This document shows positions 1-64,000 of a stretch of DNA of 64,000 nt, piece by piece (position 1 is the first letter of the stretch; each line of letters begins with the position of its first letter). This stretch comes from Limisphaerales bacterium (GTDB lineage Bacteria; Verrucomicrobiota; Verrucomicrobiia; Limisphaerales; UBA1100), in assembly GCA_014382585.1 (NCBI GenBank), contig JACNJL010000026.1:1-64000 (forward strand), written 5' to 3'. Under the pieces are notes generated by a model. The model was not told the DNA's origin and ran no database searches. It was given only the letters and a program-made list of their open reading frames with translations. Both the position numbers and the translations under genes were made by a program.

Positions 1-216
1 ACTCCGGCGGCAACTCCGGCGGCAACTCCGGCGGCAACTCCGGCGGCAACTCCGGCGGCAACTCCGGCGGCAACTCCGGCGGCAACTCCGGCGGCAACTC
101 CGGCGGCAACTCCGGCGGCAACTCCGGCGGCAACTCCGGCGGCAACTCCGGTGGTAACTCTGGCGGTAACTCCGGTGGCAACTCCGGTGGCAACTCCGGT
201 GGGAGTTCCGGTGGGA
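1..216 (+). repeat. 12-bp tandem repeat coding for Ser-Gly-Gly-Asn
   Basis: Twelve identical copies of ACTCCGGCGGCA fill bases 1-144, followed by about six copies with one to three substitutions up to about base 216. Read in the frame of the downstream protease this gives a Ser-Gly-Gly-Asn linker. The copies nearest the protease domain are the diverged ones, while those toward the window edge are identical, as expected of a minisatellite that has recently expanded. The array starts at base 1, so its full length is unknown. Confidence 0.95.
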
Positions 217-905
217 GTTCCTCGTCCTCTTCGACGTTGGATATTTTGGTGCTCTATACCGATGCTGCGGCGCAGGAAAAAGGTGGGGATAACGGAATCA
301 AATCATTGGCTGGTGCGGCTGTTGGAAATGTCAACACGGCCCTTAAGAACAGCGGCGTGAGTGAACGGGCCAAGCTGGTTGCGACTGAAAAATTTGCCCA
401 CACTTCCAACGGAAATCTGGGGTCGGATATCGGCAAAATTGCCAAGGACAGTCAGGTCGCCAGTTGGCGCAATAAACATAAAGCGGATTTAGTGTCCATG
501 CTGGTAAAAAGCTCAAACGGTTCCACTATGGGAATGGGTCATGTGGGGAGTGCGAGTGGCAATAAAGGGGCGGCATTCAGTGTGTGCAAAGTAAAGGCGA
601 TCGGCAGTCCGATCCGATCGTTCGCTCATGAAATTGGGCATAATCTGGGTTGCGCGCACGCCAAAGATCAGGGCTCAGGCGCGGGCAAAGGCGCTTTCGG
701 CTATTCGCATGGTTGGCGGTTTGAAGGTACGGACAAGAAAAAATATCGGACTTTATTGAGTTATCAAAAGAGTGCCGGCGAAGCCCGCCTTCCGTATTAT
801 TCTAATCCTTCAGTGACTTACCAAGGCGCAGCGACAGGAACGTCTGCTGCGGATAACGGCAAAACAATCAAGGCCGTGATCAAAAAAGCCATCCAGTATT
901 ATTAG
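3..905 (+). CDS. Secreted metzincin-type zinc metalloprotease, C-terminal part (5' truncated)
   Basis: The frame is open from the window edge, so the start and any signal peptide lie upstream. The first ~75 visible residues are the Ser-Gly-Gly-Asn linker, then comes a reprolysin-like catalytic domain beginning LDILVLYTDAA. The zinc site HEIGHNLGCAH (about 627-659) fits HExxHxxGxxH with three histidine ligands and a catalytic Glu. Metzincins have a Met-turn downstream; the best candidate here is TLLSYQ, which has Leu where Met is expected. The linker suggests an extracellular or surface enzyme whose N-terminal module is outside the window. The stop TAG (903-905) overlaps the stop of the convergent giant gene (902-904). 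Confidence 0.8.
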   Translation, partial: SGGNSGGNSGGNSGGNSGGNSGGNSGGNSGGNSGGNSGGNSGGNSGGNSGGNSGGNSGGNSGGNSGGSSGGSSSSSSTLDILVLYTDAAAQEKGGDNGIKSLAGAAVGNVNTALKNSGVSERAKLVATEKFAHTSNGNLGSDIGKIAKDSQVASWRNKHKADLVSMLVKSSNGSTMGMGHVGSASGNKGAAFSVCKVKAIGSPIRSFAHEIGHNLGCAHAKDQGSGAGKGAFGYSHGWRFEGTDKKKYRTLLSYQKSAGEARLPYYSNPSVTYQGAATGTSAADNGKTIKAVIKKAIQYY

Positions 906-3900
906 GCGTTTTCTTCCGTTGGCTTGCGCAGGGCGGCGCGGGTGAGTTTCACGAATCCGTATAAGATTGCCAGCGCGAGGAGGAGTGCGCCGAGTGCGAT
1001 CAGCCAATCGGGGTCTTCGGTGTTCACCGCTTCAAACTCAATGGTCATCGGTTCACCGGGTTTCATTTGCAGGCTTTGGGTGAATTGATGCACCGTGCCG
1101 TGGAGGGGAAGGGTGATGTGCAGCGGGGCCACGGTGCGTTCGGTGAGTTCCTGTGATTTTTGCAGCATCTCCACCTGCTCGAGTGCAGCCTCGGCGTTGT
1201 CGCCAGCGTGTTGGGCAATGGATTGCGATTGGCCGGCGGGTTTTTGGTTGGGGAGGTTGGCTTGTAGCGCGTAGCGGGCGGAGTTGCGGTTGTTGAATTC
1301 GAACTGCGACTCATTCAGTTTGAGGGCCTGCAGTTGGCGAACTTGCCGTTCCAATTCTCTCAGTTTTTTCCGGTCTGAATTCGAGTTGGCAGCGTCTTGT
1401 CGGCGGGCTTGGTCGAAGTACCGGTTGGCGTCCTCCACGTTTCCGGCCTTGATGTTGTCGACCGTATTTTTGAGCGTGCTGGAAAACAGTTTTGATTGTT
1501 CTTCCTTTTTCCCTTTTTCATCATTGAGAGTTTTGCTTTCGTAAGCCCGTTGGTCCATATCATTGTTGGGCATGGCCTCGGTTTGTAAAGTGTTGAGGAG
1601 CGTGCTCTGTTGGGCTTGGCGCATTGGGTGCGGGTATTGATTGCGTGGCTTCGAGTGGGTCATTGAGCCTTCGAAGTTGGTGTATTTGTAATCGCGCGGG
1701 AGGTGGAGTTTCCATTGGGCGTCCTGCAGGGGCACGTTGAGGCGGGGGGACTCAAGCTTCACCTGGCCGCTGCCATCGGGGAAGGGCGTGCTGCTTTCGT
1801 AGGTGAACTCCACAGTGAAGGCGGTGTTGTTTTCCGATTGCTCCAGCGGCAACAGGTGCGCGCCCTTTTGCGTGCGCGCGGCGCGCACCGCTTGGCCGGC
1901 CACGAAGGCAGACCACAGCCGGTCGTCGCTGCCGGGTAATTCGAGCGTCATCGTTTGCCCGCCGTTGTTGACCACCTGTAATCTTGCCTGCGTGAGCATC
2001 CGGCCGTCCTGTGTGAGTACGCTGGTGAATCGCGTGGCGGTGATGCTGGTTTGCAACACGGCGGCGGTTTCAAACTGGTTCACCTGCACAGCGAGTTGCC
2101 AGCCGGGCCGCAGGTATTGATACGTTAATGCGGGCGGCGGATCCATCTGCGTGCGCTCGGGCAGGTTGGCCGCGTCCATTGCCGCGAGCGGATCGGCCAC
2201 GGCGGTGGCTTCCTCCACCTGCAACGGTGTGGTGTTGGCCACTTGCACGGTCACCCAGCCGGTCTCGCGTTCCACGGTGGGATCCACCGGTGATTGGCCG
2301 GCGGGCATTTGCGTGCCTTGCACTTGTGGGCCGGTGAAGGTGAATTGATTGGTCTTCGAAAGACTCCAGTCTTTCCATTCCCACGTGAAGGAGAGGTCGT
2401 ACGTGCCCATCGTTTTATTTTGCAAACGCACGATCCAATCCGTGATGACTTCGGGGTCGGTTTGTCTGCTGCGAATATTTTTGCCTTCAAATTCCACATT
2501 CTTGAACTGCTCTGGAACACGAATGCGAAATTCCTGCGTTGGCGCGTTCTTGATGGAATACCGAATCACGGTGCGTCCTTCCAAGTGTGTCTCACTCACT
2601 TTCAAATGATTGACTACCTCGGCCGTGGCCCAAACCGGTCGGCGCGCGGTGTTCACCGTGAGACTCCAGCCCAGCGAATCATCGGGCATCGTGGTGATGT
2701 GTTTGTACGCCAGCACATTGGCGCCGAGCGTGAAGGGCATCGCGCCGAAGGCGTGGCCGGGCGCGTTGGGTTGGCGGCTGGGCAACTCGGCGGCGGGAAT
2801 TTCCGTTAACCCCTGCGCCACGCCGGCGGAGACTTCCAGCCCCGGCTCGCTGCCCACGGCCACAAAGCCGGTGAGTTTGTGTGTGCCCAGCGGATGCACC
2901 CCGGCCACGGGCACCGTGGCGGCCAGTGGAAGTTGTTTTTGCAAATCAATCCGGACGCCGTACGCGCCCATCATGCGCTGGCTGAGGGTGATTTCCAATT
3001 GGCCATCCGCGAGGTTGGTGCGGGCGATGTTTGCGCCGTGGACTTTCTCCACGCGATAGCCTTCGGGTAATGCCAGTGAGAGATTGAAGATTCCGGTTTT
3101 CTTAATGGTATAATTCACGTGGCTGGTGAGTTGCAGCGCGTTGGCGCCCACGTGGAAATGCTGGCGCACTTCCGCCTCGAGGCGCGGCTGTACGGCGGCC
3201 ACTTGCGCGGCCAGCGTAAATGTATTCAGATAGCTAAAGACGTGCATTGGCGCGGTGGCTTTCACCACGGCGGTGAAATCTTCGGTATTCTTTTTGGTGA
3301 GGTTAACCGATTGCGCGACGGTGAGGCCGAGGTCATCGCCGGCTTGGAGGCCGACCAATCCGTTTTCGCGTTTCACATCCAGTGCGTGCGGCACAGTCAC
3401 GGCGGCTTCATTGGGCGGGGCGGCGAGCGGTTGCTCGAGTTCGAGCACGAGCTGCCAGTTTTGGGTGGCCGGCTTGGTGAGGTTCACCACCAGCACGGAG
3501 TCATCGGTGCCATCCCCCATCACCCAGTTGCGGAGATTCGGTGCGGTGACGCGCATCAGCTTGTGGCCGGCCGCGGCGGGGGGCAGTTGCACGCGCACGC
3601 GGTGAAGTTCGCCCTGGGTCACCTGATAATCGAGCTGCGTGCGAGTGCGCACGAGGCCGCGTTGGTACGTCACATGGCTGGCGTTTTGCACAAATACTGT
3701 AGCGGCAATCTCGCGGGCCTTTTGCACGCGGGGTTTCCAGGTGAGGCGTAGCGAATCGTTGGCGCCGATGATGCCCGTGAGGGTGGTGGCATCACCCGCC
3801 GCCTCGGTTTTGGCGGTGACCCCGGTGGGCAATTCCATTTCGGCGTCCTGTTCGTTGAGCGTCGCTACCACGTGGCTGACGAGCGCGGGCGGAATGCCAA

Positions 3901-6900
3901 AGGCAAGCGCGCGTTGGGCGGCGTCGCCGGTGTGTTTGATGAGGAATTTCACTTTGGCCGTGGCTTGGCCGGCGTTGGGGAGCTTGATTTCCAGCGTGGG
4001 CCCGGCGCGGCGAAGTGTGGCACCGGTTTGCGTGCAGCTAAACGAATCGATGGCGAGGTGCTCGCGGAAGAGGGTAAAGGCTTGCGCGTCCGCGCGCGTG
4101 TCGAGCGTGTATTCCGCCTCCACAATGGCCACCTTCGGATGCACGGTCACATTATAAATGGCGGATACCAAACTGACGGTGTTGGTGCCGGCGTTGGCGC
4201 GCACGCCTTTGGCGTCCCACGTATCGAAGGAAAGCTGCCGCCCGCGGTCCCAGCGCACTTCGCGGGCGATCTTGCCGTTGGTGTGCCATTGGCGTGCGAG
4301 ACCGTGTGGCTCGCCTTGGGCCCACGGTGTTTCGGTGGCTTTTTTTCCGTTGGGATGCCACGTGATTTGGTTGCCGTGAAGTTTGCCGGTTTGATAAATC
4401 TGTTGGCCCGACTGCGTGCCGTCGCGTCGCCAACTGGTTTGAGTTCCATGCAGCTTGCCTTTGGCGTACGGGCTGCTCGAGCGTTTGGAGCCGTTCTCGT
4501 GCCATAAGGTTTCCACGCCGTGCAGCTGGCCGTTTTGATAATGGCTTTCGATGCGTTTTTGTTGATTGGCAAATGAACCGGTGACAATACCGGTGAAGGG
4601 TGCGTCCGCATTCACCTCAAAGCGAGTGCCGTTGCGGTCTTGCAATTGCGCTTCTGAGATGCGCTTGGCGCCGGTGGCTTTGGGCGAGAGCAAATCGATG
4701 AGCGTTTGGCGAATTTGTTCCGGCGTGAGCTTGGCTGCGGGCGCGGTCGGTTGAGCGCCGAGCGTGCCTTGGAGGCCGAGGAAAATCGCCAACGCCGCCG
4801 TGGCCGCGGCCCCGCCTGAAGTGCTGCCGCCGGTGCTGCTGTCGTCATCGTTGGAAATTTCTTCCGTCGGTTCCGCCGGTGTGGTTTGGCACGCTTGGCA
4901 CGAGGGCCAGAAGTACCACGTCACCCACGCCAGCACCGCGAGCCCGAGGGTCCAGAGGGTACAGGCAAAAAGTTGGTGGACGGATTGTTCCTGGAAACAA
5001 ATCCAAATCACCGCACCGTACGCCATCGCGATGCCGCCGGTGATAACGAGCGTGTGGCGATTTTCCGGCACTCGGAATTGCCGCCACAGCACCCACAAAC
5101 CGGTGAGCAAAGCGAGCAACTGAAACAGCCCGCGCCGCACTTTGCGTTGACCTGAATCCATCACTTGCGCCTCGATGACCATCGCGTCATCGCCGGTTTC
5201 ACTCGAATGAATGGCTTTGGTAAAATTAAACACGCGGCCATTGGCGGGGATCGTCTGCCGCACACCGCGAATGCCCTGCACCATTGGTGTGCGGGTGGAA
5301 GTATTGCCGGGCCCACGACCGGCGGTAGGGCCTTCGCCTCCCCCGGGAATTCCGCCACCGCCGCCACCCATACCCATACCGCCGGTGCCGCCGGGCAATC
5401 CGGTGGCGGGATCAGCTGTTCCGCTGTTGCCCGGTTTGCTTGGTTGCGCCGGTTTCGGTGCGGGGGATTTGGGTGGGGATGGTTTGCTTGAGGTGGTTTG
5501 GGTGGGGGAATCGTATTTGCCTCCTTCGGCGCGCTCTTCCCCTTCGCTTCCGCCACCGCGTTCACCGGGAGAGTGGGCTTCGTCATCCGCGCCCCAGTTT
5601 TCGTTGGATCCCGTATCCGCATAACCGTCAGCCGTTTTGAAAACTCTGGATGTGCTTCGGGCGACTGTCGGCATCAGGATTGCGCTAACAACGAGCAGCG
5701 CGATCAAGGCGCCCGCGCCGATGAGCAGTGCCTTGCGGCCTTTGCGCAGGGCGAGCTGTAACAGGCCGAAGGCGATGCCGAAAAAGACGAGCAGTCCCAC
5801 CACGGAATCCCAATGCGTGCGGCGCAGCACGCGGTTAAAATCGCGCCATACATTGACCCAGCGATAGGGTTCCGCGCGTTGGGGAACCATGTTGCCGCCG
5901 AAATCGAACAGCTCGTGCGAGGTGGGGTCGAGGTAAACCTGCCAGGCATTGCCGGTGTGAGGGAGGTCCGGCCGCGGCGCTTCGAGGCGGAGGTCCACCG
6001 GCGCGAGGCTGGCGAACGCGCCGCGTTTGCGCACTTCGCCGGAGAGTTCTTCGGTGTACATTATTTCCACATAAAAAGCGTGATTACGGTTGAGGCTCGA
6101 GGGGAGCGGCACCAGCACTTTGCCATCAGCATCGGTGCGGGGCGTGACTGATTCGCCGTCCACACTCGTGTAGGTGAGGTTGGCCTTGGCGGGCAGGGTG
6201 ATGCCCATGAACTGGCGGTTGGTGTTTTTTACCGTGTACGCGGCAAGCGTGATAAGCTGGCCGTCGGGATTGATTTGCGTGCTCAGTAGCGAACGATCCG
6301 CCACGGCGTCGAGCCCTTCTTCGGTCGTGTGCTGATTAATCGCCACGGGTAGTCGCTTGGGTTCGGCGTCATATTTATAGGCAAATAAAATAGAGCGATT
6401 AACCACGCCGCGATCGGCTTCGTCCAGCTCGGCAGCATCGATTTGGCGCAGGCCGGTTTTGGCGGGGTTGGGGGTCAGCTCGATGTTGGAGGCCCCGGTC
6501 AGGGCGAGCGTGCCGGTGACGCGCTCGAGGTGTTGCGGTAATGCCACGCCGAGCGATTGGCTGCCGGCGTTGCTGTCAAACTGATTGTCGTAGCTCACCA
6601 CGAGCGTGTAGCCGTCCCATGCTTTTTCCTGCAGTGTGAGCGTCCAATCCACCGTGGCGCCATCAGCGGCACGGGTCGCTTGGCGAGCGCGGATGTTCGC
6701 TCCGGCGAACTCCACATTTTTCCAGTCATTGGTGCCGGGCACGCGGACGGTGAAGGATTGCACGCCTTGATTCACGATGCCGAATCGAATGGTGGCGCTG
6801 CCGCGCAAGAGGCCGTCGCCGATGGTGGCGAGGTTGAAGACTTCGGCGGTGACGATGGCTTCAAGGCGTTCGGCGGAAAAGGTGACTGACCAATCCGGTT

Positions 6901-8407
6901 GGGTGGCAGTGAAGGCGAGGGCTTCGGCGGCGCCGGCGGCGATTTCGCGCGCGGACCGCAACGCACCGCCCGAGAGCCGCAACCCCGCCGAGGCGCGCGC
7001 GGTGATGCGGGCGGTTTGGCGGTCCAACGCGAAAGGTTCCTTTGCGCGCGCGGCGACATTGAGTGGCAGCAAGGTAAAGTTCGCCTGCGATTTGTCGGCG
7101 GGTTTTTCCAGCTCTACTGTGACCAGGCGGTTGCCCAGCACGCGGCTTTGGTATTGCAGCGTGATGAGGCCGGTGGCGGGGTCGAGCTTCCAATCAGTAA
7201 GGCCGGTGCCGGTGACGTTTGCCACGGTGAATTTATTGGTGCCGGTGAGTACGGCGGCATTGCCAAGGGTGAGCGAATAAATGCCGGCCTTGGTGACGTT
7301 AAGCGACACGCGGTGGTAGGCGCGCAGACGGGTTTCGGAAAGATGGGCGTCCACCGCACTGTGTGCGCCCACGGAGGGTTCGATGCGTTTGGTGGTGACC
7401 GGGAGCGCAAAGGGCGTGCGGCCAAAGAACCGCCACGCACCGATTTGGCCGGCGGCAGCGTTGACTTTGCGAAGGCCTTGGATGGTGCCGGTTTCCACGG
7501 TCACATCCTCGGCGGTGAGTTGGAGATTACCGCTCTCGCGTTCCACGCCCATCGGCGCGGGCGGGGTGAGGCCGGCGGCGGCGGCGGCGAGTGGCTGCTC
7601 GGATAGGAGGGTGAGCGCGTAAGTTTTTTCAGCGGGCTGGACAAAATCAATGTTCAACGTGCCGTCGGTCACGGCCCAGTTTTTGATATTTTTACCGTCA
7701 ACTTTGGTGATCGATTGGCCGGCGGGCAGGGCGACGGTGAGGTTGGTGGGTTTGCCTTGGAGGATGTCGTAGTTGAACCGCGTGGTGAATTTGGCAACGG
7801 TCGGGTTGAGGTGAATGGTCGCGGCGGTTTGGGTGGTCAATAAAACGCGCCGTACTTGCTCGGTTACTTTGGTTTGCCAACGCAGCGAAACCTTGCGGTC
7901 CGCGCCCAGCGCGCCGCGCACGGCGGCTTTGTTTCCCGTGCGCGGGAGGGGTGTGCCGGAGAGGAGCTCGAGTTCCTGTCCGTTGCCGGCGACGGCGGCG
8001 GTGAGTGCGGCGATGGTGGCGGGCGGGCCGGTGAAATCGATTTGCCGCAGCGGATCTTTTTTGGTGATGCGCGGCAGGAGGCTGAGGGAGAGATTATATT
8101 GGCCGGGCTTCTCGACGATGAGCTGGTAGCCATCTTGAATTCGCCCGAGGCGCAGGCCGGAGGGGAGTTTGGGATCGATGATGGCCAGCTCGCCCTGGAA
8201 CAGTGTGAGCGCGGTGGCGACGGTGTTGGTGCTTTCTATCTTAAGCGCGGCGGTGAAGCTGGCGGCGTCGTCGGTAAGCTGGCCGGTGTAGCGGATTTCG
8301 TGAACGATCACCGGGCCGGTCTTGGGAGGCGTGGGCGGCGCGACGGCGGCGTGCAAACTATTGAGGGTGAAAAAGAGAGCGGGGATGAGGGCGAAGATTG
8401 TTTTCAT
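902..8407 (-). CDS. Giant (2501 aa) secreted/membrane protein with duplicated halves and MORN-like insert
   Basis: No named family recognised. A signal peptide (MKTIFALIPALFFTLNSLHA) is followed by a beta-rich region (about 20-850), hydrophobic segments near 870-925, a Gly/Pro/Ser linker (930-1045), further hydrophobic segments (1090-1220), four to five MORN/YwqK-like repeats of the form NGxLHGxxxxWHxNG (about 1275-1400), a second beta-rich region (1410-2250), a charged probable coiled coil (2310-2380) and a last membrane span (about 2466-2490) with a short basic tail. The two beta-rich halves are homologous: VKNTNRQFMGITLPA matches VVNNGGQTMTLELPG, and KNVEFAGANIRARQ matches KNVEFEGKNIRSRQ, in the same order. 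This suggests an envelope-spanning or surface protein. It is transcribed divergently from the sigma factor gene. ATG start at 8407; no frameshift seen. Confidence 0.85.
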   Translation of the reverse strand: MKTIFALIPALFFTLNSLHAAVAPPTPPKTGPVIVHEIRYTGQLTDDAASFTAALKIESTNTVATALTLFQGELAIIDPKLPSGLRLGRIQDGYQLIVEKPGQYNLSLSLLPRITKKDPLRQIDFTGPPATIAALTAAVAGNGQELELLSGTPLPRTGNKAAVRGALGADRKVSLRWQTKVTEQVRRVLLTTQTAATIHLNPTVAKFTTRFNYDILQGKPTNLTVALPAGQSITKVDGKNIKNWAVTDGTLNIDFVQPAEKTYALTLLSEQPLAAAAAGLTPPAPMGVERESGNLQLTAEDVTVETGTIQGLRKVNAAAGQIGAWRFFGRTPFALPVTTKRIEPSVGAHSAVDAHLSETRLRAYHRVSLNVTKAGIYSLTLGNAAVLTGTNKFTVANVTGTGLTDWKLDPATGLITLQYQSRVLGNRLVTVELEKPADKSQANFTLLPLNVAARAKEPFALDRQTARITARASAGLRLSGGALRSAREIAAGAAEALAFTATQPDWSVTFSAERLEAIVTAEVFNLATIGDGLLRGSATIRFGIVNQGVQSFTVRVPGTNDWKNVEFAGANIRARQATRAADGATVDWTLTLQEKAWDGYTLVVSYDNQFDSNAGSQSLGVALPQHLERVTGTLALTGASNIELTPNPAKTGLRQIDAAELDEADRGVVNRSILFAYKYDAEPKRLPVAINQHTTEEGLDAVADRSLLSTQINPDGQLITLAAYTVKNTNRQFMGITLPAKANLTYTSVDGESVTPRTDADGKVLVPLPSSLNRNHAFYVEIMYTEELSGEVRKRGAFASLAPVDLRLEAPRPDLPHTGNAWQVYLDPTSHELFDFGGNMVPQRAEPYRWVNVWRDFNRVLRRTHWDSVVGLLVFFGIAFGLLQLALRKGRKALLIGAGALIALLVVSAILMPTVARSTSRVFKTADGYADTGSNENWGADDEAHSPGERGGGSEGEERAEGGKYDSPTQTTSSKPSPPKSPAPKPAQPSKPGNSGTADPATGLPGGTGGMGMGGGGGGIPGGGEGPTAGRGPGNTSTRTPMVQGIRGVRQTIPANGRVFNFTKAIHSSETGDDAMVIEAQVMDSGQRKVRRGLFQLLALLTGLWVLWRQFRVPENRHTLVITGGIAMAYGAVIWICFQEQSVHQLFACTLWTLGLAVLAWVTWYFWPSCQACQTTPAEPTEEISNDDDSSTGGSTSGGAAATAALAIFLGLQGTLGAQPTAPAAKLTPEQIRQTLIDLLSPKATGAKRISEAQLQDRNGTRFEVNADAPFTGIVTGSFANQQKRIESHYQNGQLHGVETLWHENGSKRSSSPYAKGKLHGTQTSWRRDGTQSGQQIYQTGKLHGNQITWHPNGKKATETPWAQGEPHGLARQWHTNGKIAREVRWDRGRQLSFDTWDAKGVRANAGTNTVSLVSAIYNVTVHPKVAIVEAEYTLDTRADAQAFTLFREHLAIDSFSCTQTGATLRRAGPTLEIKLPNAGQATAKVKFLIKHTGDAAQRALAFGIPPALVSHVVATLNEQDAEMELPTGVTAKTEAAGDATTLTGIIGANDSLRLTWKPRVQKAREIAATVFVQNASHVTYQRGLVRTRTQLDYQVTQGELHRVRVQLPPAAAGHKLMRVTAPNLRNWVMGDGTDDSVLVVNLTKPATQNWQLVLELEQPLAAPPNEAAVTVPHALDVKRENGLVGLQAGDDLGLTVAQSVNLTKKNTEDFTAVVKATAPMHVFSYLNTFTLAAQVAAVQPRLEAEVRQHFHVGANALQLTSHVNYTIKKTGIFNLSLALPEGYRVEKVHGANIARTNLADGQLEITLSQRMMGAYGVRIDLQKQLPLAATVPVAGVHPLGTHKLTGFVAVGSEPGLEVSAGVAQGLTEIPAAELPSRQPNAPGHAFGAMPFTLGANVLAYKHITTMPDDSLGWSLTVNTARRPVWATAEVVNHLKVSETHLEGRTVIRYSIKNAPTQEFRIRVPEQFKNVEFEGKNIRSRQTDPEVITDWIVRLQNKTMGTYDLSFTWEWKDWSLSKTNQFTFTGPQVQGTQMPAGQSPVDPTVERETGWVTVQVANTTPLQVEEATAVADPLAAMDAANLPERTQMDPPPALTYQYLRPGWQLAVQVNQFETAAVLQTSITATRFTSVLTQDGRMLTQARLQVVNNGGQTMTLELPGSDDRLWSAFVAGQAVRAARTQKGAHLLPLEQSENNTAFTVEFTYESSTPFPDGSGQVKLESPRLNVPLQDAQWKLHLPRDYKYTNFEGSMTHSKPRNQYPHPMRQAQQSTLLNTLQTEAMPNNDMDQRAYESKTLNDEKGKKEEQSKLFSSTLKNTVDNIKAGNVEDANRYFDQARRQDAANSNSDRKKLRELERQVRQLQALKLNESQFEFNNRNSARYALQANLPNQKPAGQSQSIAQHAGDNAEAALEQVEMLQKSQELTERTVAPLHITLPLHGTVHQFTQSLQMKPGEPMTIEFEAVNTEDPDWLIALGALLLALAILYGFVKLTRAALRKPTEENA

Positions 8408-8581
8408 TGCAATAAAAGGGCTTGGCCGATTCTGTCATATTCGCGGATCGATACCAGCGAAAAGCCACGGGTTGACAAATATGACACTTAATGGACGGGA
8501 GCAACGAGCCGTTTCCTCCCGTCAATCCATTGCCGTAATACGCGCTGGCAAGATGCACGAAATCGCGCTACCTTAACCGGA
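8408..8581. promoter_or_regulatory. Divergent control region with two inverted repeats
   Basis: This 174-bp gap separates the giant gene from the sigma factor gene. TGTCATATT (8433-8441) and AATATGACA (8478-8486) form a perfect 9-bp inverted repeat, with arm centres about 45 bp apart. A TTGACA (8472-8477) abuts the right arm, but no good -10 box follows at 16-18 bp. A second inverted repeat, GACGGGAG (8494-8501) and CTCCCGTC (8516-8523), would fold as an 8-bp hairpin in the sigma factor leader. The placement suits an operator shared by both genes. This is inference from symmetry only. Confidence 0.5.
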
Positions 8582-9208
8582 ATGGATCTGGACGCCGAAC
8601 GCGAGATGATCCAACGCTGTCGTGACGGAGAAGACGACGCGTGGGAAGAACTCTTTGCCGAGCATTACGCGGCGGTGGGGCGTTTTGTGTTCCAACTCGC
8701 CTCGGATCTCTCGCGCGAGGATACCGATGAAGTGTGCCAGGAAGTCTTTCTTTCGGTTGTAAAAAACCTCAAAGGCTTCAGCGGACGCAGCCGGTTGCAA
8801 ACCTGGCTCTTTCGCATCGCCGCCAACAAGAGCCGCGATTACCGCGCCAAGCTCCACGCCGCCAAACGCGGTGGCGGGCAAGTGCCGCTCTCGTTGCAGG
8901 CGGAAGATGACGAAGGCAACCGCCTGTTGGACCCTCCCAGCCCGTTGCCTTCGCCCGATGAGGAAATGACCCGCGACGAGAAATGGCATCTTGTCGGCCA
9001 AGGGCTCGAAGAGCTGGGCGGGCCGTGCCAGCAAATTTTGGAGCTCCGCTATTTTGGCGATTTGAACTACCGCGAAATCAGCGAAGAACTCGATTTAAAC
9101 GAAAAAACCGTCAGTTCCCGGCTCAGTAAATGCAGGGATAAACTAGAGAACGTGATGCGTCAGCTATTTTCCAGGGAGAAAACCGGCGCAATCCCGTCTA
9201 AAAAGTAG
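8582..9208 (+). CDS. RNA polymerase sigma-70 factor, ECF subfamily
   Basis: At 208 residues this has the two-domain ECF layout. Region 2 is about residues 15-95, with the DxxQExFLxV-type segment (DEVCQEVFLSVVKNL) and the -10-recognition segment LQTWLFRIAANKSRDY. Region 4 is about 140-195 with a helix-turn-helix in LNYREISEELDLNEKTVSSR. There is an acidic linker between them. ECF factors redirect RNA polymerase to a small regulon and are usually held by an anti-sigma factor encoded next door; the following gene, 7 bp away, encodes a one-span membrane protein in that position. The start ATG has no strong Shine-Dalgarno sequence. Confidence 0.93.
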   Translation: MDLDAEREMIQRCRDGEDDAWEELFAEHYAAVGRFVFQLASDLSREDTDEVCQEVFLSVVKNLKGFSGRSRLQTWLFRIAANKSRDYRAKLHAAKRGGGQVPLSLQAEDDEGNRLLDPPSPLPSPDEEMTRDEKWHLVGQGLEELGGPCQQILELRYFGDLNYREISEELDLNEKTVSSRLSKCRDKLENVMRQLFSREKTGAIPSKK

Positions 9209-9215
9209 GCAGAAT

Positions 9216-10571
9216 ATGTCTGAACAAGAAAACAGCAAGATGGAAGCATGGCTGAAAGCCTACCGGCAACAGCGGCGCGACCAATGGAACGAAGACCCCG
9301 TGGAATTCGATGAGCCCACCCGCGCTATGTTAATGGCCGAAGTGCGCCGGCAGAATTCGACGGGCTCCGCCACCCCGAAAATCTCCGCCGAACCCGCCGA
9401 ACCCGCCGCACCCTCGCACGGCTGGATGCGCTGGGCCCTTGGCGGGATGACCGCCGCTATCGTAGTGCTCGGCGTTTCGTCCCTTTCGCAATTTCAATCC
9501 GAGTCAGATTCAATGGCTCAAGCCAACCCCGGTTCACCTGAATCCAATTCTCAAATAAAAGCGGGCACCGCTGATGCCTCGCTCGATGACCTGAACCGCG
9601 ATGCGGCTCATGCTACCGACGAGTCCAAAACGGCGAGCGGGGGTTTGGGCGGAATGAGCAGAGGAATGGCTGCCAAAGGTTCCGTGCCCGGCTCACCCGG
9701 CAATACCGTCACCGTGCAAGCCGTGCCTTCGCAACCATTAATCGCTCCCAATCAACCCGCACCACGGCCCACGCCGGTACGAAATATGCCTTCGCGCCAA
9801 AACATAGCGATGGAAAATGGCAACTACTACAATCACGCCCGCGAGATGCAGCTGAACTTCGCACAGCAATCCCGCGCCCGCAGCGGTCCCGGAGTTTCCG
9901 CAATGCGGACGGTCAAGAATAAGGAATTGCCCAAACCCGTGCTCGTGAATTTCGAACTTAAGCGCGTCGGCAACACCATCCGCGTAGTCGATGGCGACGG
10001 CTCGATTTATTCCGGTAACGTCATCAATGAAGAAGCTATGCCCGAAGCCGAGGAACGTAAATTATTGGCCGAGCCCGGCGAAGGGGGTGGAGGTGGTGGT
10101 ATTGCTGGCGGCGGCGCCTATCACGCGAATGTAGCGGCTAACCCGGCCCGAGCAAAAACACGGCAGAGTAGTCAGGCGTTTTTCCGCGTGCAAGGCACCA
10201 ACAAAACGCTCCAGCAACTGGTTATCTTCGAAGCGACGCTGGACAATTCTGTGCTTGGCAAAAAAGATGGCACGCTGAACCCACGCGTGGTCGCTCATCC
10301 TCAATCCCTCGCGCGGCCGAGTGCTGCAGGAGCCGGACAGGCTCCACCACTCAGCGTACCAAGTGTTGCCGCATTACCCGAAGGGGGTCCAAATAATTTT
10401 GCCGGAAAGGCGCCAAAGAATTTAAACGGAAATATGGGAGCCATCCGTGCCATCGCCCGCATGCGCGTGCTTGGTAACGCACGGATTGGCAAAGACAATT
10501 TTCCGGTCGATGCTTATCTCGATACCAAGGCCGCCGGCAAAGCGCCTGCGGATGAGATTAAGAAAAAGTAG
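9216..10571 (+). CDS. Single-span membrane protein, putative ECF partner/anti-sigma
   Basis: 451 residues. The N-terminal ~70 residues are cytosolic, charged and helical (MEAWLKAYRQQRRDQW...), then one membrane span lies at about 71-92 (WMRWALGGMTAAIVVLGVSS). The long periplasmic part is low-complexity (Ala/Pro/Asn/Gln) to about 235, then a small compact stretch around LVNFELKRVGNTIRVVDGDG and a final conserved-looking segment near 400-445. No zinc-binding HxxxCxxC anti-sigma motif is visible, so the anti-sigma role is inferred only from topology and the 7-bp spacing to the sigma gene. It could instead be a structural envelope protein. Confidence 0.6.
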   Translation: MSEQENSKMEAWLKAYRQQRRDQWNEDPVEFDEPTRAMLMAEVRRQNSTGSATPKISAEPAEPAAPSHGWMRWALGGMTAAIVVLGVSSLSQFQSESDSMAQANPGSPESNSQIKAGTADASLDDLNRDAAHATDESKTASGGLGGMSRGMAAKGSVPGSPGNTVTVQAVPSQPLIAPNQPAPRPTPVRNMPSRQNIAMENGNYYNHAREMQLNFAQQSRARSGPGVSAMRTVKNKELPKPVLVNFELKRVGNTIRVVDGDGSIYSGNVINEEAMPEAEERKLLAEPGEGGGGGGIAGGGAYHANVAANPARAKTRQSSQAFFRVQGTNKTLQQLVIFEATLDNSVLGKKDGTLNPRVVAHPQSLARPSAAGAGQAPPLSVPSVAALPEGGPNNFAGKAPKNLNGNMGAIRAIARMRVLGNARIGKDNFPVDAYLDTKAAGKAPADEIKKK

Positions 10572-10619
10572 CCGAGCGTAGCCGAGTGTGTTCGGCAAGC
10601 CAGACGACCTTTTTCGTCT
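10572..10619. terminator. Possible bidirectional terminator between convergent genes
   Basis: This short gap holds GCCGA(gtgtgt)TCGGC and then AGACGA (10602-10607) with TCGTCT (10614-10619) around a CCTTTT loop. The stems are only 5-6 bp, so termination is plausible for two converging genes but weakly supported. Confidence 0.3.
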
Positions 10620-11050
10620 CAACCGAAAATTGCGTTAAACAACGCATTCAATAGCGATAGCCCCACCCACATTATGCTACCTATTGCAATCAGCAGGCCG
10701 AGCCAGAAAACCGAGAGGCACACGCCGAAGATCGCCAGGTGACGACCGGTTAGTTGAGGGTTCAGGGTCATTTGCCTCAACGCGATGATGCCCAGCCCCA
10801 GACCGATCAAACTCGTCACCCCTAAAAATCCCAGCGAGCTGCTGACCGCACTGATCACGGCCAATGCACTCACGCGTTCCGGTTGGGTGGATTCCGCCGT
10901 TGCGGGAGATTCTGAATCGCCAGCTGATTTTTCAATCAACGGCGGTTGATCGGGTTGTTCTCCATTCGTGGATTCTTCCACGACGGGCGGTTTAGTTTCT
11001 GATTCCACAGTTCCTTCAACTTCTACCGGTTTGGGATTGCGCATTACCAT
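10619..11050 (-). CDS. Small membrane protein with DUF4190-like hydrophobic core
   Basis: 143 residues: a Pro/Glu/Ser-rich hydrophilic first half (about 1-60) and two strongly hydrophobic segments (about 63-90 and 105-140) separated by LRQMTLNPQLTGRHLAIFG. Short proteins with a charged tail and this paired membrane core, with a GxxLGIxAL stretch, resemble DUF4190-type proteins of unknown function. ATG at 11050; a second in-frame ATG two codons on is equally possible. It lies 6 bp after the upstream gene, so the pair is probably one transcript. Confidence 0.55.
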   Translation of the reverse strand: MVMRNPKPVEVEGTVESETKPPVVEESTNGEQPDQPPLIEKSAGDSESPATAESTQPERVSALAVISAVSSSLGFLGVTSLIGLGLGIIALRQMTLNPQLTGRHLAIFGVCLSVFWLGLLIAIGSIMWVGLSLLNALFNAIFG

Positions 11051-11056
11051 AAGGGT

Positions 11057-11509
11057 TTATCGATCTTCCGTTTGGGGAGCGGGAACGGGTTGCGATTGGG
11101 CAGACGGTTGTGGCGTGGTGTTTGCTGCGGGTGCGGCCGGTTGTGGTTCGGGTTTGGATTGAACAATGGGTTGAGCTGATGGGTTTACTGGCGCGGGGGA
11201 GGGCGCGGTTTCAGTTTTTTTTAGGGCCGTAAAATCGCCGAACTTGCGTTTGAAGGTGGCGTCAAAAGGTTTGTCGATCAGCTCGCGCTTGGCCGCTTCG
11301 CTGCTGCCAGAGGCTTTGGAGAAGGGCCATGTGATAATGTAAAATCCAGTTCCCAAAATCGTGCCCGCCAAGCTCACCGGGCGCACCACCACTTCGGCGA
11401 GGTACGCTCCACCGGAGCCATCCACCAGACGTTCGCCGGCTTGGGTTTGAGTCGCGGGAGTGATGAGCAGCGCCAAGACTGCCCCCAAGAGTATCGCACG
11501 GGACTTCAT
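11057..11509 (-). CDS. Secreted protein with Pro/Gln/Ala-rich tail, unknown function
   Basis: 150 residues. A clear signal peptide (MKSRAILLGAVLALLITPAT, cleavage probably after TQAG or thereabouts) precedes a short core containing GGAYLAEVVVRPVSLAGTIL, a region common in small envelope proteins with a hydrophobic beta-hairpin, and FDATFKRKFGDF. The last ~50 residues are Pro/Ala/Gln/Ser repeats that probably cross or bind the cell wall. First gene of a two-gene minus-strand unit with the membrane protein at 10619. I do not recognise a family. Confidence 0.55.
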   Translation of the reverse strand: MKSRAILLGAVLALLITPATQTQAGERLVDGSGGAYLAEVVVRPVSLAGTILGTGFYIITWPFSKASGSSEAAKRELIDKPFDATFKRKFGDFTALKKTETAPSPAPVNPSAQPIVQSKPEPQPAAPAANTTPQPSAQSQPVPAPQTEDR

Positions 11510-11593
11510 GCGGGATTGTCTATCAAAATTATTCCGGTTTGTCTATGAAAGAATAGCATCGCCAATCCGAAGCCCTCCGCGCACCCTTGGCTG

Positions 11594-12076
11594 ATGCTGC
11601 TGCATTTTATGCGCGAGGGCGAAGCGTTCGGGCCGTATCCACTGGATGAAGCGCGCGAATATCTCAAGCGCGGTCAGATTTTGCCCACCGATCAAGCGTG
11701 GTACGAGGGCGCGCCCGATTGGATGAATGTTATCGAAGTGCCGGGCGTGATTGGCACGGCCGCTCCCGGTGCGCCGCCTTCCCCCCCGCCCGGCGCGGCG
11801 CCGGTGCAAACAGAAGTGGTCGCCCGTTACACCTCGGACATCACTAAGTTTAACAAACGCTTTTTCGATACTGAGCTGGGCCGATTCCAAAAGCTCAATC
11901 CCGACGGAAATCCCGAGGCGCTCTTTATGCAAACCCGCGAAGGAGCCTTCGCCGTCTTTCGCATTGCCGATGTGAAAGGCGATCATTGTTTTATTTCCAT
12001 CGACGTCGGCGGTGCGCGCAAGGAAAAGCGCGTGAACTATTTTAACATCCGAGAGATTGAAATTCAGAAGCGGTGA
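11594..12076 (+). CDS. GYF_2-like domain protein
   Basis: 160 residues. The N-terminal ~50 residues fit the GYF_2 pattern often found at the start of bacterial membrane-associated proteins: LHFMREGEAFGPYPLDEAR, then a residue run ending in DQAWYEGAPDWM. A Pro/Gly/Ala linker (about 60-75) leads to an unrecognised C-terminal domain of ~80 residues with FNKRFFDTELGRF and DHCFISIDVGG. No membrane span. The stop codon overlaps the GTG start of the next gene (GTGA at 12073-12076), which suggests translational coupling to the CAP protein. Confidence 0.65.
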   Translation: MLLHFMREGEAFGPYPLDEAREYLKRGQILPTDQAWYEGAPDWMNVIEVPGVIGTAAPGAPPSPPPGAAPVQTEVVARYTSDITKFNKRFFDTELGRFQKLNPDGNPEALFMQTREGAFAVFRIADVKGDHCFISIDVGGARKEKRVNYFNIREIEIQKR

Positions 12077-12576
12077 TTTTTTCTGAACTGACAAAACTGA
12101 TTTTGGTGGCAACACTTCTGGCCCTCGGCTGCACCACAGCACCACCGTTGGATGTCGGTTGGCAACCGGCGGAGGATTCTGCTGAACTCACCGCAATGGC
12201 CCGGCGCACGTTTGATTTGGTGAATAAACATCGTGCCGCCCGCGGCTTGCGGGTTTTGAAATGGGACGCCCGCATCGTCCCCGTGGCCCGCCGACACAGT
12301 GCGGCAATGGCGCAAGAGCGACGGCCTTTTAGTCATCGCTACTTTCAGTCGCGTGCTCAGGAGATCCGTCGGTTTCGGCCTTTCAGCAAATGTTCGGAAA
12401 ACCTCGCTCTCAATTATGGCCACACTGATCCGGCCGCGCGTGCATTGCAATCATGGCGTGAGAGCTCTTCCCATCGCGAAGCAATGGAAGCCCCCTTCAC
12501 TCACACCGCCATCGCCATCGCTAAATCCGCTGCCGGTAAATATTATTTCACCCAGCTTTTCGTGCGCGCTCACTAA
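12073..12576 (+). CDS. CAP (SCP/PR1) superfamily secreted lipoprotein
   Basis: 167 residues with a GTG start inside the preceding stop. The N-terminus is hydrophobic and ends in LLALGCTT, a plausible lipobox. The CAP domain follows: LVNKHRAARGLRVLKWD, then HSAAMAQ and FSHR, SENLALNYG and the SWRESSSHREAM segment typical of bacterial CAP proteins. The two His residues of the CAP cavity appear present (HSA and SHREAM). Bacterial CAP proteins are extracellular; their activity is mostly unknown. Co-transcribed with the GYF_2 protein. Confidence 0.75.
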   Translation: MIFSELTKLILVATLLALGCTTAPPLDVGWQPAEDSAELTAMARRTFDLVNKHRAARGLRVLKWDARIVPVARRHSAAMAQERRPFSHRYFQSRAQEIRRFRPFSKCSENLALNYGHTDPAARALQSWRESSSHREAMEAPFTHTAIAIAKSAAGKYYFTQLFVRAH

Positions 12577-12655
12577 TGAGTGTGGGAGATTTCATAGTGC
12601 AAATTTTTTTAAGTGCGGGATTTACATCCGGTTTTTAAAGTGCTACAGTCGCCGC

Positions 12656-13231
12656 TTGGACCCCGATATCATCTTATCTTTAGTTCGCAAAATTGCGAAG
12701 AACCCCAAGGGAACGCTTACAAAAGCTGACTTTGAAAAAGTGTTTGATGCCACTTTTTCCGGCAAAAACATCGTCAACATCAAGCCCTTGCTCAAGTTAA
12801 CCTCCGTCAGCAACCTTTCGTTGGTGGATAATGAAATTTCGGATTTGAAGCCTCTGGCGTCCTTGAAAAATCTGGTGCAGCTGCAGCTGCAGGGCAATCA
12901 GATCAGTGCCCTTAAGCCGATTTCTGATTTGGTTTTGCTGGATCAACTCAATCTCAGCCGCAACCAAATCAGCAATATCGCTCCCTTGAAAAAGCTGGTC
13001 AACCTCGAGCGATTAAACCTGATTAACAACAAGCTCACCAATATTGCCGTGTGTGCCAACTTCCCTAAACTCTCGTGGCTCGGCCTGAATTTTAATGACA
13101 TCACCAAGTTAAAGCCCTTGTACGGATTGAAAAACCTTGAAGTGCTGATGATCAAAGGCAACACGAATCTTAGCAGCGCGGAGATCATGGATCTCGAGGA
13201 CACGCTTCCCAACTGCACCATCGAGTATTAG
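12656..13231 (+). CDS. Leucine-rich repeat protein
   Basis: About 191 residues. From about residue 35 there are six to seven ~22-residue leucine-rich repeats of the internalin/SDS22 type (LxxLxxLxLxxNxIsxixPL), for example LDQLNLSRNQISNIAPLKKL. These build a curved protein-binding surface. The frame stays open far upstream, across the CAP gene, so the start is uncertain; I chose TTG at 12656 because it is the first plausible start after the CAP stop that gives a compact protein. No signal peptide with this start, so it may be cytosolic. The cap after the last repeat (AEIMDLEDTLPNCTIEY) is typical of short bacterial LRR proteins. Confidence 0.65.
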   Translation: MDPDIILSLVRKIAKNPKGTLTKADFEKVFDATFSGKNIVNIKPLLKLTSVSNLSLVDNEISDLKPLASLKNLVQLQLQGNQISALKPISDLVLLDQLNLSRNQISNIAPLKKLVNLERLNLINNKLTNIAVCANFPKLSWLGLNFNDITKLKPLYGLKNLEVLMIKGNTNLSSAEIMDLEDTLPNCTIEY

Positions 13232-13244
13232 CGGCGGGGTTGGG

Positions 13245-14261
13245 TTAGCTTCGCAGTTTTTTCAGTAGCTTCCGATGCCCTGTGGTGAAGGGGAGTTTCA
13301 TTAGTTCGTTGATTGTGCACCATTTGCTTTGAGAGCTTTGAGCATGTTCGTGATGAATCGGGTACGCTTTGAGCTCGATCCGAAAATGCGTAATCGTGTG
13401 AAGAGCGGTGGCGATCGGGGCCGTGTTTTTGGGGATCGCATAGTGTGAACCTGAATCGCTATTTGGAAATTCCCAAAACCCCGCATTCACTGCGTCGTTC
13501 GGCCGTTGCTGCACAAGATAGTGCGGGCCGCGTGTGATGAGGTATACCTCAATCTGTTTGACTACGTACTCGATTGCGCGGCTCTTGGCGGGGATCGCGT
13601 CGATCGCATTTTGCCGTCGCGCCACGCAAGCCCGGGCCACGGGGCATTGGTTGCAATTGGGTTGGCGCGGAGTGCAGACAGTAGCACCCAGTTCCATCAG
13701 CGATTGATTTAGCGCCGAACAATTTTTCGTTTTGACCACGAGCATTTCAGCCAAATTCCAAAGTTGATCTTGCGTGGATTTATCTTTTGGATGTTCGCGG
13801 ATGCCAAAAATCCGCGTGAGGATGCGCGTGACATTGCCATCCACAATCGGCTCCGCCCGCCCAAAAGCAATGCTGCCGATCGCGCCGGCGGTGTAGCGGC
13901 CAATGCCCGGCAAGGCGCGAATGGCTTCGGGGTCGTTTGGGAAGCGATTTTTGTGTTTGCTGACAATTTGCTTCGCCGCGGCTTGGAGATTCCGCGCGCG
14001 GGAATAGTAGCCCAAGCCCTCCCAGAGCTTCAGCACGTGCTCGGGCTTGGCGCGCGCGAGTTTTTCAATCGACGGCAGCGCGCGCATCCATTTTTGCCAA
14101 AACGGGATCACCGTTGCCACCTGTGTTTGTTGCAGCATGATTTCGGAAACCCAAATGGCGTACGCATCCCGCGTGCGCCGCCACGGCAAGTCCCGTGCAT
14201 TTGCCGCATACCAATCCAGCAAATGCGGAACGAGGCGGCGAGCTTTGCGATGATGCGACAC
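13245..14261 (-). CDS. mutY: A/G-specific adenine glycosylase
   Basis: Removes adenine mispaired with 8-oxoguanine in base-excision repair. Visible motifs: catalytic Glu in WVSEIMLQQTQV, helix-hairpin-helix LPGIGRYTAGAIGSIAFG with VDGNVTRIL carrying the catalytic Asp, and the iron-sulfur ligands in CTPRQPNCNQCPVARAC (C-x6-C-x2-C-x5-C). The C-terminal ~110 residues are the NUDIX-like 8-oxoG-sensing domain. The frame extends to a TTG at 14360, but I chose GTG at 14261 (338 aa) because it starts about 13 residues before the LLDWY segment, close to the usual MutY N-terminus. It converges with the LRR gene. Confidence 0.9.
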   Translation of the reverse strand: MSHHRKARRLVPHLLDWYAANARDLPWRRTRDAYAIWVSEIMLQQTQVATVIPFWQKWMRALPSIEKLARAKPEHVLKLWEGLGYYSRARNLQAAAKQIVSKHKNRFPNDPEAIRALPGIGRYTAGAIGSIAFGRAEPIVDGNVTRILTRIFGIREHPKDKSTQDQLWNLAEMLVVKTKNCSALNQSLMELGATVCTPRQPNCNQCPVARACVARRQNAIDAIPAKSRAIEYVVKQIEVYLITRGPHYLVQQRPNDAVNAGFWEFPNSDSGSHYAIPKNTAPIATALHTITHFRIELKAYPIHHEHAQSSQSKWCTINELMKLPFTTGHRKLLKKLRS

Positions 14262-14365
14262 GCGGCGACGGTGAAGGGAAAACCGATGGCGGCCAAGTTC
14301 AATTGGACGGTTGCGTGATTGCGTTTTGCGTTTGCGCCGGGGCTTGGCTGGTGTACACAAGGGAC

Positions 14366-15136
14366 ATGCAATTGATTTCCAGATTGTCGTTGTGGGTTTG
14401 TCTTGCGCTTTGCTTGAACGTGAAGGCGGAGGGGAAATGGGTTTCGTTGTTCAACGGGAAAAATCTCGAGGGCTGGACGGTGAAAATTAAAGGCCAACCG
14501 CTGGGTAAAAATTTCAAAGACACTTTCCGTGTGAAGGAAGGTTTGTTGCAAGTGGGCTATGAGGGCTATGACGGGTTTGATGAACAGTTCGGCCATATTT
14601 TTTATAAGGACTCGTTTTCACATTATCGCATCCGCGTGGAGCATCGTTTTGTGGGCAAGCAAATCAAAGGTGGCCCGGGCTGGGCTTGGCGTAACAGCGG
14701 CATCATGCTGCATTGTCAGGATCCAAAATCGATGGGGTTGAACCAGGATTTTCCAGTATCGATTGAAGTGCAATTGCTGGGTGGCCCGGAAAAGGGCAAG
14801 CGCACAACGGCGAATCTTTGCACGCCGGGCACCCATGTGGAGATGGATGGCAAGCTGCATACGCGCCATTGTTTTAACAGTAAATCCGAAACGTATCCCG
14901 GCGATCAATGGGTGACGGTGGAAGTGGAAGTGCGCGGTGGCGAGGTAATTAAGCATTTTGTGAATGGCAAAGAAGTGATGGCGTACACCAAGCCGCAATA
15001 TGATCCGCGCGATGCGGATGCGAAGAAACTCATTAAAGGTGATGCGTTAAGCTTGAAGGCGGGATACATTTCATTGCAGTCGGAAAGTCATCCGGTGGAG
15101 TTTCGCAAAGTGGAGCTGATGGTGCTGGAGAAGTAA
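14366..15136 (+). CDS. Secreted DUF1080 (3-keto-disaccharide hydrolase-like) protein
   Basis: 256 residues. ATG 14366 is chosen because it follows AAGGG and begins a signal peptide (MQLISRLSLWVCLALCLNVK). The mature part has the DUF1080 hallmarks: WVSLFNGKNLEGW at the start, GNSGI-like WRNSGIMLHCQDP in the middle, and the closing GYISLQSESHPVEFRKVEL. The fold is a concanavalin-like jelly roll. The family is abundant in Verrucomicrobiota and Planctomycetota, and some members hydrolyse 3-keto-glycosides; the substrate here is unknown. Only 18-21 bp before rnhC. Confidence 0.88.
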   Translation: MQLISRLSLWVCLALCLNVKAEGKWVSLFNGKNLEGWTVKIKGQPLGKNFKDTFRVKEGLLQVGYEGYDGFDEQFGHIFYKDSFSHYRIRVEHRFVGKQIKGGPGWAWRNSGIMLHCQDPKSMGLNQDFPVSIEVQLLGGPEKGKRTTANLCTPGTHVEMDGKLHTRHCFNSKSETYPGDQWVTVEVEVRGGEVIKHFVNGKEVMAYTKPQYDPRDADAKKLIKGDALSLKAGYISLQSESHPVEFRKVELMVLEK

Positions 15137-15157
15137 CGGCGGATTGATGGCGGATTG

Positions 15158-16108
15158 ATGGCGGAAAAGGCACTCACCTCGTACACCTGCAAACTCGACG
15201 AGACGCAAGCAGCGCAGCTCGAGGCGTACTTATTGGAACGCGATTACGAAATGCGCGCGGTGCCGTATACGCGCTTCGCGGGCCATCGCAATCAACTCAA
15301 CGTAAATTTCTATAACAGCGGCAAGCTGTTGATTCAGGGCAAAGGCACGCGGGAGTTTGTGGAGTTTGTGCTCGAGCCGGAAATTCTCAAGGAAGCGCGG
15401 CTGGGTTATGAGGCGGAGATCAACCCGGATTTCATTCAGCCGCGCTTGGGCGTGGATGAATCAGGCAAGGGAGATTTTTTTGGGCCACTGGTCATCGCCG
15501 CAGTTTATGTTAATGAATCGGTCGTGCGGCATTGGCAGGAAAAAGGCATCAAAGATTCCAAACGGGTGAAGAGCGACCAACGCATTGGTGAGCTGGCGAA
15601 AGTGATTCGTAGCACGCCGGGATGCATTTGGACCGTCGTGCCGATTGGCCCAGAGACTTACAATCGGATGCACAAAAAAATGCGGACGGTGAATCAAATG
15701 CTCGCGTGGGGCCACGCACGGGTGATTGAAAATTTGCTGGAACGCGGCGCCGAAATGGATCCGCGACCGGAGCGGGCGATCAGCGATCAATTCGCCCGCA
15801 GTAAGTCGACAGTGGCCAATGCGTTGATGGAATTGGGGCGCGGACTGGAGCTTGTCCAGCGGCATAAAGCAGAAGAAGACCTCGCAGTGGCCGGGGCATC
15901 CATATTGGCTCGGGACGTGTTTGTGCAAAAAATAGCCGAATTGAGCGAAAAAGTGGGTAAAACATTGCCAAAAGGCGGTGGGAAACCGGTCGATGTGGTG
16001 GCCAAAGAACTGGTGGCAGAGCAAGGCGAGTCGATTTTGGGGGAGGTGGCGAAGGTGCATTTCCGCAACGCGGCGAGGGCGTTGGGGCAACCGGAACCGC
16101 CTCGGTGA
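15158..16108 (+). CDS. rnhC: Ribonuclease HIII
   Basis: Cleaves the RNA strand of RNA-DNA hybrids. The N-terminal ~85 residues form the TBP-like substrate-binding domain characteristic of RNase HIII. The catalytic domain begins with GVDESGKGDFFGPLV, where the Asp and Glu are metal ligands, and continues with DSKRV and AEEDLAVAGASILARD. TTG at 15155 is directly followed by ATG at 15158; I took the ATG, giving 316 residues. The 12-bp start context GGATTGATGGC is repeated in tandem just upstream. Confidence 0.9.
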   Translation: MAEKALTSYTCKLDETQAAQLEAYLLERDYEMRAVPYTRFAGHRNQLNVNFYNSGKLLIQGKGTREFVEFVLEPEILKEARLGYEAEINPDFIQPRLGVDESGKGDFFGPLVIAAVYVNESVVRHWQEKGIKDSKRVKSDQRIGELAKVIRSTPGCIWTVVPIGPETYNRMHKKMRTVNQMLAWGHARVIENLLERGAEMDPRPERAISDQFARSKSTVANALMELGRGLELVQRHKAEEDLAVAGASILARDVFVQKIAELSEKVGKTLPKGGGKPVDVVAKELVAEQGESILGEVAKVHFRNAARALGQPEPPR

Positions 16109-16369
16109 ATAACTTTTTCAAAAAAAATAAAAAAAACGTTGACTCGCAGCCTTGAATCGCTAGTTTCCCTCACCCGCCGACGGCCCCAATGGGTGTGTTT
16201 TGAATGCGATAAATTGTGTATGGAACGTGTTTAAAACGTGTTGGGCGGTTAAAAACGAGATGTAAACGAACAAAGCCTAGCCACTTTTCCGAGGAATTTG
16301 GGGAGTGTGGTATGGGGTTTTGTCGTTTGTTGAGATTAGAGAGTTGATCAGGAAATTAATTGTAACCGT
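16109..16369 (+). promoter_or_regulatory. Promoter region of the tRNA-Thr-tuf cluster
   Basis: This 261-bp gap has no open frame of interest. An A-rich tract (16120-16137) resembling an UP element precedes TTGACT (16139-16144) and, after 16 bp, TAGTTT (16161-16166), a weak -10. This is the best promoter candidate for the long plus-strand cluster beginning with tRNA-Thr. A second start nearer 16340 cannot be excluded. No terminator for rnhC with a clear hairpin was found. Confidence 0.45.
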
Positions 16370-16445
<76 letters not shown>

Positions 16446-16490
16446 GTTTTAGTAAAACGTTAACCAGAAACAGAAGGAAGAGAAAGCAGC

Positions 16491-17702
16491 ATGGCTAAGG
16501 AATCATTTGTGCGGGCCAAGCCCCACGTTAATATCGGCACTATCGGTCACGTCGACCACGGCAAAACCACGCTGACCGCCTCCATCCTCGCGGTGCAGGC
16601 GAAAGACGGCTTGGCGGAAATCAAGGAATATTCGGAAATCGCCAAGGGCGGTAACGTGCGTGATGAAACCAAGACGGTGACCATCGCCGTGGCCCACGTG
16701 GAGTACGAGAGCGAGTCGCGCCACTACGCGCACGTCGATTGCCCGGGTCACGCGGATTACGTGAAGAACATGATCACCGGCGCGGCGCAAATGGACGGCG
16801 CGATTTTGGTGGTGGACGCTTCCAGCGGTCCGATGCCGCAAACCAAAGAGCACGTGCTGCTTGCCCGCCAGGTGGGTGTGCCCAGCATCGTGGTGGCGCT
16901 CAATAAAGCTGACCTCGTGGACGACGATGAGCTGCTGGATCTTGTGGAGATGGAAGTGCGTGAATTACTTAGCAAATACGACTTCCCCGGCGACGACACC
17001 CCCGTCACCCGAATGAGCGCCACCGGCGCGATGGCGGGCGAAGAGAAGTGGGTGAACGCCACCAAGGATTTGCTCAAGGCCTGTGATGATTTCATCCCCG
17101 AGCCGGCTCGTGCGGAGGATCAACCCTTCCTGATGTGCATTGAGGATACTTTCATTATTGAAGGTCGCGGTCTGGTGGCCACCGGTCGCGTGGAGCGTGG
17201 CGTCCTTAACAAGATGGATGAGGTGGAACTGGTCGGCATCAAGGAAGAGACCGAAAAAACCGTGGCGACGGATATCGAAATGTTCCGCAAGTTGCTGGAC
17301 GAAGCGCGCGCCGGCGAGAATGTGGGCGTGTTGCTGCGCGGCAAAAAGAAGGGTGAAGTGGAGCGCGGCCAAGTGTTGGCTAAGCCCGGCAGCATCAAGC
17401 CGCACACCCGTTTCAAGGGGCAGGTTTATGTGTTGAGCAAAGACGAGGGTGGCCGTCACACGCCGTTCTTTGCCAACTACCGCCCGCAGTTCTTTTTCCG
17501 CACCAGCGACATCACCGGATCGGTGCATGAGCTGCGCGATTCGGATGACAAGAACACCGTGGAAATGGCCATGCCCGGTGACAACGTAATTATGGACGTG
17601 GAGCTCGGCCAGCCCGTGGCGATGGAGGAAGGCTTGACCTTCGCCATTCGTGAAGGTGGCCGCACCATTGGTTCCGGCCGGGTGGTGAGCATAACCGCAT
17701 AG
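16491..17702 (+). CDS. tuf: Elongation factor Tu
   Basis: 403 residues; GTPase that delivers aminoacyl-tRNA to the ribosome. G1 is GHVDHGKT (19-26), G3 DCPGHADY, G4 NKAD, and domains 2 and 3 are complete ([32 protein letters not shown]). Switch I is odd: the usual ERGITI is replaced by DETKTVTIA at about residues 58-66, keeping only the Thr that ligates magnesium. There is also a slightly lengthened region before it ([15 protein letters not shown]). The protein ends [10 protein letters not shown] rather than the usual GAGVV..I. It lies between tRNA-Thr and tRNA-Trp; no second tuf follows fusA. Confidence 0.97.
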
Positions 17703-17747
17703 GCGCAATCCGCCTCACCCCGGGGTTCGGACCCATCGTTCGTTTAT

Positions 17748-17823
<76 letters not shown>

Positions 17824-17838
17824 ACATTGACGGCAATC

Positions 17839-17926
17839 GGAGGGGTGGCAGAGTGGTCGAATGCGGCGGTCTTGAAAACCGCTGTACCGCGAGGTACCGG
17901 GGGTTCGAATCCCTCCCCCTCCGCCA
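17839..17926 (+). tRNA. tRNA-Ser (anticodon TGA)
   Basis: 88 nt with the long variable arm of serine tRNAs (TACCGCGAGGTA). Acceptor GGAGGGG pairs with CCCCTCC, the anticodon loop is CTTGAAA, and CCA is encoded (17924-17926). It sits only 15 bp after tRNA-Trp, in the place where rpmG is often found before secE. Confidence 0.95.
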
Positions 17927-17984
17927 ACCGGGACGCGACCGCCGCCGACATGGGTAGCAACGACAGTTATTGAATTGAACACAG

Positions 17985-18398
17985 ATGGCAGCAACCACGA
18001 ATACTAATGCAGCCGGCAACGCGCCTGAAATCCCCGCGGTTTCGGGCGCGCTACCTGCGCCCGTCGGCACGGTTCATGAATCCACCGACCCCAAAGGCGC
18101 GTCCAGCGACAAGGCCGAGGACACCCCCGGCGGGGGCATTGATGGCTGGACGATCTTTTGGTTAGCCGCGGGCTTTGCGTTGTTTGTGGTTTTGTGGCGC
18201 AAGGGGTACATCGCCTCCTTCCGTAAATTCATCGGTGAAACCCGGGAGCAACTGTACAAGAGCACGTGGCCCACAATGGACGAACTGAAGCAGCACATCG
18301 TGGTGGTGATGATTTCCTCCGTGATGCTCGGACTATTTACGGTGATCTCGGATAAAATTGTCCGTTTTATCATTTGGGATCGGTTAATGGGCAGTTAG
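17985..18398 (+). CDS. secE: Preprotein translocase subunit SecE
   Basis: 137 residues. A long low-complexity Ala/Pro/Thr N-terminus (about 1-50) precedes a hydrophobic span (about 53-70), the conserved SecE segment FIGETREQLYKSTWPTMDEL and the essential C-terminal span (about 97-125). SecE clamps SecY in the translocon; the conserved amphipathic segment is complete. Having an extra N-terminal span is a variant seen in several phyla. No Shine-Dalgarno sequence is visible before the ATG. Nine bp before nusG. Confidence 0.92.
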   Translation: MAATTNTNAAGNAPEIPAVSGALPAPVGTVHESTDPKGASSDKAEDTPGGGIDGWTIFWLAAGFALFVVLWRKGYIASFRKFIGETREQLYKSTWPTMDELKQHIVVVMISSVMLGLFTVISDKIVRFIIWDRLMGS

Positions 18399-18407
18399 GA
18401 ATTTTTT

Positions 18408-18956
18408 ATGGCACACGAATGGTACGTCATCCAGACCCTCTCCGGACAGGAGCAAAAGGTCGAGAAAAGCCTCGCCAAACGCATTGGCGATGAGGAGATG
18501 GCCGAGTACATCAAAGAAGTGCTCGTGCCCATGGAGAAAGTGGTGGAAGTGCGCGGCGGGAAAAAAACCACCACCCAGCGGAAACTCTATCCGGGTTATA
18601 TGTTTATGGAGGTAAACCTCTACGACGACGAAGGCCGTATTCATGCCGCGCCGTGGGATTTCATTAACGGCACCCAGGGCATCATCGGATTTGTGGGCGG
18701 CGAACGACCGCAACCCACGCCGCCCGCTGAGATCGCAGATATCCAATCGCAGATTGCCGATTCGGAAGAAACCGAACGGCCGAGAGTAAATTTTGAAGTG
18801 AACGAGATTGTAAAAATCAACGACGGTCCGTTCCTCAACTACAATGGCGCCGTTGAGGCGATCGATCCGGAGAGCGGCAAGCTCAAGGTCACCATTGATA
18901 TTTTTGGCCGCAGCACCCCGGTGGAGCTGGAATACTGGCAAGTCGAAAAACAATAA
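18408..18956 (+). CDS. nusG: Transcription termination/antitermination factor NusG
   Basis: 182 residues. The NGN domain opens with EWYVIQTLSGQEQKVEKSL and includes YPGYMFMEV; the C-terminal KOW domain is VNEIVKINDGPFLNYNGAVE to FGRSTPVELEYWQVEK. NusG binds the clamp of RNA polymerase and links it to Rho or to ribosomal protein S10. There is a short extra loop between the two domains (IADIQSQIADSEETERPRV). Follows secE as in most bacteria; an AGGAA precedes the start. Confidence 0.97.
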   Translation: MAHEWYVIQTLSGQEQKVEKSLAKRIGDEEMAEYIKEVLVPMEKVVEVRGGKKTTTQRKLYPGYMFMEVNLYDDEGRIHAAPWDFINGTQGIIGFVGGERPQPTPPAEIADIQSQIADSEETERPRVNFEVNEIVKINDGPFLNYNGAVEAIDPESGKLKVTIDIFGRSTPVELEYWQVEKQ

Positions 18957-18979
18957 CCCACATTTTATAGGAAAACGGA

Positions 18980-19405
18980 ATGGCCAAAAAAGAAATCGGA
19001 ATCATCAAGCTGCAAATCCCCGGCGGGGACGCCAAGCCCGCCCCGCCCGTGGGCCCGGCGCTCGGTCAGTTAGGCGTGCCCATCATGCCCTTCTGCAAAG
19101 AATTTAACGCCAAAACCCAGAACATGGCCGGCACCATTGTGCCGGTGGTCATCACGGTTTATCAGGATAAAAGCTTTACCTTCATCCTCAAATCCCCGCC
19201 CGCAGCGGAATTGCTAAAGAAAGCCGCCGGCATCGCTTCCGGCAGCGGAACGCCCAACAAAGACAAAGTGGGTCGCGTGTCCAAGGCGCAATTATTGGAA
19301 ATTGTGAAAACCAAACAGGACGATCTGAATGCGTTCGACGATGAGAAAGCCATTCGCATCATCGCCGGCACGGCCCGCAGTATGGGCATTGAAGTGCGTG
19401 GATAG
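18980..19405 (+). CDS. rplK: 50S ribosomal protein L11
   Basis: 141 residues, normal length. N-terminal [20 protein letters not shown] is the thiostrepton-site domain; the C-terminal RNA-binding domain ends [13 protein letters not shown]. Part of the GTPase-associated centre with L10 and L12. Shine-Dalgarno AGGA lies upstream. First gene of the L11-L1-L10-L12 group, 67 bp before rplA. Confidence 0.97.
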
Positions 19406-19472
19406 TTTTTTGAAATTTTTGAACAAATAAAACCGCGGGAGGGCGTACGTCCGATTGCACCGCAAACACAAC

Positions 19473-20174
19473 ATGCCAAGCAAACGATATAGTAAAGCAC
19501 AGGAATCCCTGAACGGGGATGAGCGTCAGGGACTGCAGGCCGCCATCGGCGTGCTGGCGGGTTTTCCCAAGGCGAAATTCGACGAAACCGTGGAGCTCAG
19601 CTTCCGGATGGGGGTGGATCCGAAGCACTCGGATCAAATGGTGCGCGGCACCGTTTCACTGCCGCACGGTAGCGGCCAGAAAATTGTGGTGGCCGCCTTC
19701 ACCGCCGAAGGCGCGGCAGCCGATGCCGCCAAAGCCGCCGGCGCAGAACACGTTGGCTTCGAAGATTTAATCAAGAAAGTGGAAGGCGGTTGGACCGGGT
19801 TCGACGTCGCCGTGGCCACTCCTGAAGCGATGAAGGCCGGTGTCTCCAAGCTCGGCCGCCAGCTCGGCCCGCGCGGATTGATGCCCAACCCCAAAACCGG
19901 AACGGTAACTGAAGACCTCGGCAAAGCAGTCACCGCGGTGAAAGCCGGACGCGTGGAATTCAAAGTGGACAAATCTGCCAACCTCCACGTTGTCGTCGGT
20001 AAAGCATCTTTCAGCCAAGAAAAGTTGCTGGACAACGCGCGCGCGGCGGTAGACGCGATCATGAAAGCCCGGCCGGATTCGTTCAAAGGCACGTATCTAA
20101 ATAGCTGCACGATCAGCGCCACGATGAGCCCCGGCGTGAAAGTGGATATCAAAGACCTCGGCAAACAAGACTAA
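19473..20174 (+). CDS. rplA: 50S ribosomal protein L1
   Basis: 233 residues. Signature GRQLGPRGLMPNPKTGTV is present, as is the two-domain pattern with SANLHVVVGKASF and the ending TMSPGVKVDI. L1 forms the mobile stalk that guides deacylated tRNA out. The frame opens at a TTG at 19455, but I chose ATG 19473, where MPSKRYSKA starts the usual N-terminus. In E. coli L1 represses the L11-L1 transcript by binding its leader; I see no clear mimic here. Confidence 0.96.
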   Translation: MPSKRYSKAQESLNGDERQGLQAAIGVLAGFPKAKFDETVELSFRMGVDPKHSDQMVRGTVSLPHGSGQKIVVAAFTAEGAAADAAKAAGAEHVGFEDLIKKVEGGWTGFDVAVATPEAMKAGVSKLGRQLGPRGLMPNPKTGTVTEDLGKAVTAVKAGRVEFKVDKSANLHVVVGKASFSQEKLLDNARAAVDAIMKARPDSFKGTYLNSCTISATMSPGVKVDIKDLGKQD

Positions 20175-20194
20175 CGGAGCAACGGAGCAAAACA

Positions 20195-20704
20195 ATGCGA
20201 GCGGAAAAACAATTTTTGACGAATGAATACGTGGAGCGGCTCAACGCGTCGCCCTACTTTATTGCCACCGATTACACCGGCGTCACCATGGCGCAGTTTG
20301 AGGAGCTGCGCGGTAAGTTGCGGGCGGAAAGCGCGGAAATTCACGTGGTGAAAAACTCCGTGTTCCGGAAGGCCTGCGAAGAAACCGGCGTGGGCGATCT
20401 CAACGGCGGCCTGTCCGGACAGGTGGCCGTGGTCACCGGCGAAAGCGAAATCGCCGGTGCCGCCAAGGTGATTAAGGAATACGGCCAAAGCATCAAGCGG
20501 CTGAACATTCACTTTGGTTACCTTGGCGAAGAACGTCTGGAAGGCGAGGCCGTGAATCGGCTGGCCGATCTGCCTTCGCTGGATGTATTGCGCAGCCAAC
20601 TGCTCGGGACTATTCAGGCACCGGCCACGGCGATTGCGCGCGTGATTGGCACACCGGCCACGATGTTGGCCCGCGCCATTCAGGCGAAGTCCGAGAAAGG
20701 CTAA
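20195..20704 (+). CDS. rplJ: 50S ribosomal protein L10
   Basis: 169 residues. Shows the L10 pattern [20 protein letters not shown] and [13 protein letters not shown] in the rRNA-binding half, and the helical L12-binding tail including [15 protein letters not shown]-like sequence ([20 protein letters not shown]). It anchors the L7/L12 stalk. Start ATG follows GGAGC. Confidence 0.95.
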
Positions 20705-20847
20705 AACGAATTAAACAATTTCGTCTGCCGCGGGTGCGGTGGGCGGTTAAAACACGAACCACTGTAAATCGTCGGGACGCAGGCGGCGCACTGAAATCCC
20801 TTCCGCCAGAGGGACGACGAGACGACACAAAAGAAAGAAAAAACAAA

Positions 20848-21228
20848 ATGGCAGATCTGGATAAAATTGTAGACAGCTTGAGCGAACTCAGCGTGATTGA
20901 GGCCGCCGATCTGGTGAAAAAACTTGAAGAGAAATGGGACGTCAGCGCCGCTGCTCCCGCAGCAGTGGCCGTGGCCGGCCCCGCCGCAGGCGGTGGCGAT
21001 GCGGCGGAGGAAAAGGATTCCTTCGACGTCATCTTCGTCGGCGACGGCGGCAAAAAGATTCCCTGCATTAAAGCGGTGCGCGGCATCAAATCGGAACTTG
21101 GACTGAAAGAAGCCAAGGATTTCGTGGAAAGCGCCCCCGCCACCTTGCTGGAAGGCGTGAGCAAAGATGAGGCCGAAGCGGCCCAGAAAGCGCTCGAAGA
21201 AGCCGGCGCAAAGGTCGAGCTCAAGTAG
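20848..21228 (+). CDS. rplL: 50S ribosomal protein L7/L12
   Basis: 126 residues. N-terminal dimerisation segment ([19 protein letters not shown]), Ala/Pro hinge, and the globular factor-binding domain with [20 protein letters not shown]. The frame is open upstream, but ATG 20848 gives the canonical N-terminus. It sits 143 bp after rplJ, an unusually wide gap that may allow separate control, since L12 is needed in several copies per ribosome. Confidence 0.96.
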
Positions 21229-21405
21229 CTTGGTATTTTACCGGGCACCGGCGGGGGGCATCCTCCGCCGGCCGCCTCGGTGATTGCGAAAGCGATGGCC
21301 GGGGCACACACAAGCGGATCCGCGGAGCCGCTCTTGGATGGGTTAACGTGACAACAATTTGGGGGTAACCCCGTCGGCCAGTAGCCGGCACAGAACAATA
21401 GCGAT
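21229..21405 (+). promoter_or_regulatory. rplL-rpoB spacer with GC-rich hairpin
   Basis: The 177-nt gap contains CCGGCGG (21248-21254) and CCGCCGG (21265-21271), extendable inward by three more pairs to a 10-bp stem with a 4-nt loop. No U-tract follows, so it is not a standard terminator. In enterobacteria the same gap holds a partial attenuator and an RNase III site, which lowers rpoBC output relative to the ribosomal genes; a similar role is a guess. Confidence 0.45.
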
Positions 21406-24400
21406 ATGGCAGCGAACAAAAACGAGCGGATCAACTTCGGTAAAATCAATGAGGTCATTGAACCGCCCAACCTCATTGAAATCCAGAGCGACTCATACGT
21501 CGATTTTCTGCAAATTGGGACTGCGCCTGATAAGCGCAAGAATGAAGGCCTTCAGGCCGTGTTCAAAGAGGTGTTTCCCATCGAAAGTTATGATGGAAAC
21601 ATCATGCTTGATTTTCATAGCTATGAAATCACCCCGCCCAAGCAAACCTGGCTTGAATCCCTCGACGATGGCGGCACATACGGTGCGGCGCTGTACGTGA
21701 CTTTTCAGTTGAAGGAAGGGAAGGGTGTGAAGGAGGAAAAAGTGTTCATGGGCGAGATGCCTCTGATGACGCCCTCCGGCAGCTTTGTGATTAATGGCGC
21801 GGAGCGCGTGGTGGTCAGCCAGTTGCACCGTTCGCCGGGTCTGGCGTTTGAGGCCTCCCAGCACGCGAATGGCAAGATGCTGCATTCGTTCCGCATCATC
21901 CCCGATCGCGGGTCGTGGTTTGAGGCGCAGTATGATACCAGTGATTTGTTGTATGTGTATCTCGATCGCAAGAAACGGCGTCGTAAGTTTTTGATTACCA
22001 CGTTTTTCCGGGCGCTGTGTTTTCTCGAGGACGAATCTCTCAAGGGCACGGATACCGAAATTCTTGAGCTGTTTTACGACATCGAAGAAATCTCTCTCAA
22101 GGCAGCTGAGAAACACGCGAACCTGGCCAACCTCGTGTTGGTGGAGGACGCGGTTGATTCGGAGAAAAACGTGATCGTGGCGCGCGCGTTCGAGCCGCTG
22201 TCCAAGGCGGTGCTTAAGCAAATTGGTGCGGTGAACTCGGGCAAAATTCGTGTGGTGGATACCACCCGCGATGAAGGGCTTATCATCAAGTGCATGAGAA
22301 AAGATCCGACTCACAATGAGGAGGAGGCACTTAAAGAAATTTACAGCCGCCTGCGCCCAGGAGATCCGCCCACGGTGGCCAATAGCCGCGCGCTGCTCAA
22401 GCGATTGTTCTTTGATCCCAAACGCTACGATCTGGGTCGCGTGGGTCGTTACAAAATCGGCCAGAAACTGGGCTTCGAGGATCCCAATCAATCCCGCGTG
22501 CTCACCCGGCACGATCTTGTAGAAGCTACCCGCTATTTGCTCACCCTTAAAATGGGCGGCGGCGTGCTGGACGATATTGATCATCTCGGCAGTCGGCGGG
22601 TACGTACGGTGGGCGAGTTGCTTTCCAACCAATGTCGCGTGGGGCTTGCCCGTACGGAGCGTTTGGTGAAGGAGCGCATGACGTTGTTCGATCGCGAAAG
22701 CGGCACGATGACACCCGCCAAACTGGTGAACCCGAAAGCGCTCAGCGCGGTGATCCGCGATTTCTTTGGGCGCAGTCAGCTCAGCCAGTTTATGGATCAA
22801 ATCAATCCGCTGGCCGAGACGACGCACAAGCGGCGCCTCTCCGCGCTGGGCCCGGGCGGCCTATCGCGTGAGCGTGCGGGCTTTGAGGTGCGCGATGTGC
22901 ACCCGAGCCATTACGGCCGCATTTGTCCGGTGGAAACTCCCGAAGGCCCGAACATCGGCCTGATCGCGAGCCTCGCAATCTTTGCCCGCGTGAATGAATT
23001 CGGCTTTCTCGAATGTCCCTATCGTAAAGTGGAAAAGGGGCGGGCTACGGAACAACTTGATTACCTCACGGCCGATGCCGAGGAAAACTTCACAGTGGCT
23101 CAGGCCAATGCGAAGATTGACGACAAAGGCAAATTTTTGACCGAGTTTGTTTCTTGTCGACGGCGGGGTGACTTCATTGATGTGGAGCCCAAGGGCGTGC
23201 ATTATATGGACGTGTCGCCCAAACAATTAATTTCCGTGGCGGCGGGGTTGATTCCCTTCCTTGAGCATGATGACGCGAACCGCGCGTTGATGGGCTCGAA
23301 CATGCAACGGCAGGCGGTGCCGCTGTTGATCACCGAGGCGCCGCTGGTGGCCACGGGTATGGAGCGGCGATTGGCCGAGGATTCCTGCGCGGTGGTGAAA
23401 TCTGAAGTGGCCGGCAAAGTTGCTTCCGTCACCGGCGAGCGCATTATCATCACCAAGGATGGCGAAATGCCGGTCAACAAACGGAAATTCAAGCACGATC
23501 CGGAATCCGGAATGTGGGTTTATGAAATGCGCAAGTTCATGCGGTCCAACGCCGGTACCTGCGTTAACCAGAAACCGCTGGTGCACCTCAATGAAACTTT
23601 GATAAAAGGGCAAGTCATTGCCGATGGCCCCTGCACCGAGGATGGCGAACTGGCGCTCGGCAAGAATGTGCTCGTCGCCTTTATGCCGTGGAATGGCTAC
23701 AACTTTGAGGATGCCATTATGCTCAGCGAACGGGTGGTGAAAGATGATGTGTTCACCTCTATCCATATCGCGGAATATGAAGTGAGCGCCCGCGATACCA
23801 AGCTTGGCCCGGAAGAAATCACGCGCGACATTCCAAATGTCGGCGAGGAAGCATTGGCGGATTTGAGCGCCGATGGTGTCATTCGCGTGGGCGCGGAAGT
23901 GAAGCCGGGCGACATTCTCGTTGGTAAAATCACGCCCAAAAGCGAAACCGAGCTGGCCCCGGAAGAGCGTTTGCTGCGCGCCATTTTTGGTGAAAAAGCG
24001 GCTGACGTCAAAGACACCTCGCTCAAAGTGCCCAGTGGGACTTACGGTATTGTGATGGATGTGAAGGTCTCCTCCAAAAAAGAGAAGGACACCAGGACGT
24101 CCAACAAAAAAGGCGAGAAACAGGTTGCCGACGAATTCAAGAAACGGCTCACTGATTTGCAGGAGCAACTCACCGAGGCGCTCTCGAATATTTTGCTCGG
24201 GGAAAAAATTCCGCTCGACGTGGTCAACAGTGAGACCGGCGAGATCATCATCCCTGCCAACCGCAAGATTACCAAAACCCTCCTGCGCAAGTTGGCGAGT
24301 GTGTATGATAAGATCGAGATCGATCCCTCGCCGATCCGCAACAAGATTAACGAAATTCTGGGGACCTTCCTCAAGCGTTTTGAGGATTTGAAAACGGCCC

Positions 24401-25257
24401 ATGCCGATGAAGCGGACCGCGTGGAAGCGGGCAACGACATTGATCCCGGCGTGGTCAAGCAGGTGAAAGTTTACATCGCTTCCAAACGCAAGCTCTCGGT
24501 TGGCGACAAAATGGCCGGCCGCCACGGCAATAAAGGTGTGGTCGCCAAGATCGTGCCTGAGGAAGACATGCCTTATCTCAAGGACGGTACTCCGGTGGAC
24601 ATCGTGCTCAACCCCCTCGGTGTGCCATCGCGCATGAACGTGGGGCAGGTGCTCGAAACTCACCTCGGTTGGGCCGCCAAATTGCTGGGCCTACACTTTG
24701 CCACGCCAGTGTTCGATGGCATTCCGGAAACAGATATCCGCGATTACCTCAAACAGGCGACGGCATTGAGCAACGACCGGTTGGTCGGCGAAAACGGCAA
24801 GGCCTATCTGTACGACGGTCTCAGCGGCGATCGGTTCGACCAGGAAATCGTGGTTGGCTACATTTATATGATGAAGCTAGGCCACCTTGTGGCGGACAAA
24901 ATTCACGCCCGTGCGGTGGGCCCGTACAGCCTCGTCACCCAGCAACCTCTGGGCGGCAAAGCGCAGTACGGCGGCCAGCGTTTCGGGGAAATGGAGGTGT
25001 GGGCGATGGAAGCGTACGGCGCGGCCTTCACCTTGCAGGAACTGCTCACCGTCAAGTCCGATGACGTGCAGGGACGCACCCGCATTTACGAGAGCATCGT
25101 GAAGGGCGACAATACACTGGACGCCGGCATCCCGGAATCCTTCAACGTGCTCGTCAAGGAAATGAAATCCCTCGGCCTCGAGGTGGGCGTGGGCTACACC
25201 AACCCCGCCGACAACCAAGCCGAAGCTGACGACACCCTGGCCATCCTCGCCAGCTAA
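21406..25257 (+). CDS. rpoB: RNA polymerase subunit beta
   Basis: 1283 residues. Recognisable blocks: the rifampicin-region segment [53 protein letters not shown] and the C-terminal [18 protein letters not shown], in order along the protein. The rifampicin-binding residues look like the sensitive form. With RpoC it forms the catalytic cleft. ATG start without a visible Shine-Dalgarno sequence. Confidence 0.98.
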
Positions 25258-25285
25258 CCTGTAACCAACGTAATTTGGAAAAAAT

Positions 25286-29440
<4,155 letters not shown>

Positions 29441-29616
29441 AGTTTTTGAAAGAAAAACCGGCTAAAAGGTCGGAATTGGGGGGCATAACGCCTCCCGGGA
29501 TTTTCCCGAAAATAATTCATAAAACTTGTTGCAACGGGATTTTACTTTGGTATTATCCCGCCCCCGAATCGCTTGCCGACGCGGACAACGCGCGGGCAAG
29601 CGAACTATTTTTTATA
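29441..29616 (+). promoter_or_regulatory. Promoter before rpsL
   Basis: Within this 176-bp gap TTGCAA (29529-29534), a 16-bp spacer and TATTAT (29551-29556) make a good housekeeping promoter, about 60 bp before the rpsL start. It would drive rpsL-rpsG and, through the attenuator-like site, fusA and beyond. A G-rich/C-rich pair near 29478-29498 could end part of the rpoC transcripts but has no U-tract. Confidence 0.6.
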
Positions 29617-30003
29617 ATGCCGACAATTAATCAGCTGGTCCGAAAAGGACGGAAACGGACGAAAGAGAAGAGCGCTTCTCCCGCGCTCGAGAACTGTCCT
29701 TTCCGGCAGGGCGTGTGCCTGCAGGTGTACACGCGGACCCCGAAGAAGCCGAACTCCGCGATGCGAAAAGTTTGTAAGGTGCGCCTCACCAACGGGAACG
29801 AGATTATCGCCTACATCCCGGATGAGGGACACAGTTTGCAGGAGCACTCCATCGTGCTCGTGCGGGGTGGTCGGATCAAGGATTTGCCAGGTGTGCGTTA
29901 CCACGTGGTACGCGGCACCCGCGATGCTGCCGGCGTGGAGAAGCGCCGGGTGAGCCGTTCCAAGTACGGCGTGAAACGCCCGAAGGCCGGCAAGAAGAAA
30001 TAA
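29617..30003 (+). CDS. rpsL: 30S ribosomal protein S12
   Basis: 128 residues. The start ATG 29617 gives the universal N-terminus [12 protein letters not shown]. The decoding loop [12 protein letters not shown] and the second streptomycin-region segment ([16 protein letters not shown]) are intact, with Lys at the first site, the sensitive form. No Shine-Dalgarno precedes the start. First gene of the str group. Confidence 0.97.
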
Positions 30004-30012
30004 GGATTTTAT

Positions 30013-30486
30013 ATGTCACGCAGACGCAGAGCAGTTAAACGCACGATACGCACCGACGCCCGCCATCACAGCCGGCTCATCGGGCGTTTGGTGAACACCA
30101 TTATGAAATGCGGCAAGCGCAATCTCGCGCAAAGCCTGGTGTATGATGCGTTCGACCAAATTAGCGAGAAGCAGGAAGGCGCCACGCCGCTGGAAGTGTT
30201 GCAACGCGCCGTGGAAAACGCCAAGCCGCGTTTAGAAGTAAAGAGCCGCCGCGTGGGGGGCGCCACTTATCAAGTGCCGCTGGAAGTCACCGGCGAACGT
30301 TCCGAAGCATTGGCCCTGCGTTGGATCGTGGGATTTGCCAAGGCCAAAAAAGGCACGCCAATGAAACGGGCGTTGGCCAACGAAATTCTTGATGCGTATA
30401 ACGGTGAAGGCAATTGCATTCGCCGCCGCGATGAGGTCCACCGGATGGCACAGGCCAACAAGGCATTTGCCCATTTCCGCTGGTAA
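30013..30486 (+). CDS. rpsG: 30S ribosomal protein S7
   Basis: 157 residues. Typical S7: MSRRRRA opening, LVNTIMKCGKRNLAQSLVYD, GGATYQVPLEV and the ending HRMAQANKAFAHFRW. It nucleates the 30S head and contacts E-site tRNA. Nine bp after rpsL. Followed by an intrinsic terminator before fusA. Confidence 0.97.
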   Translation: MSRRRRAVKRTIRTDARHHSRLIGRLVNTIMKCGKRNLAQSLVYDAFDQISEKQEGATPLEVLQRAVENAKPRLEVKSRRVGGATYQVPLEVTGERSEALALRWIVGFAKAKKGTPMKRALANEILDAYNGEGNCIRRRDEVHRMAQANKAFAHFRW

Positions 30487-30506
30487 AAACAATTTGGATT
30501 GTGAGA

Positions 30507-30539
30507 CGCCCCGAGCGTGGATTTATCGGGGCGTTTTTT
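30507..30539 (+). terminator. Intrinsic terminator in the rpsG-fusA gap
   Basis: CGCCCCGA (30507-30514) pairs perfectly with TCGGGGCG (30526-30533) around an 11-nt loop, followed by six T residues (30534-30539). It ends 14 nt before the fusA ATG, and no promoter fits between. It is therefore most likely an attenuator or partial terminator rather than an operon end. Confidence 0.85.
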
Positions 30540-30553
30540 AATCCAAACCAACG

Positions 30554-32731
<2,178 letters not shown>

Positions 32732-32739
32732 GTATTTTT

Positions 32740-33051
32740 ATGGCCGGAAATCAAATTAGAATCAGACTCAAAGGCTTCGACCACCGCGTGCTCGATCGCT
32801 CCTCACAGGAAATTGTGGAGACCGTCAAGCGCACCGGCAGTCGCGTGGCCGGCCCCATCCCGTTGCCCACCCGCCGCGAGCGGTTCACCATGACCCGCTC
32901 TCCGCACGTTGACAAAAAGAGTCAGGAGACATTCGAGCAACGCACCCACAAACGGCTCATCGACATTCTCGCTCCCACGCCCAACACCATCGATGAATTG
33001 AAAAAACTGAACCTCCCCGCCGGCGTGGATATTAACATTAGAATTTTCTAG
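32740..33051 (+). CDS. rpsJ: 30S ribosomal protein S10
   Basis: 103 residues, normal. [36 protein letters not shown] and [14 protein letters not shown] are all diagnostic. Also acts as NusE in antitermination with NusB/NusG. It opens the S10 cluster only 8 bp after fusA, without a visible promoter. Confidence 0.97.
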
Positions 33052-33055
33052 CAAC

Positions 33056-33703
33056 ATGGTTGGATTGATTGGCAAAAAAATTGGCACCACGCGCGTCTAC
33101 GACGACGCCGGGAATGCCGTGTGCGTCACCGTGATTCACACCGGCGAAAACCGCGTCGTTCAGTGCAAAACCGCTGACGGCAAAGACGGCTACAACGCGG
33201 TGCAAATCGGGTACGACGATCAAAGCCACAAAAACCGTGTCACCCAGCCGATGCAGGGACACTTCAAAAAACACAATGCCGAAGCCACTAAATGGGTAAA
33301 AGAATTCCGCGATTTCAGCCTCGAAGTGCAGCCGGGCGATACTGTGCCGGTGACGGTGTTTGAGCCGGGCGATCATGTGGACGCCATCGCCCGCACCAAA
33401 GGCCGCGGCTTTCAAGGCGTGGTTAAACGCTGGAACTTCGGCGGCGGTCCTGCCTCTCACGGTCAAAAAGGCTGGTTCCGTCGGCCCGGATCCATCGCCG
33501 CCGGCTCCACCCCGGGTTGGGTGAGTAAGGGCAAAAAGATGCCCGGCCATATGGGCCAACGCCAGCGTACGGTGCAAAATTTGAAAATCGTGCAAGTGCG
33601 CGAGGAAGATCAGTTATTGCTCGTGAAAGGCGCTATCCCCGGAGCCAATGGCGATTACGTGGTCATCCGCGAGGCCAAGAAAAAACCGAAGGCCACAAAG
33701 TAA
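33056..33703 (+). CDS. rplC: 50S ribosomal protein L3
   Basis: 215 residues. Starts MVGLIGKKIGTTRVYDDAG and has the W-finger/loop segment FGGGPASHGQKGWFRRPGSI and KGKKMPGHMGQRQ that reach the peptidyl-transferase centre. The last ~10 residues are Lys-rich. Four bp after rpsJ. Confidence 0.97.
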   Translation: MVGLIGKKIGTTRVYDDAGNAVCVTVIHTGENRVVQCKTADGKDGYNAVQIGYDDQSHKNRVTQPMQGHFKKHNAEATKWVKEFRDFSLEVQPGDTVPVTVFEPGDHVDAIARTKGRGFQGVVKRWNFGGGPASHGQKGWFRRPGSIAAGSTPGWVSKGKKMPGHMGQRQRTVQNLKIVQVREEDQLLLVKGAIPGANGDYVVIREAKKKPKATK

Positions 33704-33718
33704 CTGGAGAAATTTTTG

Positions 33719-34348
33719 ATGGAACTTAAAGTACAGACACTAAGCGGCGAGGAAACGGGAACGTATTCCGTCGGCTTTGATGTCATTCAAGACGAAAAGG
33801 GCGAGCAAGCCGTGCACGACACAGTGGTGGCGTATATGGCCGCCCAACGTAGCGGCACGGCCAAAGCCAAAGATCGCGGCGAAGTGAGCGGCACCGGCAA
33901 AAAACCGTGGCGCCAAAAAGGCACCGGTCGCGCCCGGACGGGTTCGCGCCGCACCAATATTTTCTCCGGCGGCGGCGTAGTGCACGGCCCCGTGCCGCGT
34001 GATTATTCCAAGAAGGTCAACGCCAAAACCCGCACGCTCGCTTTGCGCAAGGCACTCAGCGAACGGCTGAAAGACGGCGAAGTGACCGTGGTGGTCGATC
34101 TCAAACTGGAGACCAAAAAAACTAAAGCCCTCAGCGCCCAACTCGACGCCATTGATACGGAAGCCAAAACGCTTTTGCTTGTGGATGCCGATGCCAGCCA
34201 GAACGACAATCTTTGCCTCGCCTCGCGGAATATTCCGCTGGTGGAACTCGCCGAGGCGAGCAGCTTGAATACGTATCAAGTGCTGCGCCCCGATCGCATC
34301 GTCATCACCCAAGCCGGCCTCGATGCGGTGGCCGGTCGTCTCAAATAA
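33719..34348 (+). CDS. rplD: 50S ribosomal protein L4
   Basis: 209 residues. The tunnel-lining loop KKPWRQKGTGRARTGSRR is conserved; GGGVVHGPVPRDY and the C-terminal NTYQVLRPDRIVIT fit L4. TTG at 33716 immediately precedes ATG 33719; the ATG is taken. In enterobacteria L4 represses its own operon; no leader mimic was looked for beyond the short gaps here. Confidence 0.96.
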   Translation: MELKVQTLSGEETGTYSVGFDVIQDEKGEQAVHDTVVAYMAAQRSGTAKAKDRGEVSGTGKKPWRQKGTGRARTGSRRTNIFSGGGVVHGPVPRDYSKKVNAKTRTLALRKALSERLKDGEVTVVVDLKLETKKTKALSAQLDAIDTEAKTLLLVDADASQNDNLCLASRNIPLVELAEASSLNTYQVLRPDRIVITQAGLDAVAGRLK

Positions 34349-34356
34349 GGAACGCC

Positions 34357-34677
34357 ATGGATTCATTTACTATTATTAAAGGCGTTTGGGACAAGGAGAA
34401 AACCCAAATCCAGCGCGACCTGTACAACCAGCGCCGCACCGAGGGCATGAAGGAATCTTGCGCGCCGCAATACTCGTTTGTAGTTGATCGCCGCGCCAAT
34501 AAATTCCAAATCCGCAAAGCGGTGCAGGAGCTGTTCAAAGTGGGCGTCACTAACGTGAACACGATGACGGTGCGCGGCAAAGTGAAACGCGGCCGCACCA
34601 AGATGGCGGGCTTCACCGGTAACTGGAAAAAAGCTGTCGTCACCCTCAAAGAAGGCGAATCCATCGAACTCGTTTAA
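34357..34677 (+). CDS. rplW: 50S ribosomal protein L23
   Basis: 106 residues from ATG 34357, which follows [27 protein letters not shown] and [22 protein letters not shown] are typical. L23 sits at the tunnel exit and docks SRP and trigger factor. The N-terminal ~35 residues are less usual in sequence ([20 protein letters not shown]). Confidence 0.94.
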
Positions 34678-34691
34678 GAAAGAATTTCCCG

Positions 34692-35561
34692 ATGCCTATC
34701 CGATCTTACAAACCCACCACCCCCTCGATGCGCTACATCAAGCGCTCGACCTTCGAGGAGATCACCAAGACCAAGCCTGAAAAGGCGTTGGTGAAAATCC
34801 GTAAGAGAACCGGCGGACGCAACAATCGCGGCCGTGTCACCATGCGCGGCATCGGCGGTGGTGCGAAACAAAAGATTCGCAACGTCGATTTCAAGCGCCG
34901 GTTTTCCCGTAAAACGTTCGGCGAAGACGCCACGGTGACGGCAAAAGTTGTCGCAATTGAGTACGATCCCATGCGTTCGGCGCGTATTGCGTTGCTTGAG
35001 TACGAAGGTGGCGAGAAGCGTTACATTATTGCTCCGCACAAACTTGGCGTGGGCGATAGTGTTCAAAGCGGGCCCAATGCCGAGCCGGAAATCGGCAGTG
35101 CGTTGCCGCTCAAGAACGTACCGCTCGGCGCAACGATTCATAATATTGAAATCACCCCCGGTCGTGGCGGCCAAATCGTTCGCTCAGCGGGTGGTGCTGC
35201 TACACTGATGAGCCGTGACGGCGGGATGGCGCAAATCAAACTGCCTTCCGGCGAGATTCGTCGTGTCAAAGAAATTTGCTGGGCCACCATTGGTCAAGTG
35301 GGCAATACCGACCACGAAAACCAGGTCATCGGTAAAGCTGGTAACTCGCGGCATCGCGGCATTCGGCCCATTACCCGTGCGGTGGCAAAGAACCCCGTCG
35401 ACCACCCGATGGGTGGTGGCGAAGCGAAGACCTCCGGAGGCGGGCATCCGGTTACACCGTGGGGCGTTATCACTCGTGGTTTCAAAACCCGTTCCAAGAA
35501 AAAGTATTCCAACAAATTCATCCTTGTGCGTCGCGATGGTCGGCCGATGAAACGCAAATAA
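34692..35561 (+). CDS. rplB: 50S ribosomal protein L2
   Basis: 289 residues. Complete L2: [20 protein letters not shown]-type OB region ([17 protein letters not shown]), [16 protein letters not shown] in the middle, and [17 protein letters not shown] with the conserved His near the peptidyl-transferase centre. N-terminal ~30 residues differ somewhat ([16 protein letters not shown]). Confidence 0.97.
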
Positions 35562-35570
35562 TTAAATCGC

Positions 35571-35849
35571 ATGGCACGTTCAATTAAAAAAGACTGGTTC
35601 GTGGAACCCAAGCTGATGGCGAAGGTTCAGGTCCAAAAAGAGAGTGGCCAAAACCGGCCTATCAAAACATGGTATCGCCGCTGCGCCATCCATCCGGATT
35701 TCGTGGGGCACACTTTTAATGTTCACAACGGTAAAACGTTTTTGCCGGTGTTCGTCACTGAGAACATGGTCGGTCATAAGCTGGGCGAATTTTCACCCAC
35801 CCGCGTGTTCAAGGGGCACAGCGCCCACGTGAAGAGGGAGACCAAATAA
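35571..35849 (+). CDS. rpsS: 30S ribosomal protein S19
   Basis: 92 residues. [39 protein letters not shown] and [18 protein letters not shown] are diagnostic. A Cys replaces the usual Ser in RRCAI. Its stop shares one base with the rplV start (TAATG), implying coupling. Confidence 0.96.
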
Positions 35850-36379
35850 TGGAATTTACCTGCACCACCCGCAATGTTCGGATGTCGGCCAAGAAAGTGC
35901 GCGAGGTCACCCGCCAACTGTTGCCGAGGAAAAATAACAAAGGCGAAAAAGAGGGAATGCTGGTAAGCAGGGCGCAGGCTGTGCTCTCCGCGATCCCGCG
36001 TAAATCTGCGCGCTTCATTGAGAAGACACTCAACACCGCACTGCACAATGCCGAGCATATCGGCGCGGAATGGAATCTTACCGAGGTGCAGGAAAAAGTG
36101 GCCAAGCTCAAGCAGGACATTGAAAACCATTCGGACGAAAACGGTATCATCCAGCGTAAGCACCGCCATTTGATCACCAAACTGGCCAAGCTCGAGACGT
36201 ACCTGGACAACGGTGGCAAAGTGAACACCGGCAATTTGCGCATCAAAAGTGCGATGGCCACTTCGGCCACGCCGTTGCGCCGTTGGATGACCCGCGCCCG
36301 CGGCGGCGGCTCTGTCATTCTTAAGCGCTGCACGCATATCCGCATCACCCTTTCCGACGATTTTAGCGACGACCAATAA
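35849..36379 (+). CDS. rplV: 50S ribosomal protein L22 with internal insertion
   Basis: 176 residues, against about 110 usually. N- and C-terminal parts are L22: VRMSAKKVREVTRQLL, SARFIEKTLNTALHNAEH and the tunnel hairpin end MTRARGGGSVILKRCTHI. Between them lies an extra ~45-residue charged helical segment (about 75-120, with EVQEKVAKLKQDIEN and LITKLAKLETYL), plus a small insertion after LLPRK. The extra helix leaves the body before the tunnel hairpin, so it probably lies on the ribosome surface. Confidence 0.95.
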   Translation: MEFTCTTRNVRMSAKKVREVTRQLLPRKNNKGEKEGMLVSRAQAVLSAIPRKSARFIEKTLNTALHNAEHIGAEWNLTEVQEKVAKLKQDIENHSDENGIIQRKHRHLITKLAKLETYLDNGGKVNTGNLRIKSAMATSATPLRRWMTRARGGGSVILKRCTHIRITLSDDFSDDQ

Positions 36380-36380
36380 C

Positions 36381-37064
36381 ATGGGACAAAAAACCAATCC
36401 AATCGGGCTTCGCACCGCGGTCACCAAGGACTGGGCATCGAAGTGGTATTCCGACAAGAAGAACTTCGCCGCGTTCATGGCTGAAGATCGAGCAATTCGA
36501 GATTTGCTTTACGGCAAGCTCGAGAACGCTGCGGTCACCAAGATTCTCATCGAGCGCGCCGCCCAACGCGTACGCATCAAAATTCTCACCGCCCGTCCCG
36601 GCGTGGTCATTGGCCGTCGTGGCGCGGAAATTGATGTGATCAAGGAAGAGCTTGCGCGCATGACCAGCAAGGAAGTGTACGTGGACATTCAGGAAATCCG
36701 GCAACCCGAAACCGACGCCCAACTGGTTGCTGAGAATGTGAAGATGCAGCTGGAGCGCCGCATCGCCTATCGCCGCGCAATGAAGCGTGCGGTGCAAACG
36801 GCAATGGATTTTGGCGCCGAAGGCATTCGCATCCGGTGCGCCGGACGACTGGGCGGATCTGAGATCGCTCGCGTGGAGCAATATCTCGAGGGCCGTGTGC
36901 CGTTGCACACATTGCGTGCGACCATTGATTACGGCTTCACCGAAGCCAAAACCAAAGCCGGTTTGCTGGGCATTAAATGCTGGATTTGTAAGGGCGAAGA
37001 TTCCCCTGGAAAATCCGGTGAAGAAGAAGTCATCGAGACCGGCGCCTCCAAGGGCAAACAATAA
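36381..37064 (+). CDS. rpsC: 30S ribosomal protein S3
   Basis: 227 residues. GQKTNPIGLRTAVTKDWASK, the KH-domain GxxG (ARPGVVIGRRGAEID) and the C-terminal GRLGGSEIARVEQY are present. Forms the mRNA entry channel. The near-C-terminal segment reads IKCWICKG with two Cys where most bacteria have VKVWIFKG. One bp after rplV. Confidence 0.97.
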   Translation: MGQKTNPIGLRTAVTKDWASKWYSDKKNFAAFMAEDRAIRDLLYGKLENAAVTKILIERAAQRVRIKILTARPGVVIGRRGAEIDVIKEELARMTSKEVYVDIQEIRQPETDAQLVAENVKMQLERRIAYRRAMKRAVQTAMDFGAEGIRIRCAGRLGGSEIARVEQYLEGRVPLHTLRATIDYGFTEAKTKAGLLGIKCWICKGEDSPGKSGEEEVIETGASKGKQ

Positions 37065-37098
37065 CAACTTAAAACCGAACGCTTAGAAAAATAATTTA

Positions 37099-37512
37099 AT
37101 GGCCGCCACAATTCCAGCTCGAGTTAAGTACCGCAAAATGCACCGCGGCAGCCGTGCCGGCATTGCGTGGAAGGGCAGCAATGTCTCGTTCGGCGAATTC
37201 GGCCTGCAAGCGCTCGACCGCTGCTGGCTCACCACCCAGCAAATCGAAGCCTGCCGCCAAACCATCACCCGCAAAATGAAACGGCGCGGCAAAGTTTGGA
37301 TTCGCGTGTTCCCGCAAAAATCTTACACCAAGAAACCGTTGGAAGTGCGGATGGGCAAAGGCAAAGCCAACGTTGAAGGCTGGGTCGCCGTGGTGCGCCC
37401 GGCAAATATGCTCTTTGAAGTCGGTGGCGTGAGCGAAAGCCTGGCCCGCGACGCCATGCGCCTCGCCGCAGCTAAACTGCCGATCCCAACCCGATTTGTG
37501 ACCCGACTGTAG
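37099..37512 (+). CDS. rplP: 50S ribosomal protein L16
   Basis: 137 residues. Diagnostic [49 protein letters not shown] and [12 protein letters not shown]. Contacts A-site tRNA. ATG with no strong Shine-Dalgarno. Confidence 0.97.
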
Positions 37513-37516
37513 TAGC

Positions 37517-37735
37517 ATGAAGACGAAAGAAGAAATTAACGAAATGCCCGCCGCCGAATTGCGCGAGCAAGTGCTGCTGACCAAGCAGGAGCTGTTCAGT
37601 CTCACCCTGTTAAAGGGTGGCGGTCTGGAGAAGCCCCATCGCATTCCATTACTGCGCAAACAAATCGCGCGGCTCGAGACGCGGCTCACGCTGCTCCGCA
37701 AACAAGCCGAAGCTGCAACCGTGGCCGCCAACTAA
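37517..37735 (+). CDS. rpmC: 50S ribosomal protein L29
   Basis: 72 residues, two helices: [30 protein letters not shown] then [21 protein letters not shown]. It sits near the tunnel exit beside L23. Four bp after rplP. Confidence 0.92.
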
Positions 37736-37743
37736 TTTTATCC

Positions 37744-37998
37744 ATGAGCGAAACCCAAGAAAAACATCGCAAAGAACGCAGCGGCGAAGTCATCTCCAAC
37801 AAGATGACCCAAACCATCGTGGTGCGCGTGAAGCGCCGCATCAAGCATCCGCTGTACAAAAAAGTGATCACCAAGTTTAAGAAATATTACGTGCACGATG
37901 CCGAGAGTGTCGCCCAGCCGGGCAATCACGTGCGCATCCGCGAAACCCGCCCGATCAGCAAACTGAAACGCTGGGAGTTGGTGGAAGTCGTTCGATAG
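37744..37998 (+). CDS. rpsQ: 30S ribosomal protein S17
   Basis: 84 residues. [27 protein letters not shown], then [22 protein letters not shown]: standard S17 OB fold. Eight bp after rpmC. Confidence 0.96.
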
Positions 37999-38021
37999 CA
38001 CGAGACAGCAGGAAAAGAATT

Positions 38022-38387
38022 ATGCTCCAACTTTGTTCAGTATGTGAAGTGGCCGATAACAGCGGCGCGAAGCGTGCCGCCATCATTGGCGTGCTCGGCG
38101 AACGCAAGAGTTACGGCGAGATCGGCGATGTCGTGAAGGCCCACATCAAAGAGGCCGCTCCCGATGGTGCGGTGAAGAAGAGCGAGGTGGTTGACGCCGT
38201 CATCGTTCGCACCAAGAAAGCCATTCGCCGCAGTGATGGCTCGTACCTGCGATTTGATAACAACGCGGTGGTCATTATTGACGCCGACAAAAACCCGCGC
38301 GGCACCCGCATTTTTGGCCCCGTGGCCCGCGAGTTGCGCGAAAAGAAATTCATGAAAATCATTTCCCTCGCACCGGAGGTTCTGTAA
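38022..38387 (+). CDS. rplN: 50S ribosomal protein L14
   Basis: 121 residues. [32 protein letters not shown], and [20 protein letters not shown] are L14. The first residues (MLQLCSVCE) replace the usual MIQxxTxLxVADNSG opening. Stop and rplX start share one base. Confidence 0.96.
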
Positions 38388-38686
38388 TGGCTGAAAAAAC
38401 TCAAGGCAAGAAAAAGCAAAACCGCGTGCGGCGCGATGATCAGGTGAAAATTCTCGCCGGCGAACACCGCGATGCCGAAGGCAAGGTCATCCGTATCCTC
38501 GCCGACAATAATCGCGTGGAAGTGGAGATCGAGGGCCTTGCTGAAGACGATATGATCGTGAAGCACCAAAAGCGCAGCACAGAATTCCCGAATGGCACAC
38601 GCCTCCGTTTGAATCCGACGCTTCACATTTCCAATGTGATGAAGCTCGACCGTTGGAACGCGCGCGCGCAGAAGAAAGCACAATGA
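38387..38686 (+). CDS. rplX: 50S ribosomal protein L24
   Basis: 99 residues. KOW domain: DDQVKILAGEHRDAEGKVIRIL, with the C-terminal half shorter and more divergent than in E. coli. Acts in 50S assembly initiation. Its stop overlaps the rplE start by 4 bases (ATGA). Confidence 0.9.
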   Translation: MAEKTQGKKKQNRVRRDDQVKILAGEHRDAEGKVIRILADNNRVEVEIEGLAEDDMIVKHQKRSTEFPNGTRLRLNPTLHISNVMKLDRWNARAQKKAQ

Positions 38687-39297
38687 AACCCAGACTTTAC
38701 AGCAAATATCACGAGGAAGTGAAACCGGGCCTGAAGAAGGACCGGAAATATACCAACCTGCATCAAGTGCCGCGCATTGAGAAAATCATCGTGCACATGG
38801 GGCTCGACGCCACGCTGGAAAAATCCGCGTTGGAAGATGCAATCAACGACATGAAAACGATTACTGGCCGCAAACCGGTGGTTGATCTCGCTCGGAAGAG
38901 TGTTTCGAATTTCAAGCTGCGCGAAGGCATGCCCATCGGTTGTCACGTCACACTGCGCCGCGAAGTGATGTACGAGTTTCTCGATCGCCTCACCGCCGCT
39001 GCGCTGCCGCGTATTCGCGACTTCCGCGGCATCAACCCAAAATCATTTGACGGTCACGGCAACTATTCCATGGGCATCACTGAGCAATCTATTTTCCCGG
39101 AAATCGAGATGGATAAAGTAAAGCGCACCCAGGGCATGGACGTCACCATCGTGACCACTGCCGGGACGAACGACGAGGCGCTGGATCTGCTCACTCGCAT
39201 GGGGATGCCATTCGCTCGCAATAAAAAAGCGCCCGCGGCTGAGCCTGAAGCACCGGCGGAAGAAGCTCCGGCCACCGAGAGTAAAGACAGCGAATAA
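38683..39297 (+). CDS. rplE: 50S ribosomal protein L5 with acidic tail
   Basis: 204 residues; L5 is usually ~180. Core: NLHQVPRIEKIIVHMG, GMPIGCHVTLR, LPRIRDFRGINPKSFDGHGN and DVTIVTTAGTNDEALDLL. The last ~22 residues are an Ala/Pro/Glu/Asp-rich tail (EAPAEEAPATESKDSE). Binds 5S rRNA. The start ATG 38683 lies inside the rplX stop. Confidence 0.96.
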   Translation: MKPRLYSKYHEEVKPGLKKDRKYTNLHQVPRIEKIIVHMGLDATLEKSALEDAINDMKTITGRKPVVDLARKSVSNFKLREGMPIGCHVTLRREVMYEFLDRLTAAALPRIRDFRGINPKSFDGHGNYSMGITEQSIFPEIEMDKVKRTQGMDVTIVTTAGTNDEALDLLTRMGMPFARNKKAPAAEPEAPAEEAPATESKDSE

Positions 39298-39312
39298 TTA
39301 GGATAATTTAAT

Positions 39313-39582
39313 ATGGCCAAGAAATCGTGGATTGAACGGAACCAGCGCAAAGAGCGCACGGTGGTGAAATATGCCGAGCGGCGTAAAGAAATGAAGGCAG
39401 CGGGCGATTACGCCGGACTGGCGCTCCTGCCACGCAATGCCTCCCCCGTGCGGGTAGTGAATCGCTGCCATGTCACCGGACGCCGACACGGCTTCATCCG
39501 CAAATTCGGCATGAGCCGCATCGCCTTTCGTGAGGCAGCGTTAAGCGGGATGATCCCGGGCGTCACCAAAGCCAGTTGGTAA
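39313..39582 (+). CDS. rpsN: 30S ribosomal protein S14 (zinc-free type)
   Basis: 89 residues, the long form lacking the CxxC...CxxC zinc site. [22 protein letters not shown] and [23 protein letters not shown] fit. Start ATG with no clear Shine-Dalgarno. Confidence 0.95.
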
Positions 39583-39594
39583 TAATTTAATACA

Positions 39595-39981
39595 ATGGAT
39601 CCCGTCGCAGACATGCTCACCAGTATTCGGAACGCCAATATGGCGACCAATCCGGATTGTTCCGTGCCCTATTCCAAGCTCAAGGAAAACGTGGCCCACA
39701 TTCTCAAGGAAGAAGGCTACATCACCAGCTATCAAGTCACCGGATCGGGTGTCATCAAGCGGCTTGAAGTGGCACTCAAATATAACGGCCGTAAGGGCGT
39801 GATTGCGGGCATCAAAAAAATCAGCAAGCCCGGCCTGCGCAAGTACGTGGGTGCCGGCGAGATGCCGCGGGTGCTCGGCGGTTTGGGCGTGGCGATTATT
39901 TCCACGTCGGAGGGCGTGATGAGCGGCGCCAGTGCGCGCGAAAAGAAAGTGGGCGGTGAAGTGCTGGCTCACGTTTGGTAA
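39595..39981 (+). CDS. rpsH: 30S ribosomal protein S8
   Basis: 128 residues. DPVADMLTSIRNANMA, LKRLEVALKYNGRKGVI-like middle (IKRLEVALKYNGRKG), SKPGLRKYVGAGEMPRVLGG and ISTSEGVMSGASAREKKVGG. In E. coli S8 controls the spc operon; here gaps of 12 and 24 bp leave little room for a large leader. Confidence 0.97.
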   Translation: MDPVADMLTSIRNANMATNPDCSVPYSKLKENVAHILKEEGYITSYQVTGSGVIKRLEVALKYNGRKGVIAGIKKISKPGLRKYVGAGEMPRVLGGLGVAIISTSEGVMSGASAREKKVGGEVLAHVW

Positions 39982-40005
39982 TTAAAACTTTTTAGAGGAA
40001 CAACG

Positions 40006-40542
40006 ATGTCAAGAATTGGTAAAATGCCCGTGCCCGTGCCGAGTACCGTGAAGGTCAATCTCAGCGGTCGGACGATTTCGGCGGAAGGCCCCAAGGGCAG
40101 TCTCAAGCTGGATCTCCCCGAGCGCACCGAAGCCAAGCTGGAGGATGATCAAATTATCGTCACCCGCGAAAACGACGAGAAACGCTCCAAGGCCATGCAC
40201 GGCCTCGCACGCAGTCTCATCAACAACATGGTGATGGGCGTGGACAAAGGGTTTGTCAAAAAACTTGAGATCCACGGCGTCGGCTTCAAAGCCGCCGTGA
40301 AGGGGCAGAAGCTCAACCTGTTGCTCGGCTACTCACACGAGATCAATCACGTCATTCCACAAGGCATCACCGTCACCGTGGAAAACGACACCAACGTTAC
40401 GATCGAAGGCGCGGATAAAGCCGTTGTTGGCAAAATGGCCGCCGAGGTGCGTAGCTACTACCCAGTGGAGCCGTACAAAGGTAAGGGCGTGCGCTACAGC
40501 GACGAACACGTCATCCGCAAACAGGGCAAACAAGTTCAATAA
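40006..40542 (+). CDS. rplF: 50S ribosomal protein L6
   Basis: 178 residues. MSRIGKMPVPVPSTVKV, AEGPKGSLKLDLP, the internal repeat, and EPYKGKGVRYSDEHVIRKQGK are diagnostic. Preceded by AGAGGAAC, a good Shine-Dalgarno. Confidence 0.97.
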   Translation: MSRIGKMPVPVPSTVKVNLSGRTISAEGPKGSLKLDLPERTEAKLEDDQIIVTRENDEKRSKAMHGLARSLINNMVMGVDKGFVKKLEIHGVGFKAAVKGQKLNLLLGYSHEINHVIPQGITVTVENDTNVTIEGADKAVVGKMAAEVRSYYPVEPYKGKGVRYSDEHVIRKQGKQVQ

Positions 40543-40552
40543 GGAAATTTCG

Positions 40553-41122
40553 ATGAGACCCGAACAGAAACGCAAAATCGCACAACGCCGCCGCTGGCGG
40601 ATTCGCAAAAAACTCCACGGCACCGCTGCGCGCCCACGCATGGCCGTTCGCTTTACCGAGCGCAACATTTACGTGCAATTCATCAACGACGACGAAGGTT
40701 GCACACTGGCCTCCGCGTCCACCCGCCACAAGGCGCAGGCTGGCCGTGAAACACTCGCCGCCAACAAAGCCGGTGCTGAAGTGGTCGGCCAAGCCGCCGG
40801 CGAAGCCGCCAAAGCCGTAGGAATCAGCAAAGTAATTTTTGACCGCTGCGGCGCGCGTTACGTGCAGGATGGTAAAATCGACATCTTCGCCCACGCGGCA
40901 ACCCGCGCCGGATTAGATTTTGGTCTCGATTTAGAAAAGAAATCCGCCAAATCCGCAAAAGCCGCCAAGGAAGAGAAGGCCGAAAAGCCGAAGAAGGAAA
41001 AAAAGGAAAAGAAACCCAAAAAAGAAAAAAAGGCCGAGCAGGCTGGCCCGGCCGAGAAGGCCAAGCAGGCTGAAGTGACCGAGCCGATTGCGGAAACAGA
41101 AAAAGCCGAGGCCGGCAAATAA
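40553..41122 (+). CDS. rplR: 50S ribosomal protein L18 with long charged tail
   Basis: 189 residues; L18 is usually ~118. Core: RRRWRIRKKLHGTAARPRMAV, then HKAQAGRETLAANKAGAEVVGQ and the conserved FDRCGARYVQDGKI region. The last ~65 residues are Lys/Glu/Ala repeats (KPKKEKKEKKPKKEKKAEQ). ATG 40553 is chosen after AAGGAAA; the frame is open upstream inside rplF. Binds 5S rRNA with L5. Confidence 0.94.
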   Translation: MRPEQKRKIAQRRRWRIRKKLHGTAARPRMAVRFTERNIYVQFINDDEGCTLASASTRHKAQAGRETLAANKAGAEVVGQAAGEAAKAVGISKVIFDRCGARYVQDGKIDIFAHAATRAGLDFGLDLEKKSAKSAKAAKEEKAEKPKKEKKEKKPKKEKKAEQAGPAEKAKQAEVTEPIAETEKAEAGK

Positions 41123-41149
41123 TTTAACCTGAATTAAACGATCATCAAC

Positions 41150-41842
41150 GTGGCAGAGGAAACAACAACACCAATCACCCCCCCCGCACCAGCTGCATCC
41201 CCGGCTGAAGCGGCCCCCGCAGCACCTGCAGCAAACACCCCCGCGCCCGCGGCGCAAAATGATCGTGGCCCTCGTGGTGGTGGTGGTGGCAATCGTGGTG
41301 GTGGCGGACGTGGCGGCAATCGTCGCGGAGGCCCTCGCGAACGTCGCGCGCCCGCCGTGGTGACCGATTCCGAAGGGAACGAACTGACCGAGAAAGTGGT
41401 TTTCATTAACCGCTCGAGCAAAGTGGTGAAGGGCGGTCGACGATTTGGATTTAGCGCATTGGTGGTCACCGGAAACCACAAGGGCGGCGTCGGTGTGGGC
41501 ATCGGCAAAGCCCGCGAAGTGATCACCGCCATTCAAAAGGGCAACGAAGATGCCCGCCGAAAAATGGTGAAAGTACGGCTTCACGGTGCCACATTGCCGC
41601 ACGAAGTGTATTCCGTATTTGATGGCGCGCGCGTGTTGCTGCGGCCTGCCTCGCCTGGTACCGGCATCATCGCCGGCAAGACCGTTCGCGCGGTGCTCGA
41701 AAGCGCCGGCGTCCGCGATGTGCTTAGCAAATCACTGGGATCGAATAACCCGGCCAATGTGGCCAAAGCCACCATGCAAGCGTTGGAAAGTTTGCGACTG
41801 CGCGAGGATGTGTACAAGGCGCGCGGGAAAAAATCAGACTAA
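41150..41842 (+). CDS. rpsE: 30S ribosomal protein S5 with RGG-like N-terminal extension
   Basis: 230 residues with a GTG start; S5 is usually ~165. The first ~36 residues are Ala/Pro/Thr-rich, then ~25 residues of Gly/Arg ([19 protein letters not shown]) resemble an RGG box. The S5 core follows: [40 protein letters not shown] and [12 protein letters not shown]. Role in decoding fidelity. rpmD, usually next, is missing. Confidence 0.94.
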
Positions 41843-41862
41843 CTTTTAAGGAGAAATTTATC

Positions 41863-42351
41863 ATGCGATTGCACGACCTCAAACCCAGACCCGGCTCCAA
41901 GTCCCGCCGCAAACGTGTGGGCCGCGGCCCCGGCAGTGGCCGGGGAAAAACCAGCACCCGAGGCCATAAGGGCCAAAATTCCCGCGCTGGCAGCAGCACT
42001 CGTGCCACCTTTGAGGGCGGTCAGATGCCCTACATCCGTCGCCTTCCCAAGCGCGGGTTCAATAATTTTGTTCATCGGGTCGATTATTTGGCGGTGAATT
42101 TAGAAGCGCTTGAAGCCCATTTTGACGAAGGCGCCACCGTGGACGTTGCAGCTATCATCGCCAAGGGCCTAGCCAACGGCAAAGGCAATGTGAAGGTGAA
42201 AATCTTGGGCACGGGTGAGTTGAAGAAAAAACTTTCCGTGACCGCTCATAAATTTAGTGCTTCCGCTCAGTCAGCCATTGAGGCGGCGGGCGGCAGTTGT
42301 ACCGCGCTCATCGCGGCTGCTCCGGCAAACGAACCGGCAACGGAGGAATAA
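41863..42351 (+). CDS. rplO: 50S ribosomal protein L15
   Basis: 162 residues. KPRPGSKSRRKRVGRGPGSG, KTSTRGHKGQNSRAG and RLPKRGFNN are diagnostic. Follows rpsE by 20 bp, with no room for rpmD. AAGGAG lies upstream, a good Shine-Dalgarno. Ends with a short Ala/Glu tail. Confidence 0.96.
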   Translation: MRLHDLKPRPGSKSRRKRVGRGPGSGRGKTSTRGHKGQNSRAGSSTRATFEGGQMPYIRRLPKRGFNNFVHRVDYLAVNLEALEAHFDEGATVDVAAIIAKGLANGKGNVKVKILGTGELKKKLSVTAHKFSASAQSAIEAAGGSCTALIAAAPANEPATEE

Positions 42352-42360
42352 TCACGCCTC

Positions 42361-43806
42361 ATGTTCGCCCGGTATTTCCAAACCCTCAGCAATTGCTTTA
42401 AGATTCCGGAACTCCGGAGTCGAATTGTTTTTACGTTGTTGCTGCTGTTGGTGTGTCGGTTGATAGCGCAAGTGCCGGTTCCCGGACTGGACGGGTTTGC
42501 TCTTTCTGAGTACTTCAAAATTCTTGCTGAAAAGCAGTCCAGCGAAGGCGGGACCTCCTTGCTCGGCATGTACAGCATGTTTACCGGAGGGGCGATGGAG
42601 CGTTGTGCTTTGGGGTCGCTTGGCATCATGCCGTATATCAGTGCCACAATTATTTTGCAGTTGATGACTGCAGTGGTGCCTTCTCTGAGTAAACTATCCC
42701 GTGAGGAAGGTGGTCGCACACAGATCATTAAATACGGTCGATACCTCACCGTGTTGCTTTGTCTTGGTCAGGGGTTTGTGATGAGCATGGGATGGGAGCA
42801 TCCCTCAAAAATTCCAGGTTTCGAACAATTCGAAGGTGAATTGGTGATTGGCGCGGCGGACTGGTGGTACCATTTGCGGACCACGTTGCTCCTGACTACC
42901 GGCACGGTGATACTCATGTGGTTGGGTGAACAGATTACCGAACGAGGCATTGGCAATGGTATTTCACTGGTCATCACCGTAGGCATTATCGCCCAGATAG
43001 ATACGGCTGTGTTCTCATTTTATGAGATGTTTGCCAAAAATGATGCGCATGCGTTCAAAGGCGTGTTACTGGTGGGTCTGTTGTTAGCAGTGGTGGGGGC
43101 GGTGATTGCCGTCACCCAGGCGATGCGAAAAATTCCGGTTCAATATGCCCAGCGCACTGTGGGCCGTAAGCAATATCAAGGTGGTTCGACCTACTTTCCT
43201 TTACGCGTCAACTATGCGGGGGTGATGCCGATCATTTTTGCTCAGGCGATCATGATGTTTCCGGCGCAAATTTTTGGAACGTTGGGCCGCGTGTTGGCCG
43301 ATAAAGGGAGTGCCATTATGACTGCCAAGGAATCCGGCGGCCAATTCCTAAAATCGCTCGGGGATACAATTACCGGGATGGGCGATGCACTCGCCTATGG
43401 AAACGTTTGGAATCTGGTTATGGTGGGGTTGATGATTTTGTTCTTCAGTTATTTCTGGGTGGCCACGCAATTTAATGAAACGCAAATTGCTGATGATCTC
43501 AAGAAAGGTGGCGGCTACATTCCCGGCGTGCGTCCCGGCAATGCCACACGCGACTTTTTGCATCATGCCATGAGCCGGCTTACTTTGGCGGGCGCGATGT
43601 TCCTGGTGGCGATTGCAATTTTACCCACCATTTTGACCAACGAATTTGATATCCCGATGATCGTTGCCCAGTTCTTTGGCGGTACGAGTGTATTGATTAT
43701 GGTGGGCGTAATGCTTGATACTATGCGACAGGTGGAAAGTCATTTGGCCCAGCGCCATTACGATGGCTTCCTGAAAACCGGTAAAGTGCGCGGACGATTT
43801 AATTAA
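42361..43806 (+). CDS. secY: Preprotein translocase subunit SecY
   Basis: 481 residues, ten hydrophobic spans expected. LCLGQGFVMSMG is in TM3-4 region, the conserved VPGLDGF, GIMPYISATIILQL and the loop QRTVGRKQYQGGSTYFPLRVNYAGVMPIIFA (cytoplasmic loop to TM7) are in place; the end GFLKTGKVRGRFN is typical. Slightly long, with an inserted stretch between TM7 and TM8 (MTAKESGGQFLKSLGD). adk is not between secY and map. Confidence 0.96.
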   Translation: MFARYFQTLSNCFKIPELRSRIVFTLLLLLVCRLIAQVPVPGLDGFALSEYFKILAEKQSSEGGTSLLGMYSMFTGGAMERCALGSLGIMPYISATIILQLMTAVVPSLSKLSREEGGRTQIIKYGRYLTVLLCLGQGFVMSMGWEHPSKIPGFEQFEGELVIGAADWWYHLRTTLLLTTGTVILMWLGEQITERGIGNGISLVITVGIIAQIDTAVFSFYEMFAKNDAHAFKGVLLVGLLLAVVGAVIAVTQAMRKIPVQYAQRTVGRKQYQGGSTYFPLRVNYAGVMPIIFAQAIMMFPAQIFGTLGRVLADKGSAIMTAKESGGQFLKSLGDTITGMGDALAYGNVWNLVMVGLMILFFSYFWVATQFNETQIADDLKKGGGYIPGVRPGNATRDFLHHAMSRLTLAGAMFLVAIAILPTILTNEFDIPMIVAQFFGGTSVLIMVGVMLDTMRQVESHLAQRHYDGFLKTGKVRGRFN

Positions 43807-43833
43807 TCCTGTGAGTATTTGTAGTGTAGCCCC

Positions 43834-44622
43834 ATGATCCCGATCAAAACATCCGAAGAGCTGGACGCCATGCGCGAAGCAGGGCGTGTGGCCGGTACGG
43901 TGTTGGCGGAGGCATCGGCTTGGGTGAAACCGGGCGTAAGCACCCGTGAGATTGACGAATACGCCGCCAGTCGAATCAAGGCGCATGGAGCCAAGAGCGC
44001 ATTTTTGGGCTACGAAGTGAGCGGCCGAAAGTATCCGTGCCACATTTGCATTTCGATGAATGATGAAGTCGTGCACGGCCTCGCCGGCAAACGCAAAGTG
44101 AAAGAGGGCGACATCGTCAGTCTCGATTGCGGCGTGCGCGTGAATGGATTTATCGGCGATACCGCTCGGACGGTCATTGTGGGCGAGTGTTCCGAAGAAA
44201 CACAAAAATTGATTGATGTGACTCAGGAAGCTCTGTATGATGGAATTTCTCGCGCATTACCGGGCAACCGGGTGAAGGATATTTCCTGTGCGGTGCAAAA
44301 TCGGGTGGAAGCTAATGGGTTTTCCATCGTTCGTGAATTTGTGGGACACGGAGTAGGACGGACGGTTCATGAAGAACCGCAGATCCCAAACTTTGTTAGC
44401 ACCGGCGAGACGCCCGAGTTGCGGCCGGGAATGACGATTGCCATCGAGCCGATGGTGAATGTTGGTGGAATGAAAGTGAAATTTTTGTCGGATGGTTGGA
44501 CCGTGGTGACACGGGATGGCCGTCCGTCGGCTCATTTTGAGCATACAATCGCGGTGACCGATGGGGAGCCTGAGATTTTAACATGTCTGGAGCAGAAGCC
44601 ATCCGCGTCAGCGGTTGCGTAG
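43834..44622 (+). CDS. map: Methionine aminopeptidase, type I
   Basis: 262 residues. Removes initiator Met. Metal ligands are visible in SLDCGV, GDTARTV, GHGVGRTVHEEP, AIEPMV and HFEHTIAV. The catalytic His is in PCHICISMNDEVVHG. The gene's last 40 bases overlap the start of infA in another frame, so the two C/N-terminal stretches constrain each other. Confidence 0.96.
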   Translation: MIPIKTSEELDAMREAGRVAGTVLAEASAWVKPGVSTREIDEYAASRIKAHGAKSAFLGYEVSGRKYPCHICISMNDEVVHGLAGKRKVKEGDIVSLDCGVRVNGFIGDTARTVIVGECSEETQKLIDVTQEALYDGISRALPGNRVKDISCAVQNRVEANGFSIVREFVGHGVGRTVHEEPQIPNFVSTGETPELRPGMTIAIEPMVNVGGMKVKFLSDGWTVVTRDGRPSAHFEHTIAVTDGEPEILTCLEQKPSASAVA

Positions 44623-44819
44623 TAGAAGTATTGACGCATCGATTGGTGCGGGTGGAGTTGGAAAACGGCCACCGAATGATGGGCCACACCACGCGGGCCA
44701 CCAGCGGATTGCTGGCGGAAGCGGCGGTGGGCGATAACGTGGTGTTGGAAGTCAGCACCTTCGACCTTTCCAAGGGAAGGGTCGTGCAATTAAATAGTTT
44801 AGAGACAACAACGAAATAA
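44583..44819 (+). CDS. infA: Translation initiation factor IF-1
   Basis: 78 residues, S1/OB fold: [20 protein letters not shown] is the diagnostic strand pair (usually [15 protein letters not shown]), ending [10 protein letters not shown] as in YDLTKGRIVY. The N-terminus and the loop between ([18 protein letters not shown]) are divergent. It starts 40 bp inside map, probably translated by coupling. Lies before rpmJ, the usual place. Confidence 0.88.
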
Positions 44820-44827
44820 GGAACAAC

Positions 44828-44941
44828 ATGAAGGTACGCGCCTCAGTCAAAAAAATGTGCGAACACTGCCGGGTCATTCGGCGGAAAGGCGTCGTGCGTG
44901 TCATCTGTAAAAACAAGCGCCACAAACAGCGCCAAGGATAA
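44828..44941 (+). CDS. rpmJ: 50S ribosomal protein L36 (zinc-binding type)
   Basis: 37 residues: [20 protein letters not shown], then [17 protein letters not shown]. The four zinc ligands C11, C14, C27 and H33 (spacing CxxC...C...H) are kept. Sits between infA and rpsM with 8 and 4 bp spacers, as in most bacteria. Confidence 0.97.
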
Positions 44942-44945
44942 TCTT

Positions 44946-45377
44946 ATGCCCCGCATTTTAGGAATCGACGTACCCTCCGCCAAGCGCATCGACATCGCGC
45001 TGCGCTCCATTTATGGCATCGGCCCTGCCGTTGCGGTCAAGGTTTTGGAAAACGCCGGCATCGATGCCGGCACCCGCGCCCACACGCTTTCTGAAGAACA
45101 GCTCGCGCAAATTGCCAAGGCCATCCAGACCACCGAGATGCGCCCCTCGCAAACCCGCACGGCACCCAATCCGGAAACCGAGTTGTGCCCCATCCTGGTG
45201 GAAGGTGATCTGCGTCGGAAAGTGTCCGAGGACATCAAAAACCTCAAGAGCATCAAGAGCTATCGCGGCCAGCGCCATCAACGCGGGTTACCCACGCGCG
45301 GCCAACGCACCCAAACCAACGCCCGTACCCGCAAAGGTCCGAAGAAAACCGTCGGGGCCCAGCGCAAGAAAGACTAA
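44946..45377 (+). CDS. rpsM: 30S ribosomal protein S13 with internal insertion
   Basis: 143 residues, ~20 more than usual. RILGIDVPSAKRIDIALRSI and YGIGPAVAVKVLENAGI open the helix-turn-helix part. An extra ~20-residue segment (TTEMRPSQTRTAPNPETE) precedes LVEGDLRRKVSEDIKNLKSI; the C-terminal GQRHQRGLPTRGQRTQTNAR is intact. ATG 44946. Confidence 0.95.
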   Translation: MPRILGIDVPSAKRIDIALRSIYGIGPAVAVKVLENAGIDAGTRAHTLSEEQLAQIAKAIQTTEMRPSQTRTAPNPETELCPILVEGDLRRKVSEDIKNLKSIKSYRGQRHQRGLPTRGQRTQTNARTRKGPKKTVGAQRKKD

Positions 45378-45403
45378 TTTCATTTTCATTAACTGACTGA
45401 ATT

Positions 45404-46069
45404 ATGGCTGAAGAAAAACAAGATCCCGCAACCGAGGCCGAGGCGCCCAAGGCAACTGATGCTGCAGAGCAACCTGCTGCTGAAGTAAAAGAAGAGGCCC
45501 CTGCCAAGGAAGAAAAAGCCGAGAAGCCCGCCAAGAAAGAGAAGGCTGAAAAAGCTGATGCTGGCGATAAGGCTGAAGCTGTTGAAAGCGAACAAAAAGG
45601 CGAAGAGGCTTCCGCTGAACCGGCTGAACCCGCCGAAGGACACCATTCAGCTCCCACGGCCGCAGATTTACTGTCGGACAATGTTGATGACGTCAAGATC
45701 ATCAAGGCCAAGAAATCGAAGAATGTCACCCACGGCATTGTTCATATACAGGCCACCTTCAATAACACTTTGGTGACCATCACCGATATGCAGGGCAACC
45801 CCATCAGTTGGTACAGCGCCGGTCGCGCCGGCTTCAAGGGCTCCCGCAAAAGCACCTCCTACGCCGCCCAACAAGTGGCCCAACGCGCCGCTAACGAAGC
45901 GAAGGCCCACGGGCTGCGCGAAGTGGAAGTCCGCGTTAAAGGACCCGGCTCCGGCCGCGAATCCGCCATCCGCGCACTGCAAGCGGTGGGGCTCGAAATC
46001 ACGACCATCAAAGACGTCACCCCCATACCCCATAATGGCTGCCGCCCCAAGAAGCGGCGCCGCGTTTAA
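45404..46069 (+). CDS. rpsK: 30S ribosomal protein S11 with acidic N-terminal extension
   Basis: 221 residues; S11 is usually ~130. The first ~95 residues are Glu/Ala/Lys-rich low complexity ([20 protein letters not shown]). The core begins [20 protein letters not shown] and includes [34 protein letters not shown] and [15 protein letters not shown]. The ATG and following codons are in frame with the core with no alternate start near it. Confidence 0.94.
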
Positions 46070-46089
46070 ATCCTAAATATTTTACCAAA

Positions 46090-46698
46090 ATGGCACGTTA
46101 CACTGGACCCCGACTTCGCATCAGCCGCCGCTTGCGGACGCCCGTCTTTGGCCCCTCCAAATACTTGGAGCGCAAAGATTACCCGCCCGGACAACATGGG
46201 CAGAGCCGTCGCCGCAAGGCCACCGACTACGCCCTTGCGCTTATCGAAAAGCAGAAGCTGCGTTTCTATTATGGGTTGATGGAAAAACAATTTCGCGGCG
46301 TGTACGAAAAAGCCATTCGTCGCCGCGGCGTGACCGGCGAAATCATGCTCCAAATTTTGGAGACGCGTCTGGACAACATTGTCTACAGCCTCGGCTTTGG
46401 CTATTCCCGTGCGCAAGCACGGCAAATGGTAACCCACGGCCACGTACTGGTAAACGGCAGCCGCGTGAGCAGCCCCAGTTACGTCATCAAGGAAGGTGAC
46501 AAAGTCGGCGTGAAAGACACCGACAAAAGTCGCCACCTCGCTGACAAAAATCTTGAGTATTCTACCAGCCGCAATGTGCCGGATTGGTTGAGCCTCGACA
46601 AAGATGCCTACGAAGGCGTGGTGGAACGGATCCCCACCCGTGACGATATCCAACCGATCGCCAACGAACAGGCGATTGTAGAATTTTATTCCCGCTAA
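46090..46698 (+). CDS. rpsD: 30S ribosomal protein S4
   Basis: 202 residues, zinc-free type. RISRRLRTPVFGPSKYLERK, PPGQHGQSRRRKATDYALAL, the S4 RNA-binding domain LDNIVYSLGFGYSRAQARQM and NGSRVSSPSYVIKEGDKV. 30S assembly initiator; in enterobacteria it represses the alpha operon. A structured spacer follows. Confidence 0.97.
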   Translation: MARYTGPRLRISRRLRTPVFGPSKYLERKDYPPGQHGQSRRRKATDYALALIEKQKLRFYYGLMEKQFRGVYEKAIRRRGVTGEIMLQILETRLDNIVYSLGFGYSRAQARQMVTHGHVLVNGSRVSSPSYVIKEGDKVGVKDTDKSRHLADKNLEYSTSRNVPDWLSLDKDAYEGVVERIPTRDDIQPIANEQAIVEFYSR

Positions 46699-46807
46699 CC
46701 GTTGCCGGCCTTTCGGGGCCGGTGCAACCCTGCAATTATAGGGGCCGCTGGCACGCGGGAACGAAGCCAGCAGTCAGATTAAAATTGCAACCTAGAAAAA
46801 GAAAAAT
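46699..46807 (+). promoter_or_regulatory. Structured rpsD-rpoA spacer
   Basis: GTTGCCGGCC (46701-46710) pairs with GGCCG and GCAAC (46717-46721, 46724-46728) across a 2-nt bulge, with the loop TTTCGG closed as a UUCG tetraloop. A second hairpin is GCTGGC (46747-46752) with GCCAGC (46766-46771). No U-tract follows. The largest gap in the alpha cluster; possible S4 control site, RNase site or leader of an rpoA transcript. Confidence 0.5.
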
Positions 46808-47890
46808 ATGCCAATACGACTCGGACGATTTGAACAACCGAAGCACCTCCGCAAGGAAGGTGAGGAAAAAAACTACGCCAAGTTTGTCGCTGAACCATTT
46901 GAGACCGGCTATGGTCACACGATCGGCAACTCATTGCGCCGCGTGCTGCTTAGCAGTCTCGAAGGCTCGGCCATCACCTCCGTTAAAATTGATGGCGCGC
47001 AGCACGAATTTGCCGCCGTGGAAGGCGTGGTAGAAGATGTCTCGGAAATTGTTCTCAACCTCAAAAAAGTGAAGTTCAAACTCCACTCGCGTGATCCGCA
47101 GGTTTTGATGATCGCCGTCAACAAAGACGGTGCTGTGACTGCTGCCGACATTGAGCTGAACCAAAACACCGAGGTGATCAACCCCAAGCAGCACATCTGT
47201 ACGCTAGACAAGAAAATGAAATTCCTGATGGAACTCGAGGTCCAAGTCGGCCGCGGTTTTCTCAGCGGTGATGACAACAAAAAGGCCAATCAAGCCATCG
47301 GCGTCATCGCAATCGATTCAATTTTCTCACCTGTCACGAAGGTGCGTTACGATGTGAAAGACGCCCGCGTGGGCCAACGCACGGACTACGACAGCCTCGA
47401 GCTGGAAATCTGGACCGACGGGCGCATCAAGCCAGATGACGCCCTTACCCAAGCCAGTGCCATCCTCCAGCATCACCTCGATGTGTTCGTCGATTACGAT
47501 CAGGAAGCCATTGAGTTTGAGGAAGCCAATGAAAGCCACGACGAGGAGAAATCCGAATTGCGCCGGTTGTTGGCCATGAGCGTCAACGAGATTGAACTCT
47601 CCGTGCGTGCCGCCAACTGCCTAAACAACGCCAACATCACTACCGTAGGCCAGCTCGCCACCAAATCGGAGGCGGACATGCTCAAGTATCGCAATTTCGG
47701 AAAGAAATCACTCAATGAAATTAAAGACAAACTCGTCGAGCTGAAGCTCGGTCTCGGCCTCACCTTCGAGGAAGGCATCTACGATGCCAGTGCCGAACCT
47801 CAACCGCAAAACGGAGCAGACGAATTCGGCTCCATGGAAGAAGAAACCGTGGACGCCTCCGGAGTCGCCGGTCTCGCGTTTGACGATTAA
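46808..47890 (+). CDS. rpoA: RNA polymerase subunit alpha
   Basis: 360 residues, ~30 longer than usual. N-terminal assembly domain: FVAEPFETGYGHTIGNSLRR, LLSSLEGSAITSVKIDGAQH-type dimer contacts, and GRIKPDDALTQASAIL. C-terminal domain: ELSVRAANCLNNANITTVGQ and KYRNFGKKSLNEIKDKL, binding UP elements and activators. The last ~30 residues form an acidic tail (NGADEFGSMEEETVD). Confidence 0.97.
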   Translation: MPIRLGRFEQPKHLRKEGEEKNYAKFVAEPFETGYGHTIGNSLRRVLLSSLEGSAITSVKIDGAQHEFAAVEGVVEDVSEIVLNLKKVKFKLHSRDPQVLMIAVNKDGAVTAADIELNQNTEVINPKQHICTLDKKMKFLMELEVQVGRGFLSGDDNKKANQAIGVIAIDSIFSPVTKVRYDVKDARVGQRTDYDSLELEIWTDGRIKPDDALTQASAILQHHLDVFVDYDQEAIEFEEANESHDEEKSELRRLLAMSVNEIELSVRAANCLNNANITTVGQLATKSEADMLKYRNFGKKSLNEIKDKLVELKLGLGLTFEEGIYDASAEPQPQNGADEFGSMEEETVDASGVAGLAFDD

Positions 47891-47901
47891 CGAACAAGAC
47901 A

Positions 47902-48642
47902 ATGCGCCACCGTAAACGCACCGCCAAATTAGGCCGCACCAGTGAGCACCGCACCGCGTTGCTCGCCAATCTGGTGTGCAGCCTCATCAAACACCGAAAA
48001 ATTCAAACCACCCTCGCCAAGGCCAAAGCCGCCCGCGTGGTGGCCGATAAAATGGTCACCCTCGGCAAAAAAGGCCAGGAGAAGGATAACGCCATTCAGT
48101 GCCGCCGCCTTGTGGCTGCGCGATTACAACAGCAACCGCGCCACCATTTTTCCAAGCACAATGGCGTGAGTGGTAAAGTGCGGCGCGATGAATGGCGCCA
48201 AAACGAAGATGTGGTTCGGATTCTTTTTGAAGATATCGCTCCCACCTTTGCCGAGCGCAATGGCGGTTACACGCGAGTCATCAAGCTCGGGCGTCGTCGC
48301 GGCGATGCCGCCGAAATGGCCATCCTTGAGTGGGTAAAAGACGGCGACACGCCTGTCCGCGAAAGCAAAAAAGCGCCCCAATCCAAAGAATCCAAAGAAT
48401 CTAAAGCCGAAGCAGTTGCCGAAGCAGTTGCCGAGGAAGTGGTTGAAGAATCCACCACCGCCGAACCCACCGAAGAGGCTTCCAGCGAGGAAGTCACTGA
48501 ACAAGCTGTGACTGAGGAAGCAACAGAAGAAGTTGCGCCCGAGGAAACGGAAACTGAGGTACCCAAGGAAGCCGCGACTGAAGAACCGGAAGCCAAGTCT
48601 GAAGAGGAACCCAAATCCGACGACAACAAAAAATCCGACTAA
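47902..48642 (+). CDS. rplQ: 50S ribosomal protein L17 with long acidic tail
   Basis: 246 residues; L17 is ~120. The core (about 1-140) has MRHRKRTAKLGRTSEHRTAL, LVCSLIKHRKIQTTLAKAKA and RNGGYTRVIKLGRRRGDAAE. From ~150 the protein is a Glu/Ser/Thr/Ala tail of about 95 residues ending EEEPKSDDNKKSD. There is an insertion near AARLQQQPRHHFSKHNGVSG. Last gene of the cluster, followed by a strong terminator. Confidence 0.95.
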   Translation: MRHRKRTAKLGRTSEHRTALLANLVCSLIKHRKIQTTLAKAKAARVVADKMVTLGKKGQEKDNAIQCRRLVAARLQQQPRHHFSKHNGVSGKVRRDEWRQNEDVVRILFEDIAPTFAERNGGYTRVIKLGRRRGDAAEMAILEWVKDGDTPVRESKKAPQSKESKESKAEAVAEAVAEEVVEESTTAEPTEEASSEEVTEQAVTEEATEEVAPEETETEVPKEAATEEPEAKSEEEPKSDDNKKSD

Positions 48643-48670
48643 CCGACGCCTCGTCAACCAACCCAATTCC

Positions 48671-48706
48671 AACCCACCCCGTTTGCATGACGGGGTGGGT
48701 TTTTTA
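48671..48706 (+). terminator. Intrinsic terminator of the ribosomal cluster
   Basis: AACCCACCCCGT (48671-48682) and ACGGGGTGGGTT (48690-48701) are perfect complements around a 7-nt loop, running into TTTTTT. Twelve-bp stem with U-tract. It closes the ~32-kb plus-strand ribosomal run after rplQ. Confidence 0.95.
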
Positions 48707-48741
48707 TTGGGCCTGCCGGAGAATTCAGTATCCTTCGCGTG

Positions 48742-50655
48742 ATGAATTACGCGGATTATCTGGTTCTGTTTCTTTACTTTGCCGGAATGGCCGGCATCGG
48801 TTTCTGGGCGATGCGGCAGGTGAAAGGGCAGGAGGATTATTTCATGGGCGGCCGCAAATTCGGCAAGCTGATGCAAACCTTTGCCGCCTTTGGCGCGGGC
48901 ACCGGCTCCGCGGATCCCGTCAACACCGCCCGAGGCACCTTCGCCAATGGGATGAGCGGCATGTGGGGCGTGATGTACTGGCTCTTCGTCACGCCCATCT
49001 ACTGGATCAGCGCCGTGTGGTATCGCCGCATGCGCTGCCTCACCCTCGGCGATTGGTTCACCGAACGCTACGAATCCAAATCAATGGGCGTGGCCTACGC
49101 GATCTTCGGCTGCTTTTATTATATGGTCTACGGCGCGATGCTCTTCACCGCCATCGGCAAAGTCGCCGTGCCGCTGATGGGGCCGGAGCTGTTTGGGATA
49201 CAAACGGAATACGTGCTTGTGCCGTTGGTCGCCATCATCGTCACCTTGTATGGCGTGCTGGGCGGGCTCACCGCCGCGTACTGGACCGATCTCATCCAAG
49301 GCATCTGCATCATCCTGCTTTCAATATTACTCATCCCCTTTGGCCTGAACGCCGTGGTCAAAAAATTCGGTGCAGCGGGCGACACGTGGACCGATGGCTT
49401 CCGCGTGATGCACGAGCAATTGCCCGCGTCCACTTTTGAAATTGTGGGCGGCGGCGCGGCCAGTGAATTTCCGTTGTACGCCATTGTCACCATTGTGATT
49501 ATGAATATGATCGGCATCGTACTCACGCCGCATTTCATCGTCACCGGCGGCGGCTCGGCCAAAAGCGAGCACGACGCCCGCGTAGGGCTCGTCACCGGCA
49601 ACTTCATCAAACGCTTCTGCACCATTGGCTGGGTCATCACCGCGTTGATTGTGCTCACACTTTACGGCGGCGGCGAACTCATCAATGACGCCGATATGGC
49701 GTGGGGCGTGGCCACCAAGGAATTGCTCGGCCCGCTGGGCATCGGCTTGGTCGGCCTGATGCTCGCGTGTTTGTTGGCGGCGCTGATGAGTAGTGTGGAT
49801 TGTTATATGCTCGTGTGCTCGGCGTTGGTGGTGCGCAATATTTACGTGCCGTATTTCAACCCCAAAGCGGAAGATCGGGAATGCCTTCGCCTCGGTCGCA
49901 TCACCGGCGGCATCGTGGTGCTGGGCGCGGTGCTGATTTCCGTCACGATGCTCGATATGTTCAAGCAATTGGAACTCACGTGGATTGTGCCGATGACCTT
50001 CGCCGCATTGTTTTGGCTGGGGATGTACTGGCGCCGCGCCACCACGAGGGCCGGATGGATTACGATTGTCTTTTGCCTGCTCACATTTTTTATTCTGCCG
50101 CGTGTGATTCCCGCCGTGGCACCAAACTTGCGGACTAATCCGGCTTTCACGCAGGTGAATCAGCCCGCAGAAGAAAACGCTGCGGGCGGTAAATCCATTT
50201 ATTGGACCGGTGGTGTGAAGGAAGTGGAGGGCACCGCACGCGGCGAAGGTTCGTTCCGTTTTGATATGATGATTTACGACAAGGCGTTGGGGTATGACCT
50301 GACAAAGGTTCGCAATGCGACGCTGAAGACGCTGGAGTTTCCGTTCAAAATTATTGCGCCGTTTTTGGTGATGATCATCGCGAGCTTGCTCACGCGGCCC
50401 AATTCCAAGGAGGCGCTGGATCGTTTGTATGTGCGAATGAAAACGCCGGTTCGGCCTGATCCTGATGAGGATGAAGTCGAGATGGAAAAAAGCTACGCGG
50501 AGCCGAGTCGTTACGATGACCGAAAACTGTTCCCCAAAACCCAACTGGAAATCCAACGCCCCACGCCGATGGATTTCTGGGGGTTCATCGCCTGCTTCGC
50601 GATATGTTTCGCGATTATCGGCATCGTGCTGTGGGTGGCGCAGATTGGGGCGTAA
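48742..50655 (+). CDS. Sodium:solute symporter family (SSS) protein
   Basis: 637 residues, 12-14 hydrophobic spans. SSS features: MGGRKFGKLMQTFAAFGAGTG, YGVLGGLTAAYWTDLIQGI (the GGLxAVxxTDxxQ hallmark), and MSSVDCYMLVCSALVVRNIY (SS/D pattern of the sodium site helix). A long hydrophilic/periplasmic stretch lies near 470-515 before the last spans. GTG at 48739 directly precedes ATG 48742. The substrate cannot be read from the sequence. Directly after the ribosomal terminator. Confidence 0.88.
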   Translation: MNYADYLVLFLYFAGMAGIGFWAMRQVKGQEDYFMGGRKFGKLMQTFAAFGAGTGSADPVNTARGTFANGMSGMWGVMYWLFVTPIYWISAVWYRRMRCLTLGDWFTERYESKSMGVAYAIFGCFYYMVYGAMLFTAIGKVAVPLMGPELFGIQTEYVLVPLVAIIVTLYGVLGGLTAAYWTDLIQGICIILLSILLIPFGLNAVVKKFGAAGDTWTDGFRVMHEQLPASTFEIVGGGAASEFPLYAIVTIVIMNMIGIVLTPHFIVTGGGSAKSEHDARVGLVTGNFIKRFCTIGWVITALIVLTLYGGGELINDADMAWGVATKELLGPLGIGLVGLMLACLLAALMSSVDCYMLVCSALVVRNIYVPYFNPKAEDRECLRLGRITGGIVVLGAVLISVTMLDMFKQLELTWIVPMTFAALFWLGMYWRRATTRAGWITIVFCLLTFFILPRVIPAVAPNLRTNPAFTQVNQPAEENAAGGKSIYWTGGVKEVEGTARGEGSFRFDMMIYDKALGYDLTKVRNATLKTLEFPFKIIAPFLVMIIASLLTRPNSKEALDRLYVRMKTPVRPDPDEDEVEMEKSYAEPSRYDDRKLFPKTQLEIQRPTPMDFWGFIACFAICFAIIGIVLWVAQIGA

Positions 50656-50664
50656 ACAAATCCG

Positions 50665-52728
50665 CTATTCCTCGCCGTTGCTTTGGTTGCTGGCGATGAC
50701 TTTTTGTTCCATCTCGCGCGGCATGTTTTCGTAATGGCTCAGCGCCTCGGTGTGCAGGCCGCGGCCTTCGGTGAGTGAACGCAGGTTGGTCGAGTATTTA
50801 TAGAGATCCATTTGCGGTACGTGCGCCTTGACCACTTGGAACGCGCCGTCGGCGTCCATCCCTTGGATTTTGCCGCGTCGGCTGTTGAGGTCGCCCATTA
50901 CCGCGCCCATAAATTCTTCGGGCACCATAATTTCTACGTGCATGATGGGCTCGAGCAAACAGGGCTTAGCGGATTTGAAAGCTTCGCGAAAGGCGTGTTT
51001 GCCAGCGGTTTGGAATGCGACATCTTTGGAGTCCACGGGGTGTTCTTTGCCGTCGTAGAAATCGATCTTCACATCCACCACGCCGTAACCGGCAATGATG
51101 CCATCGCGGCAGGCTTGCTCCACGCCTTTGCGCACGGATGGCACAAAGCTGCGGCTGACGTTTTGCCCCACGAGTGATTCGATAAATTCTACGCCCGAAT
51201 CGCGTTCGCGCGGTTCGATGCGCATCCACACTTCGGCAAATTGGCCGGCACCGCCGGATTGTTTTTTGTGCCGATACTTGCTTTCAGCCGGAATGGTAAT
51301 GGCTTCGCGCAATGGCACGCGCGGTTCGGTCAATTCAATTTGAACGTGGTAGCGTTCCTCCAAGCGTTTGCAAACCACGGTGAGGTGCAGCTCGCCCTGG
51401 CCGGAAATGACCGTTTGGTGCAGGTCACCATCCACGCGATAAATGAAAGTGGGATCCTCCTCGTGCAACGCGGCAAGGCCGGCGGCAATTTTGTCCTCAT
51501 CGCCCTTGCCCTTGGAGCGCAGGGCGAAGTGGATATTTGCTCCCGGGAAATCAATCGGCGGCAGCGCGGCATCCAGTTTACCGCCCACGAGGGTATCGCA
51601 CGTGTGCGTGTGCTTGAGCTTCACCAATGCGCCGAGGTCGCCCGGTGCGAGTTCATCCGCCGATACGCGGTCCTTGCCGTTGAGGATGTGAATTTGGTTG
51701 ATGCGCTCGGAAGCTTTGTGCGTGGTGTTCTTCAAATCCGCCCCGTGTGTGAGCGTGCCCGCGTGTAGTTTGAAAAACGATTGCGATCCCACGTGGCCTT
51801 CGTTCATCGTTTTGTAAATGAACAGCACCGGATCCTTGTCGGTGAGGTTGATTTCCGTTTCGGATTGATCGGACTGGATGCCTTTGCTCACCGGATGATC
51901 GGCGGGCGAGGAGCCATAACGCGCGATGAAATCCATCAGGCAAGTCACCCCCACATTGGTCGTGGCCGAGGTGGCGAACACGGGGATGAGCCCTTCCGCC
52001 TGCAGCGCCTTGTGCAATCCGCTGCGGAGCTCTTCCTCGGTGAGATTGCCTTCCTCGAAAAATTTCTCCAGCAATGAGTCGTCCGATTCAGCGATGAGCT
52101 CGATGAGTTCCGTGTGCAAATCTTCCGCTTCGACGGAATCTTCTTCGGTGAATGTGCCGCTGCCGTCGGTCTTGTAAGTCAGAAGCTTTTTGTTCAGCAC
52201 ATCGATCACTTGATTGAAGCCGGGGCCGACGTTCATTGGCACCGTGAGGGGCATCACTTTGTTGCCAAAGTTTTCGCGCAAGCTGGCCAGCGCAGCATCG
52301 AATTCCACGAGTTCTTTATCTAGTCCGTTAACTGCCACCAGGTGTGGAACGCCGAGTTCACGCGACCAGTCCCAAACTTTGGTGGTGCCGACCTCCACGC
52401 CATTGGCGGCGTTGATGACCACCAGTGCCGCATCGCACACGCGTAGCGGTCCGAGGGCCTCGGCCATAAAATCGAGGTAGCCGGGCGTGTCGATGAAATT
52501 CAGCTTTTTGCCGCCAAACTCCACACACAACGGCGTGGCGTTGATGGAAATTTTCCGTTCCTTTTCCGCATCGTGATAATCGCTCATCGTCGTGCCAGCC
52601 TCGATGCTGCCCAGCCGGTTGATGGCGCCCGCGGCGGCCTCGATGCTTTCGGCGAGCATTGTCTTACCCGATGAGGCGTGGCCCACAATGGCGAAATTTC
52701 GAATATCTTCTGAGGGATAAGTTTTCAT
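50665..52728 (-). CDS. Elongation factor G-like GTPase (EF-G2 type)
   Basis: 687 residues from ATG 52728. All five EF-G domains are traceable: G1 GHASSGKT, switch I EKERKISINATP (not RGITI), G3 DTPGYLDF, G4 region VNGLDKE instead of NKxD, domain II FKLHAGTL, domain III GQGELHLTVV, domain IV GGAGQFAEVW, domain V with GDLNSRRGKIQGMDADG. The altered G4 may change nucleotide affinity or specificity. Such EF-G paralogues occur beside canonical fusA in many phyla; function not settled. Follows a 223-bp gap with two strong inverted repeats. Confidence 0.9.
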   Translation of the reverse strand: MKTYPSEDIRNFAIVGHASSGKTMLAESIEAAAGAINRLGSIEAGTTMSDYHDAEKERKISINATPLCVEFGGKKLNFIDTPGYLDFMAEALGPLRVCDAALVVINAANGVEVGTTKVWDWSRELGVPHLVAVNGLDKELVEFDAALASLRENFGNKVMPLTVPMNVGPGFNQVIDVLNKKLLTYKTDGSGTFTEEDSVEAEDLHTELIELIAESDDSLLEKFFEEGNLTEEELRSGLHKALQAEGLIPVFATSATTNVGVTCLMDFIARYGSSPADHPVSKGIQSDQSETEINLTDKDPVLFIYKTMNEGHVGSQSFFKLHAGTLTHGADLKNTTHKASERINQIHILNGKDRVSADELAPGDLGALVKLKHTHTCDTLVGGKLDAALPPIDFPGANIHFALRSKGKGDEDKIAAGLAALHEEDPTFIYRVDGDLHQTVISGQGELHLTVVCKRLEERYHVQIELTEPRVPLREAITIPAESKYRHKKQSGGAGQFAEVWMRIEPRERDSGVEFIESLVGQNVSRSFVPSVRKGVEQACRDGIIAGYGVVDVKIDFYDGKEHPVDSKDVAFQTAGKHAFREAFKSAKPCLLEPIMHVEIMVPEEFMGAVMGDLNSRRGKIQGMDADGAFQVVKAHVPQMDLYKYSTNLRSLTEGRGLHTEALSHYENMPREMEQKVIASNQSNGEE

Positions 52729-52951
52729 AGGTCCAATTAAACTAGGGGTTGAAGGATGGAGGTTGAGGGTTGGGGAAGGGCGGGGAAGGGTGAGGCACAA
52801 AATTGGCCGAGTGTGGGGGCGGCAAAGGAAATTCCTCCGCCCCCGCACGGCACAAGCCCACACAGTCCTGTACGGAAACAATCCATGGTGGATTTGCCAA
52901 TTGTTTCCGCGGGGAGCGGATTGGCAAGGAAAATGTGGGGAAATCGCGGCG
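52729..52951. promoter_or_regulatory. Gap with two strong inverted repeats before the EF-G-like gene
   Basis: CGGAAACAAT (52873-52882) and ATTGTTTCCG (52900-52909) are a perfect 10-bp inverted repeat with a 17-nt spacer. GGGGGCGG (52815-52822) and CCGCCCCC (52837-52844) form a second 8-bp repeat with a 14-nt spacer. The plus strand also has a purine-rich G-run tract (about 52745-52795). On the minus strand they lie after the transporter stop and before the EF-G-like start. They may end the first transcript or control the second; neither is followed by a clear U-tract. Confidence 0.5.
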
Positions 52952-54664
52952 TTATTGGTCGCCCAATTTGGACTCAATCCGGTCGAGCTTTTGGTTCAGC
53001 TTCCGGTAGCCGTGGCCGAACCACACCAGCAGAATGAAGGCCCCCACCACGCCCACGCCGATCCATTGCGCTTTGCTCCAGATGGACCACGCCGCGCCAA
53101 TGGAGGCCGCTACGAGCGCCAGCCCCATCGCGAGATTGAGGGCCACGCGCTTGCCACCTTTGGGCAGCGCGTCCCCCATCAGTTCTTTGCTGTTGATCAT
53201 GCAGAAGAAGGTAAAGTACGCAATTGGAAGCAGCACCATGCCAAAGATGCTAGTGGGTTGCGTCAGTAAAAATTTGGCATCCGCGTTGCCCCATAAAAAG
53301 AGGAAGCCCAGTGCGCCTGTGATTCCCGGCAGCAGCGCGCCGGTGCGGTGCACCACGCCGCCCATTTTTGCGCCCATCGCCTCGGTGAGACAAAAGCCGT
53401 TGATCAGCATCAGGATGATGATGGTGGAAATCGCCATACCCAGTACGCCAATGCCGAAGATGACTTGGGAGGTTGTTTTCTTGTCGGTTGTCTTTTCCGC
53501 CGCCCCGGTCTTTTCGCTGCCGAGGCCCTCGAGTTTTTTCAATGAAAGGGCAAACTGATTCGCATCCCGTTCAACTAGCATTGCGGCGAGTTGGCGGTCC
53601 TGATGGTTAGGAGATTCAAGCGCGCCGAGGTGGCCTTGAATACCTGCTAGATTTTTCTCATAGGCCTTCAGGGTTTTTTCTGTTGGCGCGGGTTTGGAAT
53701 GATCCAGCAAGCCTTCATCATATTTTCCATGAAATTGAGTGGCGGACGCAATCACCACAAAGGTGGTGGCGAGGAAAAAGGGAATGAACAATCCCATACC
53801 CAAATCAAAGCTGGCCAACCCCCTGTGTTCCTTGCCCCAGCCCTTGCGCAACATCGAATAGGGGAGCAGAAAGGTCATATTGATGCCCACGGCAGTGGCG
53901 GCCGCGGTCACCATTTTGGAGCGTTGAATTTCGAGAATAGTAGATTTCCAGTAATCCGGGGCACTGGAAGCGGCGATGAATTCATTGAATTTATCCGCCG
54001 GTTGAAGGAGCAGGCTGAAGTCCGGGATAAAGCCCCTGGCGATGGCACCCCATTCGAGTTGACCCGCCATCACCACCACCACTCCGAAGAAGCTCAGCAC
54101 GATGGCTCCCACCATAAGTTTCAATACCACGTCAAACACCTTGGCCGCCTTGGTGTCATACATCCAAACAATGACCGTCGCGATGATAAACAGGATCGCT
54201 GCGCAAAGGTACTTCCCCGATTGGCTGTTGGTTTCCGGGTCATCAACGAGGATGCCAAGGTTTTGCTGGAGCGCAGCCGTGCCGAGGGAAAATTGCGGCA
54301 TCGCCCAGACGAGGTTGGCGAGCATGGCGGCGATCAGCCAGCCCCAGCCGAGCACGGGATTGATGTGTTGGTTGATGGCTTGAAACGGGCTTTTGCCGGT
54401 GGAGAGGGTGACGTAGCCGATGACCGAAAGCATCAACACGCCGAGGATCATCATCAGCGGTTGGAGCCAAAGCAGTTGCGTGCCGCCGATGACGCCGAGG
54501 TAGAGGCTGCCCGCCAGCGAACCGCCACCCAGCGTGATGGCGCCCTGCAACCAACCGGGGCCGGAGAGCTTGGTGTAGGTCTTGATTTTTTCGGAGGTGG
54601 TAGCGTTCTCGACGCTGGTTAGCAATTCCTTCTCCTTGGCCAGTGAATCGTTTTGATCGCTCAT
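52952..54664 (-). CDS. Nramp-related divalent metal transporter-like protein
   Basis: 570 residues, about 11 hydrophobic spans. The first span region reads SGPGWLQGAITLGGGSLAG, where true Nramp transporters have GPGF...DPGN; the DPGN metal ligands are missing. The later half-span GINMTFLLPYSMLRKGW lacks the MPH motif. So it belongs to the Nramp-like/NRAMP-related group but probably moves something other than manganese or iron, as Nramp-related magnesium transporters do. A charged loop with low complexity (about 330-400) is periplasmic or cytosolic. ATG at 54664. Confidence 0.6.
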   Translation of the reverse strand: MSDQNDSLAKEKELLTSVENATTSEKIKTYTKLSGPGWLQGAITLGGGSLAGSLYLGVIGGTQLLWLQPLMMILGVLMLSVIGYVTLSTGKSPFQAINQHINPVLGWGWLIAAMLANLVWAMPQFSLGTAALQQNLGILVDDPETNSQSGKYLCAAILFIIATVIVWMYDTKAAKVFDVVLKLMVGAIVLSFFGVVVVMAGQLEWGAIARGFIPDFSLLLQPADKFNEFIAASSAPDYWKSTILEIQRSKMVTAAATAVGINMTFLLPYSMLRKGWGKEHRGLASFDLGMGLFIPFFLATTFVVIASATQFHGKYDEGLLDHSKPAPTEKTLKAYEKNLAGIQGHLGALESPNHQDRQLAAMLVERDANQFALSLKKLEGLGSEKTGAAEKTTDKKTTSQVIFGIGVLGMAISTIIILMLINGFCLTEAMGAKMGGVVHRTGALLPGITGALGFLFLWGNADAKFLLTQPTSIFGMVLLPIAYFTFFCMINSKELMGDALPKGGKRVALNLAMGLALVAASIGAAWSIWSKAQWIGVGVVGAFILLVWFGHGYRKLNQKLDRIESKLGDQ

Positions 54665-54740
54665 AAAGCTGGGGAAGATGGAACGGTTTTTTCAGATGGA
54701 TTGGAAGCCTGAATTGCCGGTAGGGAAACGCTGCGCGTTC

Positions 54741-56291
54741 CTACCTGTTCTTTGCAAAATCATAACAGACCAAATGTGTTTCGCTGCGGAGGTACACGCG
54801 CCGGTTGGCCATTGCGGGTGCAGCCCAGCAGGGAGGGCGGAGTTGGGGGACTTGATACGCGGCCAGTTCAGTTGGCTTTTTTGCGTTGAGGGCGAAGAGG
54901 CCGAGCTTGCCGGTTTCGCCGAGCACGATGAGTTTGTCGTCGGCTTGGATGAAGGAGCCTCGGCCGTATTTTTTGGTGGGCGGGCCGAATTTATTCCACG
55001 ATTCATCCTGATCCCAAAGCAGTTTTCCGGTGGCAAAGCTGACGCAACGGAAACGGGCGTCCGGCTCGTTACGGCCGCTGAAGGCGTAGAGGTTGCCTTG
55101 GTGAACGATGGGCGTCATCCAGTGGAGGCCGAGCACTTCTTCGTGGCGACGATTTTTTACGCGACGCGCAAGAGTGCTCCAAACTTCCGTAAACCCACTG
55201 AGGTCGGGTTTTATTTTTAGCACGAAGGAGCCTTCGCCGTAATAGGCCGAGGAACAAAAAACGTGGTCGCCCATGACGACGGGGTTGGAGGCGTTGACCG
55301 ATTCGTTGGAGCGCGCGCGGAACCATCGCTTGAAATGCACCTTGCCCGTTTTGGGATCGAGCGCCACGAGGCCCTGCCGCATTAGGCAGAAGGCGACGCG
55401 CTTGCCGTGCACGGTGGCGATGATGGGTGAGGTGTAGCTGGCGAGTTTTTCCGCGCCATTCCAATCCATCAACGGCTCGCCGGGCCAGCCGAGTTTGGGG
55501 GTTTTGTGCCACGTGGTTTTGCCGATGCTTTGCCAAACGGTTTTGCCGGTTTGGGCGTTGAAGGCGACCATCCCGCTTTCGGGCTGGCCGCCCACCATGG
55601 TGAGCAGGAGATTGCCTTCGAGCACCGGCGTGCTGCCGACGCCAAAAAAATTGGGGTTCACCTTGAAATCTTTGTGGGTGTCACGCTGCCAAATTGGTTT
55701 ACCCGTCTTGAGGTCGAGGCACAGCAAGACGCCCTGCGCGCCGAAGGTGTAGCAGCGATCTTTGGTGAGCAACGGAGCGCAGCGGGGGCCATTGTTGTAG
55801 CCGTAGGGATCTTCGTAGGTCGTGGAATACGCGTGACGCCAAATGAGCTTGCCGGTTTTGGCGTCGAGACAATCGATGGCTTCCACATCGAGATGTTTGG
55901 CGATGGAGGCGGGCCATTCGATGAAGCCACGTCGCCGTGTGGTTTGGATCGCCGCTTTGAGGCCGGCCTCGGTGAGGCGTTCCTTTGCTTTCAGCGCGGC
56001 GAGTTCGCCGTTGATGTATTTGATGACCGTCGCCGGCGTGTCGGTTTCCTCGACTTTATATAATTTACTGGCGCGGTGGAACACCACCACGTTGCCATCG
56101 CGAATGGAGGGCGCAGAATAGCCGGTACCAATGCGGCGGGAAAAAATTTGAGGCGGTCCGTTTTTGGGAAACGCATCGAGAATGTCTTTTTCCTTGGAAA
56201 CATTGTTGCCCGTGGGTCCGAGAAAACGCGGCCAGTCATCGGCAAGCGCGGTGGCGCACAGCAACAGTAGGCTTGCGAGGGCGGGTTTCAT
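54741..56291 (-). CDS. Secreted PQQ-like beta-propeller protein (BamB-type fold), A
   Basis: 516 residues with a signal peptide (MKPALASLLLLCATALADD). WPRFLGPTGNNVSKEKD is the WPxFLGP opening of this PVC-abundant family; repeats such as LDAKTGKLIWRHAYS and LDLKTGKPIWQRD give the tryptophan-docking propeller blades. No PQQ-dehydrogenase active-site motif is visible. Probably a periplasmic protein of unknown activity. Its ATG abuts the stop of the SMP-30-like gene with no spacer. Confidence 0.8.
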   Translation of the reverse strand: MKPALASLLLLCATALADDWPRFLGPTGNNVSKEKDILDAFPKNGPPQIFSRRIGTGYSAPSIRDGNVVVFHRASKLYKVEETDTPATVIKYINGELAALKAKERLTEAGLKAAIQTTRRRGFIEWPASIAKHLDVEAIDCLDAKTGKLIWRHAYSTTYEDPYGYNNGPRCAPLLTKDRCYTFGAQGVLLCLDLKTGKPIWQRDTHKDFKVNPNFFGVGSTPVLEGNLLLTMVGGQPESGMVAFNAQTGKTVWQSIGKTTWHKTPKLGWPGEPLMDWNGAEKLASYTSPIIATVHGKRVAFCLMRQGLVALDPKTGKVHFKRWFRARSNESVNASNPVVMGDHVFCSSAYYGEGSFVLKIKPDLSGFTEVWSTLARRVKNRRHEEVLGLHWMTPIVHQGNLYAFSGRNEPDARFRCVSFATGKLLWDQDESWNKFGPPTKKYGRGSFIQADDKLIVLGETGKLGLFALNAKKPTELAAYQVPQLRPPCWAAPAMANRRVYLRSETHLVCYDFAKNR

Positions 56292-57383
56292 TTAAAATCC
56301 TACGCCTTTGGTTTTGGTGCGGATGCGGCAGAGGTAACTGTTGGCAGTGAGATAGAGTATGCTGCCATCGTTGCCCCAGGCGACATTGGCGATGCGGGTG
56401 CCGGTGGCGAGGGTGCCGAGGTGTTTGCCGGTGGGGGAAATAATTAAGACGCCGCCGGGGCCGGTGGCAAAGAGGTTGCCGTGTTGATCGAGCTTGAGGC
56501 CATCGCAGCTGCCGCGGGCACCGGCGGCGCGCAGTCCGGCGGGATCAAAAAAGATGCGGCGATTTTCCACGGTGCCATCGTTCTTCACATCGAAGGCGTG
56601 GATGCGGGTTTGAGGGCCGCTTTCGGCGATGTATAAAATTGATTCATCGGGCGAAAATGCGATGCCGTTGGGGAATTGAATTGTGTCGGTGAGCAGCGTC
56701 ACTTTGCCGGATTTGTCCAACCGGAAGACGCCCTGAAAGGCCAGTTCCTTGGCGGGGTCTTTCAGGGCTTTCGGCAGACCGTAGGGCGGGTCGGTAAAAT
56801 ACAAATCGCCGGCTTGGTTGAAGCAGCCGTCGTTGGGGCTGTTGAAGCGCTTGCCTTCGTACGTGTCGGCCAGCGTTTCGTATTCGGGGTTGGGATTGTT
56901 GAGCGAATTGGTGAGACGCGCAATGCGGCGGTCGCCGTGTTGGCAAAGCACCAAGCGTCCGGCGGGATCGAGCATCAATCCGTTGGAGCCCAGCTCGCCC
57001 ACGCGCTGCACGAGGCCGGTGTAGCCGCTGGGATGCAAATATTCTTCAAGACCACTTTGCTCATTCCATTTGTAAATTTTATTGAGCGGGATGTCAGAGA
57101 ATAAAAGGAACTCTTGCCCTTGTTTGGTGCGGACCCAAACGGGGCCTTCCACCCAATCGAAGGCGTCGGCGAGCTGTTCGATTTTCGCATCGCGGGCAAT
57201 AAGTTTGTCCAATGCGGGATCCAGCCGCTCAATGGTGCCGATGCTTGGGTGGAGGGTTTCGGACAATACGGCTTCGTTTTTGGTGGCGGCATCGGGGGAG
57301 GAATCGGGTGTGTTGCAAGCGGTGGCAGTTAATAGGCCAATGGATAGGGCACTGCGGAGGGCGAATGTGAATTTGCGGTTCAT
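56292..57383 (-). CDS. SMP-30/gluconolactonase-like lipoprotein
   Basis: 363 residues from ATG 57383. Signal ending LLTATAC gives a lipobox, so it is probably membrane-anchored. The six-bladed propeller shows LADAFDWVEGPVWV near the start (metal-binding Glu), NSPNDGCFNQAGDLYFTDPP (Asn and Asp ligands) and FPNGIAFSPDESILYIAESG. Members hydrolyse lactones or sugar-acid esters with a calcium site. Lies between two PQQ propellers of the same operon. Confidence 0.85.
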   Translation of the reverse strand: MNRKFTFALRSALSIGLLTATACNTPDSSPDAATKNEAVLSETLHPSIGTIERLDPALDKLIARDAKIEQLADAFDWVEGPVWVRTKQGQEFLLFSDIPLNKIYKWNEQSGLEEYLHPSGYTGLVQRVGELGSNGLMLDPAGRLVLCQHGDRRIARLTNSLNNPNPEYETLADTYEGKRFNSPNDGCFNQAGDLYFTDPPYGLPKALKDPAKELAFQGVFRLDKSGKVTLLTDTIQFPNGIAFSPDESILYIAESGPQTRIHAFDVKNDGTVENRRIFFDPAGLRAAGARGSCDGLKLDQHGNLFATGPGGVLIISPTGKHLGTLATGTRIANVAWGNDGSILYLTANSYLCRIRTKTKGVGF

Positions 57384-57429
57384 AGAAAGGTTTATGTGAC
57401 TGCGATGATGGACGCGCGCAAGCTTAGTT

Positions 57430-58650
57430 CTATTCGTTGAATTGAGTGCCGATTTGAAAACAGGCGAGTTGCCGGCCGTTACGCAGGTAGAGTTTGCCAT
57501 TGGCGAGGGCGGGGTAGGCGCGGACGGTTGCGCCCATGAGCTGCACGCGGGCGGTAGCGAGAAAGAATTTCGGCGTGGCGGCGCCGCGTAGGAGTTCACC
57601 GCGCTCGGTGAAGATGAGCAGTTCATCGCCGGCGATCATCACCGAGCCCGCGCGCAAACCGGCGAGGCTCCATTGGACTTTGCCGGTTTTCAGGTCAACG
57701 CAGCGCAGTTCGCCGCCACGCTCTTGGCGTCCATGGAAGCCGTATAAATATCCCTCGTGATGGACCACGCTGGAGTAATGGCAGGAAAGGCTGGTGTCGT
57801 TGTTCCACACCGTTTCGATTTTTTTATCGTTCACCGCGAGCACAGTTGCGCCTTTGCCGTAGCTGGTGGAAAGGAAAATAAGATTGCCTGCCGCAATAGG
57901 GGTGCAGGCGTTGACGCTGGCGTTAATGGCAGGCCGCCACGGGTGGGTAAAATTAACGGTGCCTCTGGCGGGATGGATGGAGGCCAATCCGGCGCGGGTG
58001 AAAAACAGGGCCTGCGGGATGTCATTGATGGTGGCAATGATTGGCGAGGCGTAGCTGGCTTCGTCCTTGGTGGCTTGCCAGCGGAGTTTGCCGGTGGCGG
58101 CATCGATGGCCACGATGCCAGCTTGGCCGCCGACGTTGAGCAGCACATTTTTGTCGTGTACCAGCGGCGAACAGGCGATGCCGAAAAAGCCTTTGCCGGC
58201 GCCGAATGTTTTGCGGCAATCGATGATCCAATTGAGGCGTCCGGTGGCGGTTTGGCTGCTCCGGAGCAAACCGTTTGCGCCGAGGGTAAATACGTTGCCA
58301 TTGTGCACGGTGGGCACGGCGCGCGGCCCGTCGTCGAAGCCGAAATCGTCATCGTAATTCGCGGGCGAGGCGGATTTCCACAACACCGCGCCGGTGTCGG
58401 CGTTCATACACTCCAGGATTTCCTGATTGTTTTGGCGGTGGAAAAGAAAGAGTTTGCCGTTGGCCACGGCGGGACCGGCGAATCCCGCGCCGATGTTATT
58501 TTTCCAAAGTTGCTTTGGCCCTTCGGCGGGCCATTTGGGAAGGGCTTTGCCTTGATAGGTGCCGTCGCGTCGCGGCCCAAGGAATTGTGGCCAATCTTCG
58601 GCGGAAAGAATTCCGGTGATCAGGAATGAAATGAGGAAGGCGTGTTTCAT
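57430..58650 (-). CDS. Secreted PQQ-like beta-propeller protein, B
   Basis: 406 residues. ATG 58650 starts a signal peptide (MKHAFLISFLITGILSAED). DWPQFLGPRRDGTYQGKALP is the same opening as propeller A, and blades carry MNADTGAVLWKSA and VDLKTGKVQWSLAG. It is a paralogue of propeller A, 47 bp upstream in the transcription direction from the SMP-30 gene. Activity not predictable. Confidence 0.8.
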   Translation of the reverse strand: MKHAFLISFLITGILSAEDWPQFLGPRRDGTYQGKALPKWPAEGPKQLWKNNIGAGFAGPAVANGKLFLFHRQNNQEILECMNADTGAVLWKSASPANYDDDFGFDDGPRAVPTVHNGNVFTLGANGLLRSSQTATGRLNWIIDCRKTFGAGKGFFGIACSPLVHDKNVLLNVGGQAGIVAIDAATGKLRWQATKDEASYASPIIATINDIPQALFFTRAGLASIHPARGTVNFTHPWRPAINASVNACTPIAAGNLIFLSTSYGKGATVLAVNDKKIETVWNNDTSLSCHYSSVVHHEGYLYGFHGRQERGGELRCVDLKTGKVQWSLAGLRAGSVMIAGDELLIFTERGELLRGAATPKFFLATARVQLMGATVRAYPALANGKLYLRNGRQLACFQIGTQFNE

Positions 58651-58676
58651 TGGAGAAGTTTTGGGTTTGGCGCGAA

Positions 58677-58934
58677 TCAAGTCCACATCAAAACCAGCGC
58701 GGCGATGAGGCTGATGCCGACGAGCCACCAAAACCAATGGAGACCGTGGGGGATGACTTCGGGTTTCTCTTCGCCAAATTCTCTTGCGACGAAATCGTCG
58801 TAATCGAAATCTTCATCGGGGTTTTCGGCTTCGGTGTCGGCCCAGCCGGTGAATTCGTCAGCCCCGCATTCGGGACAGGCGGCGGCGCGGGGCGGGATGG
58901 CCGCGCCGCAGTTTTCGCAGTAATCCGGCGGCAT
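58677..58934 (-). CDS. Small zinc-ribbon membrane protein
   Basis: 85 residues. CENCGAAIPPRAAACPECG gives two CxxC knuckles (C6/C9, C20/C23), a zinc ribbon. An acidic middle and one C-terminal span (HWFWWLVGISLIAALVLMW) follow. Its ATG overlaps the stop of the acetyltransferase gene (TGATG), so they are translated together. Function unknown. Confidence 0.7.
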   Translation of the reverse strand: MPPDYCENCGAAIPPRAAACPECGADEFTGWADTEAENPDEDFDYDDFVAREFGEEKPEVIPHGLHWFWWLVGISLIAALVLMWT

Positions 58935-59515
58935 CAGCCCATGCCGGCGTATTCTTCGTCGGTCTTGAGGTCCATCCCCATCAGCACATAGTCGTGGTTG
59001 ATGGCTTGCATGTCCTGCACATATTCCTCGAGCTTAACGAGGTGGGTGAAGCCGAGGAGGGCGAACATTTTTTGGCCGCCTTCCTGTTTGTCGATGAACT
59101 CGGCTTCCACTTTTTGCAGGCCGGCCATGCGGGCGATGTCCACGAGTTCCTGGACGAGTTTGCCGGCGATGCCTTTTTGGCGGTACTTGGGCAACACGCT
59201 GCAGCTGATGCGGCCGATGTGGCGCTTCCAGCCGCCTTTGTTTTGGTGCAGCGTGGCGACGGCGACTACTTTTCCTTCGTCGAGGGCGAGCAGGGGGAGG
59301 TTCGATTCGAGGGTGATGTTACTGCACCAGCCTTCAGTGACTTCGGGGTCGGTGACGCGGTGTTTGAAAAACATTAACTCGGGCGCGGGCAAATTTTTAA
59401 AGAAACCGAGCAGGGTTTTGGAGTCAGTGGATTCGATGGCGCGGATTTTCAGTTCCACTCCATCGTCACTGGTAAATGAGGGGGCTACCTCTTTTAGTGC
59501 CAATTCAAAAGACAT
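58934..59515 (-). CDS. GNAT-family N-acetyltransferase
   Basis: 193 residues. The acetyl-CoA-binding motif A is in RISCSVLPKYRQKGIAGKLV (RxxGxA-like), with the helix and strand after it (VEAEFIDKQEGGQKMFALLG). A large fraction of the N-terminal half is less typical. Substrate unknown. Middle of the minus-strand operon. Confidence 0.8.
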   Translation of the reverse strand: MSFELALKEVAPSFTSDDGVELKIRAIESTDSKTLLGFFKNLPAPELMFFKHRVTDPEVTEGWCSNITLESNLPLLALDEGKVVAVATLHQNKGGWKRHIGRISCSVLPKYRQKGIAGKLVQELVDIARMAGLQKVEAEFIDKQEGGQKMFALLGFTHLVKLEEYVQDMQAINHDYVLMGMDLKTDEEYAGMG

Positions 59516-59558
59516 AATTCAATTTCAGGTTGGTTGGCGCGGCGTGCCGCGCGTTGGG

Positions 59559-60401
59559 TTATTCGGATTCCGAGGGTTCCGGGAACAGATCCCCGGTAAT
59601 CCCGGCGGTGGCAGTGAACACTTCGGGTTTCACCGCGGCGGGGTTGAGGCTCCAGCGCGCGGCGAGGCGTCCGATGTTCTCCGTGTTTTCGTTGAGGCGA
59701 CTCATCGACTGGTGATCCAGTTCTTCGACAACCCGGCCGTAAGGGTGGCATTCCATCCCTAAAAGTTTTTCTTCTGCGGTGTAGGTGCCTTGATTCCAAA
59801 GCGTTTCACCGAACCACGCATAGGCGCGCTCAATGCGGCCGGTGTGGGCGCGCACCCAGCAGTGATGGCCGAGTGCGCGGTTGAGGCTGAAGTATTGGAC
59901 GTGCCCGAGGCGCTTGCTGATATGACTGAGAAAGTGAAAACAAAAATCCACATCTTCTTCCGGCGCGGGCAGGGCGGGGCCAACCACCAGAATCCAGCCG
60001 TTCACCGGCGGCGAAATAAAGAGATGCTCCACCCCGGCAATTTGAAATCCATCCTGCCAGGAGCAACGGCGTGCGTTGGAAAGGCCGAGGGACTCCTGTA
60101 CGGCGGCCACGTTGCCGGTGCGAATGGCCATCCATTGTTCGGGGAGATTGAGGCTGGTGGGCATCAGTTGCTCAAAGGGCGGACGCTCGAGGGCGCGCTC
60201 TTTTTGCATCTGTTTCATTTGCCGCCGTGCCATAAAATAAAACATGCCCGCCACCAAAAGGATGCCGAGGAACAAGCCCAACATAATGAGTGCCACCCAA
60301 TCTAAAGGGCTGTCGCTGGCGGGAGACGACAATGCGCCTAGCGCGCCCAGTGGGGCGTGAGGAAGTGTGTGCACACGCGGACAATACCGAATTGGCAGCA
60401 A
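59559..60401 (-). CDS. Single-span membrane protein of unknown family
   Basis: 280 residues from a TTG at 60401; a GGGA lies 7 nt upstream, so I kept this start, but GTG 60374 or ATG 60284 are alternatives. One span (about 35-57, LIMLGLFLGILLVAGMFYF) then a helical charged stretch and a globular cytosolic domain of ~190 residues (FCFHFLSHISKRLGHVQYFS, GRIERAYAWFGETLWNQG). No family recognised. First gene of the minus-strand operon, back to back with the fusion gene at 60465. Confidence 0.6.
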   Translation of the reverse strand: MLPIRYCPRVHTLPHAPLGALGALSSPASDSPLDWVALIMLGLFLGILLVAGMFYFMARRQMKQMQKERALERPPFEQLMPTSLNLPEQWMAIRTGNVAAVQESLGLSNARRCSWQDGFQIAGVEHLFISPPVNGWILVVGPALPAPEEDVDFCFHFLSHISKRLGHVQYFSLNRALGHHCWVRAHTGRIERAYAWFGETLWNQGTYTAEEKLLGMECHPYGRVVEELDHQSMSRLNENTENIGRLAARWSLNPAAVKPEVFTATAGITGDLFPEPSESE

Positions 60402-60464
60402 AGTTCAATCCCAAAGAACTTGCGCCGACCAGCCAAAACCGCTTTGATTCCCGCACAAACCACC

Positions 60465-63400
60465 ATGAAACAGCTTGTTTTTAGCATTTCCCTCGGGCTC
60501 GGCATCATTTTTAGCGTCCAAGCAAAGCCGCTTCCCCCTTTCCAACTTCAGGACGGCGACCGCGTGGCATTCTTAGGCGACACGCTCATCGAGCGGATGC
60601 AGGAATTTAATCACCTCGAGCTGCGGCTCACGACGGCTTGGCCGAAACGGAATATTATTTTCCGAAATATCGGTTGGAGCGGCGACACGCCGCGCGGCAT
60701 TTCGCGTGCGGGGCTTTCGCTGTTGCAAGCCGGGCGCGAGCCCGCCGATGAGGGATGGAAGCAGTTGCAAAAACAAATCGAACTAGTGAAGCCGACAGTG
60801 GTTTTTCTCGGGTACGGAATGGCTAGCTCATTTAAAAATCAACCCGAACAATTTGGCAGGGATATGCGTGCCTTGAAGGCCGCGATTCGGAAAGCGGTGG
60901 GCGCCCCTGTGCGCTTCGTCGTGCTCTCGCCGCTACGCCACGAAATTCTGGGCCGCGGGTTGCCTGATCCATCCACGCATAATCGCCAACTGGCCGCGTA
61001 CACCAAAGAATTGCGTGAAATGGCCGAGGCCGACGGTGATGCGTTTGTGTTGCTCTACGATGCTCCGGCACATTTGAATGCCCGGCCACTTACAGAAAAT
61101 GGCATCCATCCCACCGCCGAAGGATACGAATCCATCGCGCGCGAAATTTGCAGGCAACTCAAAATCCCCGCGCATCCGCGATTGGGCACCCCGCAAGCGG
61201 GCGCCCTTCGCGAAATCATTCGCCGCAAAAACAAGCTCTTCTTCGACCGCTCGCGACCGCAGAACATGGCGTACATTTTTGGCTTCCGCAAACACGAGCA
61301 GGGCAACAACGCAGTGGAGATTCCCAAATTTGACCCGCTCGTCACTGTCGAGGAAAAGGAGATCACTATGCGCCGCAATTTGCCGCCGTTGAAAAAGCAA
61401 CCGCCAAAAAAAATTGCCGCCGTGCCGGCCCCTTTCACGCCACAAAAACTCCCCGAGTTCAACACAATGAACGGCATCGAAATCAATCTCTTCGCCGAAA
61501 ACCCATCGCTCGCCAAGCCCATCCAAATGAATTTCGACCCCCAAGGCCGTTTGTGGGTTGCTACTTCCTCCGTCTATCCGCAAGTGAAACCCGGCCAAGT
61601 CGCCGATGACAAAATCATCGTGCTCGAGGATACCACCGGCAATGGCCGTGCCGACAAAACCACCGTCTTCGCCGATGGCCTGTTCATCCCCACCGGCATC
61701 GAGCCCGGCGACGGCGGCGCGTACGTCGCCCAAAGCACAAAGCTCCTCCACCTCGCCGACACCAACGGCGATGGCCGCGCCGACAAAAAACGGATCGTCC
61801 TTTCCGGCTTCGGCACCGAGGATACCCATCACACGCTCCACACCCTCCGCTGGGGACACGACGGCCGCCTTTATTTTAATCAATCCATTTACATCCGCAG
61901 CCACGTCGAAACCCCGCACGGCGTCGTGCGCCTCAAGAGCGGCGGCATTTGGCATCTCCGCCCCGACACCCTCCGCGCCGGCATCGCCTATCGCGGCTGG
62001 TGCAACCCGTGGGGTCATCACTTTGATGACTTCGGCAACGCCTTCGTCACCGACGGCGCCGGCTTCCAAGGCATCAGCTACGCCATCCCCGGCGCGATGT
62101 ATTTCACCTACGCCGGCGCGCGCCGCATCATGGACAGCATCAGCCCCGGCAACTATCCCAAGTTCGCCGGCCTCGAGATTCTCAACAGCCCGCACTTCCC
62201 CAAATCATTCCGTGGCGCGGCCATCACCTGCGACTTCCGCGCGCACCGCATCGTCCGCTTCACTCTCAGCGAAAACGGCGCCGGCTTTGCCGCCAAACAC
62301 GAAGGCGATTTCATCCGCAGCAGCGCCACCAGCTTCCGCCCCATCGATGTCAAGCAAGGCCCCGACGGTGCGCTGTACATCGCCGACTGGTCCAACCCGA
62401 TTATCCAACACGGCGAAGTTGATTTCCGCGATCCCCGCCGCGACAAAGTACACGGCCGCATCTGGCGCGTCACCTTCAAGGACCGTCCCCTCGCCAAAAA
62501 ACAAAATTTTAAAAAACAAAAAAACGAACAGCTCTTCAACACCCTTTTAACCGACAACCAATACGATCAGCGTCAGGCGCGACGAGTGTTGCAGGAAAGG
62601 GGAAAGCAGATTTTGGGTGACCTTAATAAGTGGCTTGCCCGGCACGATGAAAGTGAAACCGCCCAGCTTGAAGCACTGTGGCTGCACGATTCAATCGGCG
62701 TCGTGAACGCAACATTGCTGATGCTTACTTTAGAAGCAAACGACGGCCGTGTGCGTGCCGCCGCGATGCGCGTGCTTGGTCATTGGCGAGATCGATTGAA
62801 CACCACCGAACTTCACGCCGCCGCTGGAATTCGCGATAAACATCCGCGTGTGCGGCTAGAGGCAATGCGGGTTTATGCGGAGTTGAAAAACTCCACTGTT
62901 GCGCATCAATACGCCAAGTACGCATTGCAAGCGCTGGATCAGCCGGTGGATGGGTTTCTCGATTACAGTTTGTGGCTGACAATGAATGACCTCGCAGATC
63001 CGTTTGTGCGTGGGATGAAAAATGGCGCGCTCAACTTTAGCGATACCCGCGCGCACGCCGAATTTGCGTTGCGGGCTTTGGAAACGGAAAAAGCGGTTGC
63101 TCTCATTAGCAAACTTGTTCACCAGCGTAAACTGCCGCGCACCGGACAAGGCCCATTAATTGAATTGGTTGGAACCGCCGGAGGCGCAGGCGAATTGGCC
63201 ATTTTGTTCAGCCAACTCAAAAGCGGGGGCTTCGATGCCGCCGTGCACGCGCGGGTGCTTTCCGCTCTCGCCAATGCCGCCCGATTGCGCAATGCGCGGC
63301 CGAGCGGGGACTTGAATGGGTTGGACGAATTCATCGACGCGAAGGATGCCGGCACGCGTGATGCGGCCATTCGGCTCGCGGGCGCGTGGAAACAACAGTC

Positions 63401-64000
63401 GCAAGTGGCCAAGCTATTCGCGCTCGCCAAAGCTGGCAACAGCGCGGCCTTCGCCAGCCTCGGGCAAATTCGCGGCGGCAAAGCTACCTCCGCACTACTC
63501 GCATTGGCCGACGAGAAGCAACCGTTGCCGCTCCGGCAACAAGCCGCCCGCACGCTGGCGGTCATTAATCTGCGGGGTAATCTCCCGCAAGTGTTCGCCG
63601 TTTTGAACGCTACGAAAGACAGCCAACAAGCACTGGAACTTTGGCGCGTGTTGCTCCAGCAAAAAGGCGCGGGCGCCGCCTTGGCCGGGGGCGTGGCGGG
63701 CGCACAACTGCCCAAGCCAGTCGTCACCGCCGGCATCCGCGCCGCGCGTGAAGGCGGACGCAACGAAAAGGCGCTCGTCACCGCGCTCGCCCGTTCGCAA
63801 AATATGTCGCTGCTCACCAAGCAAATGACTCCCGCCGAGCTCAAAGCACTGGCCGCGCGCGCGATGAAAGAGGGCGACCCGTTTGCGGGTGAGAAAATAT
63901 ATCGCCGCACGGAATTGGCCTGCACGGTTTGCCACGCCATCGGCGGCGCGGGCGGCAAGGTGGGCCCGGACTTTACCTCGCTCGGTACCAGCGCGCAGCC
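60465..64000 (+). CDS. Secreted SGNH-dehydrogenase-HEAT-cytochrome fusion (3' truncated)
   Basis: Open from ATG 60465 to the window edge, at least 1178 codons. A signal peptide (MKQLVFSISLGLGIIFSVQA) is followed by an SGNH-like domain (about 25-230) with GDTL where the catalytic GDS is expected and NGIHP where DGxHP is expected. Next comes a PVC-type membrane-bound dehydrogenase propeller (about 330-690; FDPQGRLWVATSSVYPQ, GHHFDDFGNAFVTDG, GPDGALYIADWSNP), a long HEAT-like helical region (about 700-1130) and a haem site CTVCH (about 63930-63944). The end lies outside the window. Such proteins are common in PVC bacteria and probably oxidise sugars or their derivatives. Confidence 0.85.
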   Translation, partial: MKQLVFSISLGLGIIFSVQAKPLPPFQLQDGDRVAFLGDTLIERMQEFNHLELRLTTAWPKRNIIFRNIGWSGDTPRGISRAGLSLLQAGREPADEGWKQLQKQIELVKPTVVFLGYGMASSFKNQPEQFGRDMRALKAAIRKAVGAPVRFVVLSPLRHEILGRGLPDPSTHNRQLAAYTKELREMAEADGDAFVLLYDAPAHLNARPLTENGIHPTAEGYESIAREICRQLKIPAHPRLGTPQAGALREIIRRKNKLFFDRSRPQNMAYIFGFRKHEQGNNAVEIPKFDPLVTVEEKEITMRRNLPPLKKQPPKKIAAVPAPFTPQKLPEFNTMNGIEINLFAENPSLAKPIQMNFDPQGRLWVATSSVYPQVKPGQVADDKIIVLEDTTGNGRADKTTVFADGLFIPTGIEPGDGGAYVAQSTKLLHLADTNGDGRADKKRIVLSGFGTEDTHHTLHTLRWGHDGRLYFNQSIYIRSHVETPHGVVRLKSGGIWHLRPDTLRAGIAYRGWCNPWGHHFDDFGNAFVTDGAGFQGISYAIPGAMYFTYAGARRIMDSISPGNYPKFAGLEILNSPHFPKSFRGAAITCDFRAHRIVRFTLSENGAGFAAKHEGDFIRSSATSFRPIDVKQGPDGALYIADWSNPIIQHGEVDFRDPRRDKVHGRIWRVTFKDRPLAKKQNFKKQKNEQLFNTLLTDNQYDQRQARRVLQERGKQILGDLNKWLARHDESETAQLEALWLHDSIGVVNATLLMLTLEANDGRVRAAAMRVLGHWRDRLNTTELHAAAGIRDKHPRVRLEAMRVYAELKNSTVAHQYAKYALQALDQPVDGFLDYSLWLTMNDLADPFVRGMKNGALNFSDTRAHAEFALRALETEKAVALISKLVHQRKLPRTGQGPLIELVGTAGGAGELAILFSQLKSGGFDAAVHARVLSALANAARLRNARPSGDLNGLDEFIDAKDAGTRDAAIRLAGAWKQQSQVAKLFALAKAGNSAAFASLGQIRGGKATSALLALADEKQPLPLRQQAARTLAVINLRGNLPQVFAVLNATKDSQQALELWRVLLQQKGAGAALAGGVAGAQLPKPVVTAGIRAAREGGRNEKALVTALARSQNMSLLTKQMTPAELKALAARAMKEGDPFAGEKIYRRTELACTVCHAIGGAGGKVGPDFTSLGTSAQ

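Follow-up and report, generated by a model that had tools for sequence, protein, structure and literature searches.

The giant gene at positions 902..8407 (minus strand) of the window, by which we mean the whole 64,000-nucleotide stretch of DNA analysed here, probably encodes a conserved, membrane-anchored and so far unnamed cell-envelope sensor or strut. While several readings of this gene are weighed below, the one we favour, at a probability of about one half, is that its product serves a Verrucomicrobiota-specific envelope module under ECF sigma control, as a large structural part that spans the periplasm and probably as a sensor too. Computation established a duplication at two levels, the order of the domains, how old and widespread the family is, genes for ECF sigma and anti-sigma-like proteins that recur beside it, and a conserved ECF-type promoter ahead of the giant gene. 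The phylum is a major one with few cultured members, and this protein, one of its larger conserved ones, has neither a family model nor an assigned role. Given the promoter motif, the recurring partners of sigma and anti-sigma-like type, and the domain map, what was a "hypothetical protein" can now be tested as an envelope-control module. Of more specialist interest would be the ribophorin-like domain chains in a bacterium and the occurrence of one pilin-like module in both the giant and a putative regulator.

The open reading frame is complete, including its stop codon, and encodes 2501 aa. It is intact in three congeners (dN/dS 0.12-0.16), with purifying selection across every part of the gene, and matches to it were found in 32 of 58 near genomes, full-length relatives measuring 2130-2780 aa. 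A signal peptide assigned from hydropathy (residues 1-23; 8339..8407, minus strand, as are all parts of this protein listed here) is followed by the arm of unit 1 (residues 30-860; 5828..8320), which AlphaFold models as five beta-sandwich domains (pLDDT 85.4; approximate limits 30-185, 186-342, 343-506, 507-669 and 670-794). Next come two membrane helices (868-919; 5651..5806; hydropathy and alignment), a Gly/Pro-rich linker (920-1044; 5276..5650), the unit 1 stalk motif (1045-1089; 5141..5275; consensus IRSIRIEIPRTGQ..FTKVLN) and three further membrane helices (1093-1166; 4910..5131; hydropathy and alignment). A signal-peptide-like membrane helix recognised by alignment (1200-1220; 4748..4810) immediately precedes unit 2 and is conserved in relatives. 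The remainder consists of a MORN_2/YwqK-type insert (1249-1400; 4208..4663), the unit 2 arm (1405-2275; 1583..4195; five beta-sandwich domains in the same order as unit 1, pLDDT 78.1), coiled-coil helices (2285-2426; 1130..1555; helices 881-1022 of the unit 2 model), the unit 2 stalk motif (2425-2469; 1001..1135; located by profile comparison with the unit 1 stalk) and a C-terminal membrane helix (2465-2490; 938..1015; hydropathy and model). With seven predicted membrane helices beyond the signal peptide, the giant has a predicted inner-membrane topology that places both arms in the periplasm, and we propose that the membrane-helix bundle links the two arms. This predicted topology does not, as such, support the suggestion, made in an earlier note on this DNA, of a surface machine. 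At the linker, PDB sequence searches matched Tic35 and other entries, and Pfam gave a Sporozoite_P67 match; these fall in low-complexity sequence and were discarded.

The internal doubling of a beta-rich unit that the earlier note had proposed is borne out. The two halves align by blastp with an E of 4.7e-58 (27% identity over 856 columns), and the three segment pairs originally cited, at residues 181/1561, 563/1969 and 722/2141 (offsets 1380, 1406 and 1419), fall on a single collinear alignment. The Smith-Waterman score of half against half was 575, compared with a mean of 48 (sd 6.5, maximum 73) over 200 shuffles, and half-versus-half profiles built from 25 relatives matched with a probability of 100 (E 1e-108, 793 columns). 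The repeat unit is about 1,070 aa rather than the ~850 residues first suggested, because the stalk and the last membrane helix are also duplicated. Profile comparison of the two stalks (1045-1089 against 2425-2469) gave a score of 42.9, while 1000 column shuffles gave a mean of 10.9 (sd 2.1, maximum 21.5); an hhalign comparison of the hairpins on short windows gave no match. The arm domains are themselves repeats within each half (domains 2-4), making this a two-level duplication.

A search for the same architecture in other Verrucomicrobiota found two-half relatives across the phylum. The duplication is therefore old and shared, which contradicts its description as an event of this gene. An AU test rejected neither a single ancient duplication nor separate ones within and outside the Limisphaerales-type clade (p 0.57 and 0.53). 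Many relatives carry an extra N-terminal domain of galactose-binding-like appearance, with no confident Pfam match, and one split form carries an STN domain.

The region between the copies holds the membrane segments, the Gly/Pro linker and the MORN-like repeats seen on first reading, the last as four clear repeats at residues 1293-1381 (dN/dS of the insert 0.07-0.11) with a Pfam MORN_2 match just above the curated cut-off (E 4e-7). However, the protein is not built around this insert, which is confined to the genus of the window plus a few neighbours, most relatives lacking it; by sequence comparison the MORN domain is a late, lineage-specific insert, not the core of the protein. Many other MORN_2 stretches occur in the same genome (best E 4.5e-22). 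Where the window gene has its MORN insert and linker, most Limisphaerales-type relatives have a pseudopilin-like domain, with matches to DUF1559, GspG, PilA and H-X9-DG. The linker, with a relaxed dN/dS of 0.34-0.44, occupies the position of the pseudopilin-like head of the relatives, and the second helix of the 868-919 pair aligns with their pilin-like helix. The matches between the copies would suit an accessory of a type IV pilus or type II secretion-like machine, in which pseudopilins would pack against the pilin-like segment and the arms would serve to guide the fibre or to hold a secretin, as would the STN domain noted above and an Amuc_1098-type type IV pilus outer-membrane protein match in 6 of 18 neighbouring vWA partners (best E 2e-139). 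We nevertheless judge this improbable, given that the window giant has neither a prepilin signature nor a pilin head (pilin models match relatives only), that the prepilin-like signature FT[LI][IVL]E occurs in 3 of 87 giants and clearly within the middle block in one, and that the recurring neighbours include no recognised gene for a pilus or for secretion.

What does recur beside the giant gene is a regulatory neighbourhood; ECF sigma control lies beyond the coordinates of the earlier note. Divergent from the giant gene, on the plus strand, are genes for a 208-aa ECF sigma factor (8582..9208; Pfam PF07638 E 4.3e-14; TIGR02937 E 2.5e-28) and for a 451-aa membrane partner, here called c2 (P0002; 9216..10571), a conserved second divergent gene whose product has a short cytosolic N-terminus, one helix and a periplasmic part. 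Two cassettes recur across loci: ECF sigma, anti-sigma/vWA (YfbK) and giant, or, as in the window, a divergent ECF sigma with a membrane protein of ~450 aa, in which the pilin-like module of the giants is often present as well. Within 5 kb upstream, an ECF gene was present in 36 of 80 loci, a vWA/YfbK partner in 21 and c2 in 18. Roughly half of the loci with enough flank had no ECF gene nearby, so partnership at that position is not universal. The window c2 matched no family, anti-sigma families included; elsewhere the same position is occupied by vWA proteins bearing zf-HC2 or matching anti-sigma models. In one locus (L089) zf-HC2 passes the Pfam threshold in the two vWA genes, and NCBIfam anti-sigma models match several of the 18 vWA partners. 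One vWA partner is matched by the c2 model (E 5e-9) at residues 65-160, within which the pilin-like helix falls. A pilin-like block is common to the giant, with 34 of 41 relatives aligning, and to c2 relatives (E about 1e-38). A literature search found no work joining ECF sigma, Verrucomicrobia, von Willebrand and anti-sigma.

The giant gene is apparently switched on by a stress-type ECF sigma factor of its own, and such control has good support. A candidate promoter, GGGAG-N17-CCGTC (8494..8520, minus), faces it, and a mirror candidate (8497..8523, plus) faces the ECF sigma gene, the two sites together forming a palindrome. Such an ECF-like promoter (GGGAG-N16/17-CCGTC) precedes the giant gene at 33 of 103 loci, including the window, where ~0.4 would be expected, and is found at 21 of 23 divergent-ECF loci. 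A scan of the genome itself returned 7 sites versus 15 in the reversed control, and we therefore claim no wider regulon. The element AATATGACA, common to both flanks of the intergenic region, was not conserved in wider relatives and was left unused. The promoter is also kept at about a dozen loci where no ECF gene was found nearby, as might be expected were the giant a mere output of the ECF regulon, a passive strut or scaffold in the periplasm that would stiffen the envelope or set its spacing and take no part in signalling. Long tandem beta arms, a coiled coil and the lack of catalytic residues would fit this possible, if less favoured, reading; on the other hand, the gene has long stayed linked to sigma and anti-sigma-like genes, whether in one operon or as a divergent pair, and the giant and its partner have a module in common, both of which argue against it.

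Under the sensing reading that we prefer, the neighbouring ECF sigma factor would use the GGGAG-N17-CCGTC site and c2 would act as its anti-sigma factor. The giant may contact c2 through pilin-like or derived membrane helices and, as a putative receptor, could relay the state of the envelope (load, spacing or bound ligand) to sigma release, with the MORN insert and coiled coil offering additional contact surfaces. We infer this sensing step from the neighbourhood and the shared modules; the window c2, with no anti-sigma family match, and the window giant, with no pilin-like head, count against it. A bolder and unlikely extension is a new type of ECF signalling, in which a two-armed giant sensor, tied to its anti-sigma partner by the shared pilin-type module, measures the envelope and adjusts its own synthesis via the palindromic two-way promoter.

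The five-domain chain in each half comes from AlphaFold models with a pTM of 0.41-0.50, which do not fix the arrangement of domains along the arm. For both halves the top Foldseek match was ribophorin I/Ost1 (e.g. 6s7o_E, 8agb_E; E 5.8e-9 and 1.1e-9). A saddle-like beta-sandwich fold is present in the arm domains (Z 12-14 to Ost1 and M1 N-domains), with unit 1 domain 2 matching the M1 N-terminal saddle (Z ~12, rmsd 3.1 over 147) and unit 2 domain 1 that of aminopeptidase N (Z 13, rmsd 3.2 over 152). Across two Ost1 domains the rmsd is 17-20, and the Ost1 match therefore holds per domain. An hmmscan run on 56 N halves, with matches listed up to an E of 0.1, found neither ribophorin I (Ost1) nor Peptidase_M1_N, and PDB profile searches with the N and C halves found no ribophorin I/Ost1 or M1 chain; as modelled, the resemblance to both is one of fold only. 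A GAMEN-like motif occurs in none of 87 giants. An enzymatic role is disfavoured because neither arm has a His, Cys or Ser that is invariant and HExxH occurs in 1 of 87 giants, being absent from the window protein. Foldseek similarity to an integrin-like leg, together with the galactose-binding-like domain of many relatives, could suggest a surface adhesin or a binding protein for polysaccharide or prey. This we consider very improbable, as the integrin matches have TM-scores below 0.2, Pfam gives no confident match to the extra domain, and a protein with seven predicted membrane helices plus a signal peptide showed no recognisable outer-membrane anchor. Consistent with the earlier note, Pfam and profile searches of the halves found no named family with this layout, and on these searches the halves fall outside every existing family.

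The locus resembles ECF sigma/transmembrane anti-sigma modules in its ECF gene, anti-sigma-like membrane partner and ECF-like promoter, but differs from them in having a third, giant partner, a vWA/YfbK fusion or c2 as the membrane partner, and a shared pilin-like module. With DUF1559/GspG-type pseudopilins the giant shares, in most Limisphaerales-type relatives, a pilin-like helix and an H-X9-DG-like head, although here the module lies midway along a polytopic protein and its head is missing from the window gene. YwqK/MORN_2 proteins are matched by residues 1249-1400, a late insert in a few genera. The arm domains have the fold of the M1 aminopeptidase N-terminal saddle (Z 12-13, rmsd 3.1-3.3 over ~150 residues), whereas the giant has no catalytic domain. 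Ribophorin I/Ost1 of oligosaccharyltransferase likewise has M1-N-like beta-sandwich domains in tandem, lying on the side of the membrane away from the cytosol and ending in a membrane helix; the giant differs in its two arms of five domains each, with ~10% identity and no sequence-profile match.

The intact open reading frame at 902-8407 (minus strand) encodes a 2501-residue protein whose two halves are copies of one another, as an earlier sequence-only note had proposed. Residues 20-900 align collinearly with residues 1390-2280 at 27% identity over 856 columns (E 4.7e-58), the Smith-Waterman score of half against half is 575 (shuffle maximum 73), and profiles built from 25 orthologues per side match over 793 columns with an E value of 1e-108. 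The three anchor pairs that had prompted the proposal were recovered at offsets of 1380, 1406 and 1419 residues. The size originally given for the beta-rich unit, about 850 residues, proved too small: the stalk ending each unit is also duplicated (IRSIRIEIPRTGQ..FTKVLN versus QPLRVNLPTRG..FTQVLQ), with a score of 42.9 against a null mean of 10.9 (sd 2.1, maximum 21.5), and the unit therefore comprises arm, variable segment, stalk and membrane helix, about 1,070 residues.

AlphaFold models of each half, computed separately with alignments of relatives as input (pLDDT 85.4 and 78.1), contain five beta-sandwich domains apiece, consistent with the beta-rich character ascribed to the unit. In a domain-by-domain comparison the best match was always the same-numbered domain of the other half (N1-C1, 1.7e-18; N2-C2, 1e-28; N3-C3, 1.3e-19; N4-C4, 6.5e-45; N5-C5, 1e-37). 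Domains 2, 3 and 4 also match one another (E 5e-5 to 3e-16), and domains 1 and 5 had no match to other domain numbers in the same comparison; domain repetition therefore came first and arm doubling second. For both halves Foldseek ranks ribophorin I/Ost1 chains first among PDB entries (E 5.8e-9 and 1.1e-9) and integrin alpha chains next; M1 aminopeptidases are among the matches of the C half. The M1 N-terminal saddle superposes on single arm domains (Z 12-13, rmsd 3.1-3.3, about 150 residues). Judging from the models, the likeness to ribophorin I/Ost1 and the M1 saddle is one of fold only. No confident match was obtained for 56 N halves against Pfam or for arm sequences against PDB sequences, and no NCBIfam model covers the arms, in line with the suggestion that the arrangement belongs to no named family. 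An enzyme is unlikely: no His, Cys or Ser is invariant in the arms, and only 1 giant among 87 contains HExxH.

The family was detected in 32 of 58 near genomes and, phylum-wide, in 62 of 289, with two-arm forms in Limisphaerales-type and other genomes, so the architecture does recur elsewhere in Verrucomicrobiota. Labels of the 66 named loci are nearly all Verrucomicrobia and kin; loci L095, L098, L105, L108, L109 and L151 sit on contigs that bear the names Akkermansia muciniphila, Methylacidimicrobium, Klebsiella pneumoniae or Proteobacteria and look like mislabelled metagenome bins. Three units are spread over two or three adjacent genes in a few lineages (e.g. L080, L082-L085); in one case the second gene contains an STN domain as well. 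At L114, L118, L139 and L147 a stop or frameshift seems to divide the giant gene into two ORFs (pseudogene or assembly error). N arms and C arms form separate, fully supported groups in the tree among Limisphaerales-type genomes, and likewise among other two-arm genomes; the duplication is therefore older than each of these groups, and an AU test rejects neither one duplication nor more than one (p 0.57 and 0.53). Against congeners the giant gene is under purifying selection (dN/dS 0.12-0.16).

The segment between the arms is variable. Most Limisphaerales-type relatives extend the second helix into a head of pseudopilin type (DUF1559, E 1.7e-8; GspG, E 2.4e-6; PilA, E 1.4e-5; H-X9-DG, E 1.2e-4), whereas the window lineage keeps the helix and has a Gly/Pro linker in place of the head. 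The MORN-like insert noted earlier is present in this gene as a MORN_2/YwqK domain gained in the window lineage, whose genome contains this domain type many times. Constraint on the insert (dN/dS 0.07-0.11) matches that on the arms and is weaker on the linker (0.34-0.44). Many relatives have an extra N-terminal domain, others an extra arm-type domain at the N-terminus, and the N arm of L148:10001-13171 exceeds the usual length by ~230 residues through an insertion within the arm.

Hydropathy and positive-inside charges predict a signal peptide followed by a periplasmic arm 1, membrane helices at 868-888 and 890-919, a periplasmic Gly/Pro linker and unit 1 stalk, and membrane helices at 1093-1112, 1118-1138 and 1143-1166. 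A cytosolic acidic linker would then lead to a signal-peptide-like membrane helix (1200-1220), with the MORN insert, arm 2, coiled coil and unit 2 stalk in the periplasm and a last membrane helix at 2465-2490. Both arms would thus lie in the periplasm, the outcome to be expected from a fusion of two secreted proteins, each anchored in the membrane.

Two gene orders recur around the giant. Layout A is an operon of ECF sigma, vWA protein (vWF_A, VWA and YfbK_C domains) and giant; layout B, found here, has a divergent ECF sigma gene (8582..9208, plus) and c2, a membrane protein of roughly 450 residues (9216..10571, plus; 451 residues). Where 2.5 kb or more of upstream sequence was available (80 loci), an ECF gene is present upstream of the giant in 36, the vWA partner in 21 and c2 in 18. 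The vWA partners have N-terminal anti-sigma-type regions: NCBIfam anti-sigma models match several of 18 partners (up to E 4.5e-10), and in L089 zf-HC2 exceeds the Pfam cut-off in each of two vWA genes. The window genome has five PF07638 sigma matches, the giant's neighbour being the best, and searches of it found neither a YfbK_C protein nor a second c2. Pilus-related modules recur in the family and its vWA partners, yet we regard participation in a pilus or secretion apparatus as less likely than the sensing or strut roles considered below. c2 and the giant have a pilin-like block in common, with E about 1e-38 for some ten c2 members. Six vWA/YfbK partners, L075:2117-5617 among them, give hits to the type IV pilus outer-membrane family of Amuc_1098 type, the best at E 2.3e-139; at least one of these hits lies below the curated cut-off. 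Convergent with the giant gene lies a reprolysin-like metalloprotease gene, whose Gly/Asn/Ser-rich linker is encoded by a tandem repeat at 1-199 (12 bases, 16.6 copies, 96% match); close relatives have the same protease next to the giant at about ten loci.

Between -700 and +60 on the giant's strand, 33 of 103 loci carry the motif [GA]GGAG-N16/17-CCGTC[TC], against 4.8 per Mb, or about 0.4 in the searched space, expected under a first-order Markov model. Because 18 of these loci served to define the pattern by eye, their share of the count is not independent, and the fair test is the more than a dozen carriers outside that set. It is present at 21 of 23 divergent-ECF loci and at 13 others; for 10 of these 13, several kb upstream were available and contained no ECF gene. 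Its spacing and CGTC-like -10 resemble those of ECF promoters. The two divergent genes could share the window site, a palindrome (8494-8520 on the minus strand, 8497-8523 on the plus strand). Of 17 layout-A operons, 7 (L053, L057, L059, L061, L072, L073, L088) have a second spaced motif, CTAA[TG].A-N13-GTGTC, near where the ECF gene starts; it occurs nowhere else in those loci and has no other match in 302 kb. The chief rival explanation is that the giant is a passive strut, merely an output of the ECF regulon.

These observations support the view that the giant is a membrane-anchored protein with two duplicated arms, old in origin, and that it is part of an ECF sigma module. We infer that it may sense or bear envelope state and talk to the putative anti-sigma partner. 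Our literature search, which covered mainly papers outside subscription journals, returned no paper on such an ECF sigma/giant cassette. We regard the module as a variant of ECF sigma/anti-sigma systems with an apparently undescribed giant component.
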